In this document: positions 1 through 64,000 of the stretch, piece after piece
How the letters are laid out: each line of letters starts with the position of its first letter
Position numbering within the stretch: position 1 is the stretch's first letter
Notes under the pieces: generated by a model
Seen by the model: only the letters and a program-made list of their open reading frames with translations
Told to the model about the DNA's origin: nothing
Databases searched by the model: none
Origin: Bacteroidales bacterium
Lineage (GTDB): Bacteria > Bacteroidota > Bacteroidia > Bacteroidales > UBA932
Assembly (NCBI GenBank): GCA_017617475.1
Contig: JAFZWC010000021.1
Location: 4,777 to 68,776, forward strand
Length of the DNA: 64,000 nucleotides
Direction of reading: 5' to 3'
Program-made: the position numbers and the translations under genes

Positions 1-1
1 C

Positions 2-1114
2 CTCGCTTCCACCTGGCTCACTGGCATAGGCGCCACCATAAGTGCCTACTGGATTCTGGTGGCCAACGGTTGGATGCAAAACCCCGTGGGCACCACCTTC
101 AACCCGGAAACCGTTCGCAGCGAGATGGCCTCCGCGGCCGCTTTCTGGGAAGTGATTTCCAATCCCGTGGCGGTGAGCAAATTCTGCCACTCCGTTACCA
201 GCGGCTGGGTTACCGGCGGCATCTTCGTGGTGGGCGTCAGCGCCTGGTACCTGCTCAAGAAGCGGCATGTTGAATTCGCTAAGAAGAGCATGCTGGTGGG
301 TGCCATCGTGGGCCTGGTGGGCTCCGGTGCCGTAATGCTCTCCGGCGACTCCTCCGGCGTACACGCGGCCGAATTCCAGCCCATGAAACTGGCGGCGGCC
401 GAGGGCCTGGAGGACGGCGGCAACGGTGCGGCATTCACCATTGTCCCCGGCATCCGGGTGCCGCACATGCTGTCGCTGCTGGCTACGCATGACTGGAACG
501 GCTTCGTGCCCGGCATCAACGACATCCTGAACGGCTACACGGACAATGAGGGGAACGAGATTCCTTCCGTGGCCGAAAAGATAGCCATGGGACGGGAGGC
601 GCTGGTTGCGCTGGCCTGGTACAGGGAGACCGATGACCCGTCGGAGAAAGCCGAAGCCCGGTATGCGCTGGAAGAGAACGTCCAGTACATGGGCTACGGC
701 CATCTGGAGAAGCCGGAAGACGTGATTCCTCCGGTGGGCGTGGTATTCTGGGCCTTCCGCTTCATGATTGGCCTGGGTATGCTCATCGCCCTGGTACTGC
801 TGCTTGCGCTCATTGCCGTATGGAAGGACAAGCTGGGCGCCTGGAAGTGGCTGCTCTGGGCCGCCATCATCTGCATCCCGCTGGCCTACATTACCGGCCA
901 GTGCGGCTGGATCGTGGCCGAGGTCGGCCGTCAGCCCTGGACCATCCAGGGCCTGCTGCCGGTGAACGTGGCCATCTCTTCCCTGAGCGCCGGCGCCGTG
1001 ATCACCACCTTCTTCGTGTTCCTGGCCGTGTTCGCCCTGTTCCTGGCCATAGAAATCCGCATTATGGTCCGCGCCATCGGCAAGGGCCCCGAAGTTGAAC
1101 CCGAAAACATCTAA
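2..1114 (+). CDS. cydA: Cytochrome bd ubiquinol oxidase subunit I (C-terminal part)
   Basis: Heme-bearing, quinol-oxidising subunit of the inner-membrane cytochrome bd oxidase, which reduces O2 at high affinity. The reading frame is open to the window edge, so the N-terminus is missing; about 370 residues remain of a family usually 440-520 long. Visible hallmarks are STWLTGIGATISAYWILVAN at the edge, NGWMQNPVG soon after, FWAFRFMIG before a long membrane segment, and the conserved C-terminal GRQPWTIQGLLP. Several hydrophobic segments follow the family topology and the gene ends with a charged cytoplasmic tail. The cydB start lies 3 bases after the stop, so the two are co-transcribed and form one complex. 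Identification is secure. Confidence 0.97.
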   Translation, partial: LASTWLTGIGATISAYWILVANGWMQNPVGTTFNPETVRSEMASAAAFWEVISNPVAVSKFCHSVTSGWVTGGIFVVGVSAWYLLKKRHVEFAKKSMLVGAIVGLVGSGAVMLSGDSSGVHAAEFQPMKLAAAEGLEDGGNGAAFTIVPGIRVPHMLSLLATHDWNGFVPGINDILNGYTDNEGNEIPSVAEKIAMGREALVALAWYRETDDPSEKAEARYALEENVQYMGYGHLEKPEDVIPPVGVVFWAFRFMIGLGMLIALVLLLALIAVWKDKLGAWKWLLWAAIICIPLAYITGQCGWIVAEVGRQPWTIQGLLPVNVAISSLSAGAVITTFFVFLAVFALFLAIEIRIMVRAIGKGPEVEPENI

Positions 1115-1117
1115 GCC

Positions 1118-2257
1118 ATGACTTACGAATTCTTACAGAACTACTGGTGGGTCCTGATTGCCCTGCTGGGCGGTCTGCTGGTGGCCCTGATGTTTGTGCA
1201 GGGCGCCAACCTGCATCTGGGAAACCGCGTTCTGAGTGACACCCAGAAGCGCATGATCCTCAATTCCACCGGCCGCAAATGGGAACTCACGTTCACCACG
1301 CTGGTTACCTTCGGCGGCGCTTTCTTCGCCTCTTTCCCGCTCTTCTACAGCACCAGTTTCGGCGGTGCCTATTGGGTATGGGTCCTGCTCCTGATTACCT
1401 TCGTGTTCCAGGCCGTGGCCTACGAGTTCCAGAACAAGAAGGGTAATCTTCTGGGTGTAAAGGGCTTCCGCGTTGCCCTTATGGTCAACGGCATCCTGGC
1501 CCCCTTCCTGGTGGGAACGGCTGTGGGAACCTTCTTCACAGGTTCCGATTTCACGGTGAGCAAGGTAGCCATCACTAATCCTTCGGCCCCTGTCATCAGT
1601 ACCTGGGGCAATGGCTGGCACGGTCTGGAGGCCCTGGGCCAGTACCATGCCGTGCTGCTGGGCTGCACCGTCATGTTCCTGGCCGCCATCCTGGGTTCCC
1701 TGTATATTCTGAATAATGTAGACGACGAACATATCCAGGCCCAGATGCGCCGCAGCGTCAAGTTGTCCATCGGCCCGTTCCTGTTCTTCTTCCTGAGCTG
1801 GGCGGTTATTCTGATGGTGCGCCAGGGCTTTGCCGTCTCGCCGGACGGTGTGGTTTCCCTGGAGCCGTTCAAATACTGGCACAACCTCCTGGCCATGCCG
1901 GTGGTGCTGTGCATGCTTCTGGTGGGCGTTGTGCTGGTGCTTTATAGCCTGTACCTGGGTGCGTTCAGCCAGTCCCGCAAGGGAATCTGGTTCGCCATGC
2001 CTGGTACGGTGCTGGTGGTGATGAGCGTGTTCTTCCTGGCCGGCTTCAACGGCACGGCCTATTATCCGTCCTGCACGGACCTCCAGAGTTCCCTGTATCT
2101 GGACAACAGCTGCTCCAGCTACTTCACGCTACAGGTCATGTCCTGCGTCTCGCTCCTGATTCCGTTTGTAGTGGCGTACATAGCCTACGCCTGGCACCAG
2201 ATGGATAAGAAGAAGATTACGGCCGAAGAGATAGAAGGCACCCCGGATAAGTACTAA
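1118..2257 (+). CDS. cydB: Cytochrome bd ubiquinol oxidase subunit II
   Basis: Integral membrane partner of CydA in cytochrome bd oxidase. The 379 residues begin MTYEFLQNYWW and carry about eight or nine hydrophobic helices. Family features visible are QGANLHLG near residue 30, the RKWELTFTTLVTFGGAFFASFPLFYS stretch and a YEFQNKKG loop. The length is typical. It starts 3 bases after cydA, which fixes the ATG. A hairpin lies about 40 bases past the stop. In gut Bacteroidales this oxidase supports nanaerobic respiration or oxygen scavenging; that role is family knowledge and is not shown here. Confidence 0.97.
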   Translation: MTYEFLQNYWWVLIALLGGLLVALMFVQGANLHLGNRVLSDTQKRMILNSTGRKWELTFTTLVTFGGAFFASFPLFYSTSFGGAYWVWVLLLITFVFQAVAYEFQNKKGNLLGVKGFRVALMVNGILAPFLVGTAVGTFFTGSDFTVSKVAITNPSAPVISTWGNGWHGLEALGQYHAVLLGCTVMFLAAILGSLYILNNVDDEHIQAQMRRSVKLSIGPFLFFFLSWAVILMVRQGFAVSPDGVVSLEPFKYWHNLLAMPVVLCMLLVGVVLVLYSLYLGAFSQSRKGIWFAMPGTVLVVMSVFFLAGFNGTAYYPSCTDLQSSLYLDNSCSSYFTLQVMSCVSLLIPFVVAYIAYAWHQMDKKKITAEEIEGTPDKY

Positions 2258-2294
2258 GCGTGGGTACAAGTCGTTGATAATCTGATATATAAGT

Positions 2295-2329
2295 AATTAC
2301 CCCCGGGCTTTTTTAGCCTGGGGGTAATT
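2295..2329. terminator. Hairpin between convergent cydB and HerA-like genes
   Basis: The left arm (2295-2309) and right arm (2315-2329) pair over 15 bases with one G-T wobble, around a five-T loop. The stem carries a C-run and G-run and an AT-rich base. No strong T-run follows on the plus strand. It lies between the converging cydB (stop at 2257) and the HerA-like gene (stop at 2367), so it could terminate transcription from both sides. Confidence 0.75.
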
Positions 2330-2366
2330 GTATAAAAAGCTATAGCTCAGCGGTTTGCGCCCACGG

Positions 2367-4004
2367 CTACTTAATCAAGTTACCCAGAATGCTGCGGGTA
2401 AGCTCTTTGGTGAGGGTGTTGGTGGCGCTGCGCGTGGCCTTCTTTACCACTTTCTCGCCGGTGGAAGTCTTGGAGGTGGTCTTCTTGCCGGTAATCTTGC
2501 CCGTAACGGCGTCGGCCGCGGCGGCGGCAGCTACGCCGGTGACGGCGGTGATCACAGACTTGAGCACCTTGGCGCCGATGCCGTTAGATTTCTTCTTGGC
2601 GGCCTCCTTGGCAGCCTTTTCGGCCTCCTTGGCGGCTTTGGCGTCTTCCTTGGCCTGGATGGCGGCCTGGCGTTCGGCCTCGGCGGCGGCTTCAATCTCG
2701 GCCTTCTGGCGCTCGGCCTCCTGGGTGGCGGCGGTGATGAGTTCGTAGGCGCTTTCGCGGTCAATGGCGTGGTCATAGCGGCCGTAGAGGCGGCTGCGCT
2801 TGATGATATCGGCCCTCTGGTCTTCCGAAATGGCGCCGATCTGGCTTAACGGGAACAGGATCTTGGCGCGTTCCACCATGGCCGGGGTGCCCTTCTCGTC
2901 CAGGAAGGAGACCAGAGCTTCGCCGGTACCCAGCTCCAGGAGCGTGTCGTAAGTCTTGAAGGCAGGGTTGGCGCGGAAGGTATCGGCCGCTACGCGCACG
3001 GCCTTCTGGTCCTGCGGCGTGTAGGCACGGAGGGCATGCTGCACGCGGTTGCCCAGCTGGCCCAGGATGTTGGACGGGATGTCCGTGGGGCTCTGGGTGA
3101 TGAAATAGATGCCCACGCCCTTGGAACGGATGAGGCGGATCACCTGCTCAATCTTGTCCGTAAGGGCCTTGGAAGTGCCTTCGAAGAGCATGTGGGCCTC
3201 GTCGAAGAAGAACACCAGCTTGGGAAGATCCATCTCCCCTACCTCGGGCAGGGTGGCGTATAGCTCGGAGAGCAGCCACAGCAGGAAGGTGGAATAAAGC
3301 TTGGGCTGGAGCATGAGCTTATCGGCCGCCAGCACGTTCATGATGCCCTTTCCGCCTTCACACTGAAGCAGGTCGTAGATATCGAAGTCGGGCTCGCCGA
3401 AGAACTTCTCCGCTCCCTGGTTTTCAAGGGCCAGCAGCGCGCGCTGGATGGCGCCCACCGAGGCCGATGTCACATTGCCGTACTGCGTGGTATATTCCGC
3501 AGCGTTCTGCCCCACAAAGTTGAGCATGGCACGGAGGTCCTTGAGGTCGATGAGCAGTAGACCGTTGTCGTCGGCAATCTTGAAGACGATATTGAGGACG
3601 CCGGTCTGGGTCTCGTTCAAGTCCATCAGGCGGCCCAGCATGTCCGGTCCCATACGGGAAATGGTGGAACGCATGGGGTGGCCCTGCTCCCCGTACACGT
3701 CAAAAAAGCGTACCGGGCAGCTCTGGAACTGAGGGTCGGAAATGCCGAACTCCGGCAGGCGCTTCTCAATGAAGCCCGAGAGTTTACCCACCTGGGAGAT
3801 ACCGCTGAGGTCTCCCTTCATATCGGCCATGAAACAAGGTACGCCAGCCTGGCAGAAAGTCTCTGCCAGCACTTGCAGGGTAACGGTTTTACCGGTACCG
3901 GTGGCACCGGCGATGAGTCCGTGGCGGCAAGCCATCTTCCCCGTAAGGGAAATGGGGCCATTGGCAGAATGGGCAACGTACAGCCCTCTTTCTTTGTCTA
4001 GCAT
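2367..4004 (-). CDS. HerA/DUF853-family ATPase (YjgR-like)
   Basis: Predicted P-loop ATPase of the HerA/FtsK superfamily, DUF853 (YjgR) branch, 545 residues. The Walker A motif GATGTGKT is at residues 33-40 and a Walker B type FFFDEAH lies in the middle of the protein. ITQSPTDIPSNILGQLGNRVQHALRA is characteristic of the family. The last roughly 110 residues are an Ala/Lys/Glu-rich coiled-coil-like tail ending in a basic region. Homologues are often called helicases, but no NurA nuclease gene is adjacent and the function is not established. A good promoter match lies upstream inside the end of the cstA-like gene, so it can be expressed separately. Stop-to-stop orientation with cydB. Confidence 0.88.
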   Translation of the reverse strand: MLDKERGLYVAHSANGPISLTGKMACRHGLIAGATGTGKTVTLQVLAETFCQAGVPCFMADMKGDLSGISQVGKLSGFIEKRLPEFGISDPQFQSCPVRFFDVYGEQGHPMRSTISRMGPDMLGRLMDLNETQTGVLNIVFKIADDNGLLLIDLKDLRAMLNFVGQNAAEYTTQYGNVTSASVGAIQRALLALENQGAEKFFGEPDFDIYDLLQCEGGKGIMNVLAADKLMLQPKLYSTFLLWLLSELYATLPEVGEMDLPKLVFFFDEAHMLFEGTSKALTDKIEQVIRLIRSKGVGIYFITQSPTDIPSNILGQLGNRVQHALRAYTPQDQKAVRVAADTFRANPAFKTYDTLLELGTGEALVSFLDEKGTPAMVERAKILFPLSQIGAISEDQRADIIKRSRLYGRYDHAIDRESAYELITAATQEAERQKAEIEAAAEAERQAAIQAKEDAKAAKEAEKAAKEAAKKKSNGIGAKVLKSVITAVTGVAAAAAADAVTGKITGKKTTSKTSTGEKVVKKATRSATNTLTKELTRSILGNLIK

Positions 4005-4031
4005 ATCTTTATGTTATTAATTACTGGTGAG

Positions 4032-4054
4032 GATGAATAGGTGCCCTATTCATC
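4032..4054. other. Perfect 10-bp inverted repeat at the 3' end of the cstA-like gene
   Basis: GATGAATAGG (4032-4041) pairs exactly with CCTATTCATC (4045-4054) around a TGC loop. It overlaps the stop codon of the CstA-like gene and sits just downstream of the predicted start point of the HerA-like gene. It could be a terminator stem without a T-run, or a 5' leader hairpin of the HerA-like mRNA. Confidence 0.6.
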
Positions 4055-5495
4055 TACGTTTCCAAATATAAAACAAAATGGCCGAAATAGCAAAAGTACC
4101 CAGGCCTATCCAGGGGGCGGTGACGGCGGGCAGGCGGAAGCCCACCTTGTCTACCAGGATGAAAGTGACGCAAACCGCCGTCATGAAAAGGGCGGGAAGC
4201 AGGGAAACCAGATACCACAGGCCACCTTTCTTCCGCACCAGATAAATGGTTATGGTCCAGAGCGTGAACACGGCCAGCGTCTGGTTGCTCCAGCCGAAGT
4301 AACGCCAGATGGTGTTGAAGCCGTTGGCGTCGGCTATATTATACCATAACAATAACGCAGAACTCACGAACAGCGGCACGGCAATGTACAGGCGCTTGAC
4401 CAGGCTCTTCTGTTCCAGCTTCAGGAAATCGGCAATGATGAGCCGGGCGCTGCGGAAAGCCGTATCACCGGAAGTGATGGGGGCAGCCACCACACCCAGC
4501 AGGGCCAGGACGCCACCCAGGGCACCCAGCCAGTTCCTGGAGACGGCCGTAACGATGGCGGGAGCCGCAGCACCGGCCGATGCACCCACCTCTGCGGCGC
4601 CTCCGTCATAGAAGAACCAGGAAGCCACCGCAGCCCACACAAGAGCCACCAGGCCTTCCGTTATCATGGAGCCGTAGAAGATGGGACGGCCCAGTTTCTC
4701 GTTCTTGATGCAGCGGGCCATAAGCGGGCTCTGCGTAGCGTGGAAGCCGGAAATGGCGCCACAGGCTATGGTAATGAACAGACAGGGGAAGATGGGCTGG
4801 TTGGCAATGCCGGTTTTCTCCGTCCAGCCGCCCAGGCCATTCCAAAGCTCCGGCAAGGAAGGCCATTTGACAAAGAGGCACACCTTGAGCCCCGCCGCCA
4901 TAAACAGCAACGCCACGGCAAAGAAGGGATAAATCTTGCCGATGATCTTGTCGATGGGAAGGAGCGTGGCAATTATATAATAGAAGAAGATGACGCCCAC
5001 CCAGATCATTACGGCCATTCGGCCGCCGTCTCCGGCGATGTCACCCAGAATGAGGGCCGGGGAATACACGAATACGGCGCCCACCATGAGCAACAGCAGC
5101 ACCGAGAACACCAGCATCACGTTTTTGGTGGTTTTTCCCAGATAGGTACCCACCAGTTCCGGCAGGCCGACTCCGCCGTGGCGGACAGAAAGCATTCCGC
5201 TGAAATAGTCGTGCACGGCGCCGGCGAAGATGCAGCCGAAGACAATCCAAAGGTAGCTGGCCGGGCCGAACTTGGCGCCCATGATGGCTCCGAAGATGGG
5301 CCCCGTTCCCGCAATGTTGAGGAACTGGATCATGTACACCTTCCAGGTGGGCATGGGAATGAAGTCCACGCCGTCATTCTTTTCCACAGCCGGTGTTTTA
5401 CGGGAGGCATCGGGGCCGAAAACCCGTTCTACAAACCTGCCGTAAAGGAGATAACCCAGAATAAGGGCAATAATGCTGATAATAAATGATATCAT
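4050..5495 (-). CDS. CstA-family carbon starvation protein / peptide or pyruvate transporter
   Basis: Polytopic inner-membrane transporter of the CstA family (481 residues, the short form; E. coli CstA is about 700). Family motifs are visible: FVERVFGPDASRKTPA near the N-terminus, FLNIAGTGPIFGAIMGAKFGPASYLWI, the AGAVHDYFSGMLSVRHGG stretch, and GFHATQSPLMARC. About a dozen hydrophobic helices are apparent. Known members import peptides or pyruvate during carbon limitation; the substrate here cannot be read from sequence. The upstream 70 bases consist of dispersed repeat units, so its promoter may lie in or beyond them. Confidence 0.9.
   Translation of the reverse strand: MISFIISIIALILGYLLYGRFVERVFGPDASRKTPAVEKNDGVDFIPMPTWKVYMIQFLNIAGTGPIFGAIMGAKFGPASYLWIVFGCIFAGAVHDYFSGMLSVRHGGVGLPELVGTYLGKTTKNVMLVFSVLLLLMVGAVFVYSPALILGDIAGDGGRMAVMIWVGVIFFYYIIATLLPIDKIIGKIYPFFAVALLFMAAGLKVCLFVKWPSLPELWNGLGGWTEKTGIANQPIFPCLFITIACGAISGFHATQSPLMARCIKNEKLGRPIFYGSMITEGLVALVWAAVASWFFYDGGAAEVGASAGAAAPAIVTAVSRNWLGALGGVLALLGVVAAPITSGDTAFRSARLIIADFLKLEQKSLVKRLYIAVPLFVSSALLLWYNIADANGFNTIWRYFGWSNQTLAVFTLWTITIYLVRKKGGLWYLVSLLPALFMTAVCVTFILVDKVGFRLPAVTAPWIGLGTFAISAILFYIWKRR
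4063..4094 (-). promoter_or_regulatory. Bacteroidota-type promoter for the HerA-like gene
   Basis: On the minus strand, TTTG (4094-4091) is followed after 20 bases by TATATTTG (4070-4063). This matches the Bacteroidota consensus of TTTG, 19-20 bases, TAnnTTTG. It lies inside the last codons of the CstA-like gene. The predicted start is near 4058, giving a leader of about 55 bases before the ATG at 4004. Confidence 0.65.
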
Positions 5496-5563
5496 AGATT
5501 TCTCGACTTCGCTCGAAATGACAAAAAAGTGCTCAGAATGACAAAAAGGTGCTCAGAATGACA
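5496..5563. repeat. Three units of a dispersed ATGACA-ended repeat
   Basis: One unit reads TTCTCGACTTCGCTCGAA then ATGACA. It is followed by two near-identical shorter tandem units, each GTGCTCAGA then ATGACA with a short A-run. The same family occurs at 11623-11649, 23461-23520, 29708-29774 and 49249-49275. The array fills almost the whole gap between rsmD and the cstA-like gene. Confidence 0.8.
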
Positions 5564-5566
5564 ATA

Positions 5567-6097
5567 CTACTCAAAGAAGGAGAAATGAACCCTTCCGTAA
5601 TGCTTTTCTTTCTTGAAATGCGGATGCCGGGTGAAGGAATGCTCGTCCCCGTGCTCCAGGATGAAGTAGCAGCCGGGATGAAGCAGGTCCAGGGAGAAGA
5701 TTTGGTCCGGAAGGGTTTCCAGGCCTTCCAGGGCATAGGGAGGGTCGGCGAAGATGATGTCGAACTTCTCGCGGCAGATGGGCAGGAAGTCAAAGACATT
5801 GTCCCGTACCATGGTCACATTGGACAGGCCCAGGCGGTCCGCCTCGGTTTTGATGAAACTGGCATTCTCGCGGGCCATTTCCACACAATAGACGCGGGAG
5901 GCCCCGCGGGAGGCGAACTCAAAGGCAATGGAGCCGGTACCTCCGAAAAGGTCCAGCACCTTGAGGTCTTCGAACTCGTATTCGTTGTCCAGGATATTGA
6001 ACAGGCCTTCCTTGGCAAAGTCCGTGGTGGGACGCGCCTTGTATCCTGCCGGTGGCAGAATCACTTTTCCCTTCAGTTTTCCGCCAATGATGCGCAT
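5567..6097 (-). CDS. rsmD: 16S rRNA (guanine(966)-N(2))-methyltransferase RsmD
   Basis: SAM-dependent methyltransferase that modifies G966 of 16S rRNA in the small subunit. The 176 residues start MRIIGGKLKGK, typical of RsmD. RPTTDFAKEGLFNIL at residues 22-36 is the family signature, VLDLFGGTGSIAFEFASRGA holds the SAM-binding loop, and the catalytic DPPY is at residues 118-121. Length and motif spacing are normal. It starts 4 bases after the upstream DUF3822 gene ends, a pairing common in Bacteroidota, so the two are likely one transcript. Confidence 0.96.
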   Translation of the reverse strand: MRIIGGKLKGKVILPPAGYKARPTTDFAKEGLFNILDNEYEFEDLKVLDLFGGTGSIAFEFASRGASRVYCVEMARENASFIKTEADRLGLSNVTMVRDNVFDFLPICREKFDIIFADPPYALEGLETLPDQIFSLDLLHPGCYFILEHGDEHSFTRHPHFKKEKHYGRVHFSFFE

Positions 6098-6101
6098 GCC
6101 G

Positions 6102-6791
6102 TTATAATTGCACTACGCCCTTGAAATAGCGGTACAGGGACATGCTGGCCTCGCTGGTGAGTGGCGTGCGGAAGCAGACCGTGGATACTTCCGGATTCAG
6201 CTGCAGTTGCTTGAGGCCCAGGAACAGAAAATACTGGGCGGTGGTGAAGTCCGGAGCCTGGAACACGTTGGCCAGGCGGAGGCTCTTTCCCTGGGCTATC
6301 ACCAGATGCAGATAACCGTCGGCCCAGGAGGCCACAATCTTGTTGTATTCCGAGAGGGTTTCCAACTGCCTCAGCAGATAGTACATCTCCGGCAGCACAC
6401 GGACGGGCTCTCCCGATACGGGCAGAACCGTCTGGGCCATCACTTTGGAAAGGGTTTCGCCGATGGAATTGCTGAAGATGAGCACCGAGGCCTGGGAAGG
6501 GACGGGAACGGTTTCTACGAAATCGGCCTCTCCCAGGGTGCAGACTTCCTCCAATGCGGCCCGGGCATGGGAAGGGTCGTAGAAGACTTCGGGCACCAGG
6601 CAGAACTTGGGGGTAAGCAGCGAGACGGCCACCTTTTCGTAACGGCGCTGGAACTCCGGCGTGGTGAAGAGGGTTTCCGCACCCAGCCAGCCGGACATGC
6701 GGACTTCGCCTTCCGTCTGCACCTTAAAAGAATATCCACTCAAGGAAACTTGAATGGATATCCCTGTAAATGATGTGTTGGAGCTTTCCAT
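6102..6791 (-). CDS. DUF3822 family protein
   Basis: A 229-residue soluble protein with no signal peptide or membrane segment. Its sequence and its position directly before rsmD fit the DUF3822 family of Bacteroidota, whose fold has been likened to actin-like ATPases but whose role is unknown. Visible features are an N-terminal beta-rich part (FKVQTEGEVRMSGW) and a middle stretch (YYLLRQLETLSEYNKIVASWADGYLHLVIAQG) that matches the family pattern. It sits 9 bases after the upstream gene of unknown function and 4 bases before rsmD. No catalytic residues can be assigned. Confidence 0.8.
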   Translation of the reverse strand: MESSNTSFTGISIQVSLSGYSFKVQTEGEVRMSGWLGAETLFTTPEFQRRYEKVAVSLLTPKFCLVPEVFYDPSHARAALEEVCTLGEADFVETVPVPSQASVLIFSNSIGETLSKVMAQTVLPVSGEPVRVLPEMYYLLRQLETLSEYNKIVASWADGYLHLVIAQGKSLRLANVFQAPDFTTAQYFLFLGLKQLQLNPEVSTVCFRTPLTSEASMSLYRYFKGVVQL

Positions 6792-6800
6792 ACAGGAAGA

Positions 6801-7502
6801 TTACTCCCAGTTACCTGCGTTGTTGTTAGGAGCGGTTACGCTGCCCACCTGCAGGCCTTCGAACTTGTTCTGGTCCTTGCGCTCGGCGTCCAGGTTGATG
6901 CGGAGCTGATTGTCCAGACCTTTGCACAGAGCCTTGTAAGGCATGCGGGCCTCGAACAGGGGAACATGAACACCGGAAACGAGCTTGATGGTGGATTCCA
7001 TCTCAGTCTTGACGCCACCGGAGAACGGGATGTAGGCCAGGGAATCGATGTGGAAATCCGGACGGTTGGTGAAGAGGGTATCCTTCACGGGCACCTGGGT
7101 GGTAACGGAATAAACCACGGGAGTTCCCTTCTTATAGGCATCCTGCAGAAGGACGAGCATCTGTTCGGGTTTGAGCTTCTTGTTGGCCTTCTTGATGGCT
7201 TCGGTGTTGGCGACGGCCAGGGAATCGTCCATGGAGCCGATCTGCATCACGATGGCCATTTTGCCGCTTTCATAGAACATCTTGAGGGAGTCCATGGTGG
7301 GGCTGAAACGGCCGGTCTCACTCTTGAAGGCTACCTGAAGGGTGCGGATGTCTTTCAGACGCTGGATGGCCACCTGAGAACGGGCGGCAACCTCCTTGTT
7401 GAATTTGACCGGCTTTTGGACGCTCTTGACCGTAAGCCAGACAAGAAGGACGATAAGGGCTGCCAGGGCGCACTCAAGTGCGATTTTGACTGATTTGTTC
7501 AT
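6801..7502 (-). CDS. Membrane-anchored protein of unknown function
   Basis: Not recognised beyond a likely Bacteroidota conserved hypothetical. The 233 residues have one N-terminal membrane helix (about residues 7-28), then a region rich in charged helices (AARSQVAIQRLKDIRTLQVAFKSETGRFSPTMDSLKMFY), which loosely recalls the N-terminal helix and start of pseudopilins. The remainder looks periplasmic. It ends with a polar NNNAGNWE tail. It leads the DUF3822-rsmD transcript and is divergent from the DHH phosphoesterase gene. A minus-strand TAnnTTTG match at 7538-7545 would give a leader of about 30 bases. Confidence 0.7.
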   Translation of the reverse strand: MNKSVKIALECALAALIVLLVWLTVKSVQKPVKFNKEVAARSQVAIQRLKDIRTLQVAFKSETGRFSPTMDSLKMFYESGKMAIVMQIGSMDDSLAVANTEAIKKANKKLKPEQMLVLLQDAYKKGTPVVYSVTTQVPVKDTLFTNRPDFHIDSLAYIPFSGGVKTEMESTIKLVSGVHVPLFEARMPYKALCKGLDNQLRINLDAERKDQNKFEGLQVGSVTAPNNNAGNWE

Positions 7503-7537
7503 TATTCTAGTGTTTTATAAATATCCTAAACTTCCGA

Positions 7538-7586
7538 CAAAGTTAAAAAAATGATTTCTCAAAAGCAATAATCTTTTGTAAATTTG
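7538..7586. promoter_or_regulatory. Divergent promoter region with two TAnnTTTG boxes
   Basis: TAACTTTG on the minus strand (7545-7538) faces the 6801-7502 gene. TAAATTTG on the plus strand (7579-7586) faces the DHH phosphoesterase gene, about 20 bases before its ATG. Neither has a clear TTTG box at the ideal distance; a minus-strand TTTG is only 14 bases away. Confidence 0.45.
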
Positions 7587-7608
7587 CCATCGCAAATTAG
7601 TCCTGTTC

Positions 7609-8631
7609 ATGGTTATCCTTACAGAAGAGAAGATTACGGCTCTGAAAGCGCTGCTGGAAACCGCCTCCAAGGTGGTTGTACTGGGCCATACCCATCCCGA
7701 CGGCGACGCCCTGGGCTCCACCGCCGGCCTCTGTCTCTTCCTTAAACAGGTCATGGGCAAGGAGGTGAGCTGCCTGTTCAGCGACACCCCGCCGGACAAT
7801 CTGCTCTTCCTGCTGGCCGAAGACATCCCGTACTGTTTTGCCGACAAGCAGCCCCGCAAGGCCGTCCAGGCCATAGAAAAGGCCGATCTGATAGTCCTGC
7901 TGGACGCCAACGCCTTCAACCGCACCGAAGCCCTGATGCAGCCGCTTCAGGAGGCATCGGCCCGCAAGCTGCTCATAGACCATCACCTGAACCCGGACAC
8001 TTCCAGTTTTGACCTGGTCTTCTCCACGCCGGACATTTCCTCCACGTCGGAGCTCCTATACTGGATTCTCAAAGCGCTGGGCTGGACCCCCGCCCCGGGC
8101 GTGGGCAACAGCCTCCTGGCCGGCATGACGACGGACACCAACAATTTCGCCAACTCGGTGTATCCTTCCACTTTCCAGATGGCATCGGAACTGGTCGCCG
8201 CGGGAGTGGACCGGGACGCCGTCCTTCAGAAACTGTACTGGTGCTACCGGGAAAACCGGGTGCGCCTCATGGGATACATGCAAAGCAAACGGCTGACCAT
8301 CCTTCCCAACGGCGCCGCCTATATGATTCTCTCCCGGAGCATCCAGAAGAAATACGACCTTCGCGAGGGCGAATCCGAAGGCCTCGTGAACGTGCCGCTG
8401 GCCATCAGGGACGTAAGGCTGAGCGTACTGGTGAAAGAAGAAGGCCCCCTGTGGCGCGTGAGCATCCGCTCCAAGCGGGGAACATCGGCCCAGAACCTGG
8501 CGCAGCGCTTCTTCCACGGCGGCGGCCACGAGAATGCCTCCGGGGGAAAGATTCTCCCCGGCAAGGATTTTGCCCGGGCCGAAGGTATCGGCCCCTATCT
8601 GGAAAGGGTTTTAAACGAGTACCTCTCATGA
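7609..8631 (+). CDS. DHH-family phosphoesterase (NrnA-like oligoribonuclease/pAp phosphatase)
   Basis: Mn-dependent phosphoesterase expected to degrade short oligonucleotides (nanoRNA) or dinucleotides and possibly dephosphorylate pAp. The 340 residues carry HTHPDGDALGS at residues 27-37, the DHH triad at residues 124-126, and the C-terminal DHHA1 signature GGGHENASGGKI near residues 304-315. This is the NrnA layout. A Bacteroidota-type -7 box lies about 20 bases upstream. Its stop overlaps the start of an FKBP-like lipoprotein gene (ATGA), a linkage I believe recurs in Bacteroidota. Nucleotide substrate preference cannot be told from sequence alone. Confidence 0.92.
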   Translation: MVILTEEKITALKALLETASKVVVLGHTHPDGDALGSTAGLCLFLKQVMGKEVSCLFSDTPPDNLLFLLAEDIPYCFADKQPRKAVQAIEKADLIVLLDANAFNRTEALMQPLQEASARKLLIDHHLNPDTSSFDLVFSTPDISSTSELLYWILKALGWTPAPGVGNSLLAGMTTDTNNFANSVYPSTFQMASELVAAGVDRDAVLQKLYWCYRENRVRLMGYMQSKRLTILPNGAAYMILSRSIQKKYDLREGESEGLVNVPLAIRDVRLSVLVKEEGPLWRVSIRSKRGTSAQNLAQRFFHGGGHENASGGKILPGKDFARAEGIGPYLERVLNEYLS

Positions 8632-9185
8632 AGCGAAGCACCGTCATCCTCCTGGTCCTCCTCCTGGCAGCCTGCACCAAGCAGTCGCTGCAGACCACCT
8701 ATGACAAGCAGACCACCAACATCGAGAGCTTCATATCGGCCCAGATGAGCAAGGATGCCCACGCCACTCTGGTACGCAGCGAAGGGGCCTACCGTCTGAA
8801 CCTGCACGACACGCTGGACGCCACCCTTCATCGCAAAGACTCGCTGGCATGGGGCGGGCAGGTAGTGCTTTATTACGGCTGTTTCACCCTCACCAGCGCC
8901 AGCATTTCCACGGCCAACCTGGTAGCCACCAACCTCCGGGAACTGGCCCAGCAGGCCAAATGGAACCTGACCGACGAATCCCGCTACAAGCTGGACACAC
9001 TTACGCTGGACAACTCCCTGCTGCCCGGACTGGCGGCCGGACTGGCGGGCGTACAGCCTCTGGATGAGGGGTATATCCTCTTTACCGGAAAATATGGCTA
9101 CGGCGCCTCCCAGAAAGGCACGATTCCTGCAAGAAGTGCCCTGGCCTATTACTTTTGGATAGAAAATATTAACAATGAAAACTAG
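8628..9185 (+). CDS. Small FKBP-like lipoprotein
   Basis: A 185-residue lipoprotein; the signal peptide ends LLAAC with the acylated Cys at residue 16. The C-terminal half reads LLPGLAAGLAGVQPLDEGYILFTGKYGYGASQKGTIP then ALAYYFWIENI. This fits the end of an FKBP peptidyl-prolyl isomerase domain (the part where E. coli FkpA-type proteins have VIPGW, YGERG, IPPNS). The N-terminal half is divergent, so enzymatic activity is uncertain. The start is set by the ATGA overlap with the phosphoesterase gene and by the signal peptide. It overlaps the next FKBP lipoprotein gene by 11 bases. Confidence 0.8.
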   Translation: MKRSTVILLVLLLAACTKQSLQTTYDKQTTNIESFISAQMSKDAHATLVRSEGAYRLNLHDTLDATLHRKDSLAWGGQVVLYYGCFTLTSASISTANLVATNLRELAQQAKWNLTDESRYKLDTLTLDNSLLPGLAAGLAGVQPLDEGYILFTGKYGYGASQKGTIPARSALAYYFWIENINNEN

Positions 9186-10218
9186 ATATCTCCTTTTAGC
9201 GGCCTTGAGCCTGACCCTCCTGGGATGCACCCGGGACAACACACCCACCTCCGGGGAAATAGCCCGCGATTACCTGGCCCTGTGGATGGACAAGTACCAC
9301 CCCGGCATATCGGCCAATTCCGACGGCCTTTATATCCTGAAGGACGAGCCCGGCACCGGAGACCTGTGGGACGCGGAACAGAGTTATTCTTACGTGGAAG
9401 TTACGGTCCGCACCCTTAACGGCACCATCTCTTCCACCTCCGACTCCACTTTGTGCAAACAGCTGGGCACCTATGCCAAAGGCAATTATTACGGTCCCCG
9501 CTTCCAGGCCACAGGCGAAGGCAGCAGTTACGCCGGTTTCGACGCCATGCTCAAGGGAATGCGCTCCGGCGGAACCCGTGAGGCCGTAATCCCCGCCTGG
9601 ATGCTCACCACCAGCCGTTTCGACACCCAGCAGAAATACCTGGATGCCGCCACCTCTTCCACTTCCCTCATTTATGGGGTAACCCTGAGGGGCCAGACCA
9701 ACGACGTCACCGAGACCGAGAAGGACAGCCTCTACCGTTATGTCCAGCGCAAATACGGTAACGTGTTATCCTCTTCCTACAAGAGCGATACAGACCCCGA
9801 CGGCACTTTCTATTTCATCAGCGACACTTCCGCTTTCGTGAACAGCGACATCAAGCCCCGCGGAGACACCGACGAAGCCACCCTTAACTATACCGGCCGG
9901 CTCCTCAACGGACAGGTATTCGACACCACCATTGAAAAAGTGGCCAAGGACGCCGGACTGTACAGCAGCAGCAAGAGCTACTCCCCCGTTTCCATCACTT
10001 TCGCCAAGGAGTGGAACAGCATTTCCATGGGGAGCAGTTCTTCGCTTATTGACGGCTTCAAGGGCGGCCTCTCCAAAATGAGATATCCGGGCCAGAAGGC
10101 CGTCATCGTTTTCACATCCTCGCACGGTTATTCCACCAACGGCAGCGGCGATACCATCCCTGCCTGGTCACCCCTGGAGTTTGCGCTGGAGCTGGTTTCC
10201 GTAACAAGCCTGGAATAG
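9175..10218 (+). CDS. FKBP-type peptidyl-prolyl isomerase lipoprotein, two-domain
   Basis: A 347-residue lipoprotein with Cys18 after LSLTLLG. The C-terminal part shows an FKBP pattern: ATLNYTGRLLNGQVFDTT, then SSSLIDGFKGGLSKMRYPGQKAVIVFTSSHGYSTNG and IPAWSPLEFALELVSV. The N-terminal half (VEVTVRTLNGTISSTSDSTLC, FDAMLKGMRSGGTREAVIPAWMLT) looks like a second, diverged FKBP unit. Its role is probably folding of exported proteins at the cell envelope; that is inferred from the family. It is translationally coupled to the small FKBP lipoprotein before it and is followed 3 bases later by the MATE gene. Confidence 0.85.
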   Translation: MKTRYLLLAALSLTLLGCTRDNTPTSGEIARDYLALWMDKYHPGISANSDGLYILKDEPGTGDLWDAEQSYSYVEVTVRTLNGTISSTSDSTLCKQLGTYAKGNYYGPRFQATGEGSSYAGFDAMLKGMRSGGTREAVIPAWMLTTSRFDTQQKYLDAATSSTSLIYGVTLRGQTNDVTETEKDSLYRYVQRKYGNVLSSSYKSDTDPDGTFYFISDTSAFVNSDIKPRGDTDEATLNYTGRLLNGQVFDTTIEKVAKDAGLYSSSKSYSPVSITFAKEWNSISMGSSSSLIDGFKGGLSKMRYPGQKAVIVFTSSHGYSTNGSGDTIPAWSPLEFALELVSVTSLE

Positions 10219-10221
10219 GAT

Positions 10222-11622
10222 ATGGGCGGGAACGCAGTCCCTACAGAACTGGGCACCAAGCCCATTGGCGCCCTCATCAAGCAGTACGCCGTACCTGGCA
10301 TCATAGCCATGACGGCGTCTTCGCTGTATAATATGGTGGACAGCATCTACATCGGCCATATTGCCGATGTGGGTTCCCTCTCCATCGCCGGCCTGGCCAT
10401 CACCTTCCCCCTCATGAACATCTCCACAGCCTTCGGCACGCTGGTGGGGGTGGGCGCCGCCACCATGATTTCCGTGCTCCTGGGCCAGAAGAACTATGCG
10501 GTAGCCCGGAAGGTCCTGTGCAACGAGGTAACCCTCAACATCCTCACGGGCCTCATTTTTACCCTGGTCACCCTCCTGTGGATGGATCCCATCCTGCGCT
10601 TCTTCGGGGCGTCCGACGCCACCCTCCCCTTTGCCCGGAGGTACATGACCATCATTGCCATCGGCAACGCCGTCACGCATCTGTACTTCGGCCTCAACTC
10701 CGTGGTGCGGTCGTCAGGCAATCCCAAACTGGCCATGGGGCTCACGCTTTTCACGGTGTTCTCCAACGCCATACTGGACCCTATCTTCATCTTTGCACTG
10801 GATATGGGCGTCCAGGGTGCCGCCATCGCCACCGTCCTGTGCCAGTTCATGTCCCTGTGCTACACCTTGTGGTATTTCCTGAACCAGGACCGTTTCCTGC
10901 ACCTTCCCCGTTCCCTCAAGCTCTTCCGCGTGGACTGGAAGATTGCCAAGGATTCCCTGGCCATCGGCCTGGGACCCTTCCTCATGAACCTGGCCAGCTG
11001 CATTGTGGTGCTGTTCATTAACCAGCAGCTGGTGAAATGGGGCGGAGACCTGGCTGTGGGCGCTTACGGAATAGTGAACCGCATCACCTTCCTGTTTGTC
11101 ATGATTGTGTTCGGCTTCAACCAGGGCATGCAGCCCATAGCCGGTTACAACTATGGCGCCCGGCAGTACGGCCGCGTACGGGAAGTATACCTGAAAACGG
11201 CCGGCTGGGCCACGCTGATCACCTTCGTGGGCTTCGTGGTCTCCGAATTCCTGGCCACCCCTACCGTTCAGATTTTCACCAACGACCCCGTGCTGGTGGA
11301 CAAGGCCGCCAGGGGGCTTCAAAAGATGAATGTAGTGTTCCCCATCGTGGGCTTCCAGATGGTGACCACCAACCTCTTCCAGTGCCTGGGCATGGTGCGC
11401 AAATCCATTTTCCTGTCCCTTTCCCGGCAACTCCTTTTCCTGTTACCCTGCATCTACATCCTGCCTCCGCTGCTGGAGTCCGAAGTGGGTGTGTGGTACA
11501 GTTTCCCCATCTCCGACACCATTGCCGCCATCCTCACGGCCATACTGGCGGCGGGCCTGCTCAAGAAACTGGGCAAGCTCAAGGACGGAGACGACCCCAG
11601 TATCCTGGGAAGCCAGATTTAG
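10222..11622 (+). CDS. MATE family multidrug/metabolite exporter
   Basis: A 466-residue inner-membrane cation-coupled exporter of the MATE family. It has the expected twelve or so hydrophobic segments and two internally related halves. Hallmarks are LGTKPIGALIKQYAVPGIIAMTASSLYNMVDSIYIGH at the N-terminus and FGFNQGMQPIAGYNYGARQYGRVREVY in the second half. The start ATG is 3 bases after the upstream FKBP gene. The substrate is not predictable. The coding end runs directly into a dispersed repeat unit that then supplies the start codon of the next gene. Confidence 0.93.
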   Translation: MGGNAVPTELGTKPIGALIKQYAVPGIIAMTASSLYNMVDSIYIGHIADVGSLSIAGLAITFPLMNISTAFGTLVGVGAATMISVLLGQKNYAVARKVLCNEVTLNILTGLIFTLVTLLWMDPILRFFGASDATLPFARRYMTIIAIGNAVTHLYFGLNSVVRSSGNPKLAMGLTLFTVFSNAILDPIFIFALDMGVQGAAIATVLCQFMSLCYTLWYFLNQDRFLHLPRSLKLFRVDWKIAKDSLAIGLGPFLMNLASCIVVLFINQQLVKWGGDLAVGAYGIVNRITFLFVMIVFGFNQGMQPIAGYNYGARQYGRVREVYLKTAGWATLITFVGFVVSEFLATPTVQIFTNDPVLVDKAARGLQKMNVVFPIVGFQMVTTNLFQCLGMVRKSIFLSLSRQLLFLLPCIYILPPLLESEVGVWYSFPISDTIAAILTAILAAGLLKKLGKLKDGDDPSILGSQI

Positions 11623-11649
11623 AGATTCTTCACTTCGTTCAGAATGACA
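11623..11649. repeat. Dispersed repeat unit overlapping a start codon
   Basis: The unit reads AGATTCTTCACTTCGTTCAG then AATGACA, starting right after the MATE stop codon. The ATG inside the conserved AATGACA tail (11644-11646) is the start codon of the cytidylate-kinase-like gene. It belongs to the family also seen at 5496-5563, 23461-23520, 29708-29774 and 49249-49275. Confidence 0.85.
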
Positions 11650-12255
11650 AACAATACCATCATCAATGTGGGCCGGAGCTTCGGCAGCGGAGGCGGATTC
11701 GTAGGGAAGTCCATCGGCCGCAAACTGGGCATCCCGGTTTTTGACAACGAACTCATTTCCAAGGCCGCCGAAGAGAGCGGTTACTCCAAAACCCTCTTTG
11801 CCAAAGGGGAGGAAAAGAGCCTGTTCTCCGTGTCCAGCTTCTTTGCCTCCGGCCGCCTGAGCTACCTGGACAACGGCTACGTGAACGACAATATGCTCTT
11901 CAACATCCAGAGCGAGGTCATCCGCAGCATTGCCGACAAGGGCGACGCCGTCATCATCGGCCGGTGTGCAGACTACATTCTGCGGGACCGCCCCTGCCTG
12001 AACGTATTTGTGGACGGACCGGAGGAATACCGCATCCGCCGGCTCATGGAGAACGAGCACCTCACGGCCGCCGAAGCCGAGAAGCTCATGCGCCGCAAGG
12101 ACCGCACCCGCGAGACTTATTACAACTACTACACCTTCGGAGCCTGGGGACAGGCCTCCAACTACCATCTGTGCGTGGACAGCTCCGTCCTGGGCATAGA
12201 GGGTACGGCCGATCTCATCATTGACTTCGGCCGCCGTGCCGGTCTGGTCAAGTGA
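11644..12255 (+). CDS. Cytidylate kinase-like family protein
   Basis: A 203-residue P-loop protein of the cytidylate-kinase-like family (PF13189), distinct from the true Cmk encoded at 57979. The nucleotide-binding loop appears as INVGRSFGSGGGFVGKSIGRKLGIP at residues 7-31. GDAVIIGRCADYILRD and VFVDGPEEYRIRRLMENE follow the family pattern, and RRKDRTRETYYNYYTFGAWGQASNYHLCVDSS is characteristic. The substrate is unknown. The first residues MTN come from a dispersed repeat unit. Its stop overlaps the GTG start of the following hydrolase gene. Confidence 0.88.
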   Translation: MTNNTIINVGRSFGSGGGFVGKSIGRKLGIPVFDNELISKAAEESGYSKTLFAKGEEKSLFSVSSFFASGRLSYLDNGYVNDNMLFNIQSEVIRSIADKGDAVIIGRCADYILRDRPCLNVFVDGPEEYRIRRLMENEHLTAAEAEKLMRRKDRTRETYYNYYTFGAWGQASNYHLCVDSSVLGIEGTADLIIDFGRRAGLVK

Positions 12256-13553
12256 AGCACACCCGGCTCATATACGGCCTCCTGACCCTCGCCATCCTGG
12301 TGGGGGCCAGTTTTTGGTTGCGCCTGCGCGGCCAGGGAGAAGAGGCCGTAGCCTTCATGGAGACCGAAGCCGAGCCCGAGATTCCCGTCGACTGGGTGGA
12401 CAACCTCAACGAATCCATAGTCAACGACCTTTCCCACCTCCCCGCCATGGACCAGGTGGTGGACAGTTTCATGAACTTCTGGTCCCTTAAGGGCGCTGCG
12501 CTGGCCGTCGTCCGCAACGACTCCCTCCTCTATGCCCGCGGGTATGGCCGGGCCGACGCCTCCTACCCCATGACCCCGGGCACCACCATGCGCCTGGCCT
12601 CCGTTTCCAAGCTCCTGACCGCCATCGGCATCATGCGCCTGCAGGAGCAGGGAAAAGTGTTTCTGGAGACGCCGGTCTTCGGCCCTTTCGGCGTTTTGAA
12701 CGAATATGACCGCTACATCAAGGACGACAACTACTACCTGATGACGGTGCAACACCTGTTGCGCCACCAGGGCGGCTTTACATCCAGGGGCGGGGATGTG
12801 ATGTTCTCTACCCTCAAGTTCATGCAGCGCCACGGACTGTCCCAACCGCCCACTTCGGACTATCTAGTGCAGAAGGAAGTGGCCCGGCCGCTGGAATTCG
12901 AGCCCGGCACCTCCCAGGAGTATTCCAACTTCGGCTACCTGTTGCTTTCCCTTATCATTGAAAAGGTGTCCGGAATGCCCTACGAGGAATTCATGCAGAA
13001 AGAGGTCTTCGAGCCCGCCGGCTGCCATGGCTTCCGCCTGGGCGGCGACTACCTGGAAGACCGCCTGCCCGGGGAAACCCGCTATTTCGTCCAGGCCGAC
13101 GACAAGCCCACCGCCTCCTTTGACGGCAAATACGCCTCTGTCCCCCGCTGCTACGGAGGCAACTATATTTCCGGCCTTTACGGCGCCGGCGGCTGGATTG
13201 GCTCGGTGGTGGAACTGGCCAGGCTGGTGTGTTCCATTGACGGCACAGGCCCGGTCCCGGACCTGCTAGACCCCTTCAGCATCCGCCAGATGACGGTGTG
13301 GATGGACGACGACACCTACGGCCTGGGCTGGCTGGACTGCCGCCCCGAAGGCGAATGGACGCGCACCGGCTCCTTCGCCGGCACATCGGCCCTTATTAAG
13401 AAGTATGCCGACGGCGAAACCTGGATCTTCGTCACCAACACCTCCACCTGGCGGGGCTCCCGTTTCTCCCGCAACACCGGCGCCCTCTGCTTCAACCTCC
13501 GCTCCCGCTTCGACTCCCAACTGCCCACCCGCGATCTGTTCCGGACGAATTAA
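12252..13553 (+). CDS. Serine hydrolase, beta-lactamase/class C (AmpC-like) fold
   Basis: A 433-residue membrane-anchored serine hydrolase (N-terminal hydrophobic segment about residues 6-23) of the beta-lactamase-related family. The catalytic SxxK is SVSK at residues 117-120, preceded by TMRLA. HLLRHQGGF and the YSNFGY motif (YxN tyrosine) are present further on. A Lys-Thr-Gly-type triad is not obvious. Substrates of such proteins include peptidoglycan-type peptides and esters; none can be assigned. A GTG start is used, overlapping the upstream TGA. The stop overlaps that of the converging mutarotase gene by 4 bases. Confidence 0.88.
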   Translation: MKHTRLIYGLLTLAILVGASFWLRLRGQGEEAVAFMETEAEPEIPVDWVDNLNESIVNDLSHLPAMDQVVDSFMNFWSLKGAALAVVRNDSLLYARGYGRADASYPMTPGTTMRLASVSKLLTAIGIMRLQEQGKVFLETPVFGPFGVLNEYDRYIKDDNYYLMTVQHLLRHQGGFTSRGGDVMFSTLKFMQRHGLSQPPTSDYLVQKEVARPLEFEPGTSQEYSNFGYLLLSLIIEKVSGMPYEEFMQKEVFEPAGCHGFRLGGDYLEDRLPGETRYFVQADDKPTASFDGKYASVPRCYGGNYISGLYGAGGWIGSVVELARLVCSIDGTGPVPDLLDPFSIRQMTVWMDDDTYGLGWLDCRPEGEWTRTGSFAGTSALIKKYADGETWIFVTNTSTWRGSRFSRNTGALCFNLRSRFDSQLPTRDLFRTN

Positions 13554-14665
13554 TCCTGCCACTTCACCCCGAAGCGGTAGATGGTGGTGGAGCTGTAAGT
13601 CTCTTCGGGTTTCACTATGATGGAGGGGAACTCCGGATGGTTCACGGCGTCGGGCCAGCCCTGTGCCTCCAGGGCCAGGGAACTGCGGAAGATGAGCGGT
13701 TTTCCGTTCTTGCCGGGTTCGCTTCCGTCAAAGAAATTGCCGCTGTAGAACTGCAGGCCCGGCTGGTCCGTAATCACTTCCACCGTACGCCCGCTCACGG
13801 GATCCTGCACCTTGCACACGGACCGCATTCCCTCGCCGTCCAGGCACCAGTTGTGGTCGTAGCCACGGCCGAAGCGGAGCTGTTGGTTCTCTTCCCCTAT
13901 GAAGGCGCCAATGGGATGCGCCGTCCGAAAATCGAAAGGAGTCCCTTCCACGGGGGCAATCTCGCCGGTGGGGATGCTCAGGGAATCTACCGGGGTATAG
14001 GCCGATGCCAGGATGCTCATCACATAGTCTTCCACCGTGCCTTCGCCCTCGCCACGGAGGCAGAAGAAGGGATGGTGGGTGATGTTGAAGGGCGTGATTT
14101 TGTTGGAGTTGGCCTCAATCTCCACCTTGAAATCCGGGCCGGAAACCGAATACGTGAGCGTAATGGTGCGGTTGCCGGGGAAACCGTCCTGCCCGTTGGA
14201 GCATTCCAGGCTCAGGGTAAGGGAAGAGGGGGTGGAGGATTTCACCGTCCAGGGACGCATGTCAATGCCTTTGAAGCCGCCATGTAAGGTATTGACGCCG
14301 TTGTCATTGGCGTCGGTGTGCCAGGTTTCGCCCTCCACCTGGTAGGTGGCATTTCCTATGCGGTTGGCCACGGGGCCCACGGTGGCTCCCAGGAAACGCT
14401 CCCCGGGAGGGGTTACATAGGCCTGCAAATTGTTGTGCCCCACTACAATATCGGCCCAGTTTCCGTGCTTGTCCTGCGTGTACATGGAGACCACGCGGGC
14501 GCCGAAGTTGGTGACCTGGACCGTCATATTCTCACTCTTAAGGGTGTACAGATCAATGGGGACGCCCTCCACTTCTCCCTGGAAAGCCGTACGGGGAATC
14601 AGAGCGGGGCGGGTGCTGCAGGCCATGGCCATGGCAGCCAGACAAAGGATGAAGAATCGTTTCAT
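13550..14665 (-). CDS. Aldose 1-epimerase (galactose mutarotase), lipoprotein
   Basis: A 371-residue mutarotase interconverting alpha and beta anomers of hexoses. An N-terminal lipoprotein signal (MAMAC, Cys16) places it outside the cytoplasm, as often seen in Bacteroidota. Visible motifs are GERFLGATVGPVANRIG, NTLHGGFKGID (substrate-binding His), the catalytic-His region NITHHPFF (usually NLTNHxYF, so Asn is replaced by His) and TDQPGLQFYSGNFF. It lies 6 bases downstream of ettA on the same strand, so the two may be co-transcribed despite unrelated roles. It could help process sugars released by surface glycanases. Confidence 0.92.
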   Translation of the reverse strand: MKRFFILCLAAMAMACSTRPALIPRTAFQGEVEGVPIDLYTLKSENMTVQVTNFGARVVSMYTQDKHGNWADIVVGHNNLQAYVTPPGERFLGATVGPVANRIGNATYQVEGETWHTDANDNGVNTLHGGFKGIDMRPWTVKSSTPSSLTLSLECSNGQDGFPGNRTITLTYSVSGPDFKVEIEANSNKITPFNITHHPFFCLRGEGEGTVEDYVMSILASAYTPVDSLSIPTGEIAPVEGTPFDFRTAHPIGAFIGEENQQLRFGRGYDHNWCLDGEGMRSVCKVQDPVSGRTVEVITDQPGLQFYSGNFFDGSEPGKNGKPLIFRSSLALEAQGWPDAVNHPEFPSIIVKPEETYSSTTIYRFGVKWQD

Positions 14666-14671
14666 ATTTCC

Positions 14672-16351
14672 TTATTCCATTAATTTCTTGTACTTGAATC
14701 GTTTGGGTTCAGCATCGGCACCCAGGCGCATCTTGCGGTTCTCTTCGTACTCCTGGTAGTTGCCCTCGAAGAACACTACTTTGCCTTCGCCTTCGTAGGC
14801 CAGGATGTGGGTGGCCACGCGGTCCAGGAACCAGCGGTCGTGGCTCACCACCACGGCGCAGCCGGCAAAGCCGTCCAAGCCTTCTTCCAGGGCGCGGATG
14901 GTGTTCACGTCCACGTCGTTGGTGGGTTCGTCCAGCAGGAGCACGTTGCCCTCGTCTTTCAAGGTTAACGCCAGGTGCAGGCGGTTGCGTTCGCCTCCGG
15001 AGAGCACGCCGCACTTCTTTTCCTGGTCGGCCCCGGAGAAGTTGAATCGGCTCACCCAGGCGCGGGCGTTCACGTCCCGGCCGCCCATGCGCACCCATTC
15101 CGAGTTGCCGGCGATGGTCTCGTATACCGTCTTGTCCGGGTCAATGGAACGGTGCTGCTGGTCCACATAGGAAATCTTGACGGTTTCCCCAATCTCTATG
15201 GTGCCGCTGTCCGGCTGCTCAATGCCCATGATGAGGCGGAAGAGCGTGGTTTTGCCGGCACCGTTGGGGCCGATGACGCCCACGATGCCTGCCGGGGGTA
15301 GCTCGAAGCTCAGGTGCTCGAACAGGAGTTTGTCTCCATAGGCCTTGGAGACGTCCGTGAATCTGATGACCTTGTTGCCCAGATGCGGGCCGTTGGGGAT
15401 ATAGATTTCCAGGTTGGCCTCTTTCTGTTTGGCGTCGGCCGCCGCCAGTTTTTCATAGGCGCCCAGACGGGCCTTCTGCTTGGCCTGGCGGGCCTTGGGA
15501 GCCATGCGCACCCATTCCAGTTCTCGTTCCAGGGTTTTGCGGCGTTTGCTTTCGGCCTTCTCTTCCTGCGCCAGACGCTTGGTTTTCTGGTCTAGCCAGG
15601 AGGAATAGTTGCCCTTCCAGGGAATGCCCTCGCCGCGGTCCAGTTCCAGGATCCAGCCGGCCACGTTGTCCAGGAAATAGCGGTCGTGCGTGACGGCTAT
15701 CACCGTGCCCTTGTATTGCTGCAGATGGGCTTCCAGCCACTGGATACTCTCGGTGTCCAGGTGGTTGGTGGGTTCGTCCAGGAGCAGCACGTCCGGCTCC
15801 TGCAACAGCAGGCGGCACAGGGCCACGCGGCGGCGCTCACCCCCGGAAAGCTCTTTGACCTTCTGGTCCGAAGGGGGGCACTGCAGGGCGTCCATGGCCC
15901 GCTCTAGCTTGGAGTCAATCTCCCAGCCGTTCACGTGGTCAATCTTTTCTGTGAGTTCTCCCTGGCGTTCGATGAGGCGGTTCATCTCGTCTTCGTCCAT
16001 GGGCTCCATGAACTTGAGGGAGATGTCGTTGTATTCCTGCAGGATATCCATGACTTCCTGCACACCTTCCTGAACCACTTCCAGCACGGTTTTCTCCGGG
16101 TCCATCTGCGGTTCCTGCTCCAGGTAGCCCACCGTATAGCCGGGGGCCCAGACCACCTCTCCCTTGTAGGATTTCTCTACGCCGGCGATAATCTTCAGCA
16201 AGGTGGATTTACCGGAGCCGTTGAGGCCGATAATGCCAATCTTGGCCCCGTAGAAGAAGCTCAGGTAAATGTCCTTGAGGATGACTTTGTTGTTGTGGGG
16301 AAGTACCTTTCCCACTCCGTTCATGGAGAAGATGATCTTTTCGTCGGCCAT
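14672..16351 (-). CDS. ettA: Energy-dependent translational throttle protein EttA (ABC-F)
   Basis: Cytoplasmic ABC-F ATPase that binds the ribosomal E site and gates translation according to energy state. The 559 residues hold two ABC domains: Walker A GLNGSGKST and signature LSGGERRRVALC in the first, GPNGAGKTT and LSGGERNRLHLAL in the second. They are joined by the charged linker (KRLAQEEKAESKRRKTLERELEWVRM) typical of ABC-F. LLLDEPTNHLDTESIQWLE and LLLDEPTNDVDVNTIRALEE match EttA. Length is as expected. A weak -7-like box (TATCTTAG) lies about 20 bases upstream of the ATG on the minus strand. Confidence 0.95.
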   Translation of the reverse strand: MADEKIIFSMNGVGKVLPHNNKVILKDIYLSFFYGAKIGIIGLNGSGKSTLLKIIAGVEKSYKGEVVWAPGYTVGYLEQEPQMDPEKTVLEVVQEGVQEVMDILQEYNDISLKFMEPMDEDEMNRLIERQGELTEKIDHVNGWEIDSKLERAMDALQCPPSDQKVKELSGGERRRVALCRLLLQEPDVLLLDEPTNHLDTESIQWLEAHLQQYKGTVIAVTHDRYFLDNVAGWILELDRGEGIPWKGNYSSWLDQKTKRLAQEEKAESKRRKTLERELEWVRMAPKARQAKQKARLGAYEKLAAADAKQKEANLEIYIPNGPHLGNKVIRFTDVSKAYGDKLLFEHLSFELPPAGIVGVIGPNGAGKTTLFRLIMGIEQPDSGTIEIGETVKISYVDQQHRSIDPDKTVYETIAGNSEWVRMGGRDVNARAWVSRFNFSGADQEKKCGVLSGGERNRLHLALTLKDEGNVLLLDEPTNDVDVNTIRALEEGLDGFAGCAVVVSHDRWFLDRVATHILAYEGEGKVVFFEGNYQEYEENRKMRLGADAEPKRFKYKKLME

Positions 16352-16477
16352 AGTTTCGGTGTTTGTCTTGCTAAGATAGCGTTTTTTTCCGAAACAAATC
16401 CCTCGCGGGGGAACTAATCGTCAAAGCGGATGTGGAGGAAGTGCGTATGGGAATGAGACTGTTTAATTCAAAAATGA

Positions 16478-18160
16478 TTATTGGTTTCGATTCATTCTTT
16501 TGTTTTCTTCCCAGTTGCTTTTCGTATCAAGCATATCCAGAAATAGATTCTCATCAGGAGCATGGGCATCCTTTATAGTTTGACGGAAACGCGAACGAAG
16601 CGTTCTTAGGCTGCCGATAGACACCCGTTGCATGATGATTTGCACAACAGGGTCAGGAATGCCCGCAAAAAACAGGGCTATTATTCTCCGGTTGTTTCCT
16701 CTAATTCCAGGAACCTGGTCCTTCAATTTGTCCATGATTCCCGAGCAATAGATGTTCAAGTTGTTTTCCAGTTCATGAAAGAGATTAGGCGTTTCTTTAA
16801 GTTCCAGGGCTATTTTTTTAAACTCTAGTAAAGTATTGGTTTTCTCAAGATCGTTTCCGGCATCATAATACTGGACAGATAGACCGAAAAGTCGGGCAAG
16901 TTTCTCCATGAATAGTACTCCTACTAACGTCCCATTCCCCTTTCGTATTTCTTGTTGTGAGACGGCTAATAGCGCCATTTGCTCCTTCAGCTGTGCTTCT
17001 AGTTTTTTCTTCCTGATATGAATAAGCAGAAAAATGACAAGAAACATCAAGGATAAAAAAATGTAAACAGTAACATACGCAAGGCGCTGCCTTTGTATTC
17101 GGTTTTCCCGAATGGTATTCTCGTGTTGATAATAGTCTTTTTGAGCTACGGACAGCGAATGCTGTAGAAGAACTCTTGTTATTGAATCCTGAGCAGCCAT
17201 GGCTCCAGTAACTTTTTGAAGGGCGCTTTTATAATGACCTTCCAAAGTATCGAGCCGGAATATAATGGAATTAAGTAATGCTAATTCAGATGGCGAACGA
17301 GTAACGTTGTAAGCTTTCACCATACATCTCCGGGCCGAATCAATTTGTCCAGTTCGTGCGAGCGCCAACGAATAATATCCGTAGTCACGGACATCAAGAA
17401 GATAATCCGGCATTGTTCGGAAAAAAGTCAAGGCCTGTTTAAGTGAATCTCTTTTTATTACATTTATGTAGGACAGTATCTTTAGTGATGAAATGCGGAG
17501 TTGCGAATTGTCACAAGTATTCAAAAGACTTCTTAAATAATATTGGCAACTATCTAAATCATGGTTCTTTATATAACCGTCTCCATTATTAAAATAAGTG
17601 ACAGCAAGCGCATAAATGGCATATTGCGCATATAGAGAGTCTTGATTATCTGAAAAACTGTCGATAGCCTTCCTGAAGTGTCCTCGTGCTTCAATGAAAT
17701 TATGAGTTGCATTGAAAACATTTCCCATGTTCCTATGGATAAGCCCCAAATGGTGTAAATCATGAAGCGTATTTGCTTCTTGCTTTGCTTTTTCAAAAGA
17801 GACGATTGCCGCCGGGTAATTCTTGGCGTTTTCCCTTACAATTCCTTGATAGTAATGGGATCGCATCCGATTATATAAATCACCATGGATTTCATAATAA
17901 TTGACGGAAAGGGTAATGAGACTGTCATCTAAGACATCAATGTAATTCTTATCCAAGGCAGCGTTGTATAAGAGTTCATAATAAGCCCTATCTTTTTCCC
18001 CCGACAGACGGGAAGTGTCAATCTGTTTTAGGGCAGAGAATGCGCTGTCTGGATGTTGATACAACAGTACATCAATCTTGTTCAACTGGTGCTCCACTGA
18101 GGAATGGCAAGCTGTCATCAAAAGCCATGACGCATAGAAGAAGTATCGAAAGAATCTCAT
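16478..18160 (-). CDS. TPR-containing lipoprotein with membrane helix and C-terminal helical (regulator-like) domain
   Basis: A 560-residue protein of a Bacteroidota type often annotated as a tetratricopeptide regulator. The lipobox is LLMTAC (Cys18). Residues about 40-330 are helical TPR-like repeats (YYQGIVRENAKNYPAAIVSFEKAKQ, NMGNVFNATHNFIEARGHFRKAI). One membrane helix follows (about 355-380), then a coiled-coil segment and a C-terminal domain with VVQIIMQRVSIGSLRTLRSRFRQTI, which may be helix-turn-helix-like. Such proteins are suspected membrane-tethered regulators, but DNA binding is unproven. The gene is clearly AT-richer than its flanks, suggesting acquisition. It is divergent from the lipoprotein-DUF4249-TonB receptor operon, its likeliest partner. 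Confidence 0.72.
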   Translation of the reverse strand: MRFFRYFFYASWLLMTACHSSVEHQLNKIDVLLYQHPDSAFSALKQIDTSRLSGEKDRAYYELLYNAALDKNYIDVLDDSLITLSVNYYEIHGDLYNRMRSHYYQGIVRENAKNYPAAIVSFEKAKQEANTLHDLHHLGLIHRNMGNVFNATHNFIEARGHFRKAIDSFSDNQDSLYAQYAIYALAVTYFNNGDGYIKNHDLDSCQYYLRSLLNTCDNSQLRISSLKILSYINVIKRDSLKQALTFFRTMPDYLLDVRDYGYYSLALARTGQIDSARRCMVKAYNVTRSPSELALLNSIIFRLDTLEGHYKSALQKVTGAMAAQDSITRVLLQHSLSVAQKDYYQHENTIRENRIQRQRLAYVTVYIFLSLMFLVIFLLIHIRKKKLEAQLKEQMALLAVSQQEIRKGNGTLVGVLFMEKLARLFGLSVQYYDAGNDLEKTNTLLEFKKIALELKETPNLFHELENNLNIYCSGIMDKLKDQVPGIRGNNRRIIALFFAGIPDPVVQIIMQRVSIGSLRTLRSRFRQTIKDAHAPDENLFLDMLDTKSNWEENKRMNRNQ

Positions 18161-18515
18161 GCTTCAAGTTTTTTTCAAAAATACATAAAAACACCCCAAA
18201 ATGCCAAGTGTGTAATCAAAATGTAAAGCTCCTTTTAAAGGTTGTATTGATTATCAGCCGCTTATGATTAAAAACTGTAATGTGGTTTTCTTTCTGTTGT
18301 AGGCAAGACTCCCGAAATTTGTAAACAATTCATAAATCACACAAAAGATGAAAAGAAAAGAATCATTGAGAATGACGGCCAGTATAATTACCGGTTTTAC
18401 CAACTGATGAAACAAGGATTATTATACCCATAGTAAGGACGTATTGTGGGATGTTATGTGTTTTATAATAAATTTGTATCTTTACGCAACCAGAAAACCA
18501 GAATGTTCATTGCCT
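18161..18515. other. 355-bp AT-rich intergenic region between divergent genes
   Basis: This separates the minus-strand TPR lipoprotein gene and the plus-strand lipoprotein gene. It holds no gene I can support firmly. A 19-codon open frame (18348-18407) and an 8-codon frame overlapping its stop are present. Near the plus-strand gene there are TAAATTTG and TATCTTTA, both close to the Bacteroidota -7 box. The composition matches the AT-rich TPR gene rather than the GC-rich flanks. Confidence 0.5.
18348..18407 (+). CDS. Possible 19-residue leader peptide
   Basis: ATG to TGA encodes MKRKESLRMTASIITGFTN, a basic start followed by a hydrophobic-leaning segment. It lies 108 bases upstream of the small lipoprotein gene on the same strand. 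It could be a leader peptide, the remnant of a longer gene, or chance in AT-rich DNA. No homologue is recognised. Confidence 0.2.
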   Translation: MKRKESLRMTASIITGFTN

Positions 18516-18959
18516 ATGCATAAAAGACTCGTTTTACTCTTCACATTATTTGCAGCGCTGCTGGCCTTTTCCTGTACAAAACTGCCCATCTTCGAATTTG
18601 ATTTGGAGGGTGTTGAGGGAAAATGGCTGGTGACTTCCACTACAGGGAAGATGGCTATAGATTATGGCCACTATGACGATATTGTATTTGCAGTCAACGA
18701 CACGGTCCGCTTTTTTAAGATTCGTGATAATCTTCACCGATTATTTGTTTCCCGTCCCGACGAAAATAGATATTATGACGAAGACTTGGACCTCCATTAT
18801 TACATGCGAATAGGTTACTCACCCAACGAAGACAAAAAATCTTTTAACGTGATAGTTAATCGTACACAAACGTTTGAGCTCCTGGAAGCCACAAAGGAGA
18901 CAATTGTGTTCGGACTCGCAGATAATGGAGCAAAAGCGGTTCTAAAAAAAGAAGAATGA
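18516..18959 (+). CDS. Small lipoprotein of unknown function
   Basis: A 147-residue lipoprotein; MHKRLVLLFTLFAALLAFSC gives a clear signal with Cys20. I chose this ATG over an upstream in-frame ATG at 18444 because only this one produces a lipoprotein signal. The mature part (FDLEGVEGKWLVTSTTGKMAIDYGHYDDIVFAVND, later ETIVFGLADNG) looks like a small beta-barrel or lipocalin-like module, but no family is recognised. Its stop overlaps the start of the DUF4249 gene (ATGA), so it is the first gene of a three-gene operon with DUF4249 and a TonB-dependent receptor. Confidence 0.75.
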   Translation: MHKRLVLLFTLFAALLAFSCTKLPIFEFDLEGVEGKWLVTSTTGKMAIDYGHYDDIVFAVNDTVRFFKIRDNLHRLFVSRPDENRYYDEDLDLHYYMRIGYSPNEDKKSFNVIVNRTQTFELLEATKETIVFGLADNGAKAVLKKEE

Positions 18960-20266
18960 GAAGCCATCGCTCGCTTAGTTTTATTGGGGTTATTATGTCA
19001 GTGTTCCTCCTCGCGTCCTGCGTGGAGGACATTGACATGGATACTGGTGAGGAACTGCCGGTTGTGGTGGACTGTATCCTGAAGATGGACACGGTCCAAA
19101 CGCTTCGGCTCTATCACATGAAGAAACTGAATGCCGAAGGGTATGAACCGGTATCCGAAGCCAGGGTGGAACTGCAGCGGATTCAAAAGAATGGCAGTTT
19201 CTTCAAGGTGGCCGAATTCCACCATTCGGAAGGTCTCCTGTGGGAAACCCGCTTTGAGCCCGTTTTCGGCGAGGGTTACAGGCTGTCCATTTCCCTACCC
19301 GGGAAGGAGGAATTATTTGCTACCACCTCTTTCCCTGAGGATATGCGCCTGGTCCTTCATCAAAAAGTCCTCCATGACGGCACGCGTTTATATGACAACG
19401 CCAAGGACACAACGGTCTTAACCATGATTACGGCCGAAGTAGCCACCGCCAGAATGGTCACGATGGATGATTTCAACCGCGGGGTAATGAAAGGAGTCGC
19501 GTTTCCGGAAGACGCCGACTTTCCGGTAAAGGCCTATATTCCCTCAGGAGGCAAAGCCTGCAAGATGTGGCTTTACCCCAGGCGTGATTCCATTGTTGTG
19601 TATCCTCCTGATAATTCCATCGAATGGCACCCTCCATTCACATTCTCCGATTTGCCATTCATCCCGTCCCCCAAGCCTTACTGTGACCTTGTTGTCACCG
19701 ACCACCCTTGTGCAGACAACTTCAACGTGATTCCCGGCAAAGTGACGGATTTGGACCTGGTCCAGGTCCCCGTGAATACCATGACAAAAATCGAAAGGAA
19801 ATACCACTTTTATAACGGCCATTATTATCCGGTGTTTACGGACGATTATCTTCTCAATTACACCCAGTGGATTCCCGAGATGTGCCCGGACCTCCCGCTC
19901 CACAAGGGTTTTGTGAGGATAGACCAGCCGGAAGGGTTTACGAATGGCCTGACGGATGAGGACTTCAAGACAAGCTATCTTTCTACCAGCGGCAGTTTCC
20001 TGATTCTTGGGGATTATTCCGATTACCTTACGGGAGTTGAGCCCTTCCTGATAGAAGTGCGCTTCCTGTCGGATGAGTACGACGCATTCCTTCGCGATTT
20101 GCATATCCGGAACTTGTCCAGGGACAACTTCATCCTCTCCACCTACGACTCCAACAATATTTACTCCAACATTAATGGAGGCGTAGGAGTATTTGGGGCC
20201 GAGAACACCACTTGGGCCGAAGATGCTTGCAATAAAAGCTTTCCTCACTCTCTCATTATTCGTTAA
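18956..20266 (+). CDS. DUF4249 family lipoprotein
   Basis: A 436-residue outer-membrane-type lipoprotein (MSVFLLASC, Cys22). The sequence after the signal, VEDIDMDTGEELPVVVDCIL followed by repeated beta-strand patterns and YRLSISLPGKEELFATTSFPE, matches the DUF4249 family. Members are usually encoded beside a TonB-dependent receptor with a short plug and may act as its surface lid or ligand-binding partner, analogous to SusD. Here it starts by ATGA overlap with the small lipoprotein gene, and the receptor gene begins on the base after its stop. The ligand is unknown. Confidence 0.85.
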   Translation: MRSHRSLSFIGVIMSVFLLASCVEDIDMDTGEELPVVVDCILKMDTVQTLRLYHMKKLNAEGYEPVSEARVELQRIQKNGSFFKVAEFHHSEGLLWETRFEPVFGEGYRLSISLPGKEELFATTSFPEDMRLVLHQKVLHDGTRLYDNAKDTTVLTMITAEVATARMVTMDDFNRGVMKGVAFPEDADFPVKAYIPSGGKACKMWLYPRRDSIVVYPPDNSIEWHPPFTFSDLPFIPSPKPYCDLVVTDHPCADNFNVIPGKVTDLDLVQVPVNTMTKIERKYHFYNGHYYPVFTDDYLLNYTQWIPEMCPDLPLHKGFVRIDQPEGFTNGLTDEDFKTSYLSTSGSFLILGDYSDYLTGVEPFLIEVRFLSDEYDAFLRDLHIRNLSRDNFILSTYDSNNIYSNINGGVGVFGAENTTWAEDACNKSFPHSLIIR

Positions 20267-22312
20267 ATGATGAAATATGCAAGGATAGCTACGGCACTGA
20301 TTGCCCTCGCGTTGGCAGGAGCACCCCTCCCGGCCCAGGAGGTGCGCCGGGACACCATCCGGGCCGCCCGGATTACGGCCACCCTGCAGCATCGCGCCGG
20401 GACGAGGATGATTAAGTCTTCGGATATCCGGGCGCTCATCACCCCGCTGGGGGACGGGAGCGCCATCAAGCTCATCCAGACGCTGCCCGGTGTGGCTACC
20501 GGGGCCGAAGGGTCATCGGCCATCTACGTGCGCGGCGGCAATCTGGGCAGCAATGTGATCACAATAGACGGCGTGCCCCTTTACGGCTCCGGCCACATCC
20601 TGGGTTTCTCCACTTCCTATTCGCCAGATATCGTCTCCGATACCCGCTTTATGGTGGGCGGCTTCTCCTCCGAGGAGGGCAACCTCACCTCTTCCCACAT
20701 CAAAGTGGGCACCCGTGACGGTGATTTCGACAAACTGTCCGGCGGGGTTTCGGCCAGTCCCTTCATCCTGGGGGGACACATCTCCACTCCCATCGTCAAA
20801 GACAAGCTGTCCTTCCTGGGCGCAGTCCGGTTCAGCCCAGTGGGATGGGAACTGCAGGCGGTAAAAGGGATGACCCGCGCCATGGACGGGATTTCTGATA
20901 TCACGGCCCTGGTTGGGGATGCCTATGGAAAATTCAAATGGCAGATAAGTCCCCGACAAAGCCTCTCGCTCTCGGGCTTCTACAGCCTGGACTCGTACGG
21001 CTATACGTATGGTTCAACCTCCCGGGACAAGATGGGCTGGAGCAATGCGATTGTCTCCCTGCTTCACGATATTTCCTTTGATTCCCCCTGGAGGGTGGAG
21101 ACCGGTCTCTCGGCCAACCGCTTTACCAATTACCAGGGCATGAGCAAAACTCTGGAGGGGAAAGACAATGCCGTGGATTTGCAGAGCGGGCTGGAAGAAG
21201 CCACTTTGCGGTCTACGGCCTTCTGGGAGGGAGGCTCAGGATGGACCTTCCAGGGAGGCCTGAAAGGCCGGTATGCCTCTTTCAGTCTGGGCTCTTCGGC
21301 GCGGTCCAACACGCTGCTGCTCACCGCCCACGCCCAGATAGGGAAATCCCAAGAGGGCCGATACGAGGTGATGGCCGCCGGCAGGGTCAACTTCTTTTCT
21401 TCCGGAGCGGGAACATACAAAGGGCATGATTTGAGGGCTTTCGACCCGGAAGTTTCCGTGTCCGGAAAACTGTTCCTGATCAGGGACCTCTTGGGGCTGG
21501 AAGCTACCTATGACCGGACCGTGCAGTACTATCATACGCTGGAGGGCATCCCCCTAGGCTGGTCGCTGGACATGCTGGTCCCGTCCGACGCCCAGTTTTC
21601 CCCGGAAAAAGCGTCGCAGGTATATGCCGGATTCTTCCTTTCCGGAAAGCAGCACCGGATTACGGCGGGTGCCTATTACAAGAAGATGGACCACCTCATC
21701 TTCTTCAAGGACGCCACCCGGCTGTTCAGTTCGGCGGCAGCCGGTTGGAGGGATAACATAAAAACCGGCTCGGGCACATCTAAAGGCGCTGAGATACTCT
21801 ATGAGTTGGATTTGGAGAGGCTGGATGCCAGAGTGGCCTACACACTTTCGAAGACAGACCGGGTCTTTGCGGAACTCAATGAAGGCGAGGCCTTCCCGGC
21901 AAAGTTTGACAGGAGGCACATCCTCAATGCCAGATTGGATTACGTGATCCTTAAGAAGACGAAAACGGAATTGGGTGTCAACACCTTCTTTACCTACCAG
22001 TCCGGTCATTGGGCCACCGTACCCGCGGGGCAGTTCAGCGGCTGGATTACCCCGGGTGGCCAGGAGGTTGTCATAAACTACCACACAGGAATTCACAATT
22101 GGCAAGCTCCAGCATATATTCGCTGGGATTTGGGTGTGTCCTTTAAATACGGTGAAGGCACACGCCATCCAGGAATGCTCAACGTTGGAATCTATAATGT
22201 CCTGAACCGGCACAATGTCTACAGCATCATGTACGACCCCGACAGCCGCAGTTGGAAGAGCCTGTCCCTTTTCCCCATCATGCCTACTGTAAACTGGTCC
22301 ATGGAGTTCTGA
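20267..22312 (+). CDS. TonB-dependent receptor (DUF4249-associated type)
   Basis: Outer-membrane TonB-dependent receptor, 681 residues, short for the family. The signal peptide ends APLPAQ. The plug domain follows directly (SAIKLIQTLPGVATGAEGSSAIYVRGGN, VITIDGVPLYGSGHILGF). The usual N-terminal carboxypeptidase-regulatory-like domain of Bacteroidota receptors is absent. The beta-barrel ends in the aromatic terminus WSMEF expected for outer-membrane proteins. It is the last gene of the lipoprotein-DUF4249 operon, with ATG immediately after the DUF4249 stop. The substrate cannot be inferred; no sugar-related gene is attached. Confidence 0.88.
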   Translation: MMKYARIATALIALALAGAPLPAQEVRRDTIRAARITATLQHRAGTRMIKSSDIRALITPLGDGSAIKLIQTLPGVATGAEGSSAIYVRGGNLGSNVITIDGVPLYGSGHILGFSTSYSPDIVSDTRFMVGGFSSEEGNLTSSHIKVGTRDGDFDKLSGGVSASPFILGGHISTPIVKDKLSFLGAVRFSPVGWELQAVKGMTRAMDGISDITALVGDAYGKFKWQISPRQSLSLSGFYSLDSYGYTYGSTSRDKMGWSNAIVSLLHDISFDSPWRVETGLSANRFTNYQGMSKTLEGKDNAVDLQSGLEEATLRSTAFWEGGSGWTFQGGLKGRYASFSLGSSARSNTLLLTAHAQIGKSQEGRYEVMAAGRVNFFSSGAGTYKGHDLRAFDPEVSVSGKLFLIRDLLGLEATYDRTVQYYHTLEGIPLGWSLDMLVPSDAQFSPEKASQVYAGFFLSGKQHRITAGAYYKKMDHLIFFKDATRLFSSAAAGWRDNIKTGSGTSKGAEILYELDLERLDARVAYTLSKTDRVFAELNEGEAFPAKFDRRHILNARLDYVILKKTKTELGVNTFFTYQSGHWATVPAGQFSGWITPGGQEVVINYHTGIHNWQAPAYIRWDLGVSFKYGEGTRHPGMLNVGIYNVLNRHNVYSIMYDPDSRSWKSLSLFPIMPTVNWSMEF

Positions 22313-22327
22313 TACAGATTTTTTTTG

Positions 22328-22335
22328 TATCTTTG
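22328..22335 (+). promoter_or_regulatory. TATCTTTG promoter box just upstream of polA
   Basis: The sequence matches the Bacteroidota -7 box TAnnTTTG, preceded by a T-run. The expected start point is only a few bases before the polA ATG at 22342, so the mRNA would have almost no leader. No good TTTG box is seen at the -33 position. Confidence 0.5.
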
Positions 22336-22341
22336 AACTCT

Positions 22342-25068
22342 ATGGACAAACTTTTCCTCATTGACGGACACGCGCTGGTATTCAAGATGTACTATGCGTT
22401 CCTGCGCCGTCCCATGATCAATTCCAAAGGGGCCGACATGTCCATCCTGTTCGGCTTCACCAAATACCTGCTGGAGATGCTGGAAAGGGAAAAGCCCACG
22501 CATGTGGCCGTGGCCTTCGACCCCCCGGGCGGCACCTTCCGCAACCAGCTGTATCCGGAGTACAAGGGCACCCGTCCCCCTACCCCGCAACTGGTGATTG
22601 ATGCCCTGGAGCCCCTCACGGAGCTGGTGCAGGAAATGAACATCCCCGTCCTGACCATCCCCGGCTTCGAGGCCGATGACGTCCTGGGATCGGCCGCCAC
22701 GCAGTTTGCCTCCGACTCGCTGGACGTATATATGGTTACCCCCGACAAGGACTACGGGCAGCTGATTGGCCCGCACGCCTTCCAGCTGAAGCCCGGCAAG
22801 AGCGGGGCCGAGGCCGAACTGGTGAACACCGCCACCCTCTGTGAGAAATGGGGAATCTCGGAGCCCGCGCAAGTGATTGACATGCTGGCCATTTGCGGCG
22901 ACACGGCCGACAACGTGCCCGGCGTGAAGGGCGTGGGCGAAGTGGGCGCCGCCAAGCTCATTGCCAAGTACGGCAGCCTGGAAAACATCTACGCACACCT
23001 TTCCGAGCTCACTCCCAAGCAGCAGGAGCTCTTCCGGGAAGCAGAGCCGCACATGGCCCTGTCCAAGACCCTGGTTACCATAAAGACCGACATGGAGCTC
23101 CCCGTAACGCTGGAAGACATGCGTTACACCGGGCAGTTCCAGCCCCGGCTGGCCGAACTTTTCAACTATTATGAGTTCAATTCCCTCCGGAAATACCTTC
23201 CTTCTGCCATGCCTGCCGGACTGGGGTTGTCACCCATTTCCGTCGCCAAAAAAAAGGCCGATGCTCCGGAAAGGGTGGCAACCCCAGCTCCGGGGATTGA
23301 CCACATGGCCGGCGGGGCTTCGGCCCTCTTTTTGGCCCCGGCGGGTACAGCATCCCCGATGGCGGATGTATTGAAAGCCGCAAAACAGACCGGCAAGGTC
23401 GGGCTGGTATTGGCTGGAAAGAAGTTGTTCATGGCCTCCGACGGCTTAGTGTCGCAAGGAGATACGCTCGGCCCTTCGGGCCTCTGTATGACAAAAGGCA
23501 CGGACCTCGGTATGACAAAGGGTCTCCTGGAAGACCCGTCCATTGCCAAATACGGGGTGGACCTGAAGAAGATGGCCAACACGCTGGCCGAAGAAGGCAT
23601 AAGCCTGGAAGGGCAGTGGAACGACATCGAGCTCATGCATTACGTGCTCAATCCCGAGCGCAGCCACGAGCTGGCGGCGCTGTCACAGACGTACCTGGGC
23701 GTATCGCTGGAAGAATCGGCCGCGCCCGCCGTCACCGGCTCCCTCTTTGACGAAGTCCCCGAGGAAGACGACTCGCCCCGCTTCAAGGAGGCGGCCGTGC
23801 TCGTTCCTCTGGGCGACAAGCTGCGGGAGAACCTCCCCGCCTTTTACGACTCCATGGAAGAACCCCTGGCCAAAGTGCTGGCCCAGATGGAGCGCGACGG
23901 GGTAAAAGTGGACATGGAGCAACTGAAGGTCTTTGCCGACGATTTGCGCAAAGAGCTTGTGGAGCGCGAGGCGCGCATCCGGGAAATGGCCGGGGAGCCC
24001 ACCTTGAACATTTCCTCCCCCAAGCAGGTAGGAGACCTTCTCTTTGACAAACTGAAACTGGATCCCAAGGCCAAGAAGAGCGGCAACAAGAGCCAGTATA
24101 CCACCGACGAAGCCACGCTGGTGGCCATAGCGGACCGGCATCCCATCGTAAACGAAATCCTGGAATTCCGGGCCGTCAAAAAGCTGCTGTCCACCTACAT
24201 AGAGCCCTTCCCTTCCTACATTTCGGAAAAGGACGGCCGGGTGCACACCACGTTCAATCAGGCGCTTACGGCCACCGGCCGCCTGTCCAGTTCCAATCCC
24301 AACCTGCAGAACATTCCGGTGCGCACGGAGCGGGGCAAGGAGATTCGCAAGGCCTTCGTTCCGGGCATTCCGGACGGACTCATAGTAAGTGCAGACTATT
24401 CCCAGATTGAGCTGCGCATCATGGCTCACCTGAGCTGCGACGCCCACCTCACCCAGGCCTTCCGCGACGGGGTGGACGTACATGCCGCCACCGCCGCCAA
24501 AATCTTCCGCATTCCGGTAGAGCAGGTGACGCGGGAACAGCGCGGCATGGCCAAGACGGCCAATTTCGGCATTATGTACGGCATCTCCTCCTTCGGCCTG
24601 GCCCAGCGGCTGCACCTGAGCCGCAGCGCCGCCAAGGAACTCATCGACGGCTATTTCGGGGCCTTCCCGGCCATCCGCGGCTTCATTGACGACAGCATTG
24701 CCTTCGCCCGGGAAAACGGCTACGTGGAAACCCTCTTCGGCCGCCGCCGCTACCTGCCGGACATCAGTGCCCGCAATGCCACGGTACGCGCCCTGGCCGA
24801 ACGCAACGCCGTCAACGCCCCCATCCAGGGGACATCGGCCGATATCATCAAACTGGCCATGATAGGCGTAGCCCGTCGGCTTAAGGAAAGCGGCCTCAAG
24901 AGCCGTATGGTGCTGCAGATTCACGACGAATTGCTGTTCGAGGCTCCGGCAGCGGAGGTACCCCAGCTGCAGGAACTGGTGAAAGATGTGATGGAGAACG
25001 TGATCAAGCTGTCGGTTCCGCTCACCGTGGAATGCAGCAGCGGAAACAATTGGTTGGAAGCCCATTAA
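22342..25068 (+). CDS. polA: DNA polymerase I
   Basis: Replication and repair polymerase of 908 residues. I start at MDKLFLIDGHALVF, which matches the family, not at in-frame codons further upstream. The 5'-3' exonuclease domain shows KGTRPPTP, PGFEADDVLGS and GVKGVGEVGAAKLI. The polymerase domain shows RLSSSNPNLQNIPVRTERGK, SADYSQIELRIMAHLS (motif A), the O-helix region AKTANFGIMYG and MVLQIHDELLFE (motif C). The middle 3'-5' exonuclease-like domain lacks a visible Asp-x-Glu motif and the later metal-binding Asp, so proofreading is probably lost. That domain contains a repeat-derived stretch at 23461-23520 (GPSGLCMTKGTDLGMTKG). The sigma factor gene follows 5 bases later. Confidence 0.96.
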   Translation: MDKLFLIDGHALVFKMYYAFLRRPMINSKGADMSILFGFTKYLLEMLEREKPTHVAVAFDPPGGTFRNQLYPEYKGTRPPTPQLVIDALEPLTELVQEMNIPVLTIPGFEADDVLGSAATQFASDSLDVYMVTPDKDYGQLIGPHAFQLKPGKSGAEAELVNTATLCEKWGISEPAQVIDMLAICGDTADNVPGVKGVGEVGAAKLIAKYGSLENIYAHLSELTPKQQELFREAEPHMALSKTLVTIKTDMELPVTLEDMRYTGQFQPRLAELFNYYEFNSLRKYLPSAMPAGLGLSPISVAKKKADAPERVATPAPGIDHMAGGASALFLAPAGTASPMADVLKAAKQTGKVGLVLAGKKLFMASDGLVSQGDTLGPSGLCMTKGTDLGMTKGLLEDPSIAKYGVDLKKMANTLAEEGISLEGQWNDIELMHYVLNPERSHELAALSQTYLGVSLEESAAPAVTGSLFDEVPEEDDSPRFKEAAVLVPLGDKLRENLPAFYDSMEEPLAKVLAQMERDGVKVDMEQLKVFADDLRKELVEREARIREMAGEPTLNISSPKQVGDLLFDKLKLDPKAKKSGNKSQYTTDEATLVAIADRHPIVNEILEFRAVKKLLSTYIEPFPSYISEKDGRVHTTFNQALTATGRLSSSNPNLQNIPVRTERGKEIRKAFVPGIPDGLIVSADYSQIELRIMAHLSCDAHLTQAFRDGVDVHAATAAKIFRIPVEQVTREQRGMAKTANFGIMYGISSFGLAQRLHLSRSAAKELIDGYFGAFPAIRGFIDDSIAFARENGYVETLFGRRRYLPDISARNATVRALAERNAVNAPIQGTSADIIKLAMIGVARRLKESGLKSRMVLQIHDELLFEAPAAEVPQLQELVKDVMENVIKLSVPLTVECSSGNNWLEAH
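23461..23520. repeat. Dispersed repeat units inside the polA coding sequence
   Basis: Two units ending in TATGACAAA occur in frame: one containing CTCGGCCCTTCGGGCCTCTG before the tail, one shorter with GGACCTCGG. They encode GPSGLCMTKG and TDLGMTKG in the inactive-looking exonuclease domain. They resemble the ATGACA-ended repeats in intergenic sites of this window, with a more diverged body. Confidence 0.6.
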
Positions 25069-25073
25069 CAGAT

Positions 25074-25649
25074 ATGGAGAGCAAAGAAAAAGAGTTGGTG
25101 GAAAAAGCTGTGCAGGGAGACCAGATGGCCTTCCGCATGCTGTACCAGATTCACGAAAAAGCCGTCCGCGGACGCGTAAGCGGGTACTTCCATTGGAAGG
25201 CCGATGTGGACGACGTGGTGCTGGAAAGCTTCCAGAAAGCCTTCAGCGCCCTGCAGGGTTTTGACACACAGCGGGAGTTCCGCCCCTGGCTGCTCACCAT
25301 TGCCACCCGTACGGCGCTGGACCACCTGGAGAGCATCAAGCGGGAGACGGAGAAGAAGGAGGGCATCCTGCACAAGGCGGGGGCCGACAGTCCCGAAGGC
25401 AGCACTCCCCTCACGGACTTCACTCCGGAAGAGGAGATTATCAACGACGAGGTGCACGAGCGGCTCATGGGGTTCATTGACGAGCTCCCCTCGCTGTACA
25501 AAGACGTCATGATCAAGTACATGATAGAAGAACTGGAATACGAAGAGATTGCCAAGGAACTGGACCTGGAACTGAACACGGTGCGAACGCGCATCCGCCG
25601 GGGCAAACAGCACCTGGCCCAGATGATGCAAAGGGGGGAAGTGGAATGA
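25074..25649 (+). CDS. ECF-type RNA polymerase sigma-70 factor
   Basis: A 191-residue group IV sigma factor. The region 2 core reads DVDDVVLESFQKAFSALQGFDTQREFRPWLLTIATRTALDHLES, and region 4 reads LPSLYKDVMIKYMIEELEYEEIAKELDLELNTVRTRIRRGKQHL. The linker between them carries an acidic, Pro-rich stretch. No anti-sigma gene is adjacent. It lies between polA and rsmG in a tight run (5 bases after polA; ATGA overlap with rsmG), so it may be expressed constitutively with them and be controlled otherwise. The start MESKEKEL is preferred over an upstream frame that overlaps polA. Confidence 0.92.
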   Translation: MESKEKELVEKAVQGDQMAFRMLYQIHEKAVRGRVSGYFHWKADVDDVVLESFQKAFSALQGFDTQREFRPWLLTIATRTALDHLESIKRETEKKEGILHKAGADSPEGSTPLTDFTPEEEIINDEVHERLMGFIDELPSLYKDVMIKYMIEELEYEEIAKELDLELNTVRTRIRRGKQHLAQMMQRGEVE

Positions 25650-26299
25650 CAGCCCGGGAGTTCTTAGATTTCATCCAGGCCGACTTCTCCCTGTCGGCCC
25701 GCCAGGAAGACCGCTTTCTGGCTCTGGATTCCCTGTACCGCGAGTGGAACGCCCAGATCAACGTGATCTCACGCAAGGACATTGACGGCCTTTACGACCA
25801 CCATATCCTGCATTCCATGGCCATTGCCAAGTACCTGGAAACAGTCCCCGGACTGGAGGAAGCTTTTGCCAAAGCCGATATTCTGGACCTGGGAACCGGC
25901 GGCGGTTTTCCGGGCATCCCCCTGGCCATCCTATACCCCGAGGCACACTTCACCCTCTGCGATTCCGTGAACAAGAAAACCATTGTGGCCCAGGCGGTTT
26001 CGCAGGCGCTGGGGCTGGAAAACGTGCAAGTGGTGAACGCCCGGGCCGAATCCCTGGGCCGCAACTTCGACTTTGTGGTTTCCCGCGCGGTGGCGTCCCT
26101 GACCGACTTCTATCCCTGGGTGAAAGGCCGCTTCAACCAGGGCATCCTGTACCTCAAGGGAGGCGACGTGAATGAGGAAATAGCCCAGGTGATGGCCCGC
26201 CACAAGATTGCCCGGGGCAAAGTGCACACCTGGCCCGTCTCTTCCTGGCTCAAAGATGAGTACTACGAAGGAAAGCTTGTCATACACATCGAAAAATAA
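25646..26299 (+). CDS. rsmG: 16S rRNA (guanine(527)-N(7))-methyltransferase RsmG
   Basis: SAM-dependent enzyme methylating G527 in the 530 loop of 16S rRNA; its loss gives low-level streptomycin resistance in other bacteria. The 217 residues show WNAQINVISRKDIDGLYDHHILHSM (family signature), the SAM loop ILDLGTGGGFPGIPLAILYP, the NARAE motif and FDFVVSRAVASLTDF. Length is normal. It starts by ATGA overlap with the sigma factor gene and is followed by the strong rpmH promoter. Confidence 0.97.
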   Translation: MTAREFLDFIQADFSLSARQEDRFLALDSLYREWNAQINVISRKDIDGLYDHHILHSMAIAKYLETVPGLEEAFAKADILDLGTGGGFPGIPLAILYPEAHFTLCDSVNKKTIVAQAVSQALGLENVQVVNARAESLGRNFDFVVSRAVASLTDFYPWVKGRFNQGILYLKGGDVNEEIAQVMARHKIARGKVHTWPVSSWLKDEYYEGKLVIHIEK

Positions 26300-26300
26300 T

Positions 26301-26331
26301 TTTGCAGTTTCATTTAGAATTACTACCTTTG
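26301..26331 (+). promoter_or_regulatory. Consensus Bacteroidota promoter of rpmH
   Basis: TTTG (26301-26304), 19 bases, then TACCTTTG (26324-26331). This is an exact match to the TTTG/TAnnTTTG consensus and spacing. The predicted start is near 26335, giving a leader of about 30 bases before the rpmH ATG. Confidence 0.8.
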
Positions 26332-26366
26332 CAGTCCTTACGCGAAAAAGATAAAAAATAGATACC

Positions 26367-26519
26367 ATGAAGAGAACATTTCAACCCTCCCGCCGCAAGC
26401 GTGTGAACAAGCATGGCTTCCGCGCTCGCATGGCCTCTGCCAACGGCCGCCGCGTGCTCAGCGCCCGCCGTCGCCACGCCCGCAAAAAGCTCTCTGTCTC
26501 CGACGAAGATCGTTGGTAA
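26367..26519 (+). CDS. rpmH: Large ribosomal subunit protein bL34
   Basis: A 50-residue, very basic ribosomal protein. It starts [19 protein letters not shown], continues [21 protein letters not shown], both diagnostic of bL34, and ends SVSDEDRW. It has its own strong promoter and is followed 22 bases after the stop by an intrinsic terminator, so it is a one-gene transcript. It is not next to rnpA or dnaA, the arrangement found in many other bacteria. Confidence 0.97.
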
Positions 26520-26541
26520 TAGCTTTTGCACCAGACACTTA

Positions 26542-26580
26542 CCGCAGGTTTTCAAACCTGCGGTTTTTGTTTGTCTTTAT
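26542..26580 (+). terminator. Intrinsic terminator of rpmH
   Basis: The stem CCGCAGGTT / AACCTGCGG (26542-26550 with 26555-26563) has a four-base loop and is followed by a T-rich tract (TTTTTGTTTGTCTTT). This is a canonical rho-independent terminator. Confidence 0.9.
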
Positions 26581-26583
26581 GCG

Positions 26584-26591
26584 TATCTTTG
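26584..26591 (+). promoter_or_regulatory. TATCTTTG box directly before the 26596 gene
   Basis: The Bacteroidota -7 box ends only 4 bases before the ATG at 26596. TTTG boxes at 26566 and 26570 lie in the terminator T-tract but are closer than the ideal spacing. If used, the transcript would be leaderless or nearly so. Confidence 0.5.
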
Positions 26592-26595
26592 CATC

Positions 26596-27138
26596 ATGAC
26601 CAACGATGCATTGCTCGCCCTTTTCTTCCTGTCGTACCAAGGTTCCGGCGCCCTGGAAGAAGGGTATGACCCGTACGGAACCCCCGAAGAATGCGAAGCC
26701 CGGGACCTGCTGGGGTTTGTCCGGCAAGCCCGCGGAACCTGCACGGCTCCGGCCCCGGGCCTGGTCCGCATCACCCGCACCCTGCGGGTTTTCATCGGCC
26801 CCGACGAACTCAAGATCCGGCCCATGGCCAAGACGGTGCTCCTGCTGTTCCTGCGCCATCCGGAGGGCATCCTGCTCAAACACATCTCCGACTACAGGGC
26901 CGAGATGACGGCCGATTACCGGCGCTGCATGAGAAGCCTGAACCCGGACGACGTGGACCGGCGCATCCAAAGGCTCATGGACATCTTTTCCAACGAACTC
27001 AACGTGAACATTTCCCGCGTGAATGCGGCCCTGGCGGCACTGGTGGCCCCGGAAAAAGAACAGCTCTACCGGGTGAGCGGCAGAGCTGGAACTCCCAAGT
27101 CCATCCGGTTGGACAGGACTCTGGTTATATGGGAATAA
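26596..27138 (+). CDS. Protein of unknown function, possible winged-helix domain
   Basis: A 180-residue soluble protein, not assigned to a named family. The middle reads RVFIGPDELKIRPMAKTVLLLFLRHPEGILLKHISDYRAEMTADY, which resembles the start of a winged helix in response-regulator-type DNA-binding domains (strand, helix, HPEGILL turn). A helical segment, DVDRRIQRLMDIFSNELNVNISRVNAAL, follows. DNA binding is a guess. The ATG follows a promoter-like box by 4 bases. The stop codon abuts the stop of the converging sugar symporter gene with no base between. Confidence 0.7.
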   Translation: MTNDALLALFFLSYQGSGALEEGYDPYGTPEECEARDLLGFVRQARGTCTAPAPGLVRITRTLRVFIGPDELKIRPMAKTVLLLFLRHPEGILLKHISDYRAEMTADYRRCMRSLNPDDVDRRIQRLMDIFSNELNVNISRVNAALAALVAPEKEQLYRVSGRAGTPKSIRLDRTLVIWE

Positions 27139-28485
27139 CTATTTCTTGATAGGATACAGCCTTAGCAGCAGCAGGATGAGCAGGGCAATGGCCGCCGGGA
27201 ACAGGGAGAAGAGCAGCCACACCATCTCCTGCACCGAAGCCTCGTTGGTAATGGTAACCACCGTTTCTCCCGTCAGAGGATCCTGGCTGGAGAGAAGCCC
27301 GGCCGCACCCAGGAGAAGGGCAACCAGAGCACCGGAGATGGCCGATCCGAACTTCTGCGCCATGGTTCCGGAAGAGAAAATGAGGCCGGTGGAAGAAGTG
27401 CCGTTCTTCTCGGTGGCATAGTCGGCCACGTCGGCATACATGGACCAAAGGAGCGGAGAATAGATGCCGATGCCGATGGAAGTGATGATGACGTCGGCAA
27501 TCATGACCCAGATCCAGGCCGGATCCATGGGGATGAAGAAGAAGGCGATGGAAGAAACGGCGCAGATAATGGCCGCCCACGCAAAGGCCTTGTGCTTGGA
27601 CCCCACCCACTTGGTGAAACGGGGAGTGAGGCCTCCCACTATCATGCACACCGCCTCACCGAACATCATGAACACCGTATAGTTGATGATGAGGCCGGAA
27701 ATGGTAACGTCGCCGTGCATGCAATACTCAAACAGATAAGCGGCCACGGCATAGCGGAACCCGTTGAAGAAATTGGTGCAAATGCCGATGAGCGTCAGAT
27801 AGATCCACGGTTTGTTGCGGACCAGGTCGGCGAAGGGCTTGAACGAGAATTTCTCTGCCCTCACCGGTTCCAGCCTTTCCTTGGTTAGCAGGCCGCAGGC
27901 CAGGGTTCCCAACGCGGCCAGGCCACCCAGCACGGCGCCCAGCACGGCATACTGGTGAGCCGGCGTTCCGCCCACCATCTTCTGCAGATACGGGAAAGAG
28001 AAGAGCGTGATGAAGCCCATGGCATAGGCTCCCACCATGCGGAACGAGGAAAGCTGGTTACGCTCGTTGCTGTCGTCGGTCATAACCCCCAGCAGGGAAC
28101 CGTACGGAACATTCACGGCCGTATAGACCACCATCATCAGCAGATACAGGGCATAGGCGTAGACTCTTCTGCCGGCGGGCCCCAGATCGGGCGTATACAG
28201 CAGCAGGGCAAAGACAACGCCCAGCGGAATGGCGCCAAAGATGAGCCAGGGCCGATAGGTGCCCCAGCGGGACTTGGTGCGGTCGGCGATGGCGCCCATC
28301 ATGGGGTCCGTCACCACGTCGAAAAGACGGGCCAGGAGCATCAGGGCTCCGGCGTCGGCCACGGTGAGTCCGAAGATGTTGGTAAAGAAGAAGGGGAAAG
28401 CGATGGACATGACCTTCCAGGTAATGCCACCGGCAGCGGCGTCACCCAGACCATAACCAATTTTTTCCGATAATTTTACGGCCAT
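27139..28485 (-). CDS. GPH-family sugar:cation symporter (MFS), likely mannobiose importer
   Basis: Inner-membrane symporter of the glycoside-pentoside-hexuronide family, 448 residues with about 12 helices. Family motifs include KIGYGLGDAAAGGITWKVMSIAFPFFFTNIFG at the N-terminus, RLFDVVTDPMMGAIADRTKSRWGTYRPW, and NVPYGSLLGVMTDD. It ends the hemicellulose locus, 26 bases after the AGE epimerase gene. In Bacteroides fragilis a similar transporter sits with mannobiose 2-epimerase and GH130 phosphorylase, so import of beta-1,4-mannobiose or short glucomannan oligomers is the best inference. Specificity itself is not visible in the sequence. Confidence 0.88.
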   Translation of the reverse strand: MAVKLSEKIGYGLGDAAAGGITWKVMSIAFPFFFTNIFGLTVADAGALMLLARLFDVVTDPMMGAIADRTKSRWGTYRPWLIFGAIPLGVVFALLLYTPDLGPAGRRVYAYALYLLMMVVYTAVNVPYGSLLGVMTDDSNERNQLSSFRMVGAYAMGFITLFSFPYLQKMVGGTPAHQYAVLGAVLGGLAALGTLACGLLTKERLEPVRAEKFSFKPFADLVRNKPWIYLTLIGICTNFFNGFRYAVAAYLFEYCMHGDVTISGLIINYTVFMMFGEAVCMIVGGLTPRFTKWVGSKHKAFAWAAIICAVSSIAFFFIPMDPAWIWVMIADVIITSIGIGIYSPLLWSMYADVADYATEKNGTSSTGLIFSSGTMAQKFGSAISGALVALLLGAAGLLSSQDPLTGETVVTITNEASVQEMVWLLFSLFPAAIALLILLLLRLYPIKK

Positions 28486-28511
28486 AGTAGTTTAGTGTTA
28501 GTCTCACAAAT

Positions 28512-29693
28512 TTAGGAAAAAATCTGTAATACCTGTAAACACATGCGGGTATTGTGGTAGGGGCATTTCCAGAAGCCGGCCTTGGGATTGGCCAAATCCA
28601 GGCTTCCGTCGGCCTGCACCGCCCACCACCATTCGCCGTCCCGCCGGTCCACCAGATGGTCCCGGATATAGTTCCAGGCGGCTATGGCCCGGTCGGCGCC
28701 GGCAGCGTCGCCATGATACTTCCAGAGCCAGAGGTTGCCCACTACGGTCTCGGCCTGCACCCACCACTGGCGGGAATCGTCAAAACGGCCGTCCTGGAGT
28801 TTTTCGTAACGCAGCGAACCGTCGGCCATAAGGCCCTCGTTGCCGGCCTTTCCCATGGCCAGGGCCCAGGGACGCACCCGGTTCACTATATCCAGGTCCT
28901 TCAGGGCAAAGGCACATTCCAGCGCCAGCCAGGAGGTCTCGATGTCGTGGCCGTAGGATACCCCGCCCGGCATCACGCTCCAGTCCCGGCGGAAGTACAG
29001 CTGCAGGTGCCCATCGGCCGCCTTCACCTTGGTGCCGATGATGTCCAACAGGCGCTCCACGGCCCCTTTCAGTCCTTCGTCCGGCCACACCTGATACAGG
29101 TTGGCATAGGCCTCCAGGATGTGCAGGTGGGAGTTCATGGTTTTGTCGGCATTGATGTCATGGGCGCTCAGGGACATGTCTTCCAGCGGAGAGAAATCCC
29201 GGGCCAGGGCTTCCATGTAGCCTCCGTTTTCCTTGTCGGCAAAGAAGGTTTCCACCACCTTGTACAGATTGACGGCGTTCTTGAGTACTTCGTCGTCCCG
29301 GGTTACCTTGTAGAGTTCGCTAAGGCCATAGATGGCAAAACCCTGCGCATACAGCTGTTTCTTGGTATCCAGGCGCTCCCCTGCCGCATCTACGCTCCAG
29401 TACACGCCGCCGTATTTGTGGTCGCAGAAATGCTCCAGGAAATAGTCCCGGGCATGCACGGCCGCCACCAGGTAAGAAGTTTCATGAAGCGCCTGATAAG
29501 CCGCCGCAAACGACCAGATGATGCGGGCGTTCAGGATAACACCGCGGGGAGCGTCGTACAGCACGGTGCCGTCCGATGCCACTTCCCCGTAAAAGCCCCC
29601 GCGGGGATCCTTCAGTCCCAGCCAGTAAGGCAAGATGCAGGAGGTCAGGTTCTCCCTGACCTCCTGAAGAAACATGTCGGTTCTAGTTTCCAT
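28512..29693 (-). CDS. AGE-family 2-epimerase (mannobiose/cellobiose 2-epimerase)
   Basis: Cytoplasmic (alpha/alpha)6-barrel epimerase of the N-acylglucosamine 2-epimerase superfamily, 393 residues, no signal peptide. Family residues are visible: GGFYGEV with DAPRGVILNARIIWSFAAAY, the histidines in TMNSHLHILEAYANLY and SYGHDIETSWLALE, WWVQAETVVG, and the C-terminal CPYHNTRMC. Cellobiose 2-epimerases share these. Next to GH130 and a GPH symporter, conversion of mannobiose to mannosyl-glucose is the most likely reaction. It is separated from GH3 by a 79-bp gap filled with an inverted pair of dispersed repeats. Confidence 0.9.
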   Translation of the reverse strand: METRTDMFLQEVRENLTSCILPYWLGLKDPRGGFYGEVASDGTVLYDAPRGVILNARIIWSFAAAYQALHETSYLVAAVHARDYFLEHFCDHKYGGVYWSVDAAGERLDTKKQLYAQGFAIYGLSELYKVTRDDEVLKNAVNLYKVVETFFADKENGGYMEALARDFSPLEDMSLSAHDINADKTMNSHLHILEAYANLYQVWPDEGLKGAVERLLDIIGTKVKAADGHLQLYFRRDWSVMPGGVSYGHDIETSWLALECAFALKDLDIVNRVRPWALAMGKAGNEGLMADGSLRYEKLQDGRFDDSRQWWVQAETVVGNLWLWKYHGDAAGADRAIAAWNYIRDHLVDRRDGEWWWAVQADGSLDLANPKAGFWKCPYHNTRMCLQVLQIFS

Positions 29694-29707
29694 TTCGATC
29701 TAATTAC

Positions 29708-29774
29708 AGATCCTTCGTCCCTTCGGTCCTCAGGATGACAAGCGATTTGTCATTCTGAGCGAAGCGAAGAATCT
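29708..29774. repeat. Inverted pair of dispersed repeat units inside the sugar locus
   Basis: A plus-oriented unit (29708-29740, with CCCTTCGGTCCTCAGG before ATGACA) is followed by a minus-oriented unit (29748-29774, TGTCATTCTGAGCGAAGCGA then AGAATCT). They form a head-to-head dyad that could fold into a hairpin. The second unit overlaps the stop codon of the GH3 gene. It sits between GH3 and the epimerase gene and could reduce read-through or stabilise upstream mRNA. Confidence 0.8.
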
Positions 29775-32088
29775 ATATGTTCGGCGTTTCCCAGACCTTT
29801 GTTTTGGTGCATTTGGTCATGACTCCCAGGCCTCCGCAGGAGATGCGGAAGTCGCCTTCTTCCAGCCGCCACTTGCCGTCGGCGCCCACAAAGGCCAGGC
29901 TGGAAGCGGGGATCTCGAAGGTCAGGGTCTGCTTCTCACCGGGCACCAGCTGCACCTTGTCGAAGGCGCGGAGGCGCTTGACCTCGGGGATGATGGAGGC
30001 CACCAGGTCGGAGCTGTACACCAGCACGGATTCCTTGCCGGAAATGCTGCCGGTATTGGTCACGTCAACGGACACCTTGAGCACGTCGTCCGGGCCGAAC
30101 TCGGCCTTGTCCACCTTGAGATTGCTGTATTCGAAGGTGGTGTAGCTGAGGCCGTGACCGAAAGGCCACTGCACGTCCATGATGGCGTCGTAGTTGTAGG
30201 AGCCGGCCATGGTCTCGCGGTGCTCGGACACCTTGTAGTCGTAGGTGTGGAGGGCGTTGATGTGCTTGGAATAGGTGAAGGGCAGCTTGCCGGAGAAGTT
30301 GCGGTCGCCGGACAGGAGGGTGGCCAGAGCCTCGCCGCCATGGTTGGACGGAAGCATGATGTCCACCACGGCCTTGGCCAGGGGCTCAATATCGCCGATC
30401 AGGCGGGGACGGCCCTCATTGAGGATGAGGATGATGGGCTTGCCGGTGGCGGCCAGGGCCTTTACCAGCTGCTTCTGATTGGCCGACAGATTAAGGTCGT
30501 CCATATTGCCGGGGGTCTCGCAGTAGGTGTTTTCACCAATGCAGGCCACAATGACATCGGCCTTGTAAGCGGCGGCAACGGCCTTGGAAATGCCGGAAGC
30601 ATCTTCGTTCTCCCACATCATGGGCGTTTGGTCGTAAACCACGCCGGGTTCGTAGCTCACCTTGCCCGGGAAACGCTTCTGGAGGGCTTCCAGGATGGTG
30701 TAGAACTCGGGGACATAGTCATCGGCCGATCCCTGCCAGGTGTAGCTCCAGCCGCCGTTGAGCGTGCGCAGGCTGTTGGCATTGGGGCCGGTGACCAGGA
30801 TTCTCTCCGTACCCTTGAGGGGCAGGATGCCGTCTTCGTTCTTCAGCAGCACCTCGGACTCCACGGCCGCATCGTAGGACTCGCGGGCGAAGGCGTCGGA
30901 GCGGAACATGGGATAATCCTTCTCCCAGGTGGGGTTCTCGAACAGGCCCAGGCGAACCTTCAGGCGCAGGACACGGCGGACGGCGTCGTCAATGCGGGAC
31001 ATGGGGATGTCGCCGCTCTTGGCCAGGTCTACAATCACGTTGCAGCATTCGGGATCGTAAGGATCCATGATCATGTCGATACCGGCGTTGATACCCATCT
31101 TCACGGCTTCGTGCTTGTCGGCGGCCACGTGGTCACGGGTATAAAGGTTGTCAATGTCGGCCCAGTCCGTCACAAAGAGGCCGTCCCAGCCCAGCTCTTC
31201 CTTCACCCAGCCGCTCAGCAGAATGGCGTTGGCGTGGGTGGGAACGCCGTTGATGGAGGCCGAATTCACCATGGCGGTGAGGGCGCCGGCGCGGAAGCAC
31301 TCCAGGAACGGGGCGAAGAATTTCTCGCGGAGGTCGTTGGGGGCGATGATGGCCGGGGTGCGGTCCTTACCGGAAGCCGGCACGCCATAACCCATGAAAT
31401 GCTTGATGGAAACGGCCACGTTGTCCAGGCCGATGTGGTTGGGATCGTCCCCCTGGAGGGCCAGCGTCTCTTCACGGGCCATCTCGGCCTGCAGGTACGC
31501 ATCTTCTCCGAAGCTTTCCCAGATACGGGGCCAGCGCGGGTCGCGGCCCAGGTCCATCACCGGGGAGAACACCCACGGCACCTGGGCGGCACGGGTCTCG
31601 TAAGCCATGGCGTGGCCCATCATCCGCGCATAGGTGCGGTTGAAGGTGGCGGCCAGGTTAATCTCCTGCGGGTAGAAGGAACCGTCGGTAAGGTACGAGG
31701 CGCCGTGAATCATGTCCAGCCCGTAGATGCAGGGAATGCCGATGGCTTCCATGGACTTTTCCTGGATATCCTTGACCATCTGTGCTGTGTGCTCGCGGGA
31801 ATGGGCGTGGTCGTTCATCACATTAAGGATGGAGCCTACCTTATATTGGCCGATGATCTTGTCCAGCTTGGCGGGATCCAGGGCTTCGTTCGTCTGGTCC
31901 TGGAGCACCATGATGGAAAGCTGCACCATCTGGCCGGCCTTCTCCTCGAGGGTCATGCCTTTCAATACCTGCTCAACCTTGGCCTCAACGGCCTTGTCGG
32001 CAGGTATAACGACTTCTCCCTTCCGGGAGGTACAAGAAAACAAACTAGCTGAAAGCATGGCAAAAACGGGGATTAAATACGTTCTCAT
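29773..32088 (-). CDS. Glycoside hydrolase family 3 beta-glucosidase, lipoprotein
   Basis: A 771-residue GH3 enzyme of BglX type with a lipoprotein signal (ASLFSC, Cys19), so periplasmic or surface-attached. The N-terminal barrel shows YGLDMIHGASYLTDGSFYPQEI, VKHFMGYG-type SIKHFMGYG, and the nucleophile region GLFVTDWADIDNL. The second domain has LVTGPNANSLRTLNGGWSYTWQG. A fibronectin-III-like C-terminal domain (DVTNTGSISGKESVLVYSSD) follows. It probably removes beta-1,4-linked glucose from gluco-oligosaccharides released by the GH5_4 enzyme. Same strand as, and 18 bases after, the GH31 gene. Confidence 0.95.
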   Translation of the reverse strand: MRTYLIPVFAMLSASLFSCTSRKGEVVIPADKAVEAKVEQVLKGMTLEEKAGQMVQLSIMVLQDQTNEALDPAKLDKIIGQYKVGSILNVMNDHAHSREHTAQMVKDIQEKSMEAIGIPCIYGLDMIHGASYLTDGSFYPQEINLAATFNRTYARMMGHAMAYETRAAQVPWVFSPVMDLGRDPRWPRIWESFGEDAYLQAEMAREETLALQGDDPNHIGLDNVAVSIKHFMGYGVPASGKDRTPAIIAPNDLREKFFAPFLECFRAGALTAMVNSASINGVPTHANAILLSGWVKEELGWDGLFVTDWADIDNLYTRDHVAADKHEAVKMGINAGIDMIMDPYDPECCNVIVDLAKSGDIPMSRIDDAVRRVLRLKVRLGLFENPTWEKDYPMFRSDAFARESYDAAVESEVLLKNEDGILPLKGTERILVTGPNANSLRTLNGGWSYTWQGSADDYVPEFYTILEALQKRFPGKVSYEPGVVYDQTPMMWENEDASGISKAVAAAYKADVIVACIGENTYCETPGNMDDLNLSANQKQLVKALAATGKPIILILNEGRPRLIGDIEPLAKAVVDIMLPSNHGGEALATLLSGDRNFSGKLPFTYSKHINALHTYDYKVSEHRETMAGSYNYDAIMDVQWPFGHGLSYTTFEYSNLKVDKAEFGPDDVLKVSVDVTNTGSISGKESVLVYSSDLVASIIPEVKRLRAFDKVQLVPGEKQTLTFEIPASSLAFVGADGKWRLEEGDFRISCGGLGVMTKCTKTKVWETPNI

Positions 32089-32106
32089 ATGTTTTAGTGT
32101 TGTGCT

Positions 32107-34854
32107 TTATAGTCCAATTCTGCATGGCATACCGTCGTAATTGATGCATAGGGCATTGATGTTGTCGGGGTCGAAGGGCAGCGGATTGTCCGGATCGATT
32201 ACCCCTACACAGAAGGTACGGCTCTTGAGCATGCCGGGGAAAGAACCCTTCCGCTCTTCCAGCGTAAGGATGCGGGCGCTGTCGTTCCAATGGATGCCGA
32301 TGCTGCTGCACTCTCCCTTCTCATAACCATAGGTGAGGCCGTCATCTTCGTAGAAGGTAAAGTAGGCATCCTTGCCGGCATACACCAGGAAGGTAATGTG
32401 GTCGGCCGGTTTTTCGTCGCTCCATTCCATGGCGTCGCCCACCGGGATAATGCTGCCTTCGCGCACGTACAGGGGCATACGCTCATAAGGAGCCTCCACC
32501 GTCAGACGCTGGCCGCCCTGGATGTATTTTCCGGTATAGAAGTCATACCAGCCGCCCTGCGGGAAGTAAACCTCACGGCTGCGGGCCTTGTATTCATACA
32601 CGGGACAAGGCATAAGGGCCGGGCCGAACATCCACTGGTCAGAGAGGTCGCGCACCTCGGGATCGTCGGGATAATCCATGGGCAGACCGCGCATGAGGGT
32701 GGCGTCGTCAAAGTGGACGGAACCTGCCAGGGAATACAGATAAGGCATCAGGCGGTAGCGCAGCTGCATGTACCAGAGGATGCTGTTGTAAGCGGCCGAT
32801 CCTTCCGGCGCAATGTTCCAGAGCTCGCGGCGGGGCCACTGGCCATGGGTGCGGAACAGCGGTACAAAGGTGCCGAACTGGTGCCAGCGGGTCTGCAGTT
32901 CCTGCCATTCGTCGGCGTTGGCCGAATCGTAGAACTTGCTCATGACGGAGAAACCGCCGATATCCATGCCCCAGAACGGAATGCCGCTCATGGAGTAATT
33001 CAGGCCGGCTGCCATCTGGATGCGCATGTCTGTCCAGGACGTGCCGATATCACCGCTCCAGGAAGCCGTGCTGTAACGCTGAAGGCCGGAGAAACCGTTG
33101 CGGGTAAGCAGGAAAACGCGCTTGTCGGGGTCCACGCTGCGCTGGCCTTCGTAGATGGCCTGGGCGTTGACCAGGGCATAGGCATTAAGGTATTCGGTAG
33201 AAGAACCCAGGGCGTTGGGCGTCAGGAGCCATTTGAAATAGTCCATGGGCAGGCAGTCGCGGAGGTTGGGCTCGGAGGCGTCCATCCACCAGGCGTCTAT
33301 TTTACGGCCGAACTTGGTGTACAGGCTTTCGTCCATCTGCCGCCAGAACATCTTGCGGCCGCCCGGGGCGTATGCATCGTAGAAGCTCTGCTTGTAGCCC
33401 AGCCAGTCCACCAGCGAATCTTCCTCGGCATGCACGTACATGTAGCCGGCGTCCTTCAGTTCCCGGTAGTGCTCCGTATTGGTGTAGAACTTGGGCCACA
33501 CGGAAATCATGAAGCGGCCGTGCATGGCATGCACGTCGTCCAGCATCTTCTCCGGGTCGGGGAAACGCGTTGCTTCAAAGGCATGGCTTCCCCACTGGTC
33601 ATCCGGCCAGTACTGCCAGTCCTGGACAATATTGTCCACGGGGATGTGACGGCGGCGCATCTCGGCCAGGGTTCCCACCAGTTCGTCCTGGGTGGTGTAC
33701 CGTTCGCGGCTCTGCCAGAATCCCAGGGCCCATTTGGGCATGACCTGGGCCTTGCCCGTGAGCTGGCGATATCCCTTGATAACACCGTCGTAGTTGTCTC
33801 CGGCAATGAAATAATAGTCGGCCTGGGGCTCGAATTCGCTCCAGAACGTGAGGCGGGATTCCTGTTCAGGCGCTTCCAGCGGAGCTACGCGGAGGCCGAT
33901 GTAGGAGACGCCTCCGTCCGGCTCCCAGTCTATCCGGATGGGCGTGGGCTTCCCAGCCTCAAGGTGCACGGTGAACTTGTAGCTGTTGGGGTTCCAGGCC
34001 GGACGCCAGCGGCGGCTCATCACCTCCACGCCGTCCACGGTAGTGCTCTGGAAACCGGCATAATACTGGATAAAATGGTAATCACCCGTTTCCCGGGCCG
34101 TGATGGTTCCTTCGTAAGTAACCTCGGCGCCCTGGAGGGGAATGTCGGGCAGGTTCCGGATGGCCCATTCGTTCTCATAGTACAGGCTGTCTTCCTTCTG
34201 CACAACAGGCTCTCCCACAAAGGGTTTGTAGGTTCCCGTGAGCTGCAGGTCAAAGATTTCTCCCAGCTGCCTGTAGGGCTGGGCGCTTCCCCAGCGGCTC
34301 ATGGAATAGGCGTCGAAGAGCATGCCGTACCCCTTGTTGGACACCACCAGCGGAACGCTGATCTTGGTGTTGTACTGGTACAGTTCCTCGCGCAGGCCCT
34401 TGTGGTTGAATTCGCCGGCCTGGTGCTGTCCCAGCCCGTAAAAGGCCTCGTCGGGGGTGGAGGCATAACTCACCGTGGTGCTCCAGGCCTTCTTGCCTTC
34501 CACCTCCAGGGGGGCGAAGGAAGAGCGGCCGTCCGAGGCGAGCGGGGTGCCGTCGGCCTTAAAGAATTGGAGAGTTCCGTCGGCCTTGGATACCTCTACC
34601 GAAAGGGCCGGCGTAGAAAGCACCACCTTGCCCGCCTCTTTGGACAGCTTGAAATCTTGATAACTCTGCTGTGGCAGCACCACCAGGCTCTGCCTGTCGT
34701 GGAACTTCCCGTCCGGAGACACGCTAACACGCACAATCTCGGGGGAAATCACCTGAAGACGCACGGCGGCATTGTCAGTACGGACTACCACTTCCCCGCG
34801 TTGGCAGGAAGCCAGGGCCAGAAGGGCCGATACAATCAGAATTGCCTTTTTCAC
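32107..34854 (-). CDS. Glycoside hydrolase family 31 with PA14 insert (alpha-xylosidase-like)
   Basis: A 915-residue lipoprotein (LALASC, Cys17). Residues about 200-310 form a PA14-like module (NLPDIPLQGAEVTYEGTITARETGDYHFIQYYAGFQSTTVDG) inserted in the N-terminal beta-domain, as in the alpha-xylosidase of Cellvibrio and xyloglucan loci of Bacteroides. The catalytic nucleophile region is KIDAWWMDASEPNL; VDNIVQDWQYW and SWSGDIGTSW also fit GH31. Alpha-xylosidase is the leading call, and alpha-glucosidase or alpha-galactosidase are alternatives. It starts 5 bases after GH130. In a mannan locus an alpha-xylosidase would be unusual and points to xyloglucan use. Confidence 0.93.
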   Translation of the reverse strand: MKKAILIVSALLALASCQRGEVVVRTDNAAVRLQVISPEIVRVSVSPDGKFHDRQSLVVLPQQSYQDFKLSKEAGKVVLSTPALSVEVSKADGTLQFFKADGTPLASDGRSSFAPLEVEGKKAWSTTVSYASTPDEAFYGLGQHQAGEFNHKGLREELYQYNTKISVPLVVSNKGYGMLFDAYSMSRWGSAQPYRQLGEIFDLQLTGTYKPFVGEPVVQKEDSLYYENEWAIRNLPDIPLQGAEVTYEGTITARETGDYHFIQYYAGFQSTTVDGVEVMSRRWRPAWNPNSYKFTVHLEAGKPTPIRIDWEPDGGVSYIGLRVAPLEAPEQESRLTFWSEFEPQADYYFIAGDNYDGVIKGYRQLTGKAQVMPKWALGFWQSRERYTTQDELVGTLAEMRRRHIPVDNIVQDWQYWPDDQWGSHAFEATRFPDPEKMLDDVHAMHGRFMISVWPKFYTNTEHYRELKDAGYMYVHAEEDSLVDWLGYKQSFYDAYAPGGRKMFWRQMDESLYTKFGRKIDAWWMDASEPNLRDCLPMDYFKWLLTPNALGSSTEYLNAYALVNAQAIYEGQRSVDPDKRVFLLTRNGFSGLQRYSTASWSGDIGTSWTDMRIQMAAGLNYSMSGIPFWGMDIGGFSVMSKFYDSANADEWQELQTRWHQFGTFVPLFRTHGQWPRRELWNIAPEGSAAYNSILWYMQLRYRLMPYLYSLAGSVHFDDATLMRGLPMDYPDDPEVRDLSDQWMFGPALMPCPVYEYKARSREVYFPQGGWYDFYTGKYIQGGQRLTVEAPYERMPLYVREGSIIPVGDAMEWSDEKPADHITFLVYAGKDAYFTFYEDDGLTYGYEKGECSSIGIHWNDSARILTLEERKGSFPGMLKSRTFCVGVIDPDNPLPFDPDNINALCINYDGMPCRIGL

Positions 34855-34859
34855 AGTTT

Positions 34860-36014
34860 CTATTTCTGGTTAAGATCTATCAGTTTGTTCAGGGTTTCCA
34901 CGGAAAGGCCGGTGCGGAGGCCGTCCGGGGCCGTATTCATGCAGTAATCTACCAGGCGGTCCACCGTGGAGGTGGCTACGTGCATGCGGGTGTCGGAACT
35001 GGCGTAATAGATGAACACCTTGCCGTCGGGGTCGCAGATCCAGCCGTTGGAGAAGAGGACGTTCATCACGTCACCCATGTACTCGGGGCCCTCGGGGGCC
35101 ATGAAGAAGCCGGCGGGGTCGGCTATTACCCTGGAAGGGTCTTCCAGCGAGGTCATGTAAAGGTACAGCACGTAACGCAGACCGCTGGCGCAGCCGCGCA
35201 CGCCATGGGCCAGGTGCAACCAGCCTTTAGGCGTCTTGATGGGATGCGGGCCCTCGCCGTTTTTCACTTCCTTGATGGTATGGTAGTGACGCAGGTTGAT
35301 AATCTTTTCTTCCTTGATCACGGCATCCTCCATGCTGTCCACCAGGGCCCAGCCGATGCCGCCGCCGTTGCCGGCGTCAATGAAACCGTCCTGCGGGCGG
35401 GTGTAGAGGGCATATTTCCCATCCACGAACTCGGGGTGCAGCACCACGTTGCGCTGCTGGCTGGCGCTGCGCACGTCGGGCAGGCGCTCCCAGTTCACCA
35501 AGTCTTTGGTGCGGGCAACACCGGCTGCCGCCGTTGCGGCCGATAGATCTCCCTCGGCGCTGTGGTCCTTGCGCTCTACGCAGAAGATGCCGTAAATCCA
35601 GCCGTCCTCGTGAGCGGTGAGGCGCATGTCGTACACGTTGGTGGCGGGTTCGCCCCACTCGGGCATGGTGATGGGACGGGGCCAGAAGGTGAAGTGGTCC
35701 ACGCCATTGGGGCTTTCGGCCACGGCGAAGAAGCTCTTCCGGTCGGCACCCTCAACGCGCACCACCAGAACGTATTTGCCCTTCCACTTGATGGCACCGG
35801 AATTCAGGGTGGCATGGATGCCGAAGCGCTCCATCAGGTAGGGATTGCGCTCCTTATTGAGGTCATACCTCCACTCCAGGGGGGCATGGTCGGCCGTCAG
35901 GATGGGATGCTCGTAACGTTCATACACGCCGTTTCCCTCAACGGGGTAATTACTCTTCTCAATCAACTGCTGGTGGCTCACCTTGAGCCACTTCAAACGT
36001 TCTTCGTAGTTCAT
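34860..36014 (-). CDS. GH130 4-O-beta-D-mannosyl-D-glucose phosphorylase
   Basis: Cytoplasmic phosphorylase of 384 residues (no signal peptide) that splits mannosyl-1,4-glucose with phosphate into mannose-1-phosphate and glucose. The sequence fits subfamily GH130_1: [65 protein letters not shown] (catalytic Asp region), [10 protein letters not shown] and IIYY-type [25 protein letters not shown]. With the epimerase at 28512 and the symporter at 27139 it completes the established Bacteroides mannobiose pathway. Four bases after GH26 in the same transcript. Confidence 0.95.
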
Positions 36015-36017
36015 GGT

Positions 36018-37109
36018 TTAGTTCAAGAATACAATGTTTTCCTGTTCGCTGAAGGCTTTGAAATCGGCCGCCCCGTCAAAACCTTCCCAGGGGGCATAGA
36101 AATGGCCGGGCTTGTCCCAGGCATTGCGCCAGGTGAGCACATAGGAGATGGGGAACCTCTCGATGGCCGGGTACAGATACTCCGTCCACCAGGTGGTATC
36201 CGGAATGCCTTCCAGACCGGTTTCCGTAAAGCAGATGAGTTTGTCGTGCTCCAGGCCGATGGCGGCCAGGGCGGGCATCATGTCTTCCACCTGCTGGTAG
36301 AAGCGGTCTCCGGCAGCTTCCAGTTCTTCGCCCGGAATCACGTGTTCATAAAGGTCGGTACCCAGGATGTCCACGAACTCGTCACCGGGATAGCGGGACA
36401 TGTAATCTTCCGGCTTGATGGGACCGTTGGGGGAATAGCACCAGAGAATGTTGGTGAGGCCGCGCTCCTTAGTGAAATAGAGCCAGGTGTGCCGATACAG
36501 CTCAATGTACTCCTGCGCCGAGCAAAGCCGGGCGCCCCACCAGAACCAGCTGCCCAGGTTCTCGTGCCAGGGGCGGAAGATAACCGCCACGTCTCCCAGG
36601 CTTTCGATGAAATCGGCCGCACGCTGGAGCCAGATCATGAAATCGGCCGCCTTCTCCCCGCCGGGAAGGATGGATTTTACCACCTGGTCGGAACTGATGT
36701 CCCAGGCATCGCCGCCCGTGAGGGGGTTGCGCGGATGCCAGGAGAAGGTGACAATGCCGCCGCGTTCGATGTGCTTGAGCGCCGCTTTGCGCATAAGGCC
36801 GAAGGGGACGCCGTCCAGGTTGCAGGAGTCTCCCAGCTCGATTCCGCCCAGGTCGCAGCCCATGATCATGGGATACTTGCCGGTGACGGCTTTAACATCG
36901 GAGCGCTCCAGGGGGTCGTTCTCCCAGTCTTCCACCTTCCAGGCATGGCCGTAGAAGAGGTCGTCCTGGTGGCCGTAGGCTATCTGGTTGCTCTCGGCAA
37001 AAGAGAACAGGCGGTGGGCCAGCTGGTCCTTGGGTGTTTCCATGGGTTTCTTGGTTCCGGTGCTGCAGGCGACGAGCGCCAGCGCAGCTATCATCAATGC
37101 TTTCTTCAT
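36018..37109 (-). CDS. Glycoside hydrolase family 26 beta-mannanase, lipoprotein
   Basis: A 363-residue GH26 endo-beta-1,4-mannanase with a lipoprotein signal (ALALVAC, Cys15). Family residues are clear: QIAYGHQDDLFYGHAWK, IVTFSWHPRNPLTGGDAWD, the acid/base Glu in VIFRPWHENLGSWFWWG, and the nucleophile Glu in LICFTETGLEGI. Related Bacteroides enzymes make mannobiose, the substrate of the epimerase encoded downstream. It lies 3 bases after the GH5_4 gene and 3 bases before GH130. Confidence 0.96.
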   Translation of the reverse strand: MKKALMIAALALVACSTGTKKPMETPKDQLAHRLFSFAESNQIAYGHQDDLFYGHAWKVEDWENDPLERSDVKAVTGKYPMIMGCDLGGIELGDSCNLDGVPFGLMRKAALKHIERGGIVTFSWHPRNPLTGGDAWDISSDQVVKSILPGGEKAADFMIWLQRAADFIESLGDVAVIFRPWHENLGSWFWWGARLCSAQEYIELYRHTWLYFTKERGLTNILWCYSPNGPIKPEDYMSRYPGDEFVDILGTDLYEHVIPGEELEAAGDRFYQQVEDMMPALAAIGLEHDKLICFTETGLEGIPDTTWWTEYLYPAIERFPISYVLTWRNAWDKPGHFYAPWEGFDGAADFKAFSEQENIVFLN

Positions 37110-37112
37110 AGG

Positions 37113-38723
37113 TTAGAACTTCGGGGCTTTGCTGTAAACGAAATCCAGTGTATAACCTTCGTCTTCTGTATTCCAGGCCTTGGATATGACATCCAGGACT
37201 GCCTTGCTGTTGCCGATATAGTTTCCGTTGCCATGGTGAATATAGCCATGCTTTTCCTTGCCTGCGCCCTCTCCGTTGTTATCCCAGAGGAAGCAGGGCA
37301 GGCTGTAGGTCTTAGCCGCCTTCACCACATACTCCATGTAATAGAGATAGAACTTCCAGGCACGGGTGTCGGACTGGGAACGCATGGAGCAGCCAAACTC
37401 GCCGATATAGACCGGCGTACCCTTGGCTATGTAGTTGGTATACAGTTTCCCGAACACGTCTTTCACGTAGTCTTCATCGCTTCCGGCGGCTTTCTTCCCC
37501 GCCTCACCGGTGTGGCCCCAGTCGGAATACTGCTTGTCGCCGATGGTATAATCTGAAGGATCGTAGAAGTGTACCGAAACAGCCGTTTTCTTGGCCGGAT
37601 CATTGGGGATGGTCATATACTGGGTAAAACCCGGGTTGGCGCAGTAACTAGGTACACCCAGCCAGCGGGTGGCGTTGTTGCCGCCGGTGGCCCGGACGGC
37701 ATCTACAAACACCTGGTTCCATTCATTCAGGATGTCGCACTGTTTCTTGGGATTCTTCTTGAAGTCCTCGCTCCAGCCCCAGCCGCCGTCATTGATTTCG
37801 TTAAAGCCTTCCATCATGAGCCAGTCGTCCCCGCAATCCTTGAATTTGTTGGCAATATTGGTCCAGGCTCCCTTGATCTTGTCTTCAATCTGTTTGTTCA
37901 GTTCCGCATTACTGGCGGCATTCTTGATATCCTGCCATTGGTAGGTGTTGTTCACACCGTGGTTTTCATCATGGTGCATGTTGATGATAACCTTGAGGCC
38001 GGCGTTGTGGGCATAGCCCACCACCTCGTACACGCGGTTAATCCAGGTTTCATCAATCTTGTAGTCCGGTGCGGGACCTATCATCTTGAGCCAGGAAATG
38101 GGGATGCGGACGCTGCTGAAGCCCTTGGCCTTCACGCCGTCAAACGTAGCCTGGGTAGCAAGGTAGTCTGCATGCGGCTCCGGCATCCAGCAAGTCTCGT
38201 CGGGATAGCCCTCTTTCTCTCCGGCCCATGAGCCGTTGTAATAAGCGTCAAAATGGTTGCCCATGTTCCAGCCCAGGCCGAAGAACGAGGCCAGGCCGTC
38301 GGCACCCGGCTCCGGCGGTTCAGGTTTCTCGGCCGCCGCCTGGCTGATGGTAAGGGTGGCCGAAGTGGCGCCCGTGGCCTTGAAAGTAAGGGTGGCCGTG
38401 CGGGCTTCATAGTCCGTGTTGGGATCCACCTTTACCTGGATGGTTACGGTGTAATTCTGAAGCGTGCCGTTGGTGATCGAGACCCAAGTGGGCTTCTCTA
38501 CCTGAGGGACAAAGGGAGTCTTGGCCGTTATCTCGTAAGTGCCGCCTTCGGCCGGTACGGTAGTAGGAATGGTAGAACCACTCAGTGTAATAGCCTTGGG
38601 AGCCGGCGTAGGGGTGGGCGTAGGGGTGGGATCCTCCTTGTGTCCGCAGGAACAAAGCATGGAGATCAGCAACGTCAAGGGCAAAAAACAGTATTTCAGG
38701 TACCTCATATGCGTCTGCATCAA
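37113..38723 (-). CDS. Glycoside hydrolase family 5 subfamily 4 endoglucanase with BACON domain
   Basis: A 536-residue surface lipoprotein: signal ending SMLCSC, a Pro-Thr linker, a BACON domain (about residues 45-133), then a GH5 catalytic domain. GLGWNMGNHFDAY, SSVRIPISWLKMIGPAPDYKIDETWINRVYEVV, INMHHDENHG, the acid/base Glu in MMEGFNEINDGGWG and the nucleophile in VYIGEFGCS fit GH5_4. That subfamily covers xyloglucanases, mixed-linkage glucanases and glucomannanases; the Bacteroides ovatus xyloglucanase has the same BACON plus GH5_4 layout. A slightly later start (MRYLKYC) would give a tidier signal peptide. Confidence 0.92.
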   Translation of the reverse strand: MMQTHMRYLKYCFLPLTLLISMLCSCGHKEDPTPTPTPTPAPKAITLSGSTIPTTVPAEGGTYEITAKTPFVPQVEKPTWVSITNGTLQNYTVTIQVKVDPNTDYEARTATLTFKATGATSATLTISQAAAEKPEPPEPGADGLASFFGLGWNMGNHFDAYYNGSWAGEKEGYPDETCWMPEPHADYLATQATFDGVKAKGFSSVRIPISWLKMIGPAPDYKIDETWINRVYEVVGYAHNAGLKVIINMHHDENHGVNNTYQWQDIKNAASNAELNKQIEDKIKGAWTNIANKFKDCGDDWLMMEGFNEINDGGWGWSEDFKKNPKKQCDILNEWNQVFVDAVRATGGNNATRWLGVPSYCANPGFTQYMTIPNDPAKKTAVSVHFYDPSDYTIGDKQYSDWGHTGEAGKKAAGSDEDYVKDVFGKLYTNYIAKGTPVYIGEFGCSMRSQSDTRAWKFYLYYMEYVVKAAKTYSLPCFLWDNNGEGAGKEKHGYIHHGNGNYIGNSKAVLDVISKAWNTEDEGYTLDFVYSKAPKF

Positions 38724-38775
38724 AATGTTTGGAACCCGGAGGGAGGGTCAGCCCCCTCCGGATTAAAAGAACTGC

Positions 38776-41532
38776 CTATTTCTTCAGGCAAATTTGGGTG
38801 ATGGTATAGCCGGTTCCGCAAATCACCAGGCCGCCATTGTTGATGAGGAAGTCCACATCTTCGGCCGTGAGTTCCACCTCGTGACCACCATCCTGGAGCG
38901 GAAGGTTGCCGTCGGGGGCCAGGCCGGCCAGGCTGGGAATGGAAGCCCAGCTGCCGTTGCCGATGCGGATGCATCCATCGGGATCGTCAATGGAGTAGTG
39001 GAGGCACAGGACAGTACCGGCTTCCACAGTGGTCCAGTCATAACCGCCCCAAGAGAGATCGGTCACAGCGCCGCCACTCCAGGTGACGGTGGAATTGCCT
39101 TCCCAGATGGCCGTCTCCACAGGGCCAGCGGAAGAAGTGGTCACCAGGACCACCTCAGTGATGGTCCAGTTCGCACCGCAGATTACGAGACCGCCATTGT
39201 TGACGAGCTCGGCAAGGTCGGCGGCGGTGAGTTCAAACTCATAACTGGTGAGACCGGCAATCGGGAGGTTTCCGTCCGTTGCAAGGCCTGCAAGACTCGG
39301 GAGAGCCTGCCAGCTGCCGTTACCGAAGCGCATGACGGCATCGTCGGCATTGGCAGTGAAGGATACGGCGAGTTTGGTTCCGGCCTCAACGGTGCTCCAG
39401 TCGAAACCGCCCCAAGAGAGAGCGCCCATGGAGCCGTCCCAGTTGCCGACGGTCGTGCTGCCTTCCCAGATGGTGGTGCGCTTTTCGGCTGCGCCAAAGT
39501 GAATCATGGAAATGCCCTTGATATAGGCGCCTTCACCATTGATCACGAAGGAGTAGCCCCAGCCTTCACCCGTCTTGGTGAGCTGAGCATAGATGTCATC
39601 GGTTACCTCGAAGGAGAAGAAGGTGTCGCCGGAGGCGGCGTTGTTGGCGGAAACAGTGTTCTCACCACCCAGGACATCCAGGTTGATGGCATCCCAGTGA
39701 CCGGCCTGCAGCTTGTACTGCCACCAGTCGTTGTAGGTTTCGTAGTACACACGCACCAGGTCACCTACCTGCAGTCCAGCCTGTACGAAACCGTCCTCGG
39801 GACCGGCCTCCAGGTTGGCGCCCCAAGCGGCGAGGTCGTGCTTGCCCTGCCAGATGTAGGTCTCCGTGAACGGAGCGGTGATCTCGAAGGGAACGGGCCA
39901 GGTGAGTTCGGTTCCGTCTACCAGGACCAGATCCAGGCGATAGACACCAGGGCCGATCTTGTCCGGAATGCCGAAGGACATGGACTCGTCGGTACGCACG
40001 CCGAAGCTGGTCACCTTCTTACCCTTGATGAACACCTGCTCAATCTGCATCAGGTTTTTACCCTTGATGGAGATATTGTTGCCCAGGCCGAAGGAAGGAG
40101 TAGCGAACTCGATGGACACGGCCATATCGTAAGAAACGGGGAGCTCGAAGGTACTGGTCTCGTAACCGGCGGCCGACACGAGCGTAATAGCGCTGGTGTA
40201 AGCCTGCTCGGGGATGGTTACTTTCACAATGGCGTTACCCAGTTCATCATCTTCCAGCTCGAAATCGCAATCGATGAAGCCCTGCTTCTCGTCACCCATC
40301 TTCACGGATTCAACCAGGTCGAGGTCATAACCTTCGATGGTGACGACGGTCTCTCCGGCCACATACTCATCGAAGTGTTCCCAGGCCAGGATGTCCGGCT
40401 TCACCACCTCGATATCCTCGCTGTAAGCCTGCTTGCCGGATTCCAGGGTAACGGTCACGGGGCCGTCCTTGGCGTCCACGGGCTGGATGGCGACGATCTT
40501 GCCGTCGGAAAGGTACCAGGAGCCTTCCTCGGAGTTAGTGAATTCCACCTTGGTAACCAGATCCAGGTCTTCACCGGAGATTTCCACCTCGCAGCCGGCC
40601 TTGAAGCGCTTGTCCTCGGCCAGGGAGACGACGGCGAGATCCGTTACGCTGACGGTCTCAATCTCACCGGCAACGAATTCCTTGCCGGCGAAAGAAGTGA
40701 GCACGATGTTGCCGTCGGTAGCCTTGGGAGGCAGATTGAAGCTGATGCCCTTGCCATCCTCGGCCAGGTTGAATTCCACCTCGGCCACCTGCGGCAGGGC
40801 TACGTTCTGGATCATGTCCAGGTGCTCGCCGGTTACGGTGATGACGTCACCGCTCTTGTAGGTAGCCTTTTCGGCCTCATCCACAGTAGGATCACCCACC
40901 TCCAGGTCGGTCTGGGTGTAAATGTGGTTGGGAATGGTGGAGTCATCTTCCAGCTCATTCACATCGGAGAGGATGACGGGACCGGAGATAGCGCTTGCAG
41001 GAACCGTCACCTTGAGCTCGTGACGGCTCTGGCTTACGAATTCCGTAGCCACGGCGTTCTCGTCGCCCGTGAAGATGACTTCCTTGACATCGTTGAGGTA
41101 TTCGCCCGTGAAGGTGATCACGGAACCGGAGAGAACCTCGGCGGGAGTAAAGGACTCAATCGAGATGGGCTCGGTAAAGGTAAGGTCGAAACGGGTGGAA
41201 GCCTTGCGGCCGTCACTGCCGACCACGGTCACTTTACCCACCTCGGGGCCTTCCATGGGAACCATCACGCGAATTTCGCTCTGGGCGCCCGATTTGACCA
41301 CCGTAATGTCGGAGACGGTTATGCCGCCGCCGAACTGAACAGAAGTGGCATTCTCCAGACCGCCGCCCACGAGGCGGAGTTCACCGCCGCGCATGACCGG
41401 GTTAGGAGCGATGGCTGCCAGGGAGAAGCCGTTGAACTGGTCGGTATCCAGCTCCGACTTCTTACAGCCGGCAAAAGCGGCCAGTACGAAGCCCAGTACG
41501 GCAAGAAGGGAATATTTCAGTATCTTTTTCAT
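38776..41532 (-). CDS. Multi-IPT/TIG surface glycan-binding lipoprotein with twin C-terminal modules
   Basis: A 918-residue lipoprotein (AAFAGC, Cys23). Residues about 35-550 are roughly six IPT/TIG-type beta-sandwiches (NPVMRGGELRLVGGGLENATSVQFGG; PAEVLSGSVITFTGEYLNDVKEVIF; GDVITVTGEHLDMIQNV; ADKKGxEVEISGEDLDLV-type repeats). Three C-terminal modules follow: one at about 558-685, then two closely similar ones at 686-805 and 806-918, each beginning TIWEG or AIWEG and ending GLVICG then TIT. It occupies the position of a SusE/F or SGBP protein and most likely binds glycan at the cell surface. The terminal modules look like carbohydrate-binding domains, but I cannot name a family. Confidence 0.82.
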   Translation of the reverse strand: MKKILKYSLLAVLGFVLAAFAGCKKSELDTDQFNGFSLAAIAPNPVMRGGELRLVGGGLENATSVQFGGGITVSDITVVKSGAQSEIRVMVPMEGPEVGKVTVVGSDGRKASTRFDLTFTEPISIESFTPAEVLSGSVITFTGEYLNDVKEVIFTGDENAVATEFVSQSRHELKVTVPASAISGPVILSDVNELEDDSTIPNHIYTQTDLEVGDPTVDEAEKATYKSGDVITVTGEHLDMIQNVALPQVAEVEFNLAEDGKGISFNLPPKATDGNIVLTSFAGKEFVAGEIETVSVTDLAVVSLAEDKRFKAGCEVEISGEDLDLVTKVEFTNSEEGSWYLSDGKIVAIQPVDAKDGPVTVTLESGKQAYSEDIEVVKPDILAWEHFDEYVAGETVVTIEGYDLDLVESVKMGDEKQGFIDCDFELEDDELGNAIVKVTIPEQAYTSAITLVSAAGYETSTFELPVSYDMAVSIEFATPSFGLGNNISIKGKNLMQIEQVFIKGKKVTSFGVRTDESMSFGIPDKIGPGVYRLDLVLVDGTELTWPVPFEITAPFTETYIWQGKHDLAAWGANLEAGPEDGFVQAGLQVGDLVRVYYETYNDWWQYKLQAGHWDAINLDVLGGENTVSANNAASGDTFFSFEVTDDIYAQLTKTGEGWGYSFVINGEGAYIKGISMIHFGAAEKRTTIWEGSTTVGNWDGSMGALSWGGFDWSTVEAGTKLAVSFTANADDAVMRFGNGSWQALPSLAGLATDGNLPIAGLTSYEFELTAADLAELVNNGGLVICGANWTITEVVLVTTSSAGPVETAIWEGNSTVTWSGGAVTDLSWGGYDWTTVEAGTVLCLHYSIDDPDGCIRIGNGSWASIPSLAGLAPDGNLPLQDGGHEVELTAEDVDFLINNGGLVICGTGYTITQICLKK
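38779..39477 (-). repeat. Tandem duplicated C-terminal module in the surface glycan-binding protein
   Basis: Two coding repeats (39118-39477 and 38779-39117) encode modules sharing LSWGG, TVEAGT, RxGNGSW, PSLAGLA, DGNLP, ELTA and NNGGLVICG in the same order and spacing. The pattern indicates a recent internal duplication. Confidence 0.85.
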
Positions 41533-41550
41533 ATTCTTTTCTCCTTAAGA

Positions 41551-42855
41551 TTATTTGTAAGGGACAGCACGGATGTTGTCAATCTTCATGATGGGCTGGC
41601 AGTCCGTACCGGTCACACCACCAGACCATACGAAGATGGTAAGGGAAGTGAAGGATTCGGGTTTGATGTCCACCGAGTTGGCAGTACCGTCGGACTTCTT
41701 GTTGAACTCGGTATAAGGTACCGTAACGGTAATCCACTGGTCTCCGGTATCGTAGGAACCACTGTCTTTCCAGGGGATCCAAAGAGCACGGGGAGCCTGG
41801 GGCACACCGTCACCGCTGATGAACTTGTTGTTGGCGCCGGCAGTAACTTTGCCATAGATATCCAACACTCCTTCTCCACCACCGGTAATCACATCCACAC
41901 CACCAATGATAAGCTGCATGGCACCAGCCTTCCAAGGATTGGAAGAAGGGATGTAGAGCTCGAACTTGAGGGCCATGGTGTTCCAGGCAGAGAAATCGGC
42001 GAAGTCAGTCAGACGAGGGCTGTCTGCATAAGTAACAGGATCGTCCCAGTCTCCGGGCCAGTACTCGAAGGAGAAATTGGCATCGTTCCAGCCACCTTCC
42101 GCATCCAGGGTCACGTTGGGATCGCCGAAACGGAGGAAGTTGCCGCTGATGGCGGTATCGTCGGTTTCAATCACGGCGCTGTGCCAGCCATGGGGAGCAG
42201 GGGCTACGGTATTGTCAAAGTTGAAGAGCATACCGCGGCTGTCCTTGTACTGGAAGATGGACTGAGCCGTACCGGAAGCAGTGGTCACCTTGATCTTACC
42301 GGGCTGGGAACCTTCGGGTACCACCACCTCAAACGAGGAGCCCGTAGAAGCAGCCACCTCAACCTCGGCGGCGCCGGGGAACTGGACGGTAAGCGGAGGG
42401 AAGAGATAAGAACCGCTGATGGTTACCTTCTCACCGGCCTTAGCCCATTCGTTGCTCATGGAGAGCACCTTGGGGGCCGGAGGCAGCACCTTGAAGTCGT
42501 AAAGGACAACAGAACTGTCGCGGGTAATGAGGTGCATCTTGTCGTCCTGAACGGTAGGCAGGGACTTGGGGACGGCCACCACCAGGGTATGAGCGGTCAT
42601 GTAGCTGGTGTTGAGCACCGCCGGCTGATCGTTGAAGTAGATATCGTGAATGCTGGTAAGGTTCTCACCCACGATGCAGATGGTTTCTTCCATGGCGGCC
42701 TGGCTGATGATTACATCCTTGTCGGCATAGCGGACAAAGTGCACGGTAGGGACACCGGAGGTCTCTTTGTAACGGTCCGGATAGTCGATGGACGTACAGG
42801 AAGAGAGGAAGGCCAGACCCACGAGAATACCAATATATTTATTCATTGCTTTCAT
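41551..42855 (-). CDS. Surface glycan-binding protein B-like lipoprotein (IPT plus xyloglucan-binding-type domain)
   Basis: A 434-residue lipoprotein (GLAFLSSC). Residues about 40-225 contain two IPT/TIG-like domains (ETICIVGENLTSIHDIYFNDQPAVL; WAKAGEKVTISGSYLFPPLTVQFPG). The C-terminal domain begins GMLFNFDNTVAPAPHGWHS and has NFLRFGDPNVTLDAEGGWNDANFSFEYWPGDWDDP then LKFELYIPSSNPWKAGAMQLIIGG. This fits the SGBP-B C-terminal glycan-binding domain family first described in xyloglucan loci. It follows SusD by 11 bases. It probably captures hemicellulose at the cell surface together with SusD and the larger IPT protein. Confidence 0.88.
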   Translation of the reverse strand: MKAMNKYIGILVGLAFLSSCTSIDYPDRYKETSGVPTVHFVRYADKDVIISQAAMEETICIVGENLTSIHDIYFNDQPAVLNTSYMTAHTLVVAVPKSLPTVQDDKMHLITRDSSVVLYDFKVLPPAPKVLSMSNEWAKAGEKVTISGSYLFPPLTVQFPGAAEVEVAASTGSSFEVVVPEGSQPGKIKVTTASGTAQSIFQYKDSRGMLFNFDNTVAPAPHGWHSAVIETDDTAISGNFLRFGDPNVTLDAEGGWNDANFSFEYWPGDWDDPVTYADSPRLTDFADFSAWNTMALKFELYIPSSNPWKAGAMQLIIGGVDVITGGGEGVLDIYGKVTAGANNKFISGDGVPQAPRALWIPWKDSGSYDTGDQWITVTVPYTEFNKKSDGTANSVDIKPESFTSLTIFVWSGGVTGTDCQPIMKIDNIRAVPYK

Positions 42856-42866
42856 GGATTCAGGAA

Positions 42867-44660
42867 TTAAAAGTCATAGCTGAAGGTTTCGCGTACGTCT
42901 ACGTGGATGGGATCTACGGTAGAACCTACGTTGGGGTTCATCACCACGTCTTCCGTGGGGAAAGGAATGGTGAACATGGAAGGCTTCACGTCGGTAAGTT
43001 CTTCGGTGGTATTGTAGACAATCGAGCTCTTGTCCCAAGCGTGGGCGCCGGGGCCGAAATAACTGCCGTCATCGGCCACCACATAGTCCTTGTAGACTCC
43101 GCTGATACCATCCCAGTGGGAACGGCGCTGAGCCAGGAGCTCGGCGATGCAGGCATCCATGTCATAGTAGGAACGGCGGACAAAATCGTACCAGCGGTCT
43201 CCTTCGAGGGCCAGTTCCAGACGGCGCTCCTTCCATACATCGTCGAAGGTGACGGAAGTGAGGGGCCTGGCGTGTGCACGCTCGCGCACCTTGTTCACAT
43301 AGGTGAGGGCGTTGCCGGCATCTCCGGTGAGGACGCAAGCCTCTGCGTAAACCAGATAGATATCGGACAGGCGGAGGATATGGGTGGGCAGCTGATAGCA
43401 CATCTTGTCGGCGGTCACGCCCACAGCGGCCAGGTGGTCGGTTCCGCAGCCATAAATATGCTTGGCATACACGGCACCGGACTGGCAGCACCACTGCTTG
43501 TTGGAACCGTTCTTCTCCAGACCGGTGGGATAGTAATCGTCGTCGAAGTAGAAACGATACAGGTCCAGACCGCCTTTATCCTGCCAGTACTGGGGATAAA
43601 AGTCGCCGAACATCATCATCGTTGCCTGGCGACGGTCGTCATTGTCCACGCGGAGGGCGGGATCTTCGATGGCGGAAACGCCGAAAGCATCCTGCAGGTC
43701 TACGCTGGGGCCTTTCCAGTCACCCCAGGTGTTGCCGAACTCGTCGATACCCGACATGCTCACGTCGCTCTGGATGGAGTTCTGAGCGGTCCAGATACCG
43801 GTTGCGGACACCCACTGCCAGGAGAACAGGTTCTCACCGGTCTGCTGGAAGATGCTGGGCTGCATGCGGAACACATCGGCATAGTTGGGAGTCAGGCTGC
43901 GGCCGGAGTTCTGGATCACATCCAGGGCATACTGCTTGGCCTTATCCAGGTCGGCATTGTTCAGGGAACCGCTTACGCCGGCCTTGGTGAGGTACACCTT
44001 GGAAAGGAGGCCTTCGGCGGCATAGTAGTCAATGCGGTTGTATTTGTTGAGATTGGGATCCTTGGGGAGGAGCTCCATGGCTTTCTCCAGGGTCATCACG
44101 ATGTACTCGTACACATCGGCCTTCTCCACCTTGTACTGGTCGTTGTAGGTGGCTTCCTTGATCACCTCGGTATTGTCGTGGATGATGGGAACGTCACCGA
44201 AAGTACGCACCAGCATGAAGTAGGCCATGGCCTTCCAGGCCAGGGCTTCGCCGATGGCCTTGTTCCTGACGGCCTCGCTGGCCGTACCCTTGGAATTGCG
44301 GATGTTGTTGATGACGGTATTGCACTGAGCGTTCACGGCCCACAGGGAATAGGACATATTCTGCAGGTCCTGGTCGGTACCGTTCACCGTGAGGGTGGAA
44401 TAGGCGTTGTTGCCCTGGTACACGTTACCGCACATGGTTTCGGAACCATATATGTAGAAGCGGATGATGTCGTACCACGGGGAGTTATACAGGTAGTTCA
44501 CAGACTGCTCCACCTGCAGGTCATTCTGATAGTAGTTGGCAGTGGTGTAACTGTCCTCGGCCGGACGGTCCAGGAACTTGGAGCAGGATGCGCTCATCAT
44601 AACCACAGCAACAGCGGTAAGGATATATTTGAATGTATTTTTCATCTTGCTGTCCTCCAT
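42867..44660 (-). CDS. SusD-family starch-binding-type outer membrane lipoprotein
   Basis: A 597-residue SusD/RagB family lipoprotein that lids the SusC pore and binds oligosaccharide. The signal ends VVMMSASC, followed by SKFLDRPAEDSYTTANYYQND, the usual SusD start. The TPR-like scaffold appears as EALAWKAMAYFMLVRTFGDVPIIHDNTEVIKEA and VYEYIVMTLEKAMELLPKD. The C-terminal HILRLSDIYLVYAEACVLTGDAGNALTYVNKVRERA and FDDVWKERRLELALEGDRWYDFVR are also typical. A second Met five codons in (MKNTFKYIL) is an equally good start. It begins one base after the SusC stop. Confidence 0.97.
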   Translation of the reverse strand: MEDSKMKNTFKYILTAVAVVMMSASCSKFLDRPAEDSYTTANYYQNDLQVEQSVNYLYNSPWYDIIRFYIYGSETMCGNVYQGNNAYSTLTVNGTDQDLQNMSYSLWAVNAQCNTVINNIRNSKGTASEAVRNKAIGEALAWKAMAYFMLVRTFGDVPIIHDNTEVIKEATYNDQYKVEKADVYEYIVMTLEKAMELLPKDPNLNKYNRIDYYAAEGLLSKVYLTKAGVSGSLNNADLDKAKQYALDVIQNSGRSLTPNYADVFRMQPSIFQQTGENLFSWQWVSATGIWTAQNSIQSDVSMSGIDEFGNTWGDWKGPSVDLQDAFGVSAIEDPALRVDNDDRRQATMMMFGDFYPQYWQDKGGLDLYRFYFDDDYYPTGLEKNGSNKQWCCQSGAVYAKHIYGCGTDHLAAVGVTADKMCYQLPTHILRLSDIYLVYAEACVLTGDAGNALTYVNKVRERAHARPLTSVTFDDVWKERRLELALEGDRWYDFVRRSYYDMDACIAELLAQRRSHWDGISGVYKDYVVADDGSYFGPGAHAWDKSSIVYNTTEELTDVKPSMFTIPFPTEDVVMNPNVGSTVDPIHVDVRETFSYDF

Positions 44661-44661
44661 T

Positions 44662-47600
44662 TTAGAAAGTGATGTTAACGCCGAAGGAACAAGTCATAGG
44701 GGAAGGATAACGTCCATTATCCACACCGAAGGTCAGACCGCTGGAGTCCTGGGTGGAAGCACCCACTTCCGGATCGTAACCCATGTATTTGGTAAAGGTG
44801 TAGAGGTTCTGGATGTTGCAGTAGAGGCGGATGTTCTCGATCTTGACTTTCTGGAGAACGCTCTTGGGGAATGTGTAACCCAGCGTAATGTTCTTGATAC
44901 GCAGGTAGGAACCGTCTTCCACGTAACGGTCGCTCAGGCGGTCGTTGTCGTTGGGGTCGGCGATGGTGGGACGGGGGGTCTTGGTGTCGGCGTTGACCAC
45001 GCGCACGTTGGTCACGTCATTCAGCCAGTCCTTGGAAGGGTCGATGGCGGCCAGCTTGGCACGGTCGGCGATGCTGGTGTGCTGGTTGGTCCAGACGCTG
45101 TTCATGTGCACCAGACCGTTATAGCCCTGGCCCATCAGGTTGTAGTTGAGCACCTTGTTACCCACGGAACCGGCCAGGAAGATGCTCAAGTCCACGTTCT
45201 TGTAACGGAAACTGTTGGTCCAGCCGAAGGTGAACTTGGGAAGCGGGGAACCGATGTTGGTGCGGTCCAGTTCGTTGATCACGCCATCCTTGTTCACATC
45301 CTCGAACTTGAGGTCACCGGGCCATACGGTGGTGTTGCGGTTGAACACGCCGTCGGCGGGGAACTTCTCGGCCTTGGGGGAATTCATGATGTCCTCGAAG
45401 TCCTTGTAAACGCCCACGACCTTGTAACCGTAGAAGTTATAGAGGGACTGGCCGATCTCGGTGACGGACACGATATCGCTCCACTGGCCGTAGCCCACGA
45501 GTTGTGCGTTGGTACTGCCGTCCAGAGCAACCAGCTTGTTCTGGTTGAAGGAGATCTGGAAGTTGGAATCCCAGCCGAAGTCCTTCTTGTCGATGGGGTG
45601 CGTATCCAGGGTGATTTCCAGACCGCGGTTGCGGATGGTACCGTAGTTACCCTTAGGGGCATAAAGACGGGAAGAAAGGTTACCCAGCGTACCCATATAG
45701 GAAGGAAGGGTCATGGACATGAGCATGTCGGAAGACACCTTCTGGTACATGTCGATGGTGAGGTTGAGGCGGTTCTGGAAGAAACTCAGGTCGATACCCA
45801 GGTTGGTCTGCACCTGCTTCTCCCAGTGGATACCGGTGTTGGAAATGTTGGCGGGACGCTGGCTGTCACCCAGGGCGGAGGGCATCTTGCTCATGCCGGA
45901 CTCCCAGGCACCGGAGCCGATGTTGGCGTTACCGGTCTGGCCCCAGCCCAGGCGGATCTTACCGTCGTTCAGGATGTCCTTGTTGGTGTAGAACTTCTCA
46001 TTGGTGAAACGCCAGCTGCCGGCTACGGAGTGGAAGCCTGCCCAACGGTTATCCGGACCGAAGTTGGAAGAACCGTCGTAACGGAAGGTGTAGGTGAGCA
46101 GGTAGCGGTTGTCGTAGTTGTAGGTCTCACGGGTAAAGAAGGAGGCCATGGCGGAAGAACCGAAACCGGAATTCACCTTGGGCGTGCCGGTGGCAAGGCC
46201 CAGGTTGTGGATTTCGTCGGACGGGAGGTCCGTATTGGCACCTCTCATATAGTCCCAACGGGATTCCCAGGCTTCCTGACCCACCATGGCGGTGAGACTG
46301 TGCTTGCCGAAGGTGTTGGCGTAGGTGAGGTAGTTCTTCACGGACCAGTAGGTACTGTTGTTCTGCTGGCGGCTGATGGAGTTGCTACCCTGCTGGAAGG
46401 TACCCAGGGAAATCTTGGGTTTGTAGGTCTCGGCCACGGAACTGCTGATATCGAAGCCCACCTCACTGCGGAACACGAAGTGCTTGACGGGCGTGAGTTC
46501 GGCGTAGACGTTACCGGTGAGTTTCTGACGCTTCAGGGTATTCTCGTTGTACATGGCCAGGGCCACCGGGTTCTTGGTGGTATAGCCTTCGCGTACCACG
46601 GTGGAGTAGTTGCCGTCGATATCGTAGACGGGGATATCGGGCAGGGAAGACAGGGAGTAGAAGATTACACCTTCATTACCGTCTGCCAGTTTCAGGTCAT
46701 CGTGGGTGAGGGCGTAGGTAGCATTGACACCCAGTTTGAACCATTCCTTGAGCTGGGCATCCAGATTGGTGCGGAAGCTCAGACGGTCGAAGTTGGAACC
46801 GATGATGGTACCCTGCTGGTTCATGTAGGAACCGGACACATAGTACTGCACCTTCTCGGAACCGCCGGTGGCGCTTACCTGGTGCTGGTGCTGGAGGGCG
46901 GTGCGGAACACCTCGTCCTGCCAGTTGGTACCTTTTCCCAGAATGGAAGGATCGGCATAAAGGGCGTTGGCGTTAACTTCACCCAGGTCTACCATGTCGT
47001 TATAGAACTCGGCAAACTCGCGGAGGTTCATCATCTTGATGCGGCTGGTCTGGCGGGACACGGCGAACATGCCATCGTAGGAGAACTTGGCGTCGCCGGC
47101 CTTACCGTGCTTGGTGGTGATGAGCACCACACCGTTGGCACCCTGGGCACCGTAGATGGCCGTAGCCGAAGCATCCTTGAGGATTTCCATGCTCACGATA
47201 TCGGCCGGGTTGATGGTGGACAGCGGGGAAATGGTGGAAACACGGCCATTACCGAGGGCATCACCCAGACCGAAGTCGGAACCGGAATTGCCGCCGCCCT
47301 GAACGATGACGCCATCAATGACGTACAGAGGTTCGGCGTTGGCGTTCACGGTAGCCTGGCCACGGACGCGGATGGAGGAGCTGGAACCAGGGGCACCGGA
47401 GGTCTGCACGGCGGTAACACCGGCGGCGCGGCCCTGCAGGGACTGGTCCAGGTTGGTGATGATGGAACCCTTCAGGTCTTCCTCCTTCATGGAGACGGAA
47501 GCACCGGAAAGGTCACTCCTTTTCATGGTACCGTAACCCACGACGACGACTTCGTCGAGGAATTCGGCATCCTCTTTCAAGAGCACGTTGATGACAGACT

Positions 47601-47850
47601 GGCTGCCCACAACGATTTCCTGAGCTGCATAACCGATGGAAGAGAACACGAGCGTAGCGCCGGGCTTCACCGTGATCACGTAGTTTCCATCCAGGTCTGT
47701 GATGACACCATTGTTGGTGCCCTTCTCCATGACACTGACTCCGATCGCCGGTCCCTGGTCGTCAGAAACCTTACCCGTCACCTTGTTCTGTGCAAACAGG
47801 GCGGCAGAGGCGAGGAGCGCCAGCATGAAGGTCACAAATTTTTGTTTCAT
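44662..47850 (-). CDS. SusC-family TonB-dependent outer membrane transporter
   Basis: A 1062-residue SusC/RagA transporter. A signal peptide (ASAALFAQ) is followed by a carboxypeptidase-regulatory-like domain (NKVTGKVSDDQGPAIGVSVMEKGTNNGVITDLDGNYVI), the DEVVVVGYGTMKRSDLSGA box, the plug (LQGRAAGVTAVQTSGAPGSSSSIRVRG, YVIDGVIVQGG) and a beta-barrel ending in the aromatic terminus VNITF. It imports oligosaccharides made by the surface GH5_7, GH5_4 and GH26 enzymes. It starts 28 bases after the GH5_7 gene, so it belongs to the transcript led by that mannanase. No regulatory N-terminal extension for an anti-sigma factor is present. Confidence 0.97.
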   Translation of the reverse strand: MKQKFVTFMLALLASAALFAQNKVTGKVSDDQGPAIGVSVMEKGTNNGVITDLDGNYVITVKPGATLVFSSIGYAAQEIVVGSQSVINVLLKEDAEFLDEVVVVGYGTMKRSDLSGASVSMKEEDLKGSIITNLDQSLQGRAAGVTAVQTSGAPGSSSSIRVRGQATVNANAEPLYVIDGVIVQGGGNSGSDFGLGDALGNGRVSTISPLSTINPADIVSMEILKDASATAIYGAQGANGVVLITTKHGKAGDAKFSYDGMFAVSRQTSRIKMMNLREFAEFYNDMVDLGEVNANALYADPSILGKGTNWQDEVFRTALQHQHQVSATGGSEKVQYYVSGSYMNQQGTIIGSNFDRLSFRTNLDAQLKEWFKLGVNATYALTHDDLKLADGNEGVIFYSLSSLPDIPVYDIDGNYSTVVREGYTTKNPVALAMYNENTLKRQKLTGNVYAELTPVKHFVFRSEVGFDISSSVAETYKPKISLGTFQQGSNSISRQQNNSTYWSVKNYLTYANTFGKHSLTAMVGQEAWESRWDYMRGANTDLPSDEIHNLGLATGTPKVNSGFGSSAMASFFTRETYNYDNRYLLTYTFRYDGSSNFGPDNRWAGFHSVAGSWRFTNEKFYTNKDILNDGKIRLGWGQTGNANIGSGAWESGMSKMPSALGDSQRPANISNTGIHWEKQVQTNLGIDLSFFQNRLNLTIDMYQKVSSDMLMSMTLPSYMGTLGNLSSRLYAPKGNYGTIRNRGLEITLDTHPIDKKDFGWDSNFQISFNQNKLVALDGSTNAQLVGYGQWSDIVSVTEIGQSLYNFYGYKVVGVYKDFEDIMNSPKAEKFPADGVFNRNTTVWPGDLKFEDVNKDGVINELDRTNIGSPLPKFTFGWTNSFRYKNVDLSIFLAGSVGNKVLNYNLMGQGYNGLVHMNSVWTNQHTSIADRAKLAAIDPSKDWLNDVTNVRVVNADTKTPRPTIADPNDNDRLSDRYVEDGSYLRIKNITLGYTFPKSVLQKVKIENIRLYCNIQNLYTFTKYMGYDPEVGASTQDSSGLTFGVDNGRYPSPMTCSFGVNITF

Positions 47851-47878
47851 GCTACTAGATTTGATGGTTAATTAATAA

Positions 47879-49147
47879 TTATTGGTTTAGATTTGATATT
47901 GCTTCTTCAATGACGTCCACAGTAAAGTCCGTCACATATACGCCATTGAGTCCCTGGGCCTCCTGGGCCGGGTCTCCGGCATAAGGGTCTCCGTGTTCCC
48001 ACTGCTCGTGAGCAGGGGTGGCAAAACCGCTCCAGCCCCAGAAATTGGCGCCCTGGAGCATACCGCCCACCTGAGAGAACACATAAGCATAATAGGTATC
48101 GCGTGCGCGCGTAGCGGCGTCCATGGAAGGAGAGAAACCGTCGCGCGGGAACCCGAATTCTTCCAGCACCACCGGCATTCCCAGCTTGCAAGCCAGCTCA
48201 TGATGAAGACCAATGTATTCGCCCGTCTTTTCCATGGCACTCGGAAGGTCCTCCTCCAGGCTGTCGGCCTTGGCCCAACTCCAGTTGTAGGGCCAGATGT
48301 GAATGGTCATGTAATCCACGCCGGGGATGGTGTTCACACGCTCCAGAAGTTCCTGACTCATTTCACAGCCCCAGAGGCCTTCGTTGCCGGTAGAGAGCAG
48401 ATGGTTGGGATCCAGTTCCTTGATGATGCGGGCGCTTTCTGTGAGCCAGCCGATGAAACCGTCCTGGATTTCCTTCTCCGAAGAGAAACAGCGGGGCTCA
48501 TTGCCGATTTGCCAGGCAAAGATAGCGGGGTCTTCCTTATAAGGCTTGCCCGTCAGAGAATTGGTACGGCCCACGATGGCGCGTACGTGGTTATAGAAAA
48601 GTTCCTGGGCTTCCTTGGAAGTCTGAAACTTACGCATCTGCTGCATGAAGGGCCAGTAGCCGTCCAGCACGGGAATGAGGGCCTTTTCGCCGGTAGCCCA
48701 CTCCAGGTACTGGCCGTAACCGCCGCTCCATTCCCAGGAGTTATTCAGATAAAGGACAGCCTGCATATCCCGCTTTCCCAGTTCCACCAGGAAACGGTCC
48801 AGCCCCTTGAGAAGAGTTTCGTCATATACGCCCGGTTCTTTTTCCAAGGTGGGCTCCACGCGGGAAAAAACGCCGTCGGCCCCCTGTGCGCCCACCAGCA
48901 CGCGAAGGTTGGTGAGGCCAAGGGCCTTCAGGGTATCCAGTTCCATGGTAAGGCGTTCAAAATCACCGCCTTCCCCATCGGAGGCCAGAATGGGTCCATA
49001 CCAGAAATTTGTGCCGATATAGGTATACGGCTTACCGTCGCGCACGAACTGTCCGTCCTGCACGGTAACAAAAGAAGGAGCCTGGGAACAACTGATGGCA
49101 AAGAGGGCAGTACACACCCATCCCGCCAGTTTTGGTGTTATTTTCAT
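47879..49147 (-). CDS. Glycoside hydrolase family 5 (GH5_7-like) beta-mannanase, lipoprotein
   Basis: A GH5 endo-beta-1,4-mannanase of the fungal/plant-like type, 422 residues from MKITPKLAGWVCTALFAISC; a Met five codons earlier is possible but spoils the signal peptide. Motifs are TYIGTNFWYGPIL near the N-terminus, LRVLVGAQGADGV, the acid/base Glu in FAWQIGNEPRCFSSEKE and the nucleophile Glu in PVVLEEFGFPRDGFS. It is the first structural gene of the locus, 28 bases before SusC, with a promoter-like box about 30 bases upstream. The cleavage products would feed SusC/SusD. Confidence 0.93.
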   Translation of the reverse strand: MKITPKLAGWVCTALFAISCSQAPSFVTVQDGQFVRDGKPYTYIGTNFWYGPILASDGEGGDFERLTMELDTLKALGLTNLRVLVGAQGADGVFSRVEPTLEKEPGVYDETLLKGLDRFLVELGKRDMQAVLYLNNSWEWSGGYGQYLEWATGEKALIPVLDGYWPFMQQMRKFQTSKEAQELFYNHVRAIVGRTNSLTGKPYKEDPAIFAWQIGNEPRCFSSEKEIQDGFIGWLTESARIIKELDPNHLLSTGNEGLWGCEMSQELLERVNTIPGVDYMTIHIWPYNWSWAKADSLEEDLPSAMEKTGEYIGLHHELACKLGMPVVLEEFGFPRDGFSPSMDAATRARDTYYAYVFSQVGGMLQGANFWGWSGFATPAHEQWEHGDPYAGDPAQEAQGLNGVYVTDFTVDVIEEAISNLNQ

Positions 49148-49178
49148 TATGTTGGCCGACATAAAATATTGTACAGTG

Positions 49179-49207
49179 CAAAATTACACCTTATCTGCCA
49201 GCACAAA
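49179..49207 (-). promoter_or_regulatory. Candidate promoter of the hemicellulose operon
   Basis: On the minus strand TTTG (49207-49204) precedes TAATTTTG (49186-49179) by 17 bases, slightly short of the 19-20 consensus. The start would fall near 49175, about 28 bases before the mannanase ATG. A weak match would suit a promoter needing an activator such as the adjacent AraC protein. Confidence 0.5.
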
Positions 49208-49248
49208 AAATGAAAATTTGTCTAATTATGATACTTTTTTAACAACAG

Positions 49249-49275
49249 GGATTCTTCGCTCGCTCAGAATGACAG
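49249..49275. repeat. Dispersed repeat unit between the AraC gene and the operon promoter
   Basis: The unit reads GATTCTTCGCTCGCTCAG then AATGACA. It lies 9 bases past the AraC gene stop codon (which is at 49284 on the minus strand). It is the copy closest to the common form of the family and may serve as a transcript end between regulator and operon. Confidence 0.8.
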
Positions 49276-49283
49276 GGAAACAC

Positions 49284-50162
49284 CTACACGTATACCCGGT
49301 TCTTGGTAAACAACGCGCGGAAATCGCGCGGGGTGTAACCGCGGCGGGCCTTGAAGATCCGGTTGAAATTGGAAAGGTTGTTGAAACCGCAGGCGTAGCA
49401 GACTTCGGAAATGCTGGTGGTGGTGTCTACCAGCAGACGAGCTGCATTCCCCAGACGGACGTCGATGATATAATCTGACAAAGTGCGGGTGGTATGCTGC
49501 CTGAAGAAACGGCTAAAGGCGCTGGGGGCCATCCCCACAAGGGCGGCCAGGTCTTCCAGGCGCAGGTCTTCCGCATAATGGTTTGCTATATATTCCTTTA
49601 CCTTGGCCACGCGGCGGCTCTCCCTGTCGGCCCTGACATCCGCGAAGGAGGACGAGGCCAGTGTGCGGGCATCCCGGTCCCGGGACAGTTCGTACAGGAT
49701 CTTGAGCATGGCAAGGAACTGCTCGAATCCCTCGTTCATGGTGGCCAGGCTGTCCAGGATATTATACACGCGCATGATGGCCGTCATGGAAAAAGCAACC
49801 CCCAGGCGGGCCTTCTCAAACATCTTCCTGATGGAGGCAAACTGTGTGCGGCCCAGCAAGCGCTCATCCAACAGCGTAGATGAGAACTGGATGGTGATCT
49901 CCCTCACGTCCGGTTCCGTGCAGTTACCCTGCTGCCAGGCGTGTTCCAGGCCATCTCCGGTAACCAGAACCAGGTCGTAATGGCCGATTTCCTCAATGCT
50001 GTCCCCTACCACACGGTGCACGCCGCGTCCATGCTCCACAAAGTTGAGCTCATATTCCTGATGGGAGTGGATGGGGTAAAGAAACTCACTCTTATGACGC
50101 TCTACAATATAGAAGCAGTCTTTTTCGGTAATGGGCGGCGTTTCTCGTAAAACTTTTGACAT
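49284..50162 (-). CDS. AraC-family transcriptional regulator
   Basis: A 292-residue regulator. The N-terminal part is a cupin-like sensor (FLYPIHSHQEYELNFVEHGRGVHRVVGDS), which usually binds a sugar. The C-terminal part is an AraC double helix-turn-helix: VKEYIANHYAEDLRLEDLAALVGMAPSAFSRFFRQHT and SISEVCYACGFNNLSNFNRIFKARRGYTPRDFRA. I start at MSKVLRETPP because residues before it look like untranslated DNA. It lies directly upstream of the hemicellulose operon on the same strand and is its probable activator, in place of the hybrid two-component or anti-sigma systems common in such loci. Confidence 0.92.
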   Translation of the reverse strand: MSKVLRETPPITEKDCFYIVERHKSEFLYPIHSHQEYELNFVEHGRGVHRVVGDSIEEIGHYDLVLVTGDGLEHAWQQGNCTEPDVREITIQFSSTLLDERLLGRTQFASIRKMFEKARLGVAFSMTAIMRVYNILDSLATMNEGFEQFLAMLKILYELSRDRDARTLASSSFADVRADRESRRVAKVKEYIANHYAEDLRLEDLAALVGMAPSAFSRFFRQHTTRTLSDYIIDVRLGNAARLLVDTTTSISEVCYACGFNNLSNFNRIFKARRGYTPRDFRALFTKNRVYV

Positions 50163-50238
50163 AAATGATACTTTTGTAATACACTGCAGTCTGAGGGGAA
50201 ACAAAATGCAGGTGATAGGGAGTATTGCGGTTAAAGGA

Positions 50239-50246
50239 CAAAGATA
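50239..50246 (-). promoter_or_regulatory. TATCTTTG box upstream of the AraC gene
   Basis: The minus-strand -7 box TAnnTTTG is about 80 bases before the AraC ATG. No exact TTTG box is seen at the -33 position. The divergent plus-strand gene has a weaker TATCTTGG near 50307. Confidence 0.4.
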
Positions 50247-50322
50247 GTAAAAAAAACGCTTGCCTCTATCCTCGCCCCTCATATTGAATATTCCAGAATA
50301 AAAGCGTATCTTGGCGCCCGCA

Positions 50323-51420
50323 ATGAAAACTAGCACCAACCTCCATCCTTTTTGCCCTGCCGAAGGCGCGGTAGCTGAATATCATATTCAGATCCGCGTG
50401 TCGGATGCTTCATTGGCCTTTGAAAGCCAGCTGGAGGAGGTTTTGCGGGCCTATGCCGACGCCGTCCAGGGAAAAACCGTCCATTTCCGCCGTTTTTTCC
50501 TGAGCGACGCCGCCAATCAGGCCTCCATGCTGGAAAAGGGGCTTTCCCAGTTCCCGCCCGTACCCACTTCCACGGTGCAGCAGGCCCCGCTGGACGGCAC
50601 CCGCATTGCCGCATGGGTTTATTGCACCTCGCCGATGGATTGCCCCGGAGGCATCCCCACGCACAATGGCTACTCCCACCACTGGACCGGTTCCCTGGTG
50701 GGCCCGGAAGGTGATTCCTACGTCCAGATGTCCGGAATCTTCGGCCAGCTGGAGAATCAATTGGCCGCCCGGGGGCTCCACGTTGCCAACCATACCGTCC
50801 GTACCTGGATCTTTGTCCGGGACGTGGACGTGAACTATGCCGGCGTCGTGGCCGGCCGGAGAGACTTCTTCGGCCGTATAGGCCTCACGCCTACTACGCA
50901 TTTCATTGCCAGCACGGGCATCGAAGGCCGGCATCCGGAATGGAAGAACAAGGTGGAGATGGATGCCTACAGCGTCGGTGGCCTGCAGGAGGGACAGATC
51001 GGCTATCTGTATGCCCTGGACCATCTGAGTCCCACCTATGATTATGGGGTCACTTTCGAGCGCGGCGCCACGGTCACTTACGGAGACCGCCGCCAGGTGT
51101 ACATCAGCGGAACCGCCAGCATAGACGCCCACGGGAGAGTGCTGTATCCCGGAGACGCCGCCGCCCAGGCAAAACGCATGCTGGAAAACATCGGAGCCCT
51201 GCTTGGGGAAGCCGGCGCTTCTTTCGGAGACATTGCCATGGCCGTGGTCTATCTTCGCGACCCGGCCGATTATCCCGGCGTGAAAGCCGTCATAGAATCG
51301 GCCTACCCTTCCCTGCAGGCGCTATATGTACACGCGCCCGTATGCAGGCCTGCCTGGCTGGTAGAAATGGAATGTCTGGCCCTCACTGCGGCCGGTAACA
51401 AGAATTATCCCGACGCCTAA
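50323..51420 (+). CDS. Rid/YjgF-superfamily protein, chorismatase (FkbO/Hyg5)-like
   Basis: A 365-residue soluble protein. The C-terminal third is Rid-like: QVYISGTASIDAHGRVLYPGDAAAQAKRMLENIGALLGEAGASFGDIAMAVVYLRDPADYPGVKAVIES, then CRPAWLVEMECLAL with the conserved Glu. The N-terminal two thirds (HHWTGSLVGPEG, VANHTVRTWIFVRDVDVNYAGVVAGRRDFFGRIG, HFIASTGIEGRHPEW) fit the two-domain fold of chorismatases such as FkbO and Hyg5, which hydrolyse chorismate. It could also be a large Rid-type enamine deaminase. Divergent from the AraC gene; its stop overlaps that of the converging DUF4783 gene. Confidence 0.72.
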   Translation: MKTSTNLHPFCPAEGAVAEYHIQIRVSDASLAFESQLEEVLRAYADAVQGKTVHFRRFFLSDAANQASMLEKGLSQFPPVPTSTVQQAPLDGTRIAAWVYCTSPMDCPGGIPTHNGYSHHWTGSLVGPEGDSYVQMSGIFGQLENQLAARGLHVANHTVRTWIFVRDVDVNYAGVVAGRRDFFGRIGLTPTTHFIASTGIEGRHPEWKNKVEMDAYSVGGLQEGQIGYLYALDHLSPTYDYGVTFERGATVTYGDRRQVYISGTASIDAHGRVLYPGDAAAQAKRMLENIGALLGEAGASFGDIAMAVVYLRDPADYPGVKAVIESAYPSLQALYVHAPVCRPAWLVEMECLALTAAGNKNYPDA

Positions 51421-51878
51421 TACGCCGCCGTCTGACGGGAAATGTTCAGCTGCTGGATTTTGTACGTCTCCTGACCGGAAGACGTGGCATAGATAGTAAC
51501 CTGGAAGAGTTCGCCTCCGGCGTTAAGCTGGCCGATAAGATACTTCTTGTTGGTTTCTGAAGCCCTGTGGGTTACCTCGAAGGAACGGGGCGTATTGGAA
51601 GCGAAAAAGTTGCGGAGAATCTCACGGGCCTGCTTCTTGGAACAGTTGCGGGAAGTGGACAGGACGGTTACGTCAAGATTGTCTGCAAACCAACTGGACA
51701 GGGAAGCTTCGTCCCCTGCGGCCAGGTATTTGGTGATGGAGGAGAACACGGAAAACTCTCCCTGCGGCTGCTGGGTACTGCGGGAATTGCCGCTGGAGAC
51801 CAGGAACGACTGGGCCCCTGCACCCAAGCTGACCAGCAGAGCGGCAGCCACCGTAACGGTATGGAGTAGTTTGTTCAT
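51417..51878 (-). CDS. DUF4783 family exported protein
   Basis: A 153-residue exported protein; MNKLLHTVTVAAALLVSLGAGAQ is a signal peptide, and this Met is preferred over one six codons earlier. The mature part, FSVFSSITKYLAAGDEASLSSWFADNLDVTVLSTSRNCSKKQAREILRNFFASNTPRSFEVTHRA, has the NTF2-like pattern of DUF4783. Members are small secreted Bacteroidota proteins of unknown role, often near rlmH and nadC. Here it is divergent from rlmH, 50 bases away. Confidence 0.85.
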   Translation of the reverse strand: MNKLLHTVTVAAALLVSLGAGAQSFLVSSGNSRSTQQPQGEFSVFSSITKYLAAGDEASLSSWFADNLDVTVLSTSRNCSKKQAREILRNFFASNTPRSFEVTHRASETNKKYLIGQLNAGGELFQVTIYATSSGQETYKIQQLNISRQTAAY

Positions 51879-51928
51879 CTGACTGTTTTCTTGCAAATTC
51901 CGCGCCGAATCGTTACATTTGTACTGGT

Positions 51929-52402
51929 ATGGAGATCAAACTCATCACGGTGGGAAAGACCGACGTCCAGTGGGTCAGGGAAGGCCTGGATCTGTACGGA
52001 TCCCGGATCAAACACTATGTCCCTTTTTCCGTGGTGGAGATCCCTGAACTCAAGAAAGTATCGGCCCTTTCCCAGGCCCAGATCAAAGAGAAGGAGGGCG
52101 AACTCATCCTCAAGCTGGTGGGGCCGCAGGACCTTCTGGTGCTGCTGGACGAGCACGGCCACGAATACCGCTCCCTGGAATTCGCCGACCACCTGCAGAA
52201 GCTCATGGCCCGCGGGGCCAAAAGCCTGGTGTTTGTGATAGGCGGCGCCTACGGCTTCTCCGATGCCGTATATAACCGCTCCTACGAGCGTATCTCCCTC
52301 TCCCGCATGACTTTCTCCCACCAGATGGTTCGCACGATTTTTGCGGAACAGCTGTACCGGGCTTTCACCATCCTCAAGGGAGAGCCTTATCACCATGAAT
52401 AG
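51929..52402 (+). CDS. rlmH: 23S rRNA (pseudouridine(1915)-N(3))-methyltransferase RlmH
   Basis: SPOUT-class methyltransferase that modifies pseudouridine 1915 in helix 69 of 23S rRNA. The 157 residues begin MEIKLITVGKTDVQWVREGLDLYGSRIKHYVPF. They carry LLDEHGHEYRSLEFADHLQ, LVFVIGGAYGFSDAVY and the C-terminal knot ISLSRMTFSHQMVRTIFAEQLYRAFTILKGEPYHHE, all diagnostic. The last codons overlap the start of the sensor kinase gene by 8 bases. Confidence 0.97.
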   Translation: MEIKLITVGKTDVQWVREGLDLYGSRIKHYVPFSVVEIPELKKVSALSQAQIKEKEGELILKLVGPQDLLVLLDEHGHEYRSLEFADHLQKLMARGAKSLVFVIGGAYGFSDAVYNRSYERISLSRMTFSHQMVRTIFAEQLYRAFTILKGEPYHHE

Positions 52403-55400
52403 GAAACGAATCATAGGGCAGTGGTGGGCTGTGGCACTTATGGTGGCCGCCGTCATTACCTATGTGATATCGGCCCTGGTGGGTACCGGAAGGTCGGATG
52501 TCACATCGGCCGCCCGGGAGATGAGCCGCAAGGTGGAAGCCCGCATGAACCTGCTGGACGCCTACATCGGGCAGGCGCTGGAGGGAGATTCCATGGCCTG
52601 GATGGACCTGCAGGGCCTTCCGGAAGACATGGTGGTTTACCGGTATGTTGACGATTCCCTCCAGAGCTGGGCCAACCAGTTTCCCCTCCGCAACGACGAT
52701 ATCCACCTGCGCACGCTGGTACAGCGGCTGGGAGACACCCGCAGCTCGCTGTCCTCGCCGTTGGGGGACGCATCCACCCTGCCCACATTCGTCAATTATG
52801 GTTCCAAGTGGTATCTGGTGAAAGCCGTCGAAGAGGACCAGAGCAAGATAGTGGCCGGTCTGGAGATTGTGAACGAAATCAGTTCGGCCACCCAGAGCGG
52901 GGTCAACCGCCATTTCCGCGTCAATGAAAGATACAGCGTCCGTCCTTTGTCGGCAGGCGTGGGCGCCCCCGTCTGCGTGAACGGAGAACCGCTGTTCCTG
53001 CTCACCGACGAAACCCTGGCCGAGCCGTCCGGCTCCCACACCGCCCTGCTGTGGCTGGCCATCGGCCTCCTGTTTGCCGGGCTCATCGTGATGCTGAGCG
53101 TCCATCCCACCCTCCCCTGGCTGACGGGCGTAATCCTGTGCCAGGCAGCCGTACTGGTGTGGCTGTACTTCAACGGAGCTCACTTGTTCCAGAACACCCA
53201 GCTCTTCTCTCCCCTCCTGTATGCCGACGGACCCCTCCTCTATTCGCTGGGCGCCGTGGTCCTGGTAAACCTGGGAATCAACCTGGTGGTCATGGACCTG
53301 TTCCTGGTGCGGTGGACCCTTCTCAAACAGGTCCGGCGCATCCATTCCCGTGCCTTGCAGTGGGTGCTGGCGGGGCTGTTGTGTCTGCTGTTCCTGGCCA
53401 TAGCCGCCTACCTGCACCTCACCTTCCGAAGCATCCTCATCAACTCCAGCATCAACCTGGAGCTGTATAAAGTGTTCCTGCTCAACGGCTATACGGCCGT
53501 GGTGTACATATCGTTCCTGGCGCTGTCCCTCACCCTGCCGGTGCTGCTCCAGATGCTGTCTCCTTTCGCCCGCGCCCTGCTGGGAATCCGCTACGACATC
53601 TTTACCCCCCTGGGCCGCCTTCTGTATGCCATTTGCATAGGCATCTACTTTGTGGTGGTCTCCTCCACCCTGGGCTTCAGCAAGGAACAGCGGCGCATTG
53701 ACGTATGGGCCGCCCGCCTGGCCATGGACCGCGACATAGCCCTGGAAATCCAGCTCCGCAGCGTGGAAAACGCCATAGCCGGCGACCCTATGATAGGCGC
53801 CCTGTCCGTCCTGGACGGCAGTGCCGACATTATCCGCAGCCGCCTCGCCAGCGCCTTCATGAGCCGCATCTCCCAGGATTACGACATCACGGTGGTCCTC
53901 CCCGGGGCCGATGTAAGCATGGGTAGCCTGTTCCAGGAACGCGTCCGCAACGGAACCCGCCTGGGAGACAATTCCCACTTCTTTTACAACAGCATGGGAG
54001 GAGGCCGAACCTCGTACTCCGGTCTGTTCTCCTATTATGTAGAAAATTATGGTTCCCGCCTGGTGCTCATCAGCGTGGAATCCAAGCATAACCGCGAAGA
54101 CAGGGGCTATCTGAGCCTCCTGGGCATCTCGGACCCGGGCCGCGTGTCCCTGCCGTCCGTCTACTCCTGGGCCAAGTACAACACCGACAAACTGGTACAG
54201 TACAAGGGCTCCTATGCCTTCCCCACCGTCTATTCCGGCCGTCTCCGCCAACTGGCCGAACAGCATTCCAAAGGTCATGTGGAACTGGAAGGCTGGACCC
54301 ACTTCGTGCGTAACGTCTCCGACGACGAAGTGGTAATCATTTCCCGCCACCAGACGGAATGGCTGTATTATGTGGTAGAGGCCTTCCTCTTCTCCATCCT
54401 GGCCTTCGGCCTCCTCACCTGGATCTCCTGGAGAAAACGCAATTCCGGCGGCCGACGCTACTTCCAGAACCGGATAAGCCTGGTGGTCTATTTCTCCCTG
54501 CTGGTTACCCTGGTGGCCATGGCCGTGTTCAGCGTCTGGTTCGTATACAAGCGCAACAACTCGGACATGAACAGCGTCATGACGGCCCGCATCAACACCC
54601 TGCAGGGCATGCTGCAGGAGCATCTGCGCCTGGTGGAGAATACGGAACAGCTTTCCACCACCCAGAACCTGGCCGCCGTGGAAGGCGTGGGCAACAACCT
54701 CCGCTGCGACATCACCCTCTTTGACGTGGCCGGCCGCGTGGTCATGAGCACCACCCCCGAAGTGTACGACCGCATGATCCTGGGGCATCGTCTGGACAAC
54801 GAAGCTTTCTACAACATCATATACGCCCACAAGCGTTATTACATGCAGAAGGAGCGCGTAAGCCGCCGCAGTTACTATGCCCTGTACGCCCCCGTGTTCA
54901 ACAGCAAGGGCGACATGGTGGCCATAGTGTCTTCCCCCTTCACAGACCTGTCCCAGGACTTTGAAAGCGAAGTTATCCTGCACGTAGCCACGGTTATCAC
55001 CATCTTCCTGCTGCTCCTGCTAATCTCCCGCTTCATCACCTTCCTCATGGTGAGCCGTCTGTTCCGTCCCCTCACGGCCCTCAGCCGCAAGATGACGGTG
55101 AGCGACGTGGACCACCTGGAGCCCCTGGTGTACGGCGGAGACGACGAGATTACCCCTTTGGTAGAGGCCTACAACCGCATGGTCCAGGTGCTGGGAGAAA
55201 GCTCCCGCCGCCTGGCGCAGGTGGAAAGGGACAAGGCCTGGACCGACATGGCCCGCCGCGTAGCGCACGACCTCAAGAACCCGCTCACGCCCATCAAGCT
55301 CCAGCTCCAGATGCTCATGCGCATGAAGGAGTCCGGCAACCCCGCCTGGCAGGACCGTTTTGACGAGGTAGCCTCCACCGTCCTGTATCACGTAGACCTC

Positions 55401-55901
55401 CTGGCCGATTCCGCCGACCAGTTCTCCACCTTCGCCAAGATGTACGACCAGAAGGCCGAAAGGATAGACCTGGATGCCCTGGTGCGCCAGGAAGTGGACC
55501 TCTTCGACTCCCGGGACGACGTGCAGATAGAATACTTCGGCCTGGAAGGCGCTTTTGTGCAGGCCCCGCGCCCGCAGCTCACCCGCGTGGTGGTGAACCT
55601 CATCACCAACGCCATCCAGGCGGTGGAAGACATCGAACCTCCGCGCCGCCTGCTGGTATCCGTGCGCAACGCCGCCGAAGACGGGTTCTACAACATTGTT
55701 GTGGAAGACAACGGCCCCGGCGTATCCGAACAGAACCAGGACAAGATCTTCACCCCCGACTTCACCACCAAGACCAGCGGTTCCGGCCTGGGACTGGCCA
55801 TCTGCAAACGTATCGTGGAGCACTGTGGCGGCACCATCGCCTACTCCCGCTCCTTCGCCCTGGGCGGCGCCTGCTTCACCATCACCATTCCTAAAGCCTA
55901 G
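52395..55901 (+). CDS. Large polytopic sensor histidine kinase (NtrY-like)
   Basis: A 1168-residue membrane histidine kinase. An N-terminal helix (about 8-28) and an exported domain are followed by a block of about six or seven helices (about 215-440), a further soluble domain, helices near 660 and 705, another sensor domain and a last helix near 870-895. Then come a HAMP domain, the phosphoacceptor His958 in RRVAHDLKNPLTPIK, the N box VVVNLITNAIQAVED, DNGPGVS and GSGLGLAICKRIVEHCGG. The HAMP-HisKA part is close to NtrY. The likely partner is the NtrC-like regulator at 56752-57900, with efp in between. Translationally coupled to rlmH. Confidence 0.92.
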   Translation: MNRKRIIGQWWAVALMVAAVITYVISALVGTGRSDVTSAAREMSRKVEARMNLLDAYIGQALEGDSMAWMDLQGLPEDMVVYRYVDDSLQSWANQFPLRNDDIHLRTLVQRLGDTRSSLSSPLGDASTLPTFVNYGSKWYLVKAVEEDQSKIVAGLEIVNEISSATQSGVNRHFRVNERYSVRPLSAGVGAPVCVNGEPLFLLTDETLAEPSGSHTALLWLAIGLLFAGLIVMLSVHPTLPWLTGVILCQAAVLVWLYFNGAHLFQNTQLFSPLLYADGPLLYSLGAVVLVNLGINLVVMDLFLVRWTLLKQVRRIHSRALQWVLAGLLCLLFLAIAAYLHLTFRSILINSSINLELYKVFLLNGYTAVVYISFLALSLTLPVLLQMLSPFARALLGIRYDIFTPLGRLLYAICIGIYFVVVSSTLGFSKEQRRIDVWAARLAMDRDIALEIQLRSVENAIAGDPMIGALSVLDGSADIIRSRLASAFMSRISQDYDITVVLPGADVSMGSLFQERVRNGTRLGDNSHFFYNSMGGGRTSYSGLFSYYVENYGSRLVLISVESKHNREDRGYLSLLGISDPGRVSLPSVYSWAKYNTDKLVQYKGSYAFPTVYSGRLRQLAEQHSKGHVELEGWTHFVRNVSDDEVVIISRHQTEWLYYVVEAFLFSILAFGLLTWISWRKRNSGGRRYFQNRISLVVYFSLLVTLVAMAVFSVWFVYKRNNSDMNSVMTARINTLQGMLQEHLRLVENTEQLSTTQNLAAVEGVGNNLRCDITLFDVAGRVVMSTTPEVYDRMILGHRLDNEAFYNIIYAHKRYYMQKERVSRRSYYALYAPVFNSKGDMVAIVSSPFTDLSQDFESEVILHVATVITIFLLLLLISRFITFLMVSRLFRPLTALSRKMTVSDVDHLEPLVYGGDDEITPLVEAYNRMVQVLGESSRRLAQVERDKAWTDMARRVAHDLKNPLTPIKLQLQMLMRMKESGNPAWQDRFDEVASTVLYHVDLLADSADQFSTFAKMYDQKAERIDLDALVRQEVDLFDSRDDVQIEYFGLEGAFVQAPRPQLTRVVVNLITNAIQAVEDIEPPRRLLVSVRNAAEDGFYNIVVEDNGPGVSEQNQDKIFTPDFTTKTSGSGLGLAICKRIVEHCGGTIAYSRSFALGGACFTITIPKA

Positions 55902-55907
55902 CTCGTA

Positions 55908-56019
55908 AGGGAGAGCCTACAAAAGGCGTAGACGCCCATGTCTCGTGAATGGGAGGGGCCCGCCGCGAAGCGGTGGGAGGGATAGCGCCGCAGGCGCGTA
56001 CCTTTTGTAGGCTCTCCCT
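55908..56019. repeat. 112-bp multi-hairpin element closed by a perfect 19-bp inverted repeat
   Basis: AGGGAGAGCCTACAAAAGG (55908-55926) pairs base for base with 56001-56019. The 74-base interior folds into hairpins. These are CCCAT/ATGGG (55935-55939 with 55949-55953), an 8-bp stem with a GAA loop (55959-55966 with 55970-55977) and GCGCC/GGCGC (55985-55989 with 55993-55997). A competing GGCG/CGCC (55925-55936) overlaps the outer stem. GGGAGGG occurs on both sides of the central hairpin. It starts 6 bases after the kinase stop codon and ends 21 bases before the efp promoter. No T-run follows, so it is not a plain terminator. It may be a mobile palindromic element or a structured RNA. Confidence 0.85.
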
Positions 56020-56040
56020 GGAGGGCAGGCTAAAAGAAAA

Positions 56041-56072
56041 TTTGCAGAAAAAGTGACAAATCATTAATTTTG
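56041..56072 (+). promoter_or_regulatory. Consensus Bacteroidota promoter of efp
   Basis: TTTG (56041-56044), 20 bases, then TAATTTTG (56065-56072). This fits the consensus boxes and spacing. The predicted start is near 56076, leaving an AT-rich leader of about 35 bases before the efp ATG. Confidence 0.78.
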
Positions 56073-56111
56073 CGTGATTTTTCGATTAATAATTAACTAA
56101 TAATACTTTTT

Positions 56112-56681
56112 ATGGCTACAACTGCTGATCTGAAGAACGGAATGTACATTATGTTCAACGGCAAGCCTTGCGCTGTTGTGTACTTCCAGCACGTAAAACC
56201 CGGCAAGGGCCCGGCCTTTGTCAAGACCAAACTCCGCAACCTGGAAAACGGCCGCATCCTGGAGAACACCTTCACCGCCGGTGTCAAGCTGGACACCATC
56301 ACCGTGGAGCGCCGTCCCTATCAGTTCCTGTATGACGACGGAGAGGCCTTCAACTTCATGCACGAAGAAACCTACGAGCAGATCACCCTTCCCCACGACG
56401 TAGTAGACAACGCCGACCTCATGAAGGAAGGCCAGCACGTGGAAATGATGTTCATGACAGAGCCCGAAGAGCGCTGCCTCACCTGCGAACTTCCCACCTA
56501 CGTAACCCTCGAAGTCACCTATTCCGAGCCTGCCGTGAAGGGCAACACCGCCAGCACCAGTGCCTTGAAGGAAGTCACCCTGGAGACCGGCGCCAAGATC
56601 ATGGTTCCCCTCTTCATCGAGACCGGCGAAATCATCACCGTGAACACCACCGACCGTTCCTACGGCCAGCGCGTGAAATAA
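56112..56681 (+). CDS. efp: Elongation factor P
   Basis: Translation factor (189 residues) that rescues ribosomes stalled on polyproline. MATTADLKNGMYIMFNGKPCAVVYFQHVKPGKGPAFVKTKLRNL is the typical KOW-like N-terminal domain, with the tip lysine in KPGKGPA that is modified in many bacteria. The OB domains end with VPLFIETGEIITVNTTDRSYGQRVK. It has its own promoter and an intrinsic terminator, so it is a single-gene unit set between the sensor kinase and the regulator genes. Confidence 0.98.
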   Translation: MATTADLKNGMYIMFNGKPCAVVYFQHVKPGKGPAFVKTKLRNLENGRILENTFTAGVKLDTITVERRPYQFLYDDGEAFNFMHEETYEQITLPHDVVDNADLMKEGQHVEMMFMTEPEERCLTCELPTYVTLEVTYSEPAVKGNTASTSALKEVTLETGAKIMVPLFIETGEIITVNTTDRSYGQRVK

Positions 56682-56701
56682 GCATTGCGCCAAACAGTTA
56701 C

Positions 56702-56739
56702 AAAAAACCCCGAGCCTGATGGCCCGGGGTTTTGTTTGT
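56702..56739 (+). terminator. Intrinsic terminator of efp
   Basis: CCCCGAGCC / GGCCCGGGG form a nine-pair stem with one A-C mismatch and a TGAT loop. An A-run lies upstream and TTTTGTTTGT downstream. The A-run would give a T-run on the opposite strand, so it could also end the converging regulator transcript. Confidence 0.88.
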
Positions 56740-56751
56740 CGGGAGCACTGT

Positions 56752-57900
56752 CTAGAACGCGTAATCCTTTACGTCCTGGGCACTTATGGGGCTGCCGCCC
56801 AGGATGAGCAGGCGCTCCACCACGTTGCGCAATTCACGGATATTGCCGGGCCAGGAACGCTCCTGCAGCAGGGACAGAGCCTCGGGAGAGAATTCCCGGA
56901 CGGGCTTTCCGCTCTCGGCACAGATGCTTCCGGAGAAGTAATTGATAAGCAGCGGAACGTCGTCCTTGCGGTCGTCCAGGGCGGGGACCTTGAGTACAAT
57001 GACGCTCAGGCGGTGGTACAGGTCTTCGCGGAAATTGCCCTTGGCAATCTCTTCCTGCAGGTTCTTGTTGGTGGCGGCAATCACGCGAACGTCCACCGTA
57101 ATTTCCTTGTCGCCGCCCACCGGGGTGAGCTTTTTCTCCTGCAGCACGCGCAGCACCTTGGCCTGGGCCGCCAGGGACATGTCTCCAATCTCGTCCAGGA
57201 AGATGGTTCCGCCGTCGGCCTGCTCGAATTTGCCCTTGTGGTCCCGGATGGCCGACGTGAAAGAGCCCTTTTTATGGCCGAAGAGCTCGCTGTCTATGAG
57301 TTCGGAGGGAATGGCTGCGCAGTTCACCTCCACGAAGGGCATCTGCGAGCGCTGGGAAAGCTGGTAGATGCTCTGGGCCACCAGCTCCTTACCGGAGCCG
57401 TTGGGGCCGGTGATGAGCACACTGGCTTGCGTAGGAGCCACTTTCTGAATCATGTCCTTGAGGTGGGAAACAGGCTCGGAAGCGCCCACCATCTCGCGGC
57501 CGTAGATCTTCTTTTTGAGGATCTTGGTCTCCTTGACCAGGGTGGCTTTGTCCGTGGCGTTCTTCAGGGTAATGAGGATGCGGTTCAGGTCCAGGGGTTT
57601 CTCTATGAAATCGAAGGCGCCTTTCTTGATGCAATCCACGGCAGTTGTAATATCGGCATGGCCGGAAACCATGACCACCGGCGTCTCAATGCCTTCTTCA
57701 ATGACTTTGGCCAGCATCTCGGTACCGTCCATCTCGGGCATTTTGATGTCGCAGAAGATGGCGTCGTATTTTTCCTTCTCGGCTTTCTGCAGGCCTTCAA
57801 GTCCGTTCTCGGCGGTTTCTACCTGATAGCCTTCCATTTCCAGGATTTCTTTCAGGGAATAGCGGATGGCCCTCTCGTCGTCTACAATCAGAATCTTCAT
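56752..57900 (-). CDS. NtrC-like response regulator lacking a DNA-binding domain
   Basis: A 382-residue protein with a receiver domain (phosphoacceptor Asp51 in [13 protein letters not shown]) and an AAA+ domain of the sigma-54 activator family ([15 protein letters not shown]alker [14 protein letters not shown]alker [21 protein letters not shown]). The chain ends shortly after the AAA+ domain, with no Fis-type helix-turn-helix; usual members are 440-480 residues. The sigma-54 contact loop reads GSFTSA instead of GAFTGA. It may act without DNA binding or no longer activate sigma-54. The start at MKILIVDDE is clear; reading upstream is noise from the divergent cmk gene. Confidence 0.9.
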
Positions 57901-57945
57901 GGGTGAATAGGATGATATATAATGCAAATATCGCAAAATTATTCT

Positions 57946-57953
57946 TATTTTTG
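57946..57953 (+). promoter_or_regulatory. TATTTTTG box upstream of cmk
   Basis: Matches TAnnTTTG, 25 bases before the cmk ATG. No exact TTTG box is found at the -33 position. Confidence 0.45.
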
Positions 57954-57978
57954 TATTCTTGAGAGCACATAAAACACT

Positions 57979-58698
57979 ATGAACAGCATTCCCGACATCA
58001 TCATCGCCGTCGATGGTTATTCTTCCACCGGCAAGAGCACTTTCGCCAAAATGGTGGCTGCAGAATATGGATTCCTCTATTTGGACAGCGGTGCCATGTA
58101 CCGCGGTGTTACGCTGTATGCTCTTGAAAAGGGCATCATAGGGGCCGATGGCGCCATAGACGAAGCCCGCCTCAAAAAGGAAATCGGCAGCCTGGACCTG
58201 CATTTCGGCCGGGCCGACGGCGTCACCCGCCTGTTCCTGGGAGAGCGTTGCATAGAAACCGAGATTCGCACCCTGCAGGTGTCCTCGTTTGTGAGCCCCG
58301 TAAGCGCCATCCCCTTCGTCCGTAATTATGTGGACGACCGCCTGCACGCCTTCGCAGAGGGCGGCCGGGTTATCATGGACGGCCGCGACATAGGCACCAC
58401 CGTCTTCCCCAACGCCGAGGTCAAGATTTTCATGACGGCCGACGAGCAGGTGCGCGCCCAGCGCCGTTTTGACGAGCTGGTGGCCAAGGGCCAGAACCCT
58501 TCCCTGGAGGAGGTCCTGGCCAACCTCAAGGAGCGCGATTACATAGACTCCCACCGCGAGACTTCCCCGCTCAGAAGGGCCGAAGACGCCTATGAGCTGG
58601 ACAATACCCACATGACCCTCCACGAGGAGCTGGTCTGGATTCTGGGGCTTCTGCAAGGCCGGTTCAATATTCTGGATACTCCTGGCCTGTCATGCTGA
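57979..58698 (+). CDS. cmk: Cytidylate kinase
   Basis: Phosphorylates CMP and dCMP to the diphosphates. The 239 residues carry the P-loop DGYSSTGKST near residue 13, then AAEYGFLYLDSGAMYRGVTLYAL, VIMDGRDIGTTVFPNAEVKIFMTA and the R-rich lid region RAQRRFDEL and DYIDSHRETSPLRRAEDA, all diagnostic. It starts an operon with ispH, an AsmA-like gene and prmA; the ispH start overlaps its end by 7 bases. The pairing of cmk with ispH is common in Bacteroidota. Confidence 0.97.
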   Translation: MNSIPDIIIAVDGYSSTGKSTFAKMVAAEYGFLYLDSGAMYRGVTLYALEKGIIGADGAIDEARLKKEIGSLDLHFGRADGVTRLFLGERCIETEIRTLQVSSFVSPVSAIPFVRNYVDDRLHAFAEGGRVIMDGRDIGTTVFPNAEVKIFMTADEQVRAQRRFDELVAKGQNPSLEEVLANLKERDYIDSHRETSPLRRAEDAYELDNTHMTLHEELVWILGLLQGRFNILDTPGLSC

Positions 58699-59561
58699 AC
58701 GTAGAAATAGATCCGGGCTCCGGCTTTTGCGGAGGAGTGATCCGCGCCATCACCCGTGCCGAGGATTTCCTGTCTCAAAAAAACAGGCTGTATTCCCTGG
58801 GAGCCATCGTGCACAATGACGCCGAGCTGGGCCGTCTTCAGAATCAGGGCCTGCTCACCGTCAACAGCCTGGAAGAAGTTCCCGAAGGCGAAACCGTGCT
58901 CATCCGCGCCCACGGTGAGCCTCCTTCCACTTATGAATCGGCCCTTACCCGCCATCTTTCCGTCATTGACTGTTCCTGCCCCGTGGTGCTTCAGCTTCAG
59001 CGCAGCATCCGGGAAGCTTATGTGCGCCTGCACCAGGACGGCCTTTCCGGCCAGGTGATTATCTTCGGCCGGGTGGGTCATGCCGAGGTTCTGGGCCTGT
59101 TGGGCCAGGTAGACGGCGACGCCCTGGTGGTGGAAGACCCTCAGATGCTGGAAGACGTCATGGACAAGATTGACTTCTCCGAGCCCATCGAGATCTTCTC
59201 CCAAACCACCAAGAGCCCCCTGGAGTACGAGGAAATCTGTGAGAAGCTCCGCATCCGCGGTGCCCGCCTTACCGTTCACAACACCATTTGCGCCCAGGTG
59301 GCCACCCGCCACGAGAAACTGGCCAGCTTCGCCCGGACGCACGACGTCATCATCTTCGTTTCCGGTAAATCTTCCTCCAACGGAAAGGTCCTGAGCGACC
59401 TCTGCCGCAGTGTGAACCCCCATACCTATCTGGTCAATTCCCCGGCCGAAGTAGAGGCCGGCTGGTTCCGCAGCGGCCAGAGCGTAGGCGTCTGCGGCGC
59501 CACCTCCACTCCCAAATGGCAGCTGGAGATAGTGGCCGACGCCATTCGCGCAATAGATTAA
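58692..59561 (+). CDS. ispH: 4-hydroxy-3-methylbut-2-enyl diphosphate reductase
   Basis: Last enzyme of the MEP isoprenoid pathway (IspH/LytB), an iron-sulfur protein making IPP and DMAPP. The 289 residues show the three cluster cysteines in GSGFCGGVIRAI (Cys13), IDCSCPVVLQLQ and VGVCGATSTPKWQLE. Other family motifs are VRAHGEP-like LIRAHGEPPS, IIFGRVGHAEVLGL and TVHNTICAQVATRHEK. Length is typical. It is translated from within the operon, overlapping cmk and abutting the AsmA-like gene. Confidence 0.97.
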   Translation: MLNVEIDPGSGFCGGVIRAITRAEDFLSQKNRLYSLGAIVHNDAELGRLQNQGLLTVNSLEEVPEGETVLIRAHGEPPSTYESALTRHLSVIDCSCPVVLQLQRSIREAYVRLHQDGLSGQVIIFGRVGHAEVLGLLGQVDGDALVVEDPQMLEDVMDKIDFSEPIEIFSQTTKSPLEYEEICEKLRIRGARLTVHNTICAQVATRHEKLASFARTHDVIIFVSGKSSSNGKVLSDLCRSVNPHTYLVNSPAEVEAGWFRSGQSVGVCGATSTPKWQLEIVADAIRAID

Positions 59562-62500
59562 ATGAGGCTCCTTAAGGTCATACGGAATGTGCTGATCGGG
59601 CTTATCGGCCTGGTCCTGGTGCTACTGGTGACCTTGCAGATCCTGCTCCGGCCCTCCGTCCTCACCGGCATCGTAAACAACGTGGCGGCAGGGCTGGTGG
59701 AAGGCGACGTGGCCTTCCAGGAAGTGCGCGCCCATGTGATCAAGAGCTTTCCTTTCCTGAACATCGACGCCAAGGAGTTTTCCATCACGTACCCTCACGA
59801 GCGGTATGCCCGCTATGACAGCGTGTACACCCAGGTGGGCCGCCGGGTCAACCTGCTGCGCATGGGAAACGGCCGCGAGGTGCCGGTGGACACCCTGGCC
59901 TACGCCAAGGAGCTGAGCCTTTCGCTCAATTATGTAGCGCTGGCCAAGGGGGCCTATCACATCCATAAGGCCGAGCTGACCCGGCCGCGCATCTTCGCCC
60001 ATTATTTCGATTCCACGGCCGCCAACTGGGATATCCTCCCCCTGAAATCCAACCCCGAGGATACCACCAGCAAACCGCTGCCGGCCATCCAGATAGACAG
60101 AATCGGACTTTCCGACCGGCCGATGGTGGTCTTCACGGACCCGGTGGATACGCTGCATGCCCTGTTCAGCATGCGCCGCCTCACGCTGGACGGTCGCTTC
60201 CACCTGGACAATCTGGAAAAGGCCGAAGCCCGCTTCGCTATCGATTCCATGCGCATTTCCGGCCACCTGCCGCAGGATACCCTGGCGGTGCGGCTGCAGT
60301 CCCTGCGCCTGTCGGCCGCCAACCGGCATGTGCTGGCCAGCGCCGAGGCGTCCACCCGCCTGCGAACCCGCAACTTCGGACGCTTGGACGTACCCATCGG
60401 CCTGGACGTGGATGCCGACTTTCCCAAAAGGGCCGACGATGCCCTGGAAGTTATCCTCAACACCCTGAAACTGAGGCTGTCGGCCCTGGAACTGGAAGGC
60501 GGCGGACAGCTGGTCAAATACCCCGGCAAGTGGGAAATGGACGTTCAGGCGGCCATCCATGACTGCCCGCTGGGGAAGCTCATCAAGGAGTATAGGAACA
60601 ACCTCGAATTCCTGAAGAAGGTAGATACCGATGCCCGGATAAACCTGGAAGCATCGGCCAAGGGTTTCTATGGCGAGGGTCTCACGCCCGCCATCAACGC
60701 CCGCCTGCAGGTGCCCTCCTCCACCATCGATTACGAAGGGCTGGGCCGCAAGGGCCGCCTGGCGGTGGACACCCGCGTAACCACCGATGACTTGCAGGAG
60801 GTGGATGCCGTGGTGAACCGCCTGCTGGTAGACATTGCCGGCGCCCGCATGGACCTGACGGGAAAGGCCAAGGACATCCTGGGGAAAGACCCTCAGCTGC
60901 AGGTGAACGGAACGGCCAGGGCCCGCCTGGACTCCCTCACCAAAGTGTTTACGGCCGACATGGGCCTCACCGGAACCGGCGACCTGGATCTGAAGCTGCG
61001 CGCCAAAGCCCGCCTTTCCCAGCTCAACGCCGCCCGCATAGGCAAGGCCGACATCAACTGCGACCTCACGGGACACGACCTTTCGCTGAATTATGACGCC
61101 GACAGCCTCACCGCCCTGCTTCCTTCCCTGGAAGCGAACCTGGCCACCCGCGGCAATACCATAGACCGGAACCTGCCGGAAGGCGCCCGGGTGCTGGGCC
61201 TGAAGGCATTAATCGACACCCTGGACGTAAACTACGGCAGCATGTTCGTGAAGGGCGGCAAGCTGAACCTCCTCATGCAGAATTCGGCCGATGTGCTGCA
61301 GGGGCGTACGGACCGTACGTCCATCATGGGGCTTCTCCGCGCGAACAACCTGCGCATGAGAGACCGGGACGGGCTCGCTGTGGGAGTGAGGGAGAATACC
61401 GAGCGCTTCCGTCTGGAGCCCGCCACCGAGTCGCGCCCCGTTCCCCGCATCAACCTGGCATCCAACAGCGGACGGCTGCGGCTCAGGATGGGAGACGACA
61501 TCTATTCCCTCCAGGATGTAAAATTTGACGTATCGGCCCGGCGCCATCTGATGCGCCAGCTTTCTTCCCAGCGAAGGGACCACATGCTGGATTCCCTGCA
61601 GCGCCTCTATCCCGACGTTCCTCGCGACTCCCTCTTCCGCAAAGCCCGGCAGGAGCGCCTGTCCCTCCAGACCCGGGACCAGTTCGCTTCGGCCGACATT
61701 TCCATCAGCCTTTCCGACGCCATCCGGAACTATTTCCGCAACTGGGACTTCGAGGGCAACCTGGACCTGGGTAGCGGCCGATTAACCCTGCCGGCCTTCC
61801 CGCTGAGCACCAGCCTGGAAGGGGTGAAGGGTTCCTTCGACAACGATACGCTGGACTTGAAGAGCATCACCGTGAACGCCGGAGCTTCGGACGTGAGTGC
61901 ATCGGCCCGCCTTACCGGACTGCGCCGCGCCGTGCTGGGCAGCACCCGCAGCAAGCTTAAGCTCAAGGCCGACGTCACCAGCAACTTCCTGGATGTGAAC
62001 GAACTCATGAGGGCCTATGCCCAGACGGTCACCGGGCAGGCTCAAAGCCCGGACAGCGTGAACAAGGCCCGCCTTCTGGTGATTCCTTCCAACCTGGAGG
62101 TGGATTTCTCCCTGGAGGCCAGCGGCATACGTTACGACAGTCTGGAAGTGAGCTGGGCAGCGGCCGATGTGGCCATGCGTAACCGCACGGTGCAAGTCAC
62201 CAATGCCCTGGCCGCCACCAACATGGGAGACATGTACTTTGAGGGATTCTACTCCACCCGCTCCAAAGAAGACATCAAGGCCGGTTTCGACCTCAACCTG
62301 GTAGATATTACGGCCGAGAAAGTCATCACCCTCTTCCCGGCCGTGGACACCATCCTTCCCATGCTCACCTCCTTCGCCGGAGACCTGGACTGCGAGCTGG
62401 CGGCCACCACGGATATTGACACCTGCATGAACCTGGTGCTCCCTTCCATAGACGGCGTCATGCGCATCTCCGGCAAAGACCTTACCCTCAAGGGCAGCAA

Positions 62501-63086
62501 AGAATTTAGCCGCCTGGCCGAGAAGCTCAAATTCGACGACAAGGACGAGGCCCACATCGACAACATGTCCGTGACGGGAATCGTGCAGGACAACGTTCTG
62601 GAGGTATTCCCCTTTGTGCTGAATGTGGACCGCTACCTGCTGGCCGCCAGCGGCCGCCAGAATCTGGAGAGGAACTTCCTATACCATATCTCTGTGATCA
62701 GGTCCCCGATGATTCTCAAATTCGGCATCAATGCCTGGGGACCGGACTTCGACCACGTTCATTACAACCTGACGTCGGCCAAATACCGCAGCGTCAACGT
62801 GCCGGTGTACACCAAGCAGCTGGACACCGTTCAGTACAGCCTGGTGGCCGCCATCCACAACATCTTTGAACTGGGTGTAGAGAAGGCCATGGCCGAGAAC
62901 CGCAGCGCCGCCACCCATGTATCGGCCCTTACCGGTGGGGAAGAAAGCGTTCCGCAGGAGGAGGAGGTTCCGGAGTCCGAGGGTCTGGCCGGTCTGGTGG
63001 AAGAGGTGACCAATACCGTCACTTCGCGCCGCGAAGCCCTCAAACAGGAAGTCCTGCGCCTGCAGAAAGAAGCCGCCAAGCCATGA
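59562..63086 (+). CDS. AsmA-family envelope protein
   Basis: A 1174-residue protein with a single N-terminal membrane helix (about residues 7-29) and a very long periplasmic part rich in amphipathic beta-strands. The start (RLLKVIRNVLIGLIGLVLVLLVTLQILLR then FQEVRAHVIKSFPFLNIDAKEFSITYP) matches the AsmA/TamB superfamily, as does the C-terminal repeat-like section (SVNAGASDVSASARLTGLRRAVLG; LEVFPFVLNVDRYLLAASGRQNLERNFLYHISVIRSP). These proteins are thought to bridge the membranes for lipid transport. It starts on the base after the ispH stop and overlaps prmA by 4 bases. Confidence 0.88.
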   Translation: MRLLKVIRNVLIGLIGLVLVLLVTLQILLRPSVLTGIVNNVAAGLVEGDVAFQEVRAHVIKSFPFLNIDAKEFSITYPHERYARYDSVYTQVGRRVNLLRMGNGREVPVDTLAYAKELSLSLNYVALAKGAYHIHKAELTRPRIFAHYFDSTAANWDILPLKSNPEDTTSKPLPAIQIDRIGLSDRPMVVFTDPVDTLHALFSMRRLTLDGRFHLDNLEKAEARFAIDSMRISGHLPQDTLAVRLQSLRLSAANRHVLASAEASTRLRTRNFGRLDVPIGLDVDADFPKRADDALEVILNTLKLRLSALELEGGGQLVKYPGKWEMDVQAAIHDCPLGKLIKEYRNNLEFLKKVDTDARINLEASAKGFYGEGLTPAINARLQVPSSTIDYEGLGRKGRLAVDTRVTTDDLQEVDAVVNRLLVDIAGARMDLTGKAKDILGKDPQLQVNGTARARLDSLTKVFTADMGLTGTGDLDLKLRAKARLSQLNAARIGKADINCDLTGHDLSLNYDADSLTALLPSLEANLATRGNTIDRNLPEGARVLGLKALIDTLDVNYGSMFVKGGKLNLLMQNSADVLQGRTDRTSIMGLLRANNLRMRDRDGLAVGVRENTERFRLEPATESRPVPRINLASNSGRLRLRMGDDIYSLQDVKFDVSARRHLMRQLSSQRRDHMLDSLQRLYPDVPRDSLFRKARQERLSLQTRDQFASADISISLSDAIRNYFRNWDFEGNLDLGSGRLTLPAFPLSTSLEGVKGSFDNDTLDLKSITVNAGASDVSASARLTGLRRAVLGSTRSKLKLKADVTSNFLDVNELMRAYAQTVTGQAQSPDSVNKARLLVIPSNLEVDFSLEASGIRYDSLEVSWAAADVAMRNRTVQVTNALAATNMGDMYFEGFYSTRSKEDIKAGFDLNLVDITAEKVITLFPAVDTILPMLTSFAGDLDCELAATTDIDTCMNLVLPSIDGVMRISGKDLTLKGSKEFSRLAEKLKFDDKDEAHIDNMSVTGIVQDNVLEVFPFVLNVDRYLLAASGRQNLERNFLYHISVIRSPMILKFGINAWGPDFDHVHYNLTSAKYRSVNVPVYTKQLDTVQYSLVAAIHNIFELGVEKAMAENRSAATHVSALTGGEESVPQEEEVPESEGLAGLVEEVTNTVTSRREALKQEVLRLQKEAAKP

Positions 63087-63928
63087 ACAGCGAAGAATAT
63101 ATTGAAGTAAGCGTAAAGCTGGACCCGTTCAGCGAAGAAATGGCCGAGATTCTCACCGCCGAGCTCTCGGACCTTCCTTTTGACTCCTTTGTCACCGAGG
63201 AGCCTTTCCTCAAGTGTTATATCCAGAAGGAAGCCTATCGGCCTTCGGACGTAAAGGTGGTCCTGAGCGGCTATCCCGCGGCTGCGGGCTTTTCGGCCGT
63301 ACTGGTCCAGGGACAGAACTGGAACAAGACCTGGGAGTCGGAATTCCAGCCCATCGTGGTGGACGGCACGGTGACAATAAAGGCCAAGTTTAATACGAAC
63401 GTACCCCGCACACGCTTCAATATCTGGATTGACCCGCGCATGGCCTTCGGCACCGGTTATCACCACACCACCTTCATGATGATGCAACGCATGCTGGGGC
63501 TGGAAGAGTACATCCGCGGCCGCTCGGTGGTGGATATGGGCTGCGGCACGGCCATCCTGGCCATCCTGGCCGCCAAGATGCGCGCCCGCAAGGTGTTTGC
63601 CGTAGACATTGACGCCGTGGCGGCCCGTTCGGCCTGGGGAAACTGCCGGTGGAATCGCGTGGGCACCCGGGTAGAGACCGCCTGCGGCGACGCCTCCCTC
63701 CTGCAGATGGGCACCTACGACGTCCTTCTGGCCAACATCCACCGCAACATCATCCTGCAGGACCTTCCCACTTACGTGCGCTCTCTCAAACGCGGCGGCC
63801 ATATCCTGCTCAGCGGTTTCTACGAGGCCGATGTCCCCGCCATCCGCAGCGCCGCCGAGGCCCTCGGCCTGGAATACGTAGGCCAATCGGCCCGCGAAGA
63901 CTGGGCCTGCGTGGAATTCCGAAAATAA
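63083..63928 (+). CDS. prmA: Ribosomal protein L11 methyltransferase
   Basis: SAM-dependent enzyme that trimethylates ribosomal protein uL11. The 281 residues begin MNSEEYIEVSVKLDPFSEEMAEILTAELSDLPFDSFVTEE, the PrmA N-terminal domain. The catalytic domain has IDPRMAFGTGYHHTTFMMM, VVDMGCGTAILAILAAKM, VFAVDIDAVAARSAWGN and DVLLANIHRNII. Near its end, HILLSGFYEADVPAI and WACVEFRK fit the family. It begins by ATGA overlap with the AsmA-like gene and is followed 21 bases later by a tRNA gene. Confidence 0.95.
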   Translation: MNSEEYIEVSVKLDPFSEEMAEILTAELSDLPFDSFVTEEPFLKCYIQKEAYRPSDVKVVLSGYPAAAGFSAVLVQGQNWNKTWESEFQPIVVDGTVTIKAKFNTNVPRTRFNIWIDPRMAFGTGYHHTTFMMMQRMLGLEEYIRGRSVVDMGCGTAILAILAAKMRARKVFAVDIDAVAARSAWGNCRWNRVGTRVETACGDASLLQMGTYDVLLANIHRNIILQDLPTYVRSLKRGGHILLSGFYEADVPAIRSAAEALGLEYVGQSAREDWACVEFRK

Positions 63929-63932
63929 TCCT

Positions 63933-63940
63933 TATCTTTG
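63933..63940 (+). promoter_or_regulatory. TATCTTTG box upstream of tRNA-Leu
   Basis: A Bacteroidota -7 box 9 bases before the first base of the tRNA gene, a spacing that would start transcription just ahead of the tRNA. No exact -33 TTTG is present. Confidence 0.55.
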
Positions 63941-63949
63941 CACTCCCAT

Positions 63950-64000
63950 GCGGGTGTGTTGGAATTGGTAGACAACCCAGACTTAGGATCTGGTGCCTTA
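63950..64000 (+). tRNA. tRNA-Leu (anticodon TAG), 5' part
   Basis: The gene is cut by the window end. It begins GCGGGTG (acceptor), has a D-arm containing TTGGTAGACAA and an anticodon arm CCAGA-CTTAGGA-TCTGG, giving anticodon TAG for leucine. The start of the variable region (TGCCTTA) follows, consistent with a class II tRNA. Confidence 0.9.

Follow-up and report, generated by a model that had tools for sequence, protein, structure and literature searches.

A pseudoknotted palindrome between a sensor kinase gene and efp as one copy of a dispersed, probably selfish Bacteroidales repeat family

Why does a perfect inverted repeat with an elaborately paired interior lie between a sensor kinase gene and an elongation factor P gene in a Bacteroidales genome? 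The window, by which we mean the whole stretch of 64,000 nucleotides that was analysed, carries this palindrome on the plus strand, and its two 19-nt arms (5' arm 55908..55926, 3' arm 56001..56019) were recognized both by an inverted-repeat search and by the match to the family model introduced below. The arms are 100% complementary and lie 74 nt apart. Nine inverted repeats were listed within 200 nt, of which this alone is perfect; its 19 bp is the maximum for a perfect repeat over that distance, as compared with at most 15 bp in 100 first-order Markov resamples. The coordinates, the complementarity and the resamples therefore confirm a preliminary description of this DNA, which had reported a perfect 19-bp repeat around a 74-nt interior with several hairpins. 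The element starts 6 nt past the stop codon (55899-55901) of a plus-strand sensor histidine kinase gene (52341..55901; HATPase_c, sCache_3_3) and ends 92 nt ahead of the ATG at 56112 of a plus-strand gene (56112..56681) that we take to be efp, a name that comes from the preliminary description rather than from a family scan. It is co-directional with both neighbours. No T-run follows the 3' arm, the 21 bases at 56020-56040 being GGAGGGCAGGCTAAAAGAAAA, and an intrinsic terminator was rejected for this G+C-rich hairpin since it lacks that run; the absence of a T-run and the position between the kinase stop and efp had both been described correctly.

Within the closing helix, the first hairpin, P2 (55930..55943, plus strand), pairs AGAC at 55930-55933 with GTCT at 55940-55943 around the loop GCCCAT. 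The CCCAT of this loop (55935..55939) can pair with ATGGG further downstream (55949..55953), both on the plus strand and both placed by an alignment of 51 copies, and the resulting pseudoknot, which goes beyond what had been described, covaries in relatives. There follow on the plus strand the first GGGAGGG repeat (55951..55957), part of the conserved core; the P3 hairpin CCCGCCGC-GAA-GCGGTGGG (55959..55977), supported by folding and by both alignments discussed below; the second GGGAGGG repeat (55975..55981); and the P4 hairpin GCGCC-GCA-GGCGC (55985..55997). Two of the interior hairpins thus have GAA and GCA loops, and GGGAGGG stands there twice; the GAA-loop hairpin and the repeats are present inside the palindrome as first noted. 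The element strand folds at -73.4 kcal/mol (z -6.15) and the opposite strand at -65.4 kcal/mol (z -6.63), in each case equalled by none of 200 shuffles. The family model, R1, assigns the entire element to 55906..56023 on the plus strand with 81.1 bits and an E value of 3e-20, the window copy being itself one of the 51 sequences used to build the model. There is no second copy in the window beyond chance, as the next R1 match has 15 bits and an E value of 0.044.

Is this structure peculiar to the locus? Searched with the pattern GGGAGGGGCCC-N(4-34)-GGGAGGG, seven of eight genomes yielded 54 matches in total, with none for the reversed control, and the covariance model of 51 copies found matches at E<=1e-3 in all 15 related genomes, from 1 to 41 in each, these genomes having been reached through their efp loci. 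At E<=1e-5 and with the query genome G001 included, matches occurred in 21 of 41 relatives of G001, in 40 of 119 genomes of its family and in four of 198 genomes of its order (G001 and G020, which are in the family, together with G297 and G446), and the only one of 198 phylum genomes with a match was G001 itself; in these searches of more than 40 genomes, up to 18-91 candidates were scored per genome under strict filters, with weak or decayed copies missed. Within this sampling, the family is concentrated among rumen and gut species of one family-level group, which we take to be, probably, the GTDB family UBA932 or a group near it. Many of the 80 efp loci collected bear titles that name rumen or ruminant samples, and two uncultured Bacteroidia/Bacteroidales genomes (L001 and L002) encode an efp protein with 100% identity to that of the window. 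Across these 80 loci and the window, nine model matches were found at E<=0.01, three of them in L018 and single ones in the window, L053, L027, L033, L044 and L051. Between the kinase gene and efp, L018 carries a related element that points the other way, and in L012 the gap is without one.

The element had no blastn match in phages, and exact core patterns of two subtypes each matched zero stretches in viral_contigs, the first of these patterns matching 14 of 23 genomes and the second having been used on viral_contigs only. In Rfam, the window at 55500-56500 and ten loci gave only sub-threshold matches, none at the gathering score, the best being the microRNA precursor model MIR1223 on L483 (41.6 of 77 bits, E 5.8e-7). 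The only match in plasmids is a 31-nt stretch of the window that is identical in three Azospirillum plasmid records (L201-L203). Repeats of the form GGGAGGGGCCC-hairpin-GGGAGGG are also common in viral_contigs, among the matches listed, with a different surrounding structure; the surroundings of the Azospirillum and viral repeats are typically GGGAGAGGGAGGGGCCC...GGGAGGGTGAGGG among these matches, and in 19 such loci the family-model score does not exceed 34 bits, as compared with 81 for the window. Their resemblance to the core of the window element might reflect either homology or convergence. Many viral contigs of ~6-10 kb (for example L087, L091, L097 and L119) contain GCGAGCATTTTGGGAGGGGCCCGCTTTGCGGGAGGGACCTAAAAGCGGAGC followed by a CCCCCG hairpin, possibly the replication origin of a small phage family, although this is a guess.

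The 51 copies share a common layout: a closing helix, P2 with the loop RCCCNN, a short linker, NNGGG pairing with the P2 loop, AGGGG, P3 based on CCC/GGG, AGGG, usually P4, and the 3' arm. The family core can be written as a hairpin with a CCCNN loop that pairs with NNGGG further downstream, then GGGAGGGGCCC-hairpin-GGGAGGG and usually one more hairpin. Six of 57 stretches with broken or odd arms or cores (L227, L228, L233, L245, L251 and L223 2369-2508) were omitted before the model was built. In the 51 copies, 81.9% of cells pair, and the covariation score is 0.466, as opposed to 0.172 (sd 0.008) in shuffles, none of 500 of which reached it; it drops to 0.10-0.21 when the partners are slid. 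Less decisive were the number of pair types, reached by four of 500 shuffles, and the number of pairs changed on both sides (30 versus 27.8), reached by 35 of 500. P2 covaries across the family, with 91.9% of its cells paired, and in the pseudoknot all 255 of 255 cells are paired, where three of the five pairs are invariant, pair 4 takes four types (U-A, G-C, A-U and C-G) and pair 5 two. Because the collecting pattern fixes GGGAGGGGCCC and GGGAGGG, their conservation in this alignment is partly due to selection of the copies, whereas the arms, P2, P4 and the last two pseudoknot pairs lie outside the pattern. A second set, drawn from four genomes and made up of 40 copies in 39 distinct rows, has 95.5% of cells paired, 99.5% in the pseudoknot, and a covariation score of 0.684 versus 0.175 in shuffles, in an alignment fitted to the model structure, which favours pairing there; its pair types (77 versus 75.5) are not above shuffles, 196 of 500 of which reach that value. 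The preliminary description had proposed that a structured mobile family would reveal itself by homologous copies with covarying stems, and would lose credit if both were missing; both were found. The structured nature of the element is thus supported by covariation, and many dispersed copies with compensatory changes lend good support to its membership in a mobile palindromic repeat family.

Which strand folds is indicated less firmly. G.U exceeds A.C on the strand that we name sense by 15 to 1 in P2, but with all 15 at one pair, and by 14 to 11 in P3, and because of this excess the sense strand appears, from sequence, somewhat more likely to be the folded one, as RNA or as single-stranded DNA alike. 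The parts of the fold are not equally constant. GGGAGGG is interrupted or shortened in most copies of G050 and in those of G004, and P4 is absent from 13 G050 copies and from L215 and L231. A G-quadruplex was rejected as a general conserved feature since the G-runs are broken or shortened in those copies of G050 and G004 while P3 is still paired. P3 varies in length and sequence and encloses nested repeats in some relatives. In L523 from 1069 onward and L493 (minus) from 1501 onward (genomes G067 and G521), it holds a nested repeat of ~100 nt with the base of P3 kept, and in L018:5773-5912 and 6866-7005 (minus), a nested palindrome, ATTGCCGG...CCGGCAAT. Stand-alone palindromes like the latter, CGTCATTCCCGG...CCGGGAATCTC, occur upstream of efp in L013 and L016; by name and by eye only, the nested L018 type resembles the CGTC-tagged REPs of PMC3733652.

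A further feature that had not been described is that relatives of the palindrome often lie within protein-coding sequence. Half of the armed copies (26 of 52) are inside an open reading frame of at least 180 codons that runs through the element, and 22 of these 26 frames match Pfam or NCBIfam families, a count of 22 out of 52 that refers to copies sought by open frames and leaves frame-breaking ones outside. The host genes are mtaB (4), ygiQ (3), truB (2), murB (2), tilS, trmB, trmO and ribF, and genes for an MFS transporter, an ABC transporter, an M20 peptidase, a GH9/deacetylase, a class I/II aminotransferase, a GT2 glycosyltransferase and a periplasmic binding protein. The family match spans the insert or flanks it on both sides in 18 of the 22, and lies on one side only in L211, L218, L242 and L248. 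Several sites fall between domains, as between UPF0004 and radical SAM in mtaB, the two halves of ribF, TruB_N and TruB_C, and GH9 and deacetylase. Nine of the 22 copies are sense to the host gene and 13 antisense. Genes for tRNA modification (mtaB, truB, tilS, trmB and trmO) host nine of the 22 (L206, L208, L211, L212, L214, L218, L230, L235 and L236), and another copy lies in a trmB-like frame in L390.

This behaviour can be best illustrated by mtaB and ygiQ. The linker of mtaB is hypervariable (29 of 30 linkers read) and holds the element in seven of 30 genomes at E<=5e-8, five sense and two antisense, with a weak match (15 bits, E 0.17) in that of G004; the listed matches contain no stop codon, and the frame read through the element differs between copies. 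In ygiQ, the element occurs in four of 28 loci, one sense and three antisense, and the linker of G002 (L444) has largely lost the core while the 25-bp arms are perfect and the frame is kept. Empty and filled sites were compared here across different species rather than sister strains. Differing orientation at one site implies repeated insertion or inversion in place, and the pattern is what would be expected if selection had retained insertions that sit in tolerant places and leave the frame open. Furthermore, near-identical cores stand at different places within single genomes, for instance seven copies with 90% mean core identity in G004.

The closing arms follow a rule of their own. They are 14-40 nt long with a median of 26 in 128 copies, as measured with only arms scoring at least 14 retained and with extension ending at 40. 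Of the 3145 arm cells in 122 copies, 2961 form Watson-Crick pairs, 90 are G.U, 53 A.C and 41 other, the excess of G.U over A.C on the sense strand having a binomial p of 0.0025 for copies that are not independent; the fitted set has 723 Watson-Crick and 10 G.U pairs among its 741 arm cells. The statement that nearly all arms match applies to copies in which an arm was found, none being found in L227, L228, L233, L245 and L246. Yet the arms share little with one another: in four genomes, 5' arms are 43-69% identical within a genome versus 87-93% for cores, and in mtaB copies with flanks 72-84% identical on both sides, the arms are strongly different, with short shared stretches at best, each largely complementary to its own partner. 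G050, a young group, behaves otherwise, as nine of its 13 copies have one common arm sequence with 0-2 changes, and similarity continues past it; that arms are always made from the target at insertion was rejected as a general rule for these reasons. One-sided arm changes in four G050 copies (L461, L463, L464 and L465), beside a two-sided one in L460, imply that arms also decay after insertion. In several G050 copies (L453-L465), similarity runs a few tens of nt past the arms, with an outer inverted repeat around ATTATCCGCAAAATTACC, and the mobile unit in G050 may be longer than the arm-to-arm element. Long-term matching of arms with few wobble intermediates fits DNA-level copying from arm to arm or a strict need of mobility for matched arms.

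Taken together, we consider it likely that the window element belongs to a palindromic family of Bacteroidales that is dispersed, probably selfish and, as far as sampled, concentrated in one family-level group. We propose that the folded single strand, either single-stranded DNA or sense-strand RNA, would be recognized during mobilization by an enzyme acting in trans, and that copies landing out of frame or at intolerant sites would be lost by selection. Matching of the arms might persist through a lack of mobility in mismatched copies, through hairpin-templated repair that copies one arm onto the other, or through both. The window copy would then have inserted between genes, directly after the kinase gene, and no function for the kinase or efp would be needed to explain it. 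Retention of the structure at orthologous sites could instead indicate a host function.

Which enzyme might move such a family? A possible though rather doubtful reading is that the element is of the REP type and moved as single-stranded DNA by a Y1 HUH transposase (RAYT/TnpA-REP), and that its structure is atypical, as reported for the Bacteroidetes-specific subclass 2.6; Y1_Tnp genes do occur in 12 of the 15 genomes, and REPs in frame within genes are described in PMC3733652. However, G012, which like G009 and G010 has no Y1_Tnp, carries 41 model matches, GT[AG]G stands at the foot of P2 in 24 of 51 copies, and the 34 of 37 Y1_Tnp neighbourhoods examined hold one strong match, which sits in a neighbouring trmB-like frame, and one weak match (18 bits), where about 1-2 would be expected by chance by our estimate of 20-30 copies per 2.3 Mb over 134 kb. 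Reverse transcriptase was rejected as the driver since its genes occur in four of the 15 genomes. The family is thus without consistent association with reverse transcriptase or with an adjacent Y1 transposase. An autonomous relative with an internal gene was likewise sought and rejected: none exists among 76 distinct 5' halves, of which the seven without a nearby 3' GGGAGGG/GGAGGG are four point variants, one truncation and two with nested small repeats. No target-site duplication was found, repeats of at least 4 nt flanking nine of 126 copies versus about seven with shuffled partners, with element boundaries uncertain by a few bases. More tentatively still, the family might represent a new mobile class that propagates through its pseudoknotted single-strand fold and has its own arms rewritten by DNA-level arm-to-arm copying, the mover perhaps being an enzyme unlinked to REP or MITE mobility. 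Under this reading, copies at one site of the same gene in different species have arms that differ strongly yet are nearly perfectly self-complementary.

Explanations by function in the host fare worse. A cis-acting mRNA structure, such as a 3' stabilizer, an attenuator or a regulatory RNA, that is multicopy only incidentally, like intergenic REP/BIME or ERIC sequences, would agree with the proximity of the window copy to the kinase stop and its orientation, with the strong covariation and with the excess of G.U in the arms, but G.T is also the milder mismatch in DNA. We regard this as improbable, because the host genes are unrelated and because in the 13 antisense copies the sense RNA lies outside the host mRNA; the mRNA 3' stabilizer of the preliminary description accordingly finds no support as a general explanation, given 22 of 52 copies within genes in both orientations. 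A family of trans-acting small RNAs with their own promoters, to which the conserved pseudoknotted core and the matches in all 15 related genomes might point, is very improbable, as no Rfam model reaches its gathering score and up to 41 matches per genome, many in frame inside genes, would be unusual for a small RNA. A segment removed or skipped in expression, that is, a tiny intron or a translational bypass hairpin, would explain the presence in essential genes and the long closing helix inside conserved ones, but it is hardly credible when open frames pass through the element in 22 family-supported genes, which a spliced or bypassed insert does not need, when mtaB copies are read in different frames, and when the core-deleted ygiQ remnant keeps the frame.

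Selfish palindromes inserted in frame inside working genes are best known from Rickettsia. Finding this in uncultured rumen bacteria as well shows that the phenomenon is wider, with replicate insertions in mtaB, ygiQ and truB, and the copies serve as a natural experiment that bears on how the two halves of an inverted repeat remain complementary during sequence turnover and on how new peptide segments enter conserved enzymes. Annotators and structure predictors of Bacteroidales MAGs should be cautious, since such inserts are probably transposon-like. Concentration in one clade, the pseudoknot and the self-matching arms are the unusual points of the family, which is apparently undescribed in the open-access literature searched.

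How does it compare with known systems? The preliminary description had called the element REP or MITE-like, which holds insofar as it belongs to a dispersed palindrome family and fails insofar as it is neither a standard REP nor a standard MITE. With MITEs it shares short length, inverted-repeat ends, many copies and the lack of an internal gene. However, the ends are not common to all copies, except that most G050 copies share an arm, and there is neither a target-site duplication nor a longer relative with a gene among the 76 halves. With REPs and BIMEs associated with RAYT (TnpA-REP) transposases, GTAG- and CGTC-tagged REPs included, it shares dispersed palindromes that are intergenic and sometimes intragenic, and a folded strand presumed to be recognized. 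However, the element has a median length of 121 bp (range 87-168 in 128 copies) as opposed to the simple 20-40 bp hairpin of a REP; the guide tetranucleotide GTAG/GTGG is at the P2 foot in only the 24 of 51 copies, its positions covarying with their partners instead, the window copy itself having GTAG at 55928-55931; and flanking of a transposase gene by the element is not beyond chance. PMC6006769 reports a mostly Bacteroidetes subclass of transposases with 'atypical secondary structures', to which a link is possible. Rickettsia palindromic elements, as described in PMC10969869 and PMC3733652, are palindromes of ~150 bp in several families that lie in frame in unrelated metabolic genes, and our family is like them in its in-frame insertion within protein-coding genes in 22 of 52 copies. 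It differs from them, as compared by description only, in occurring in another phylum and in its pseudoknotted multi-hairpin core and copy-specific arms. Thus, the best reading is that the family behaves like the Rickettsia elements or REPs, yet forms a new family with a distinctive architecture.
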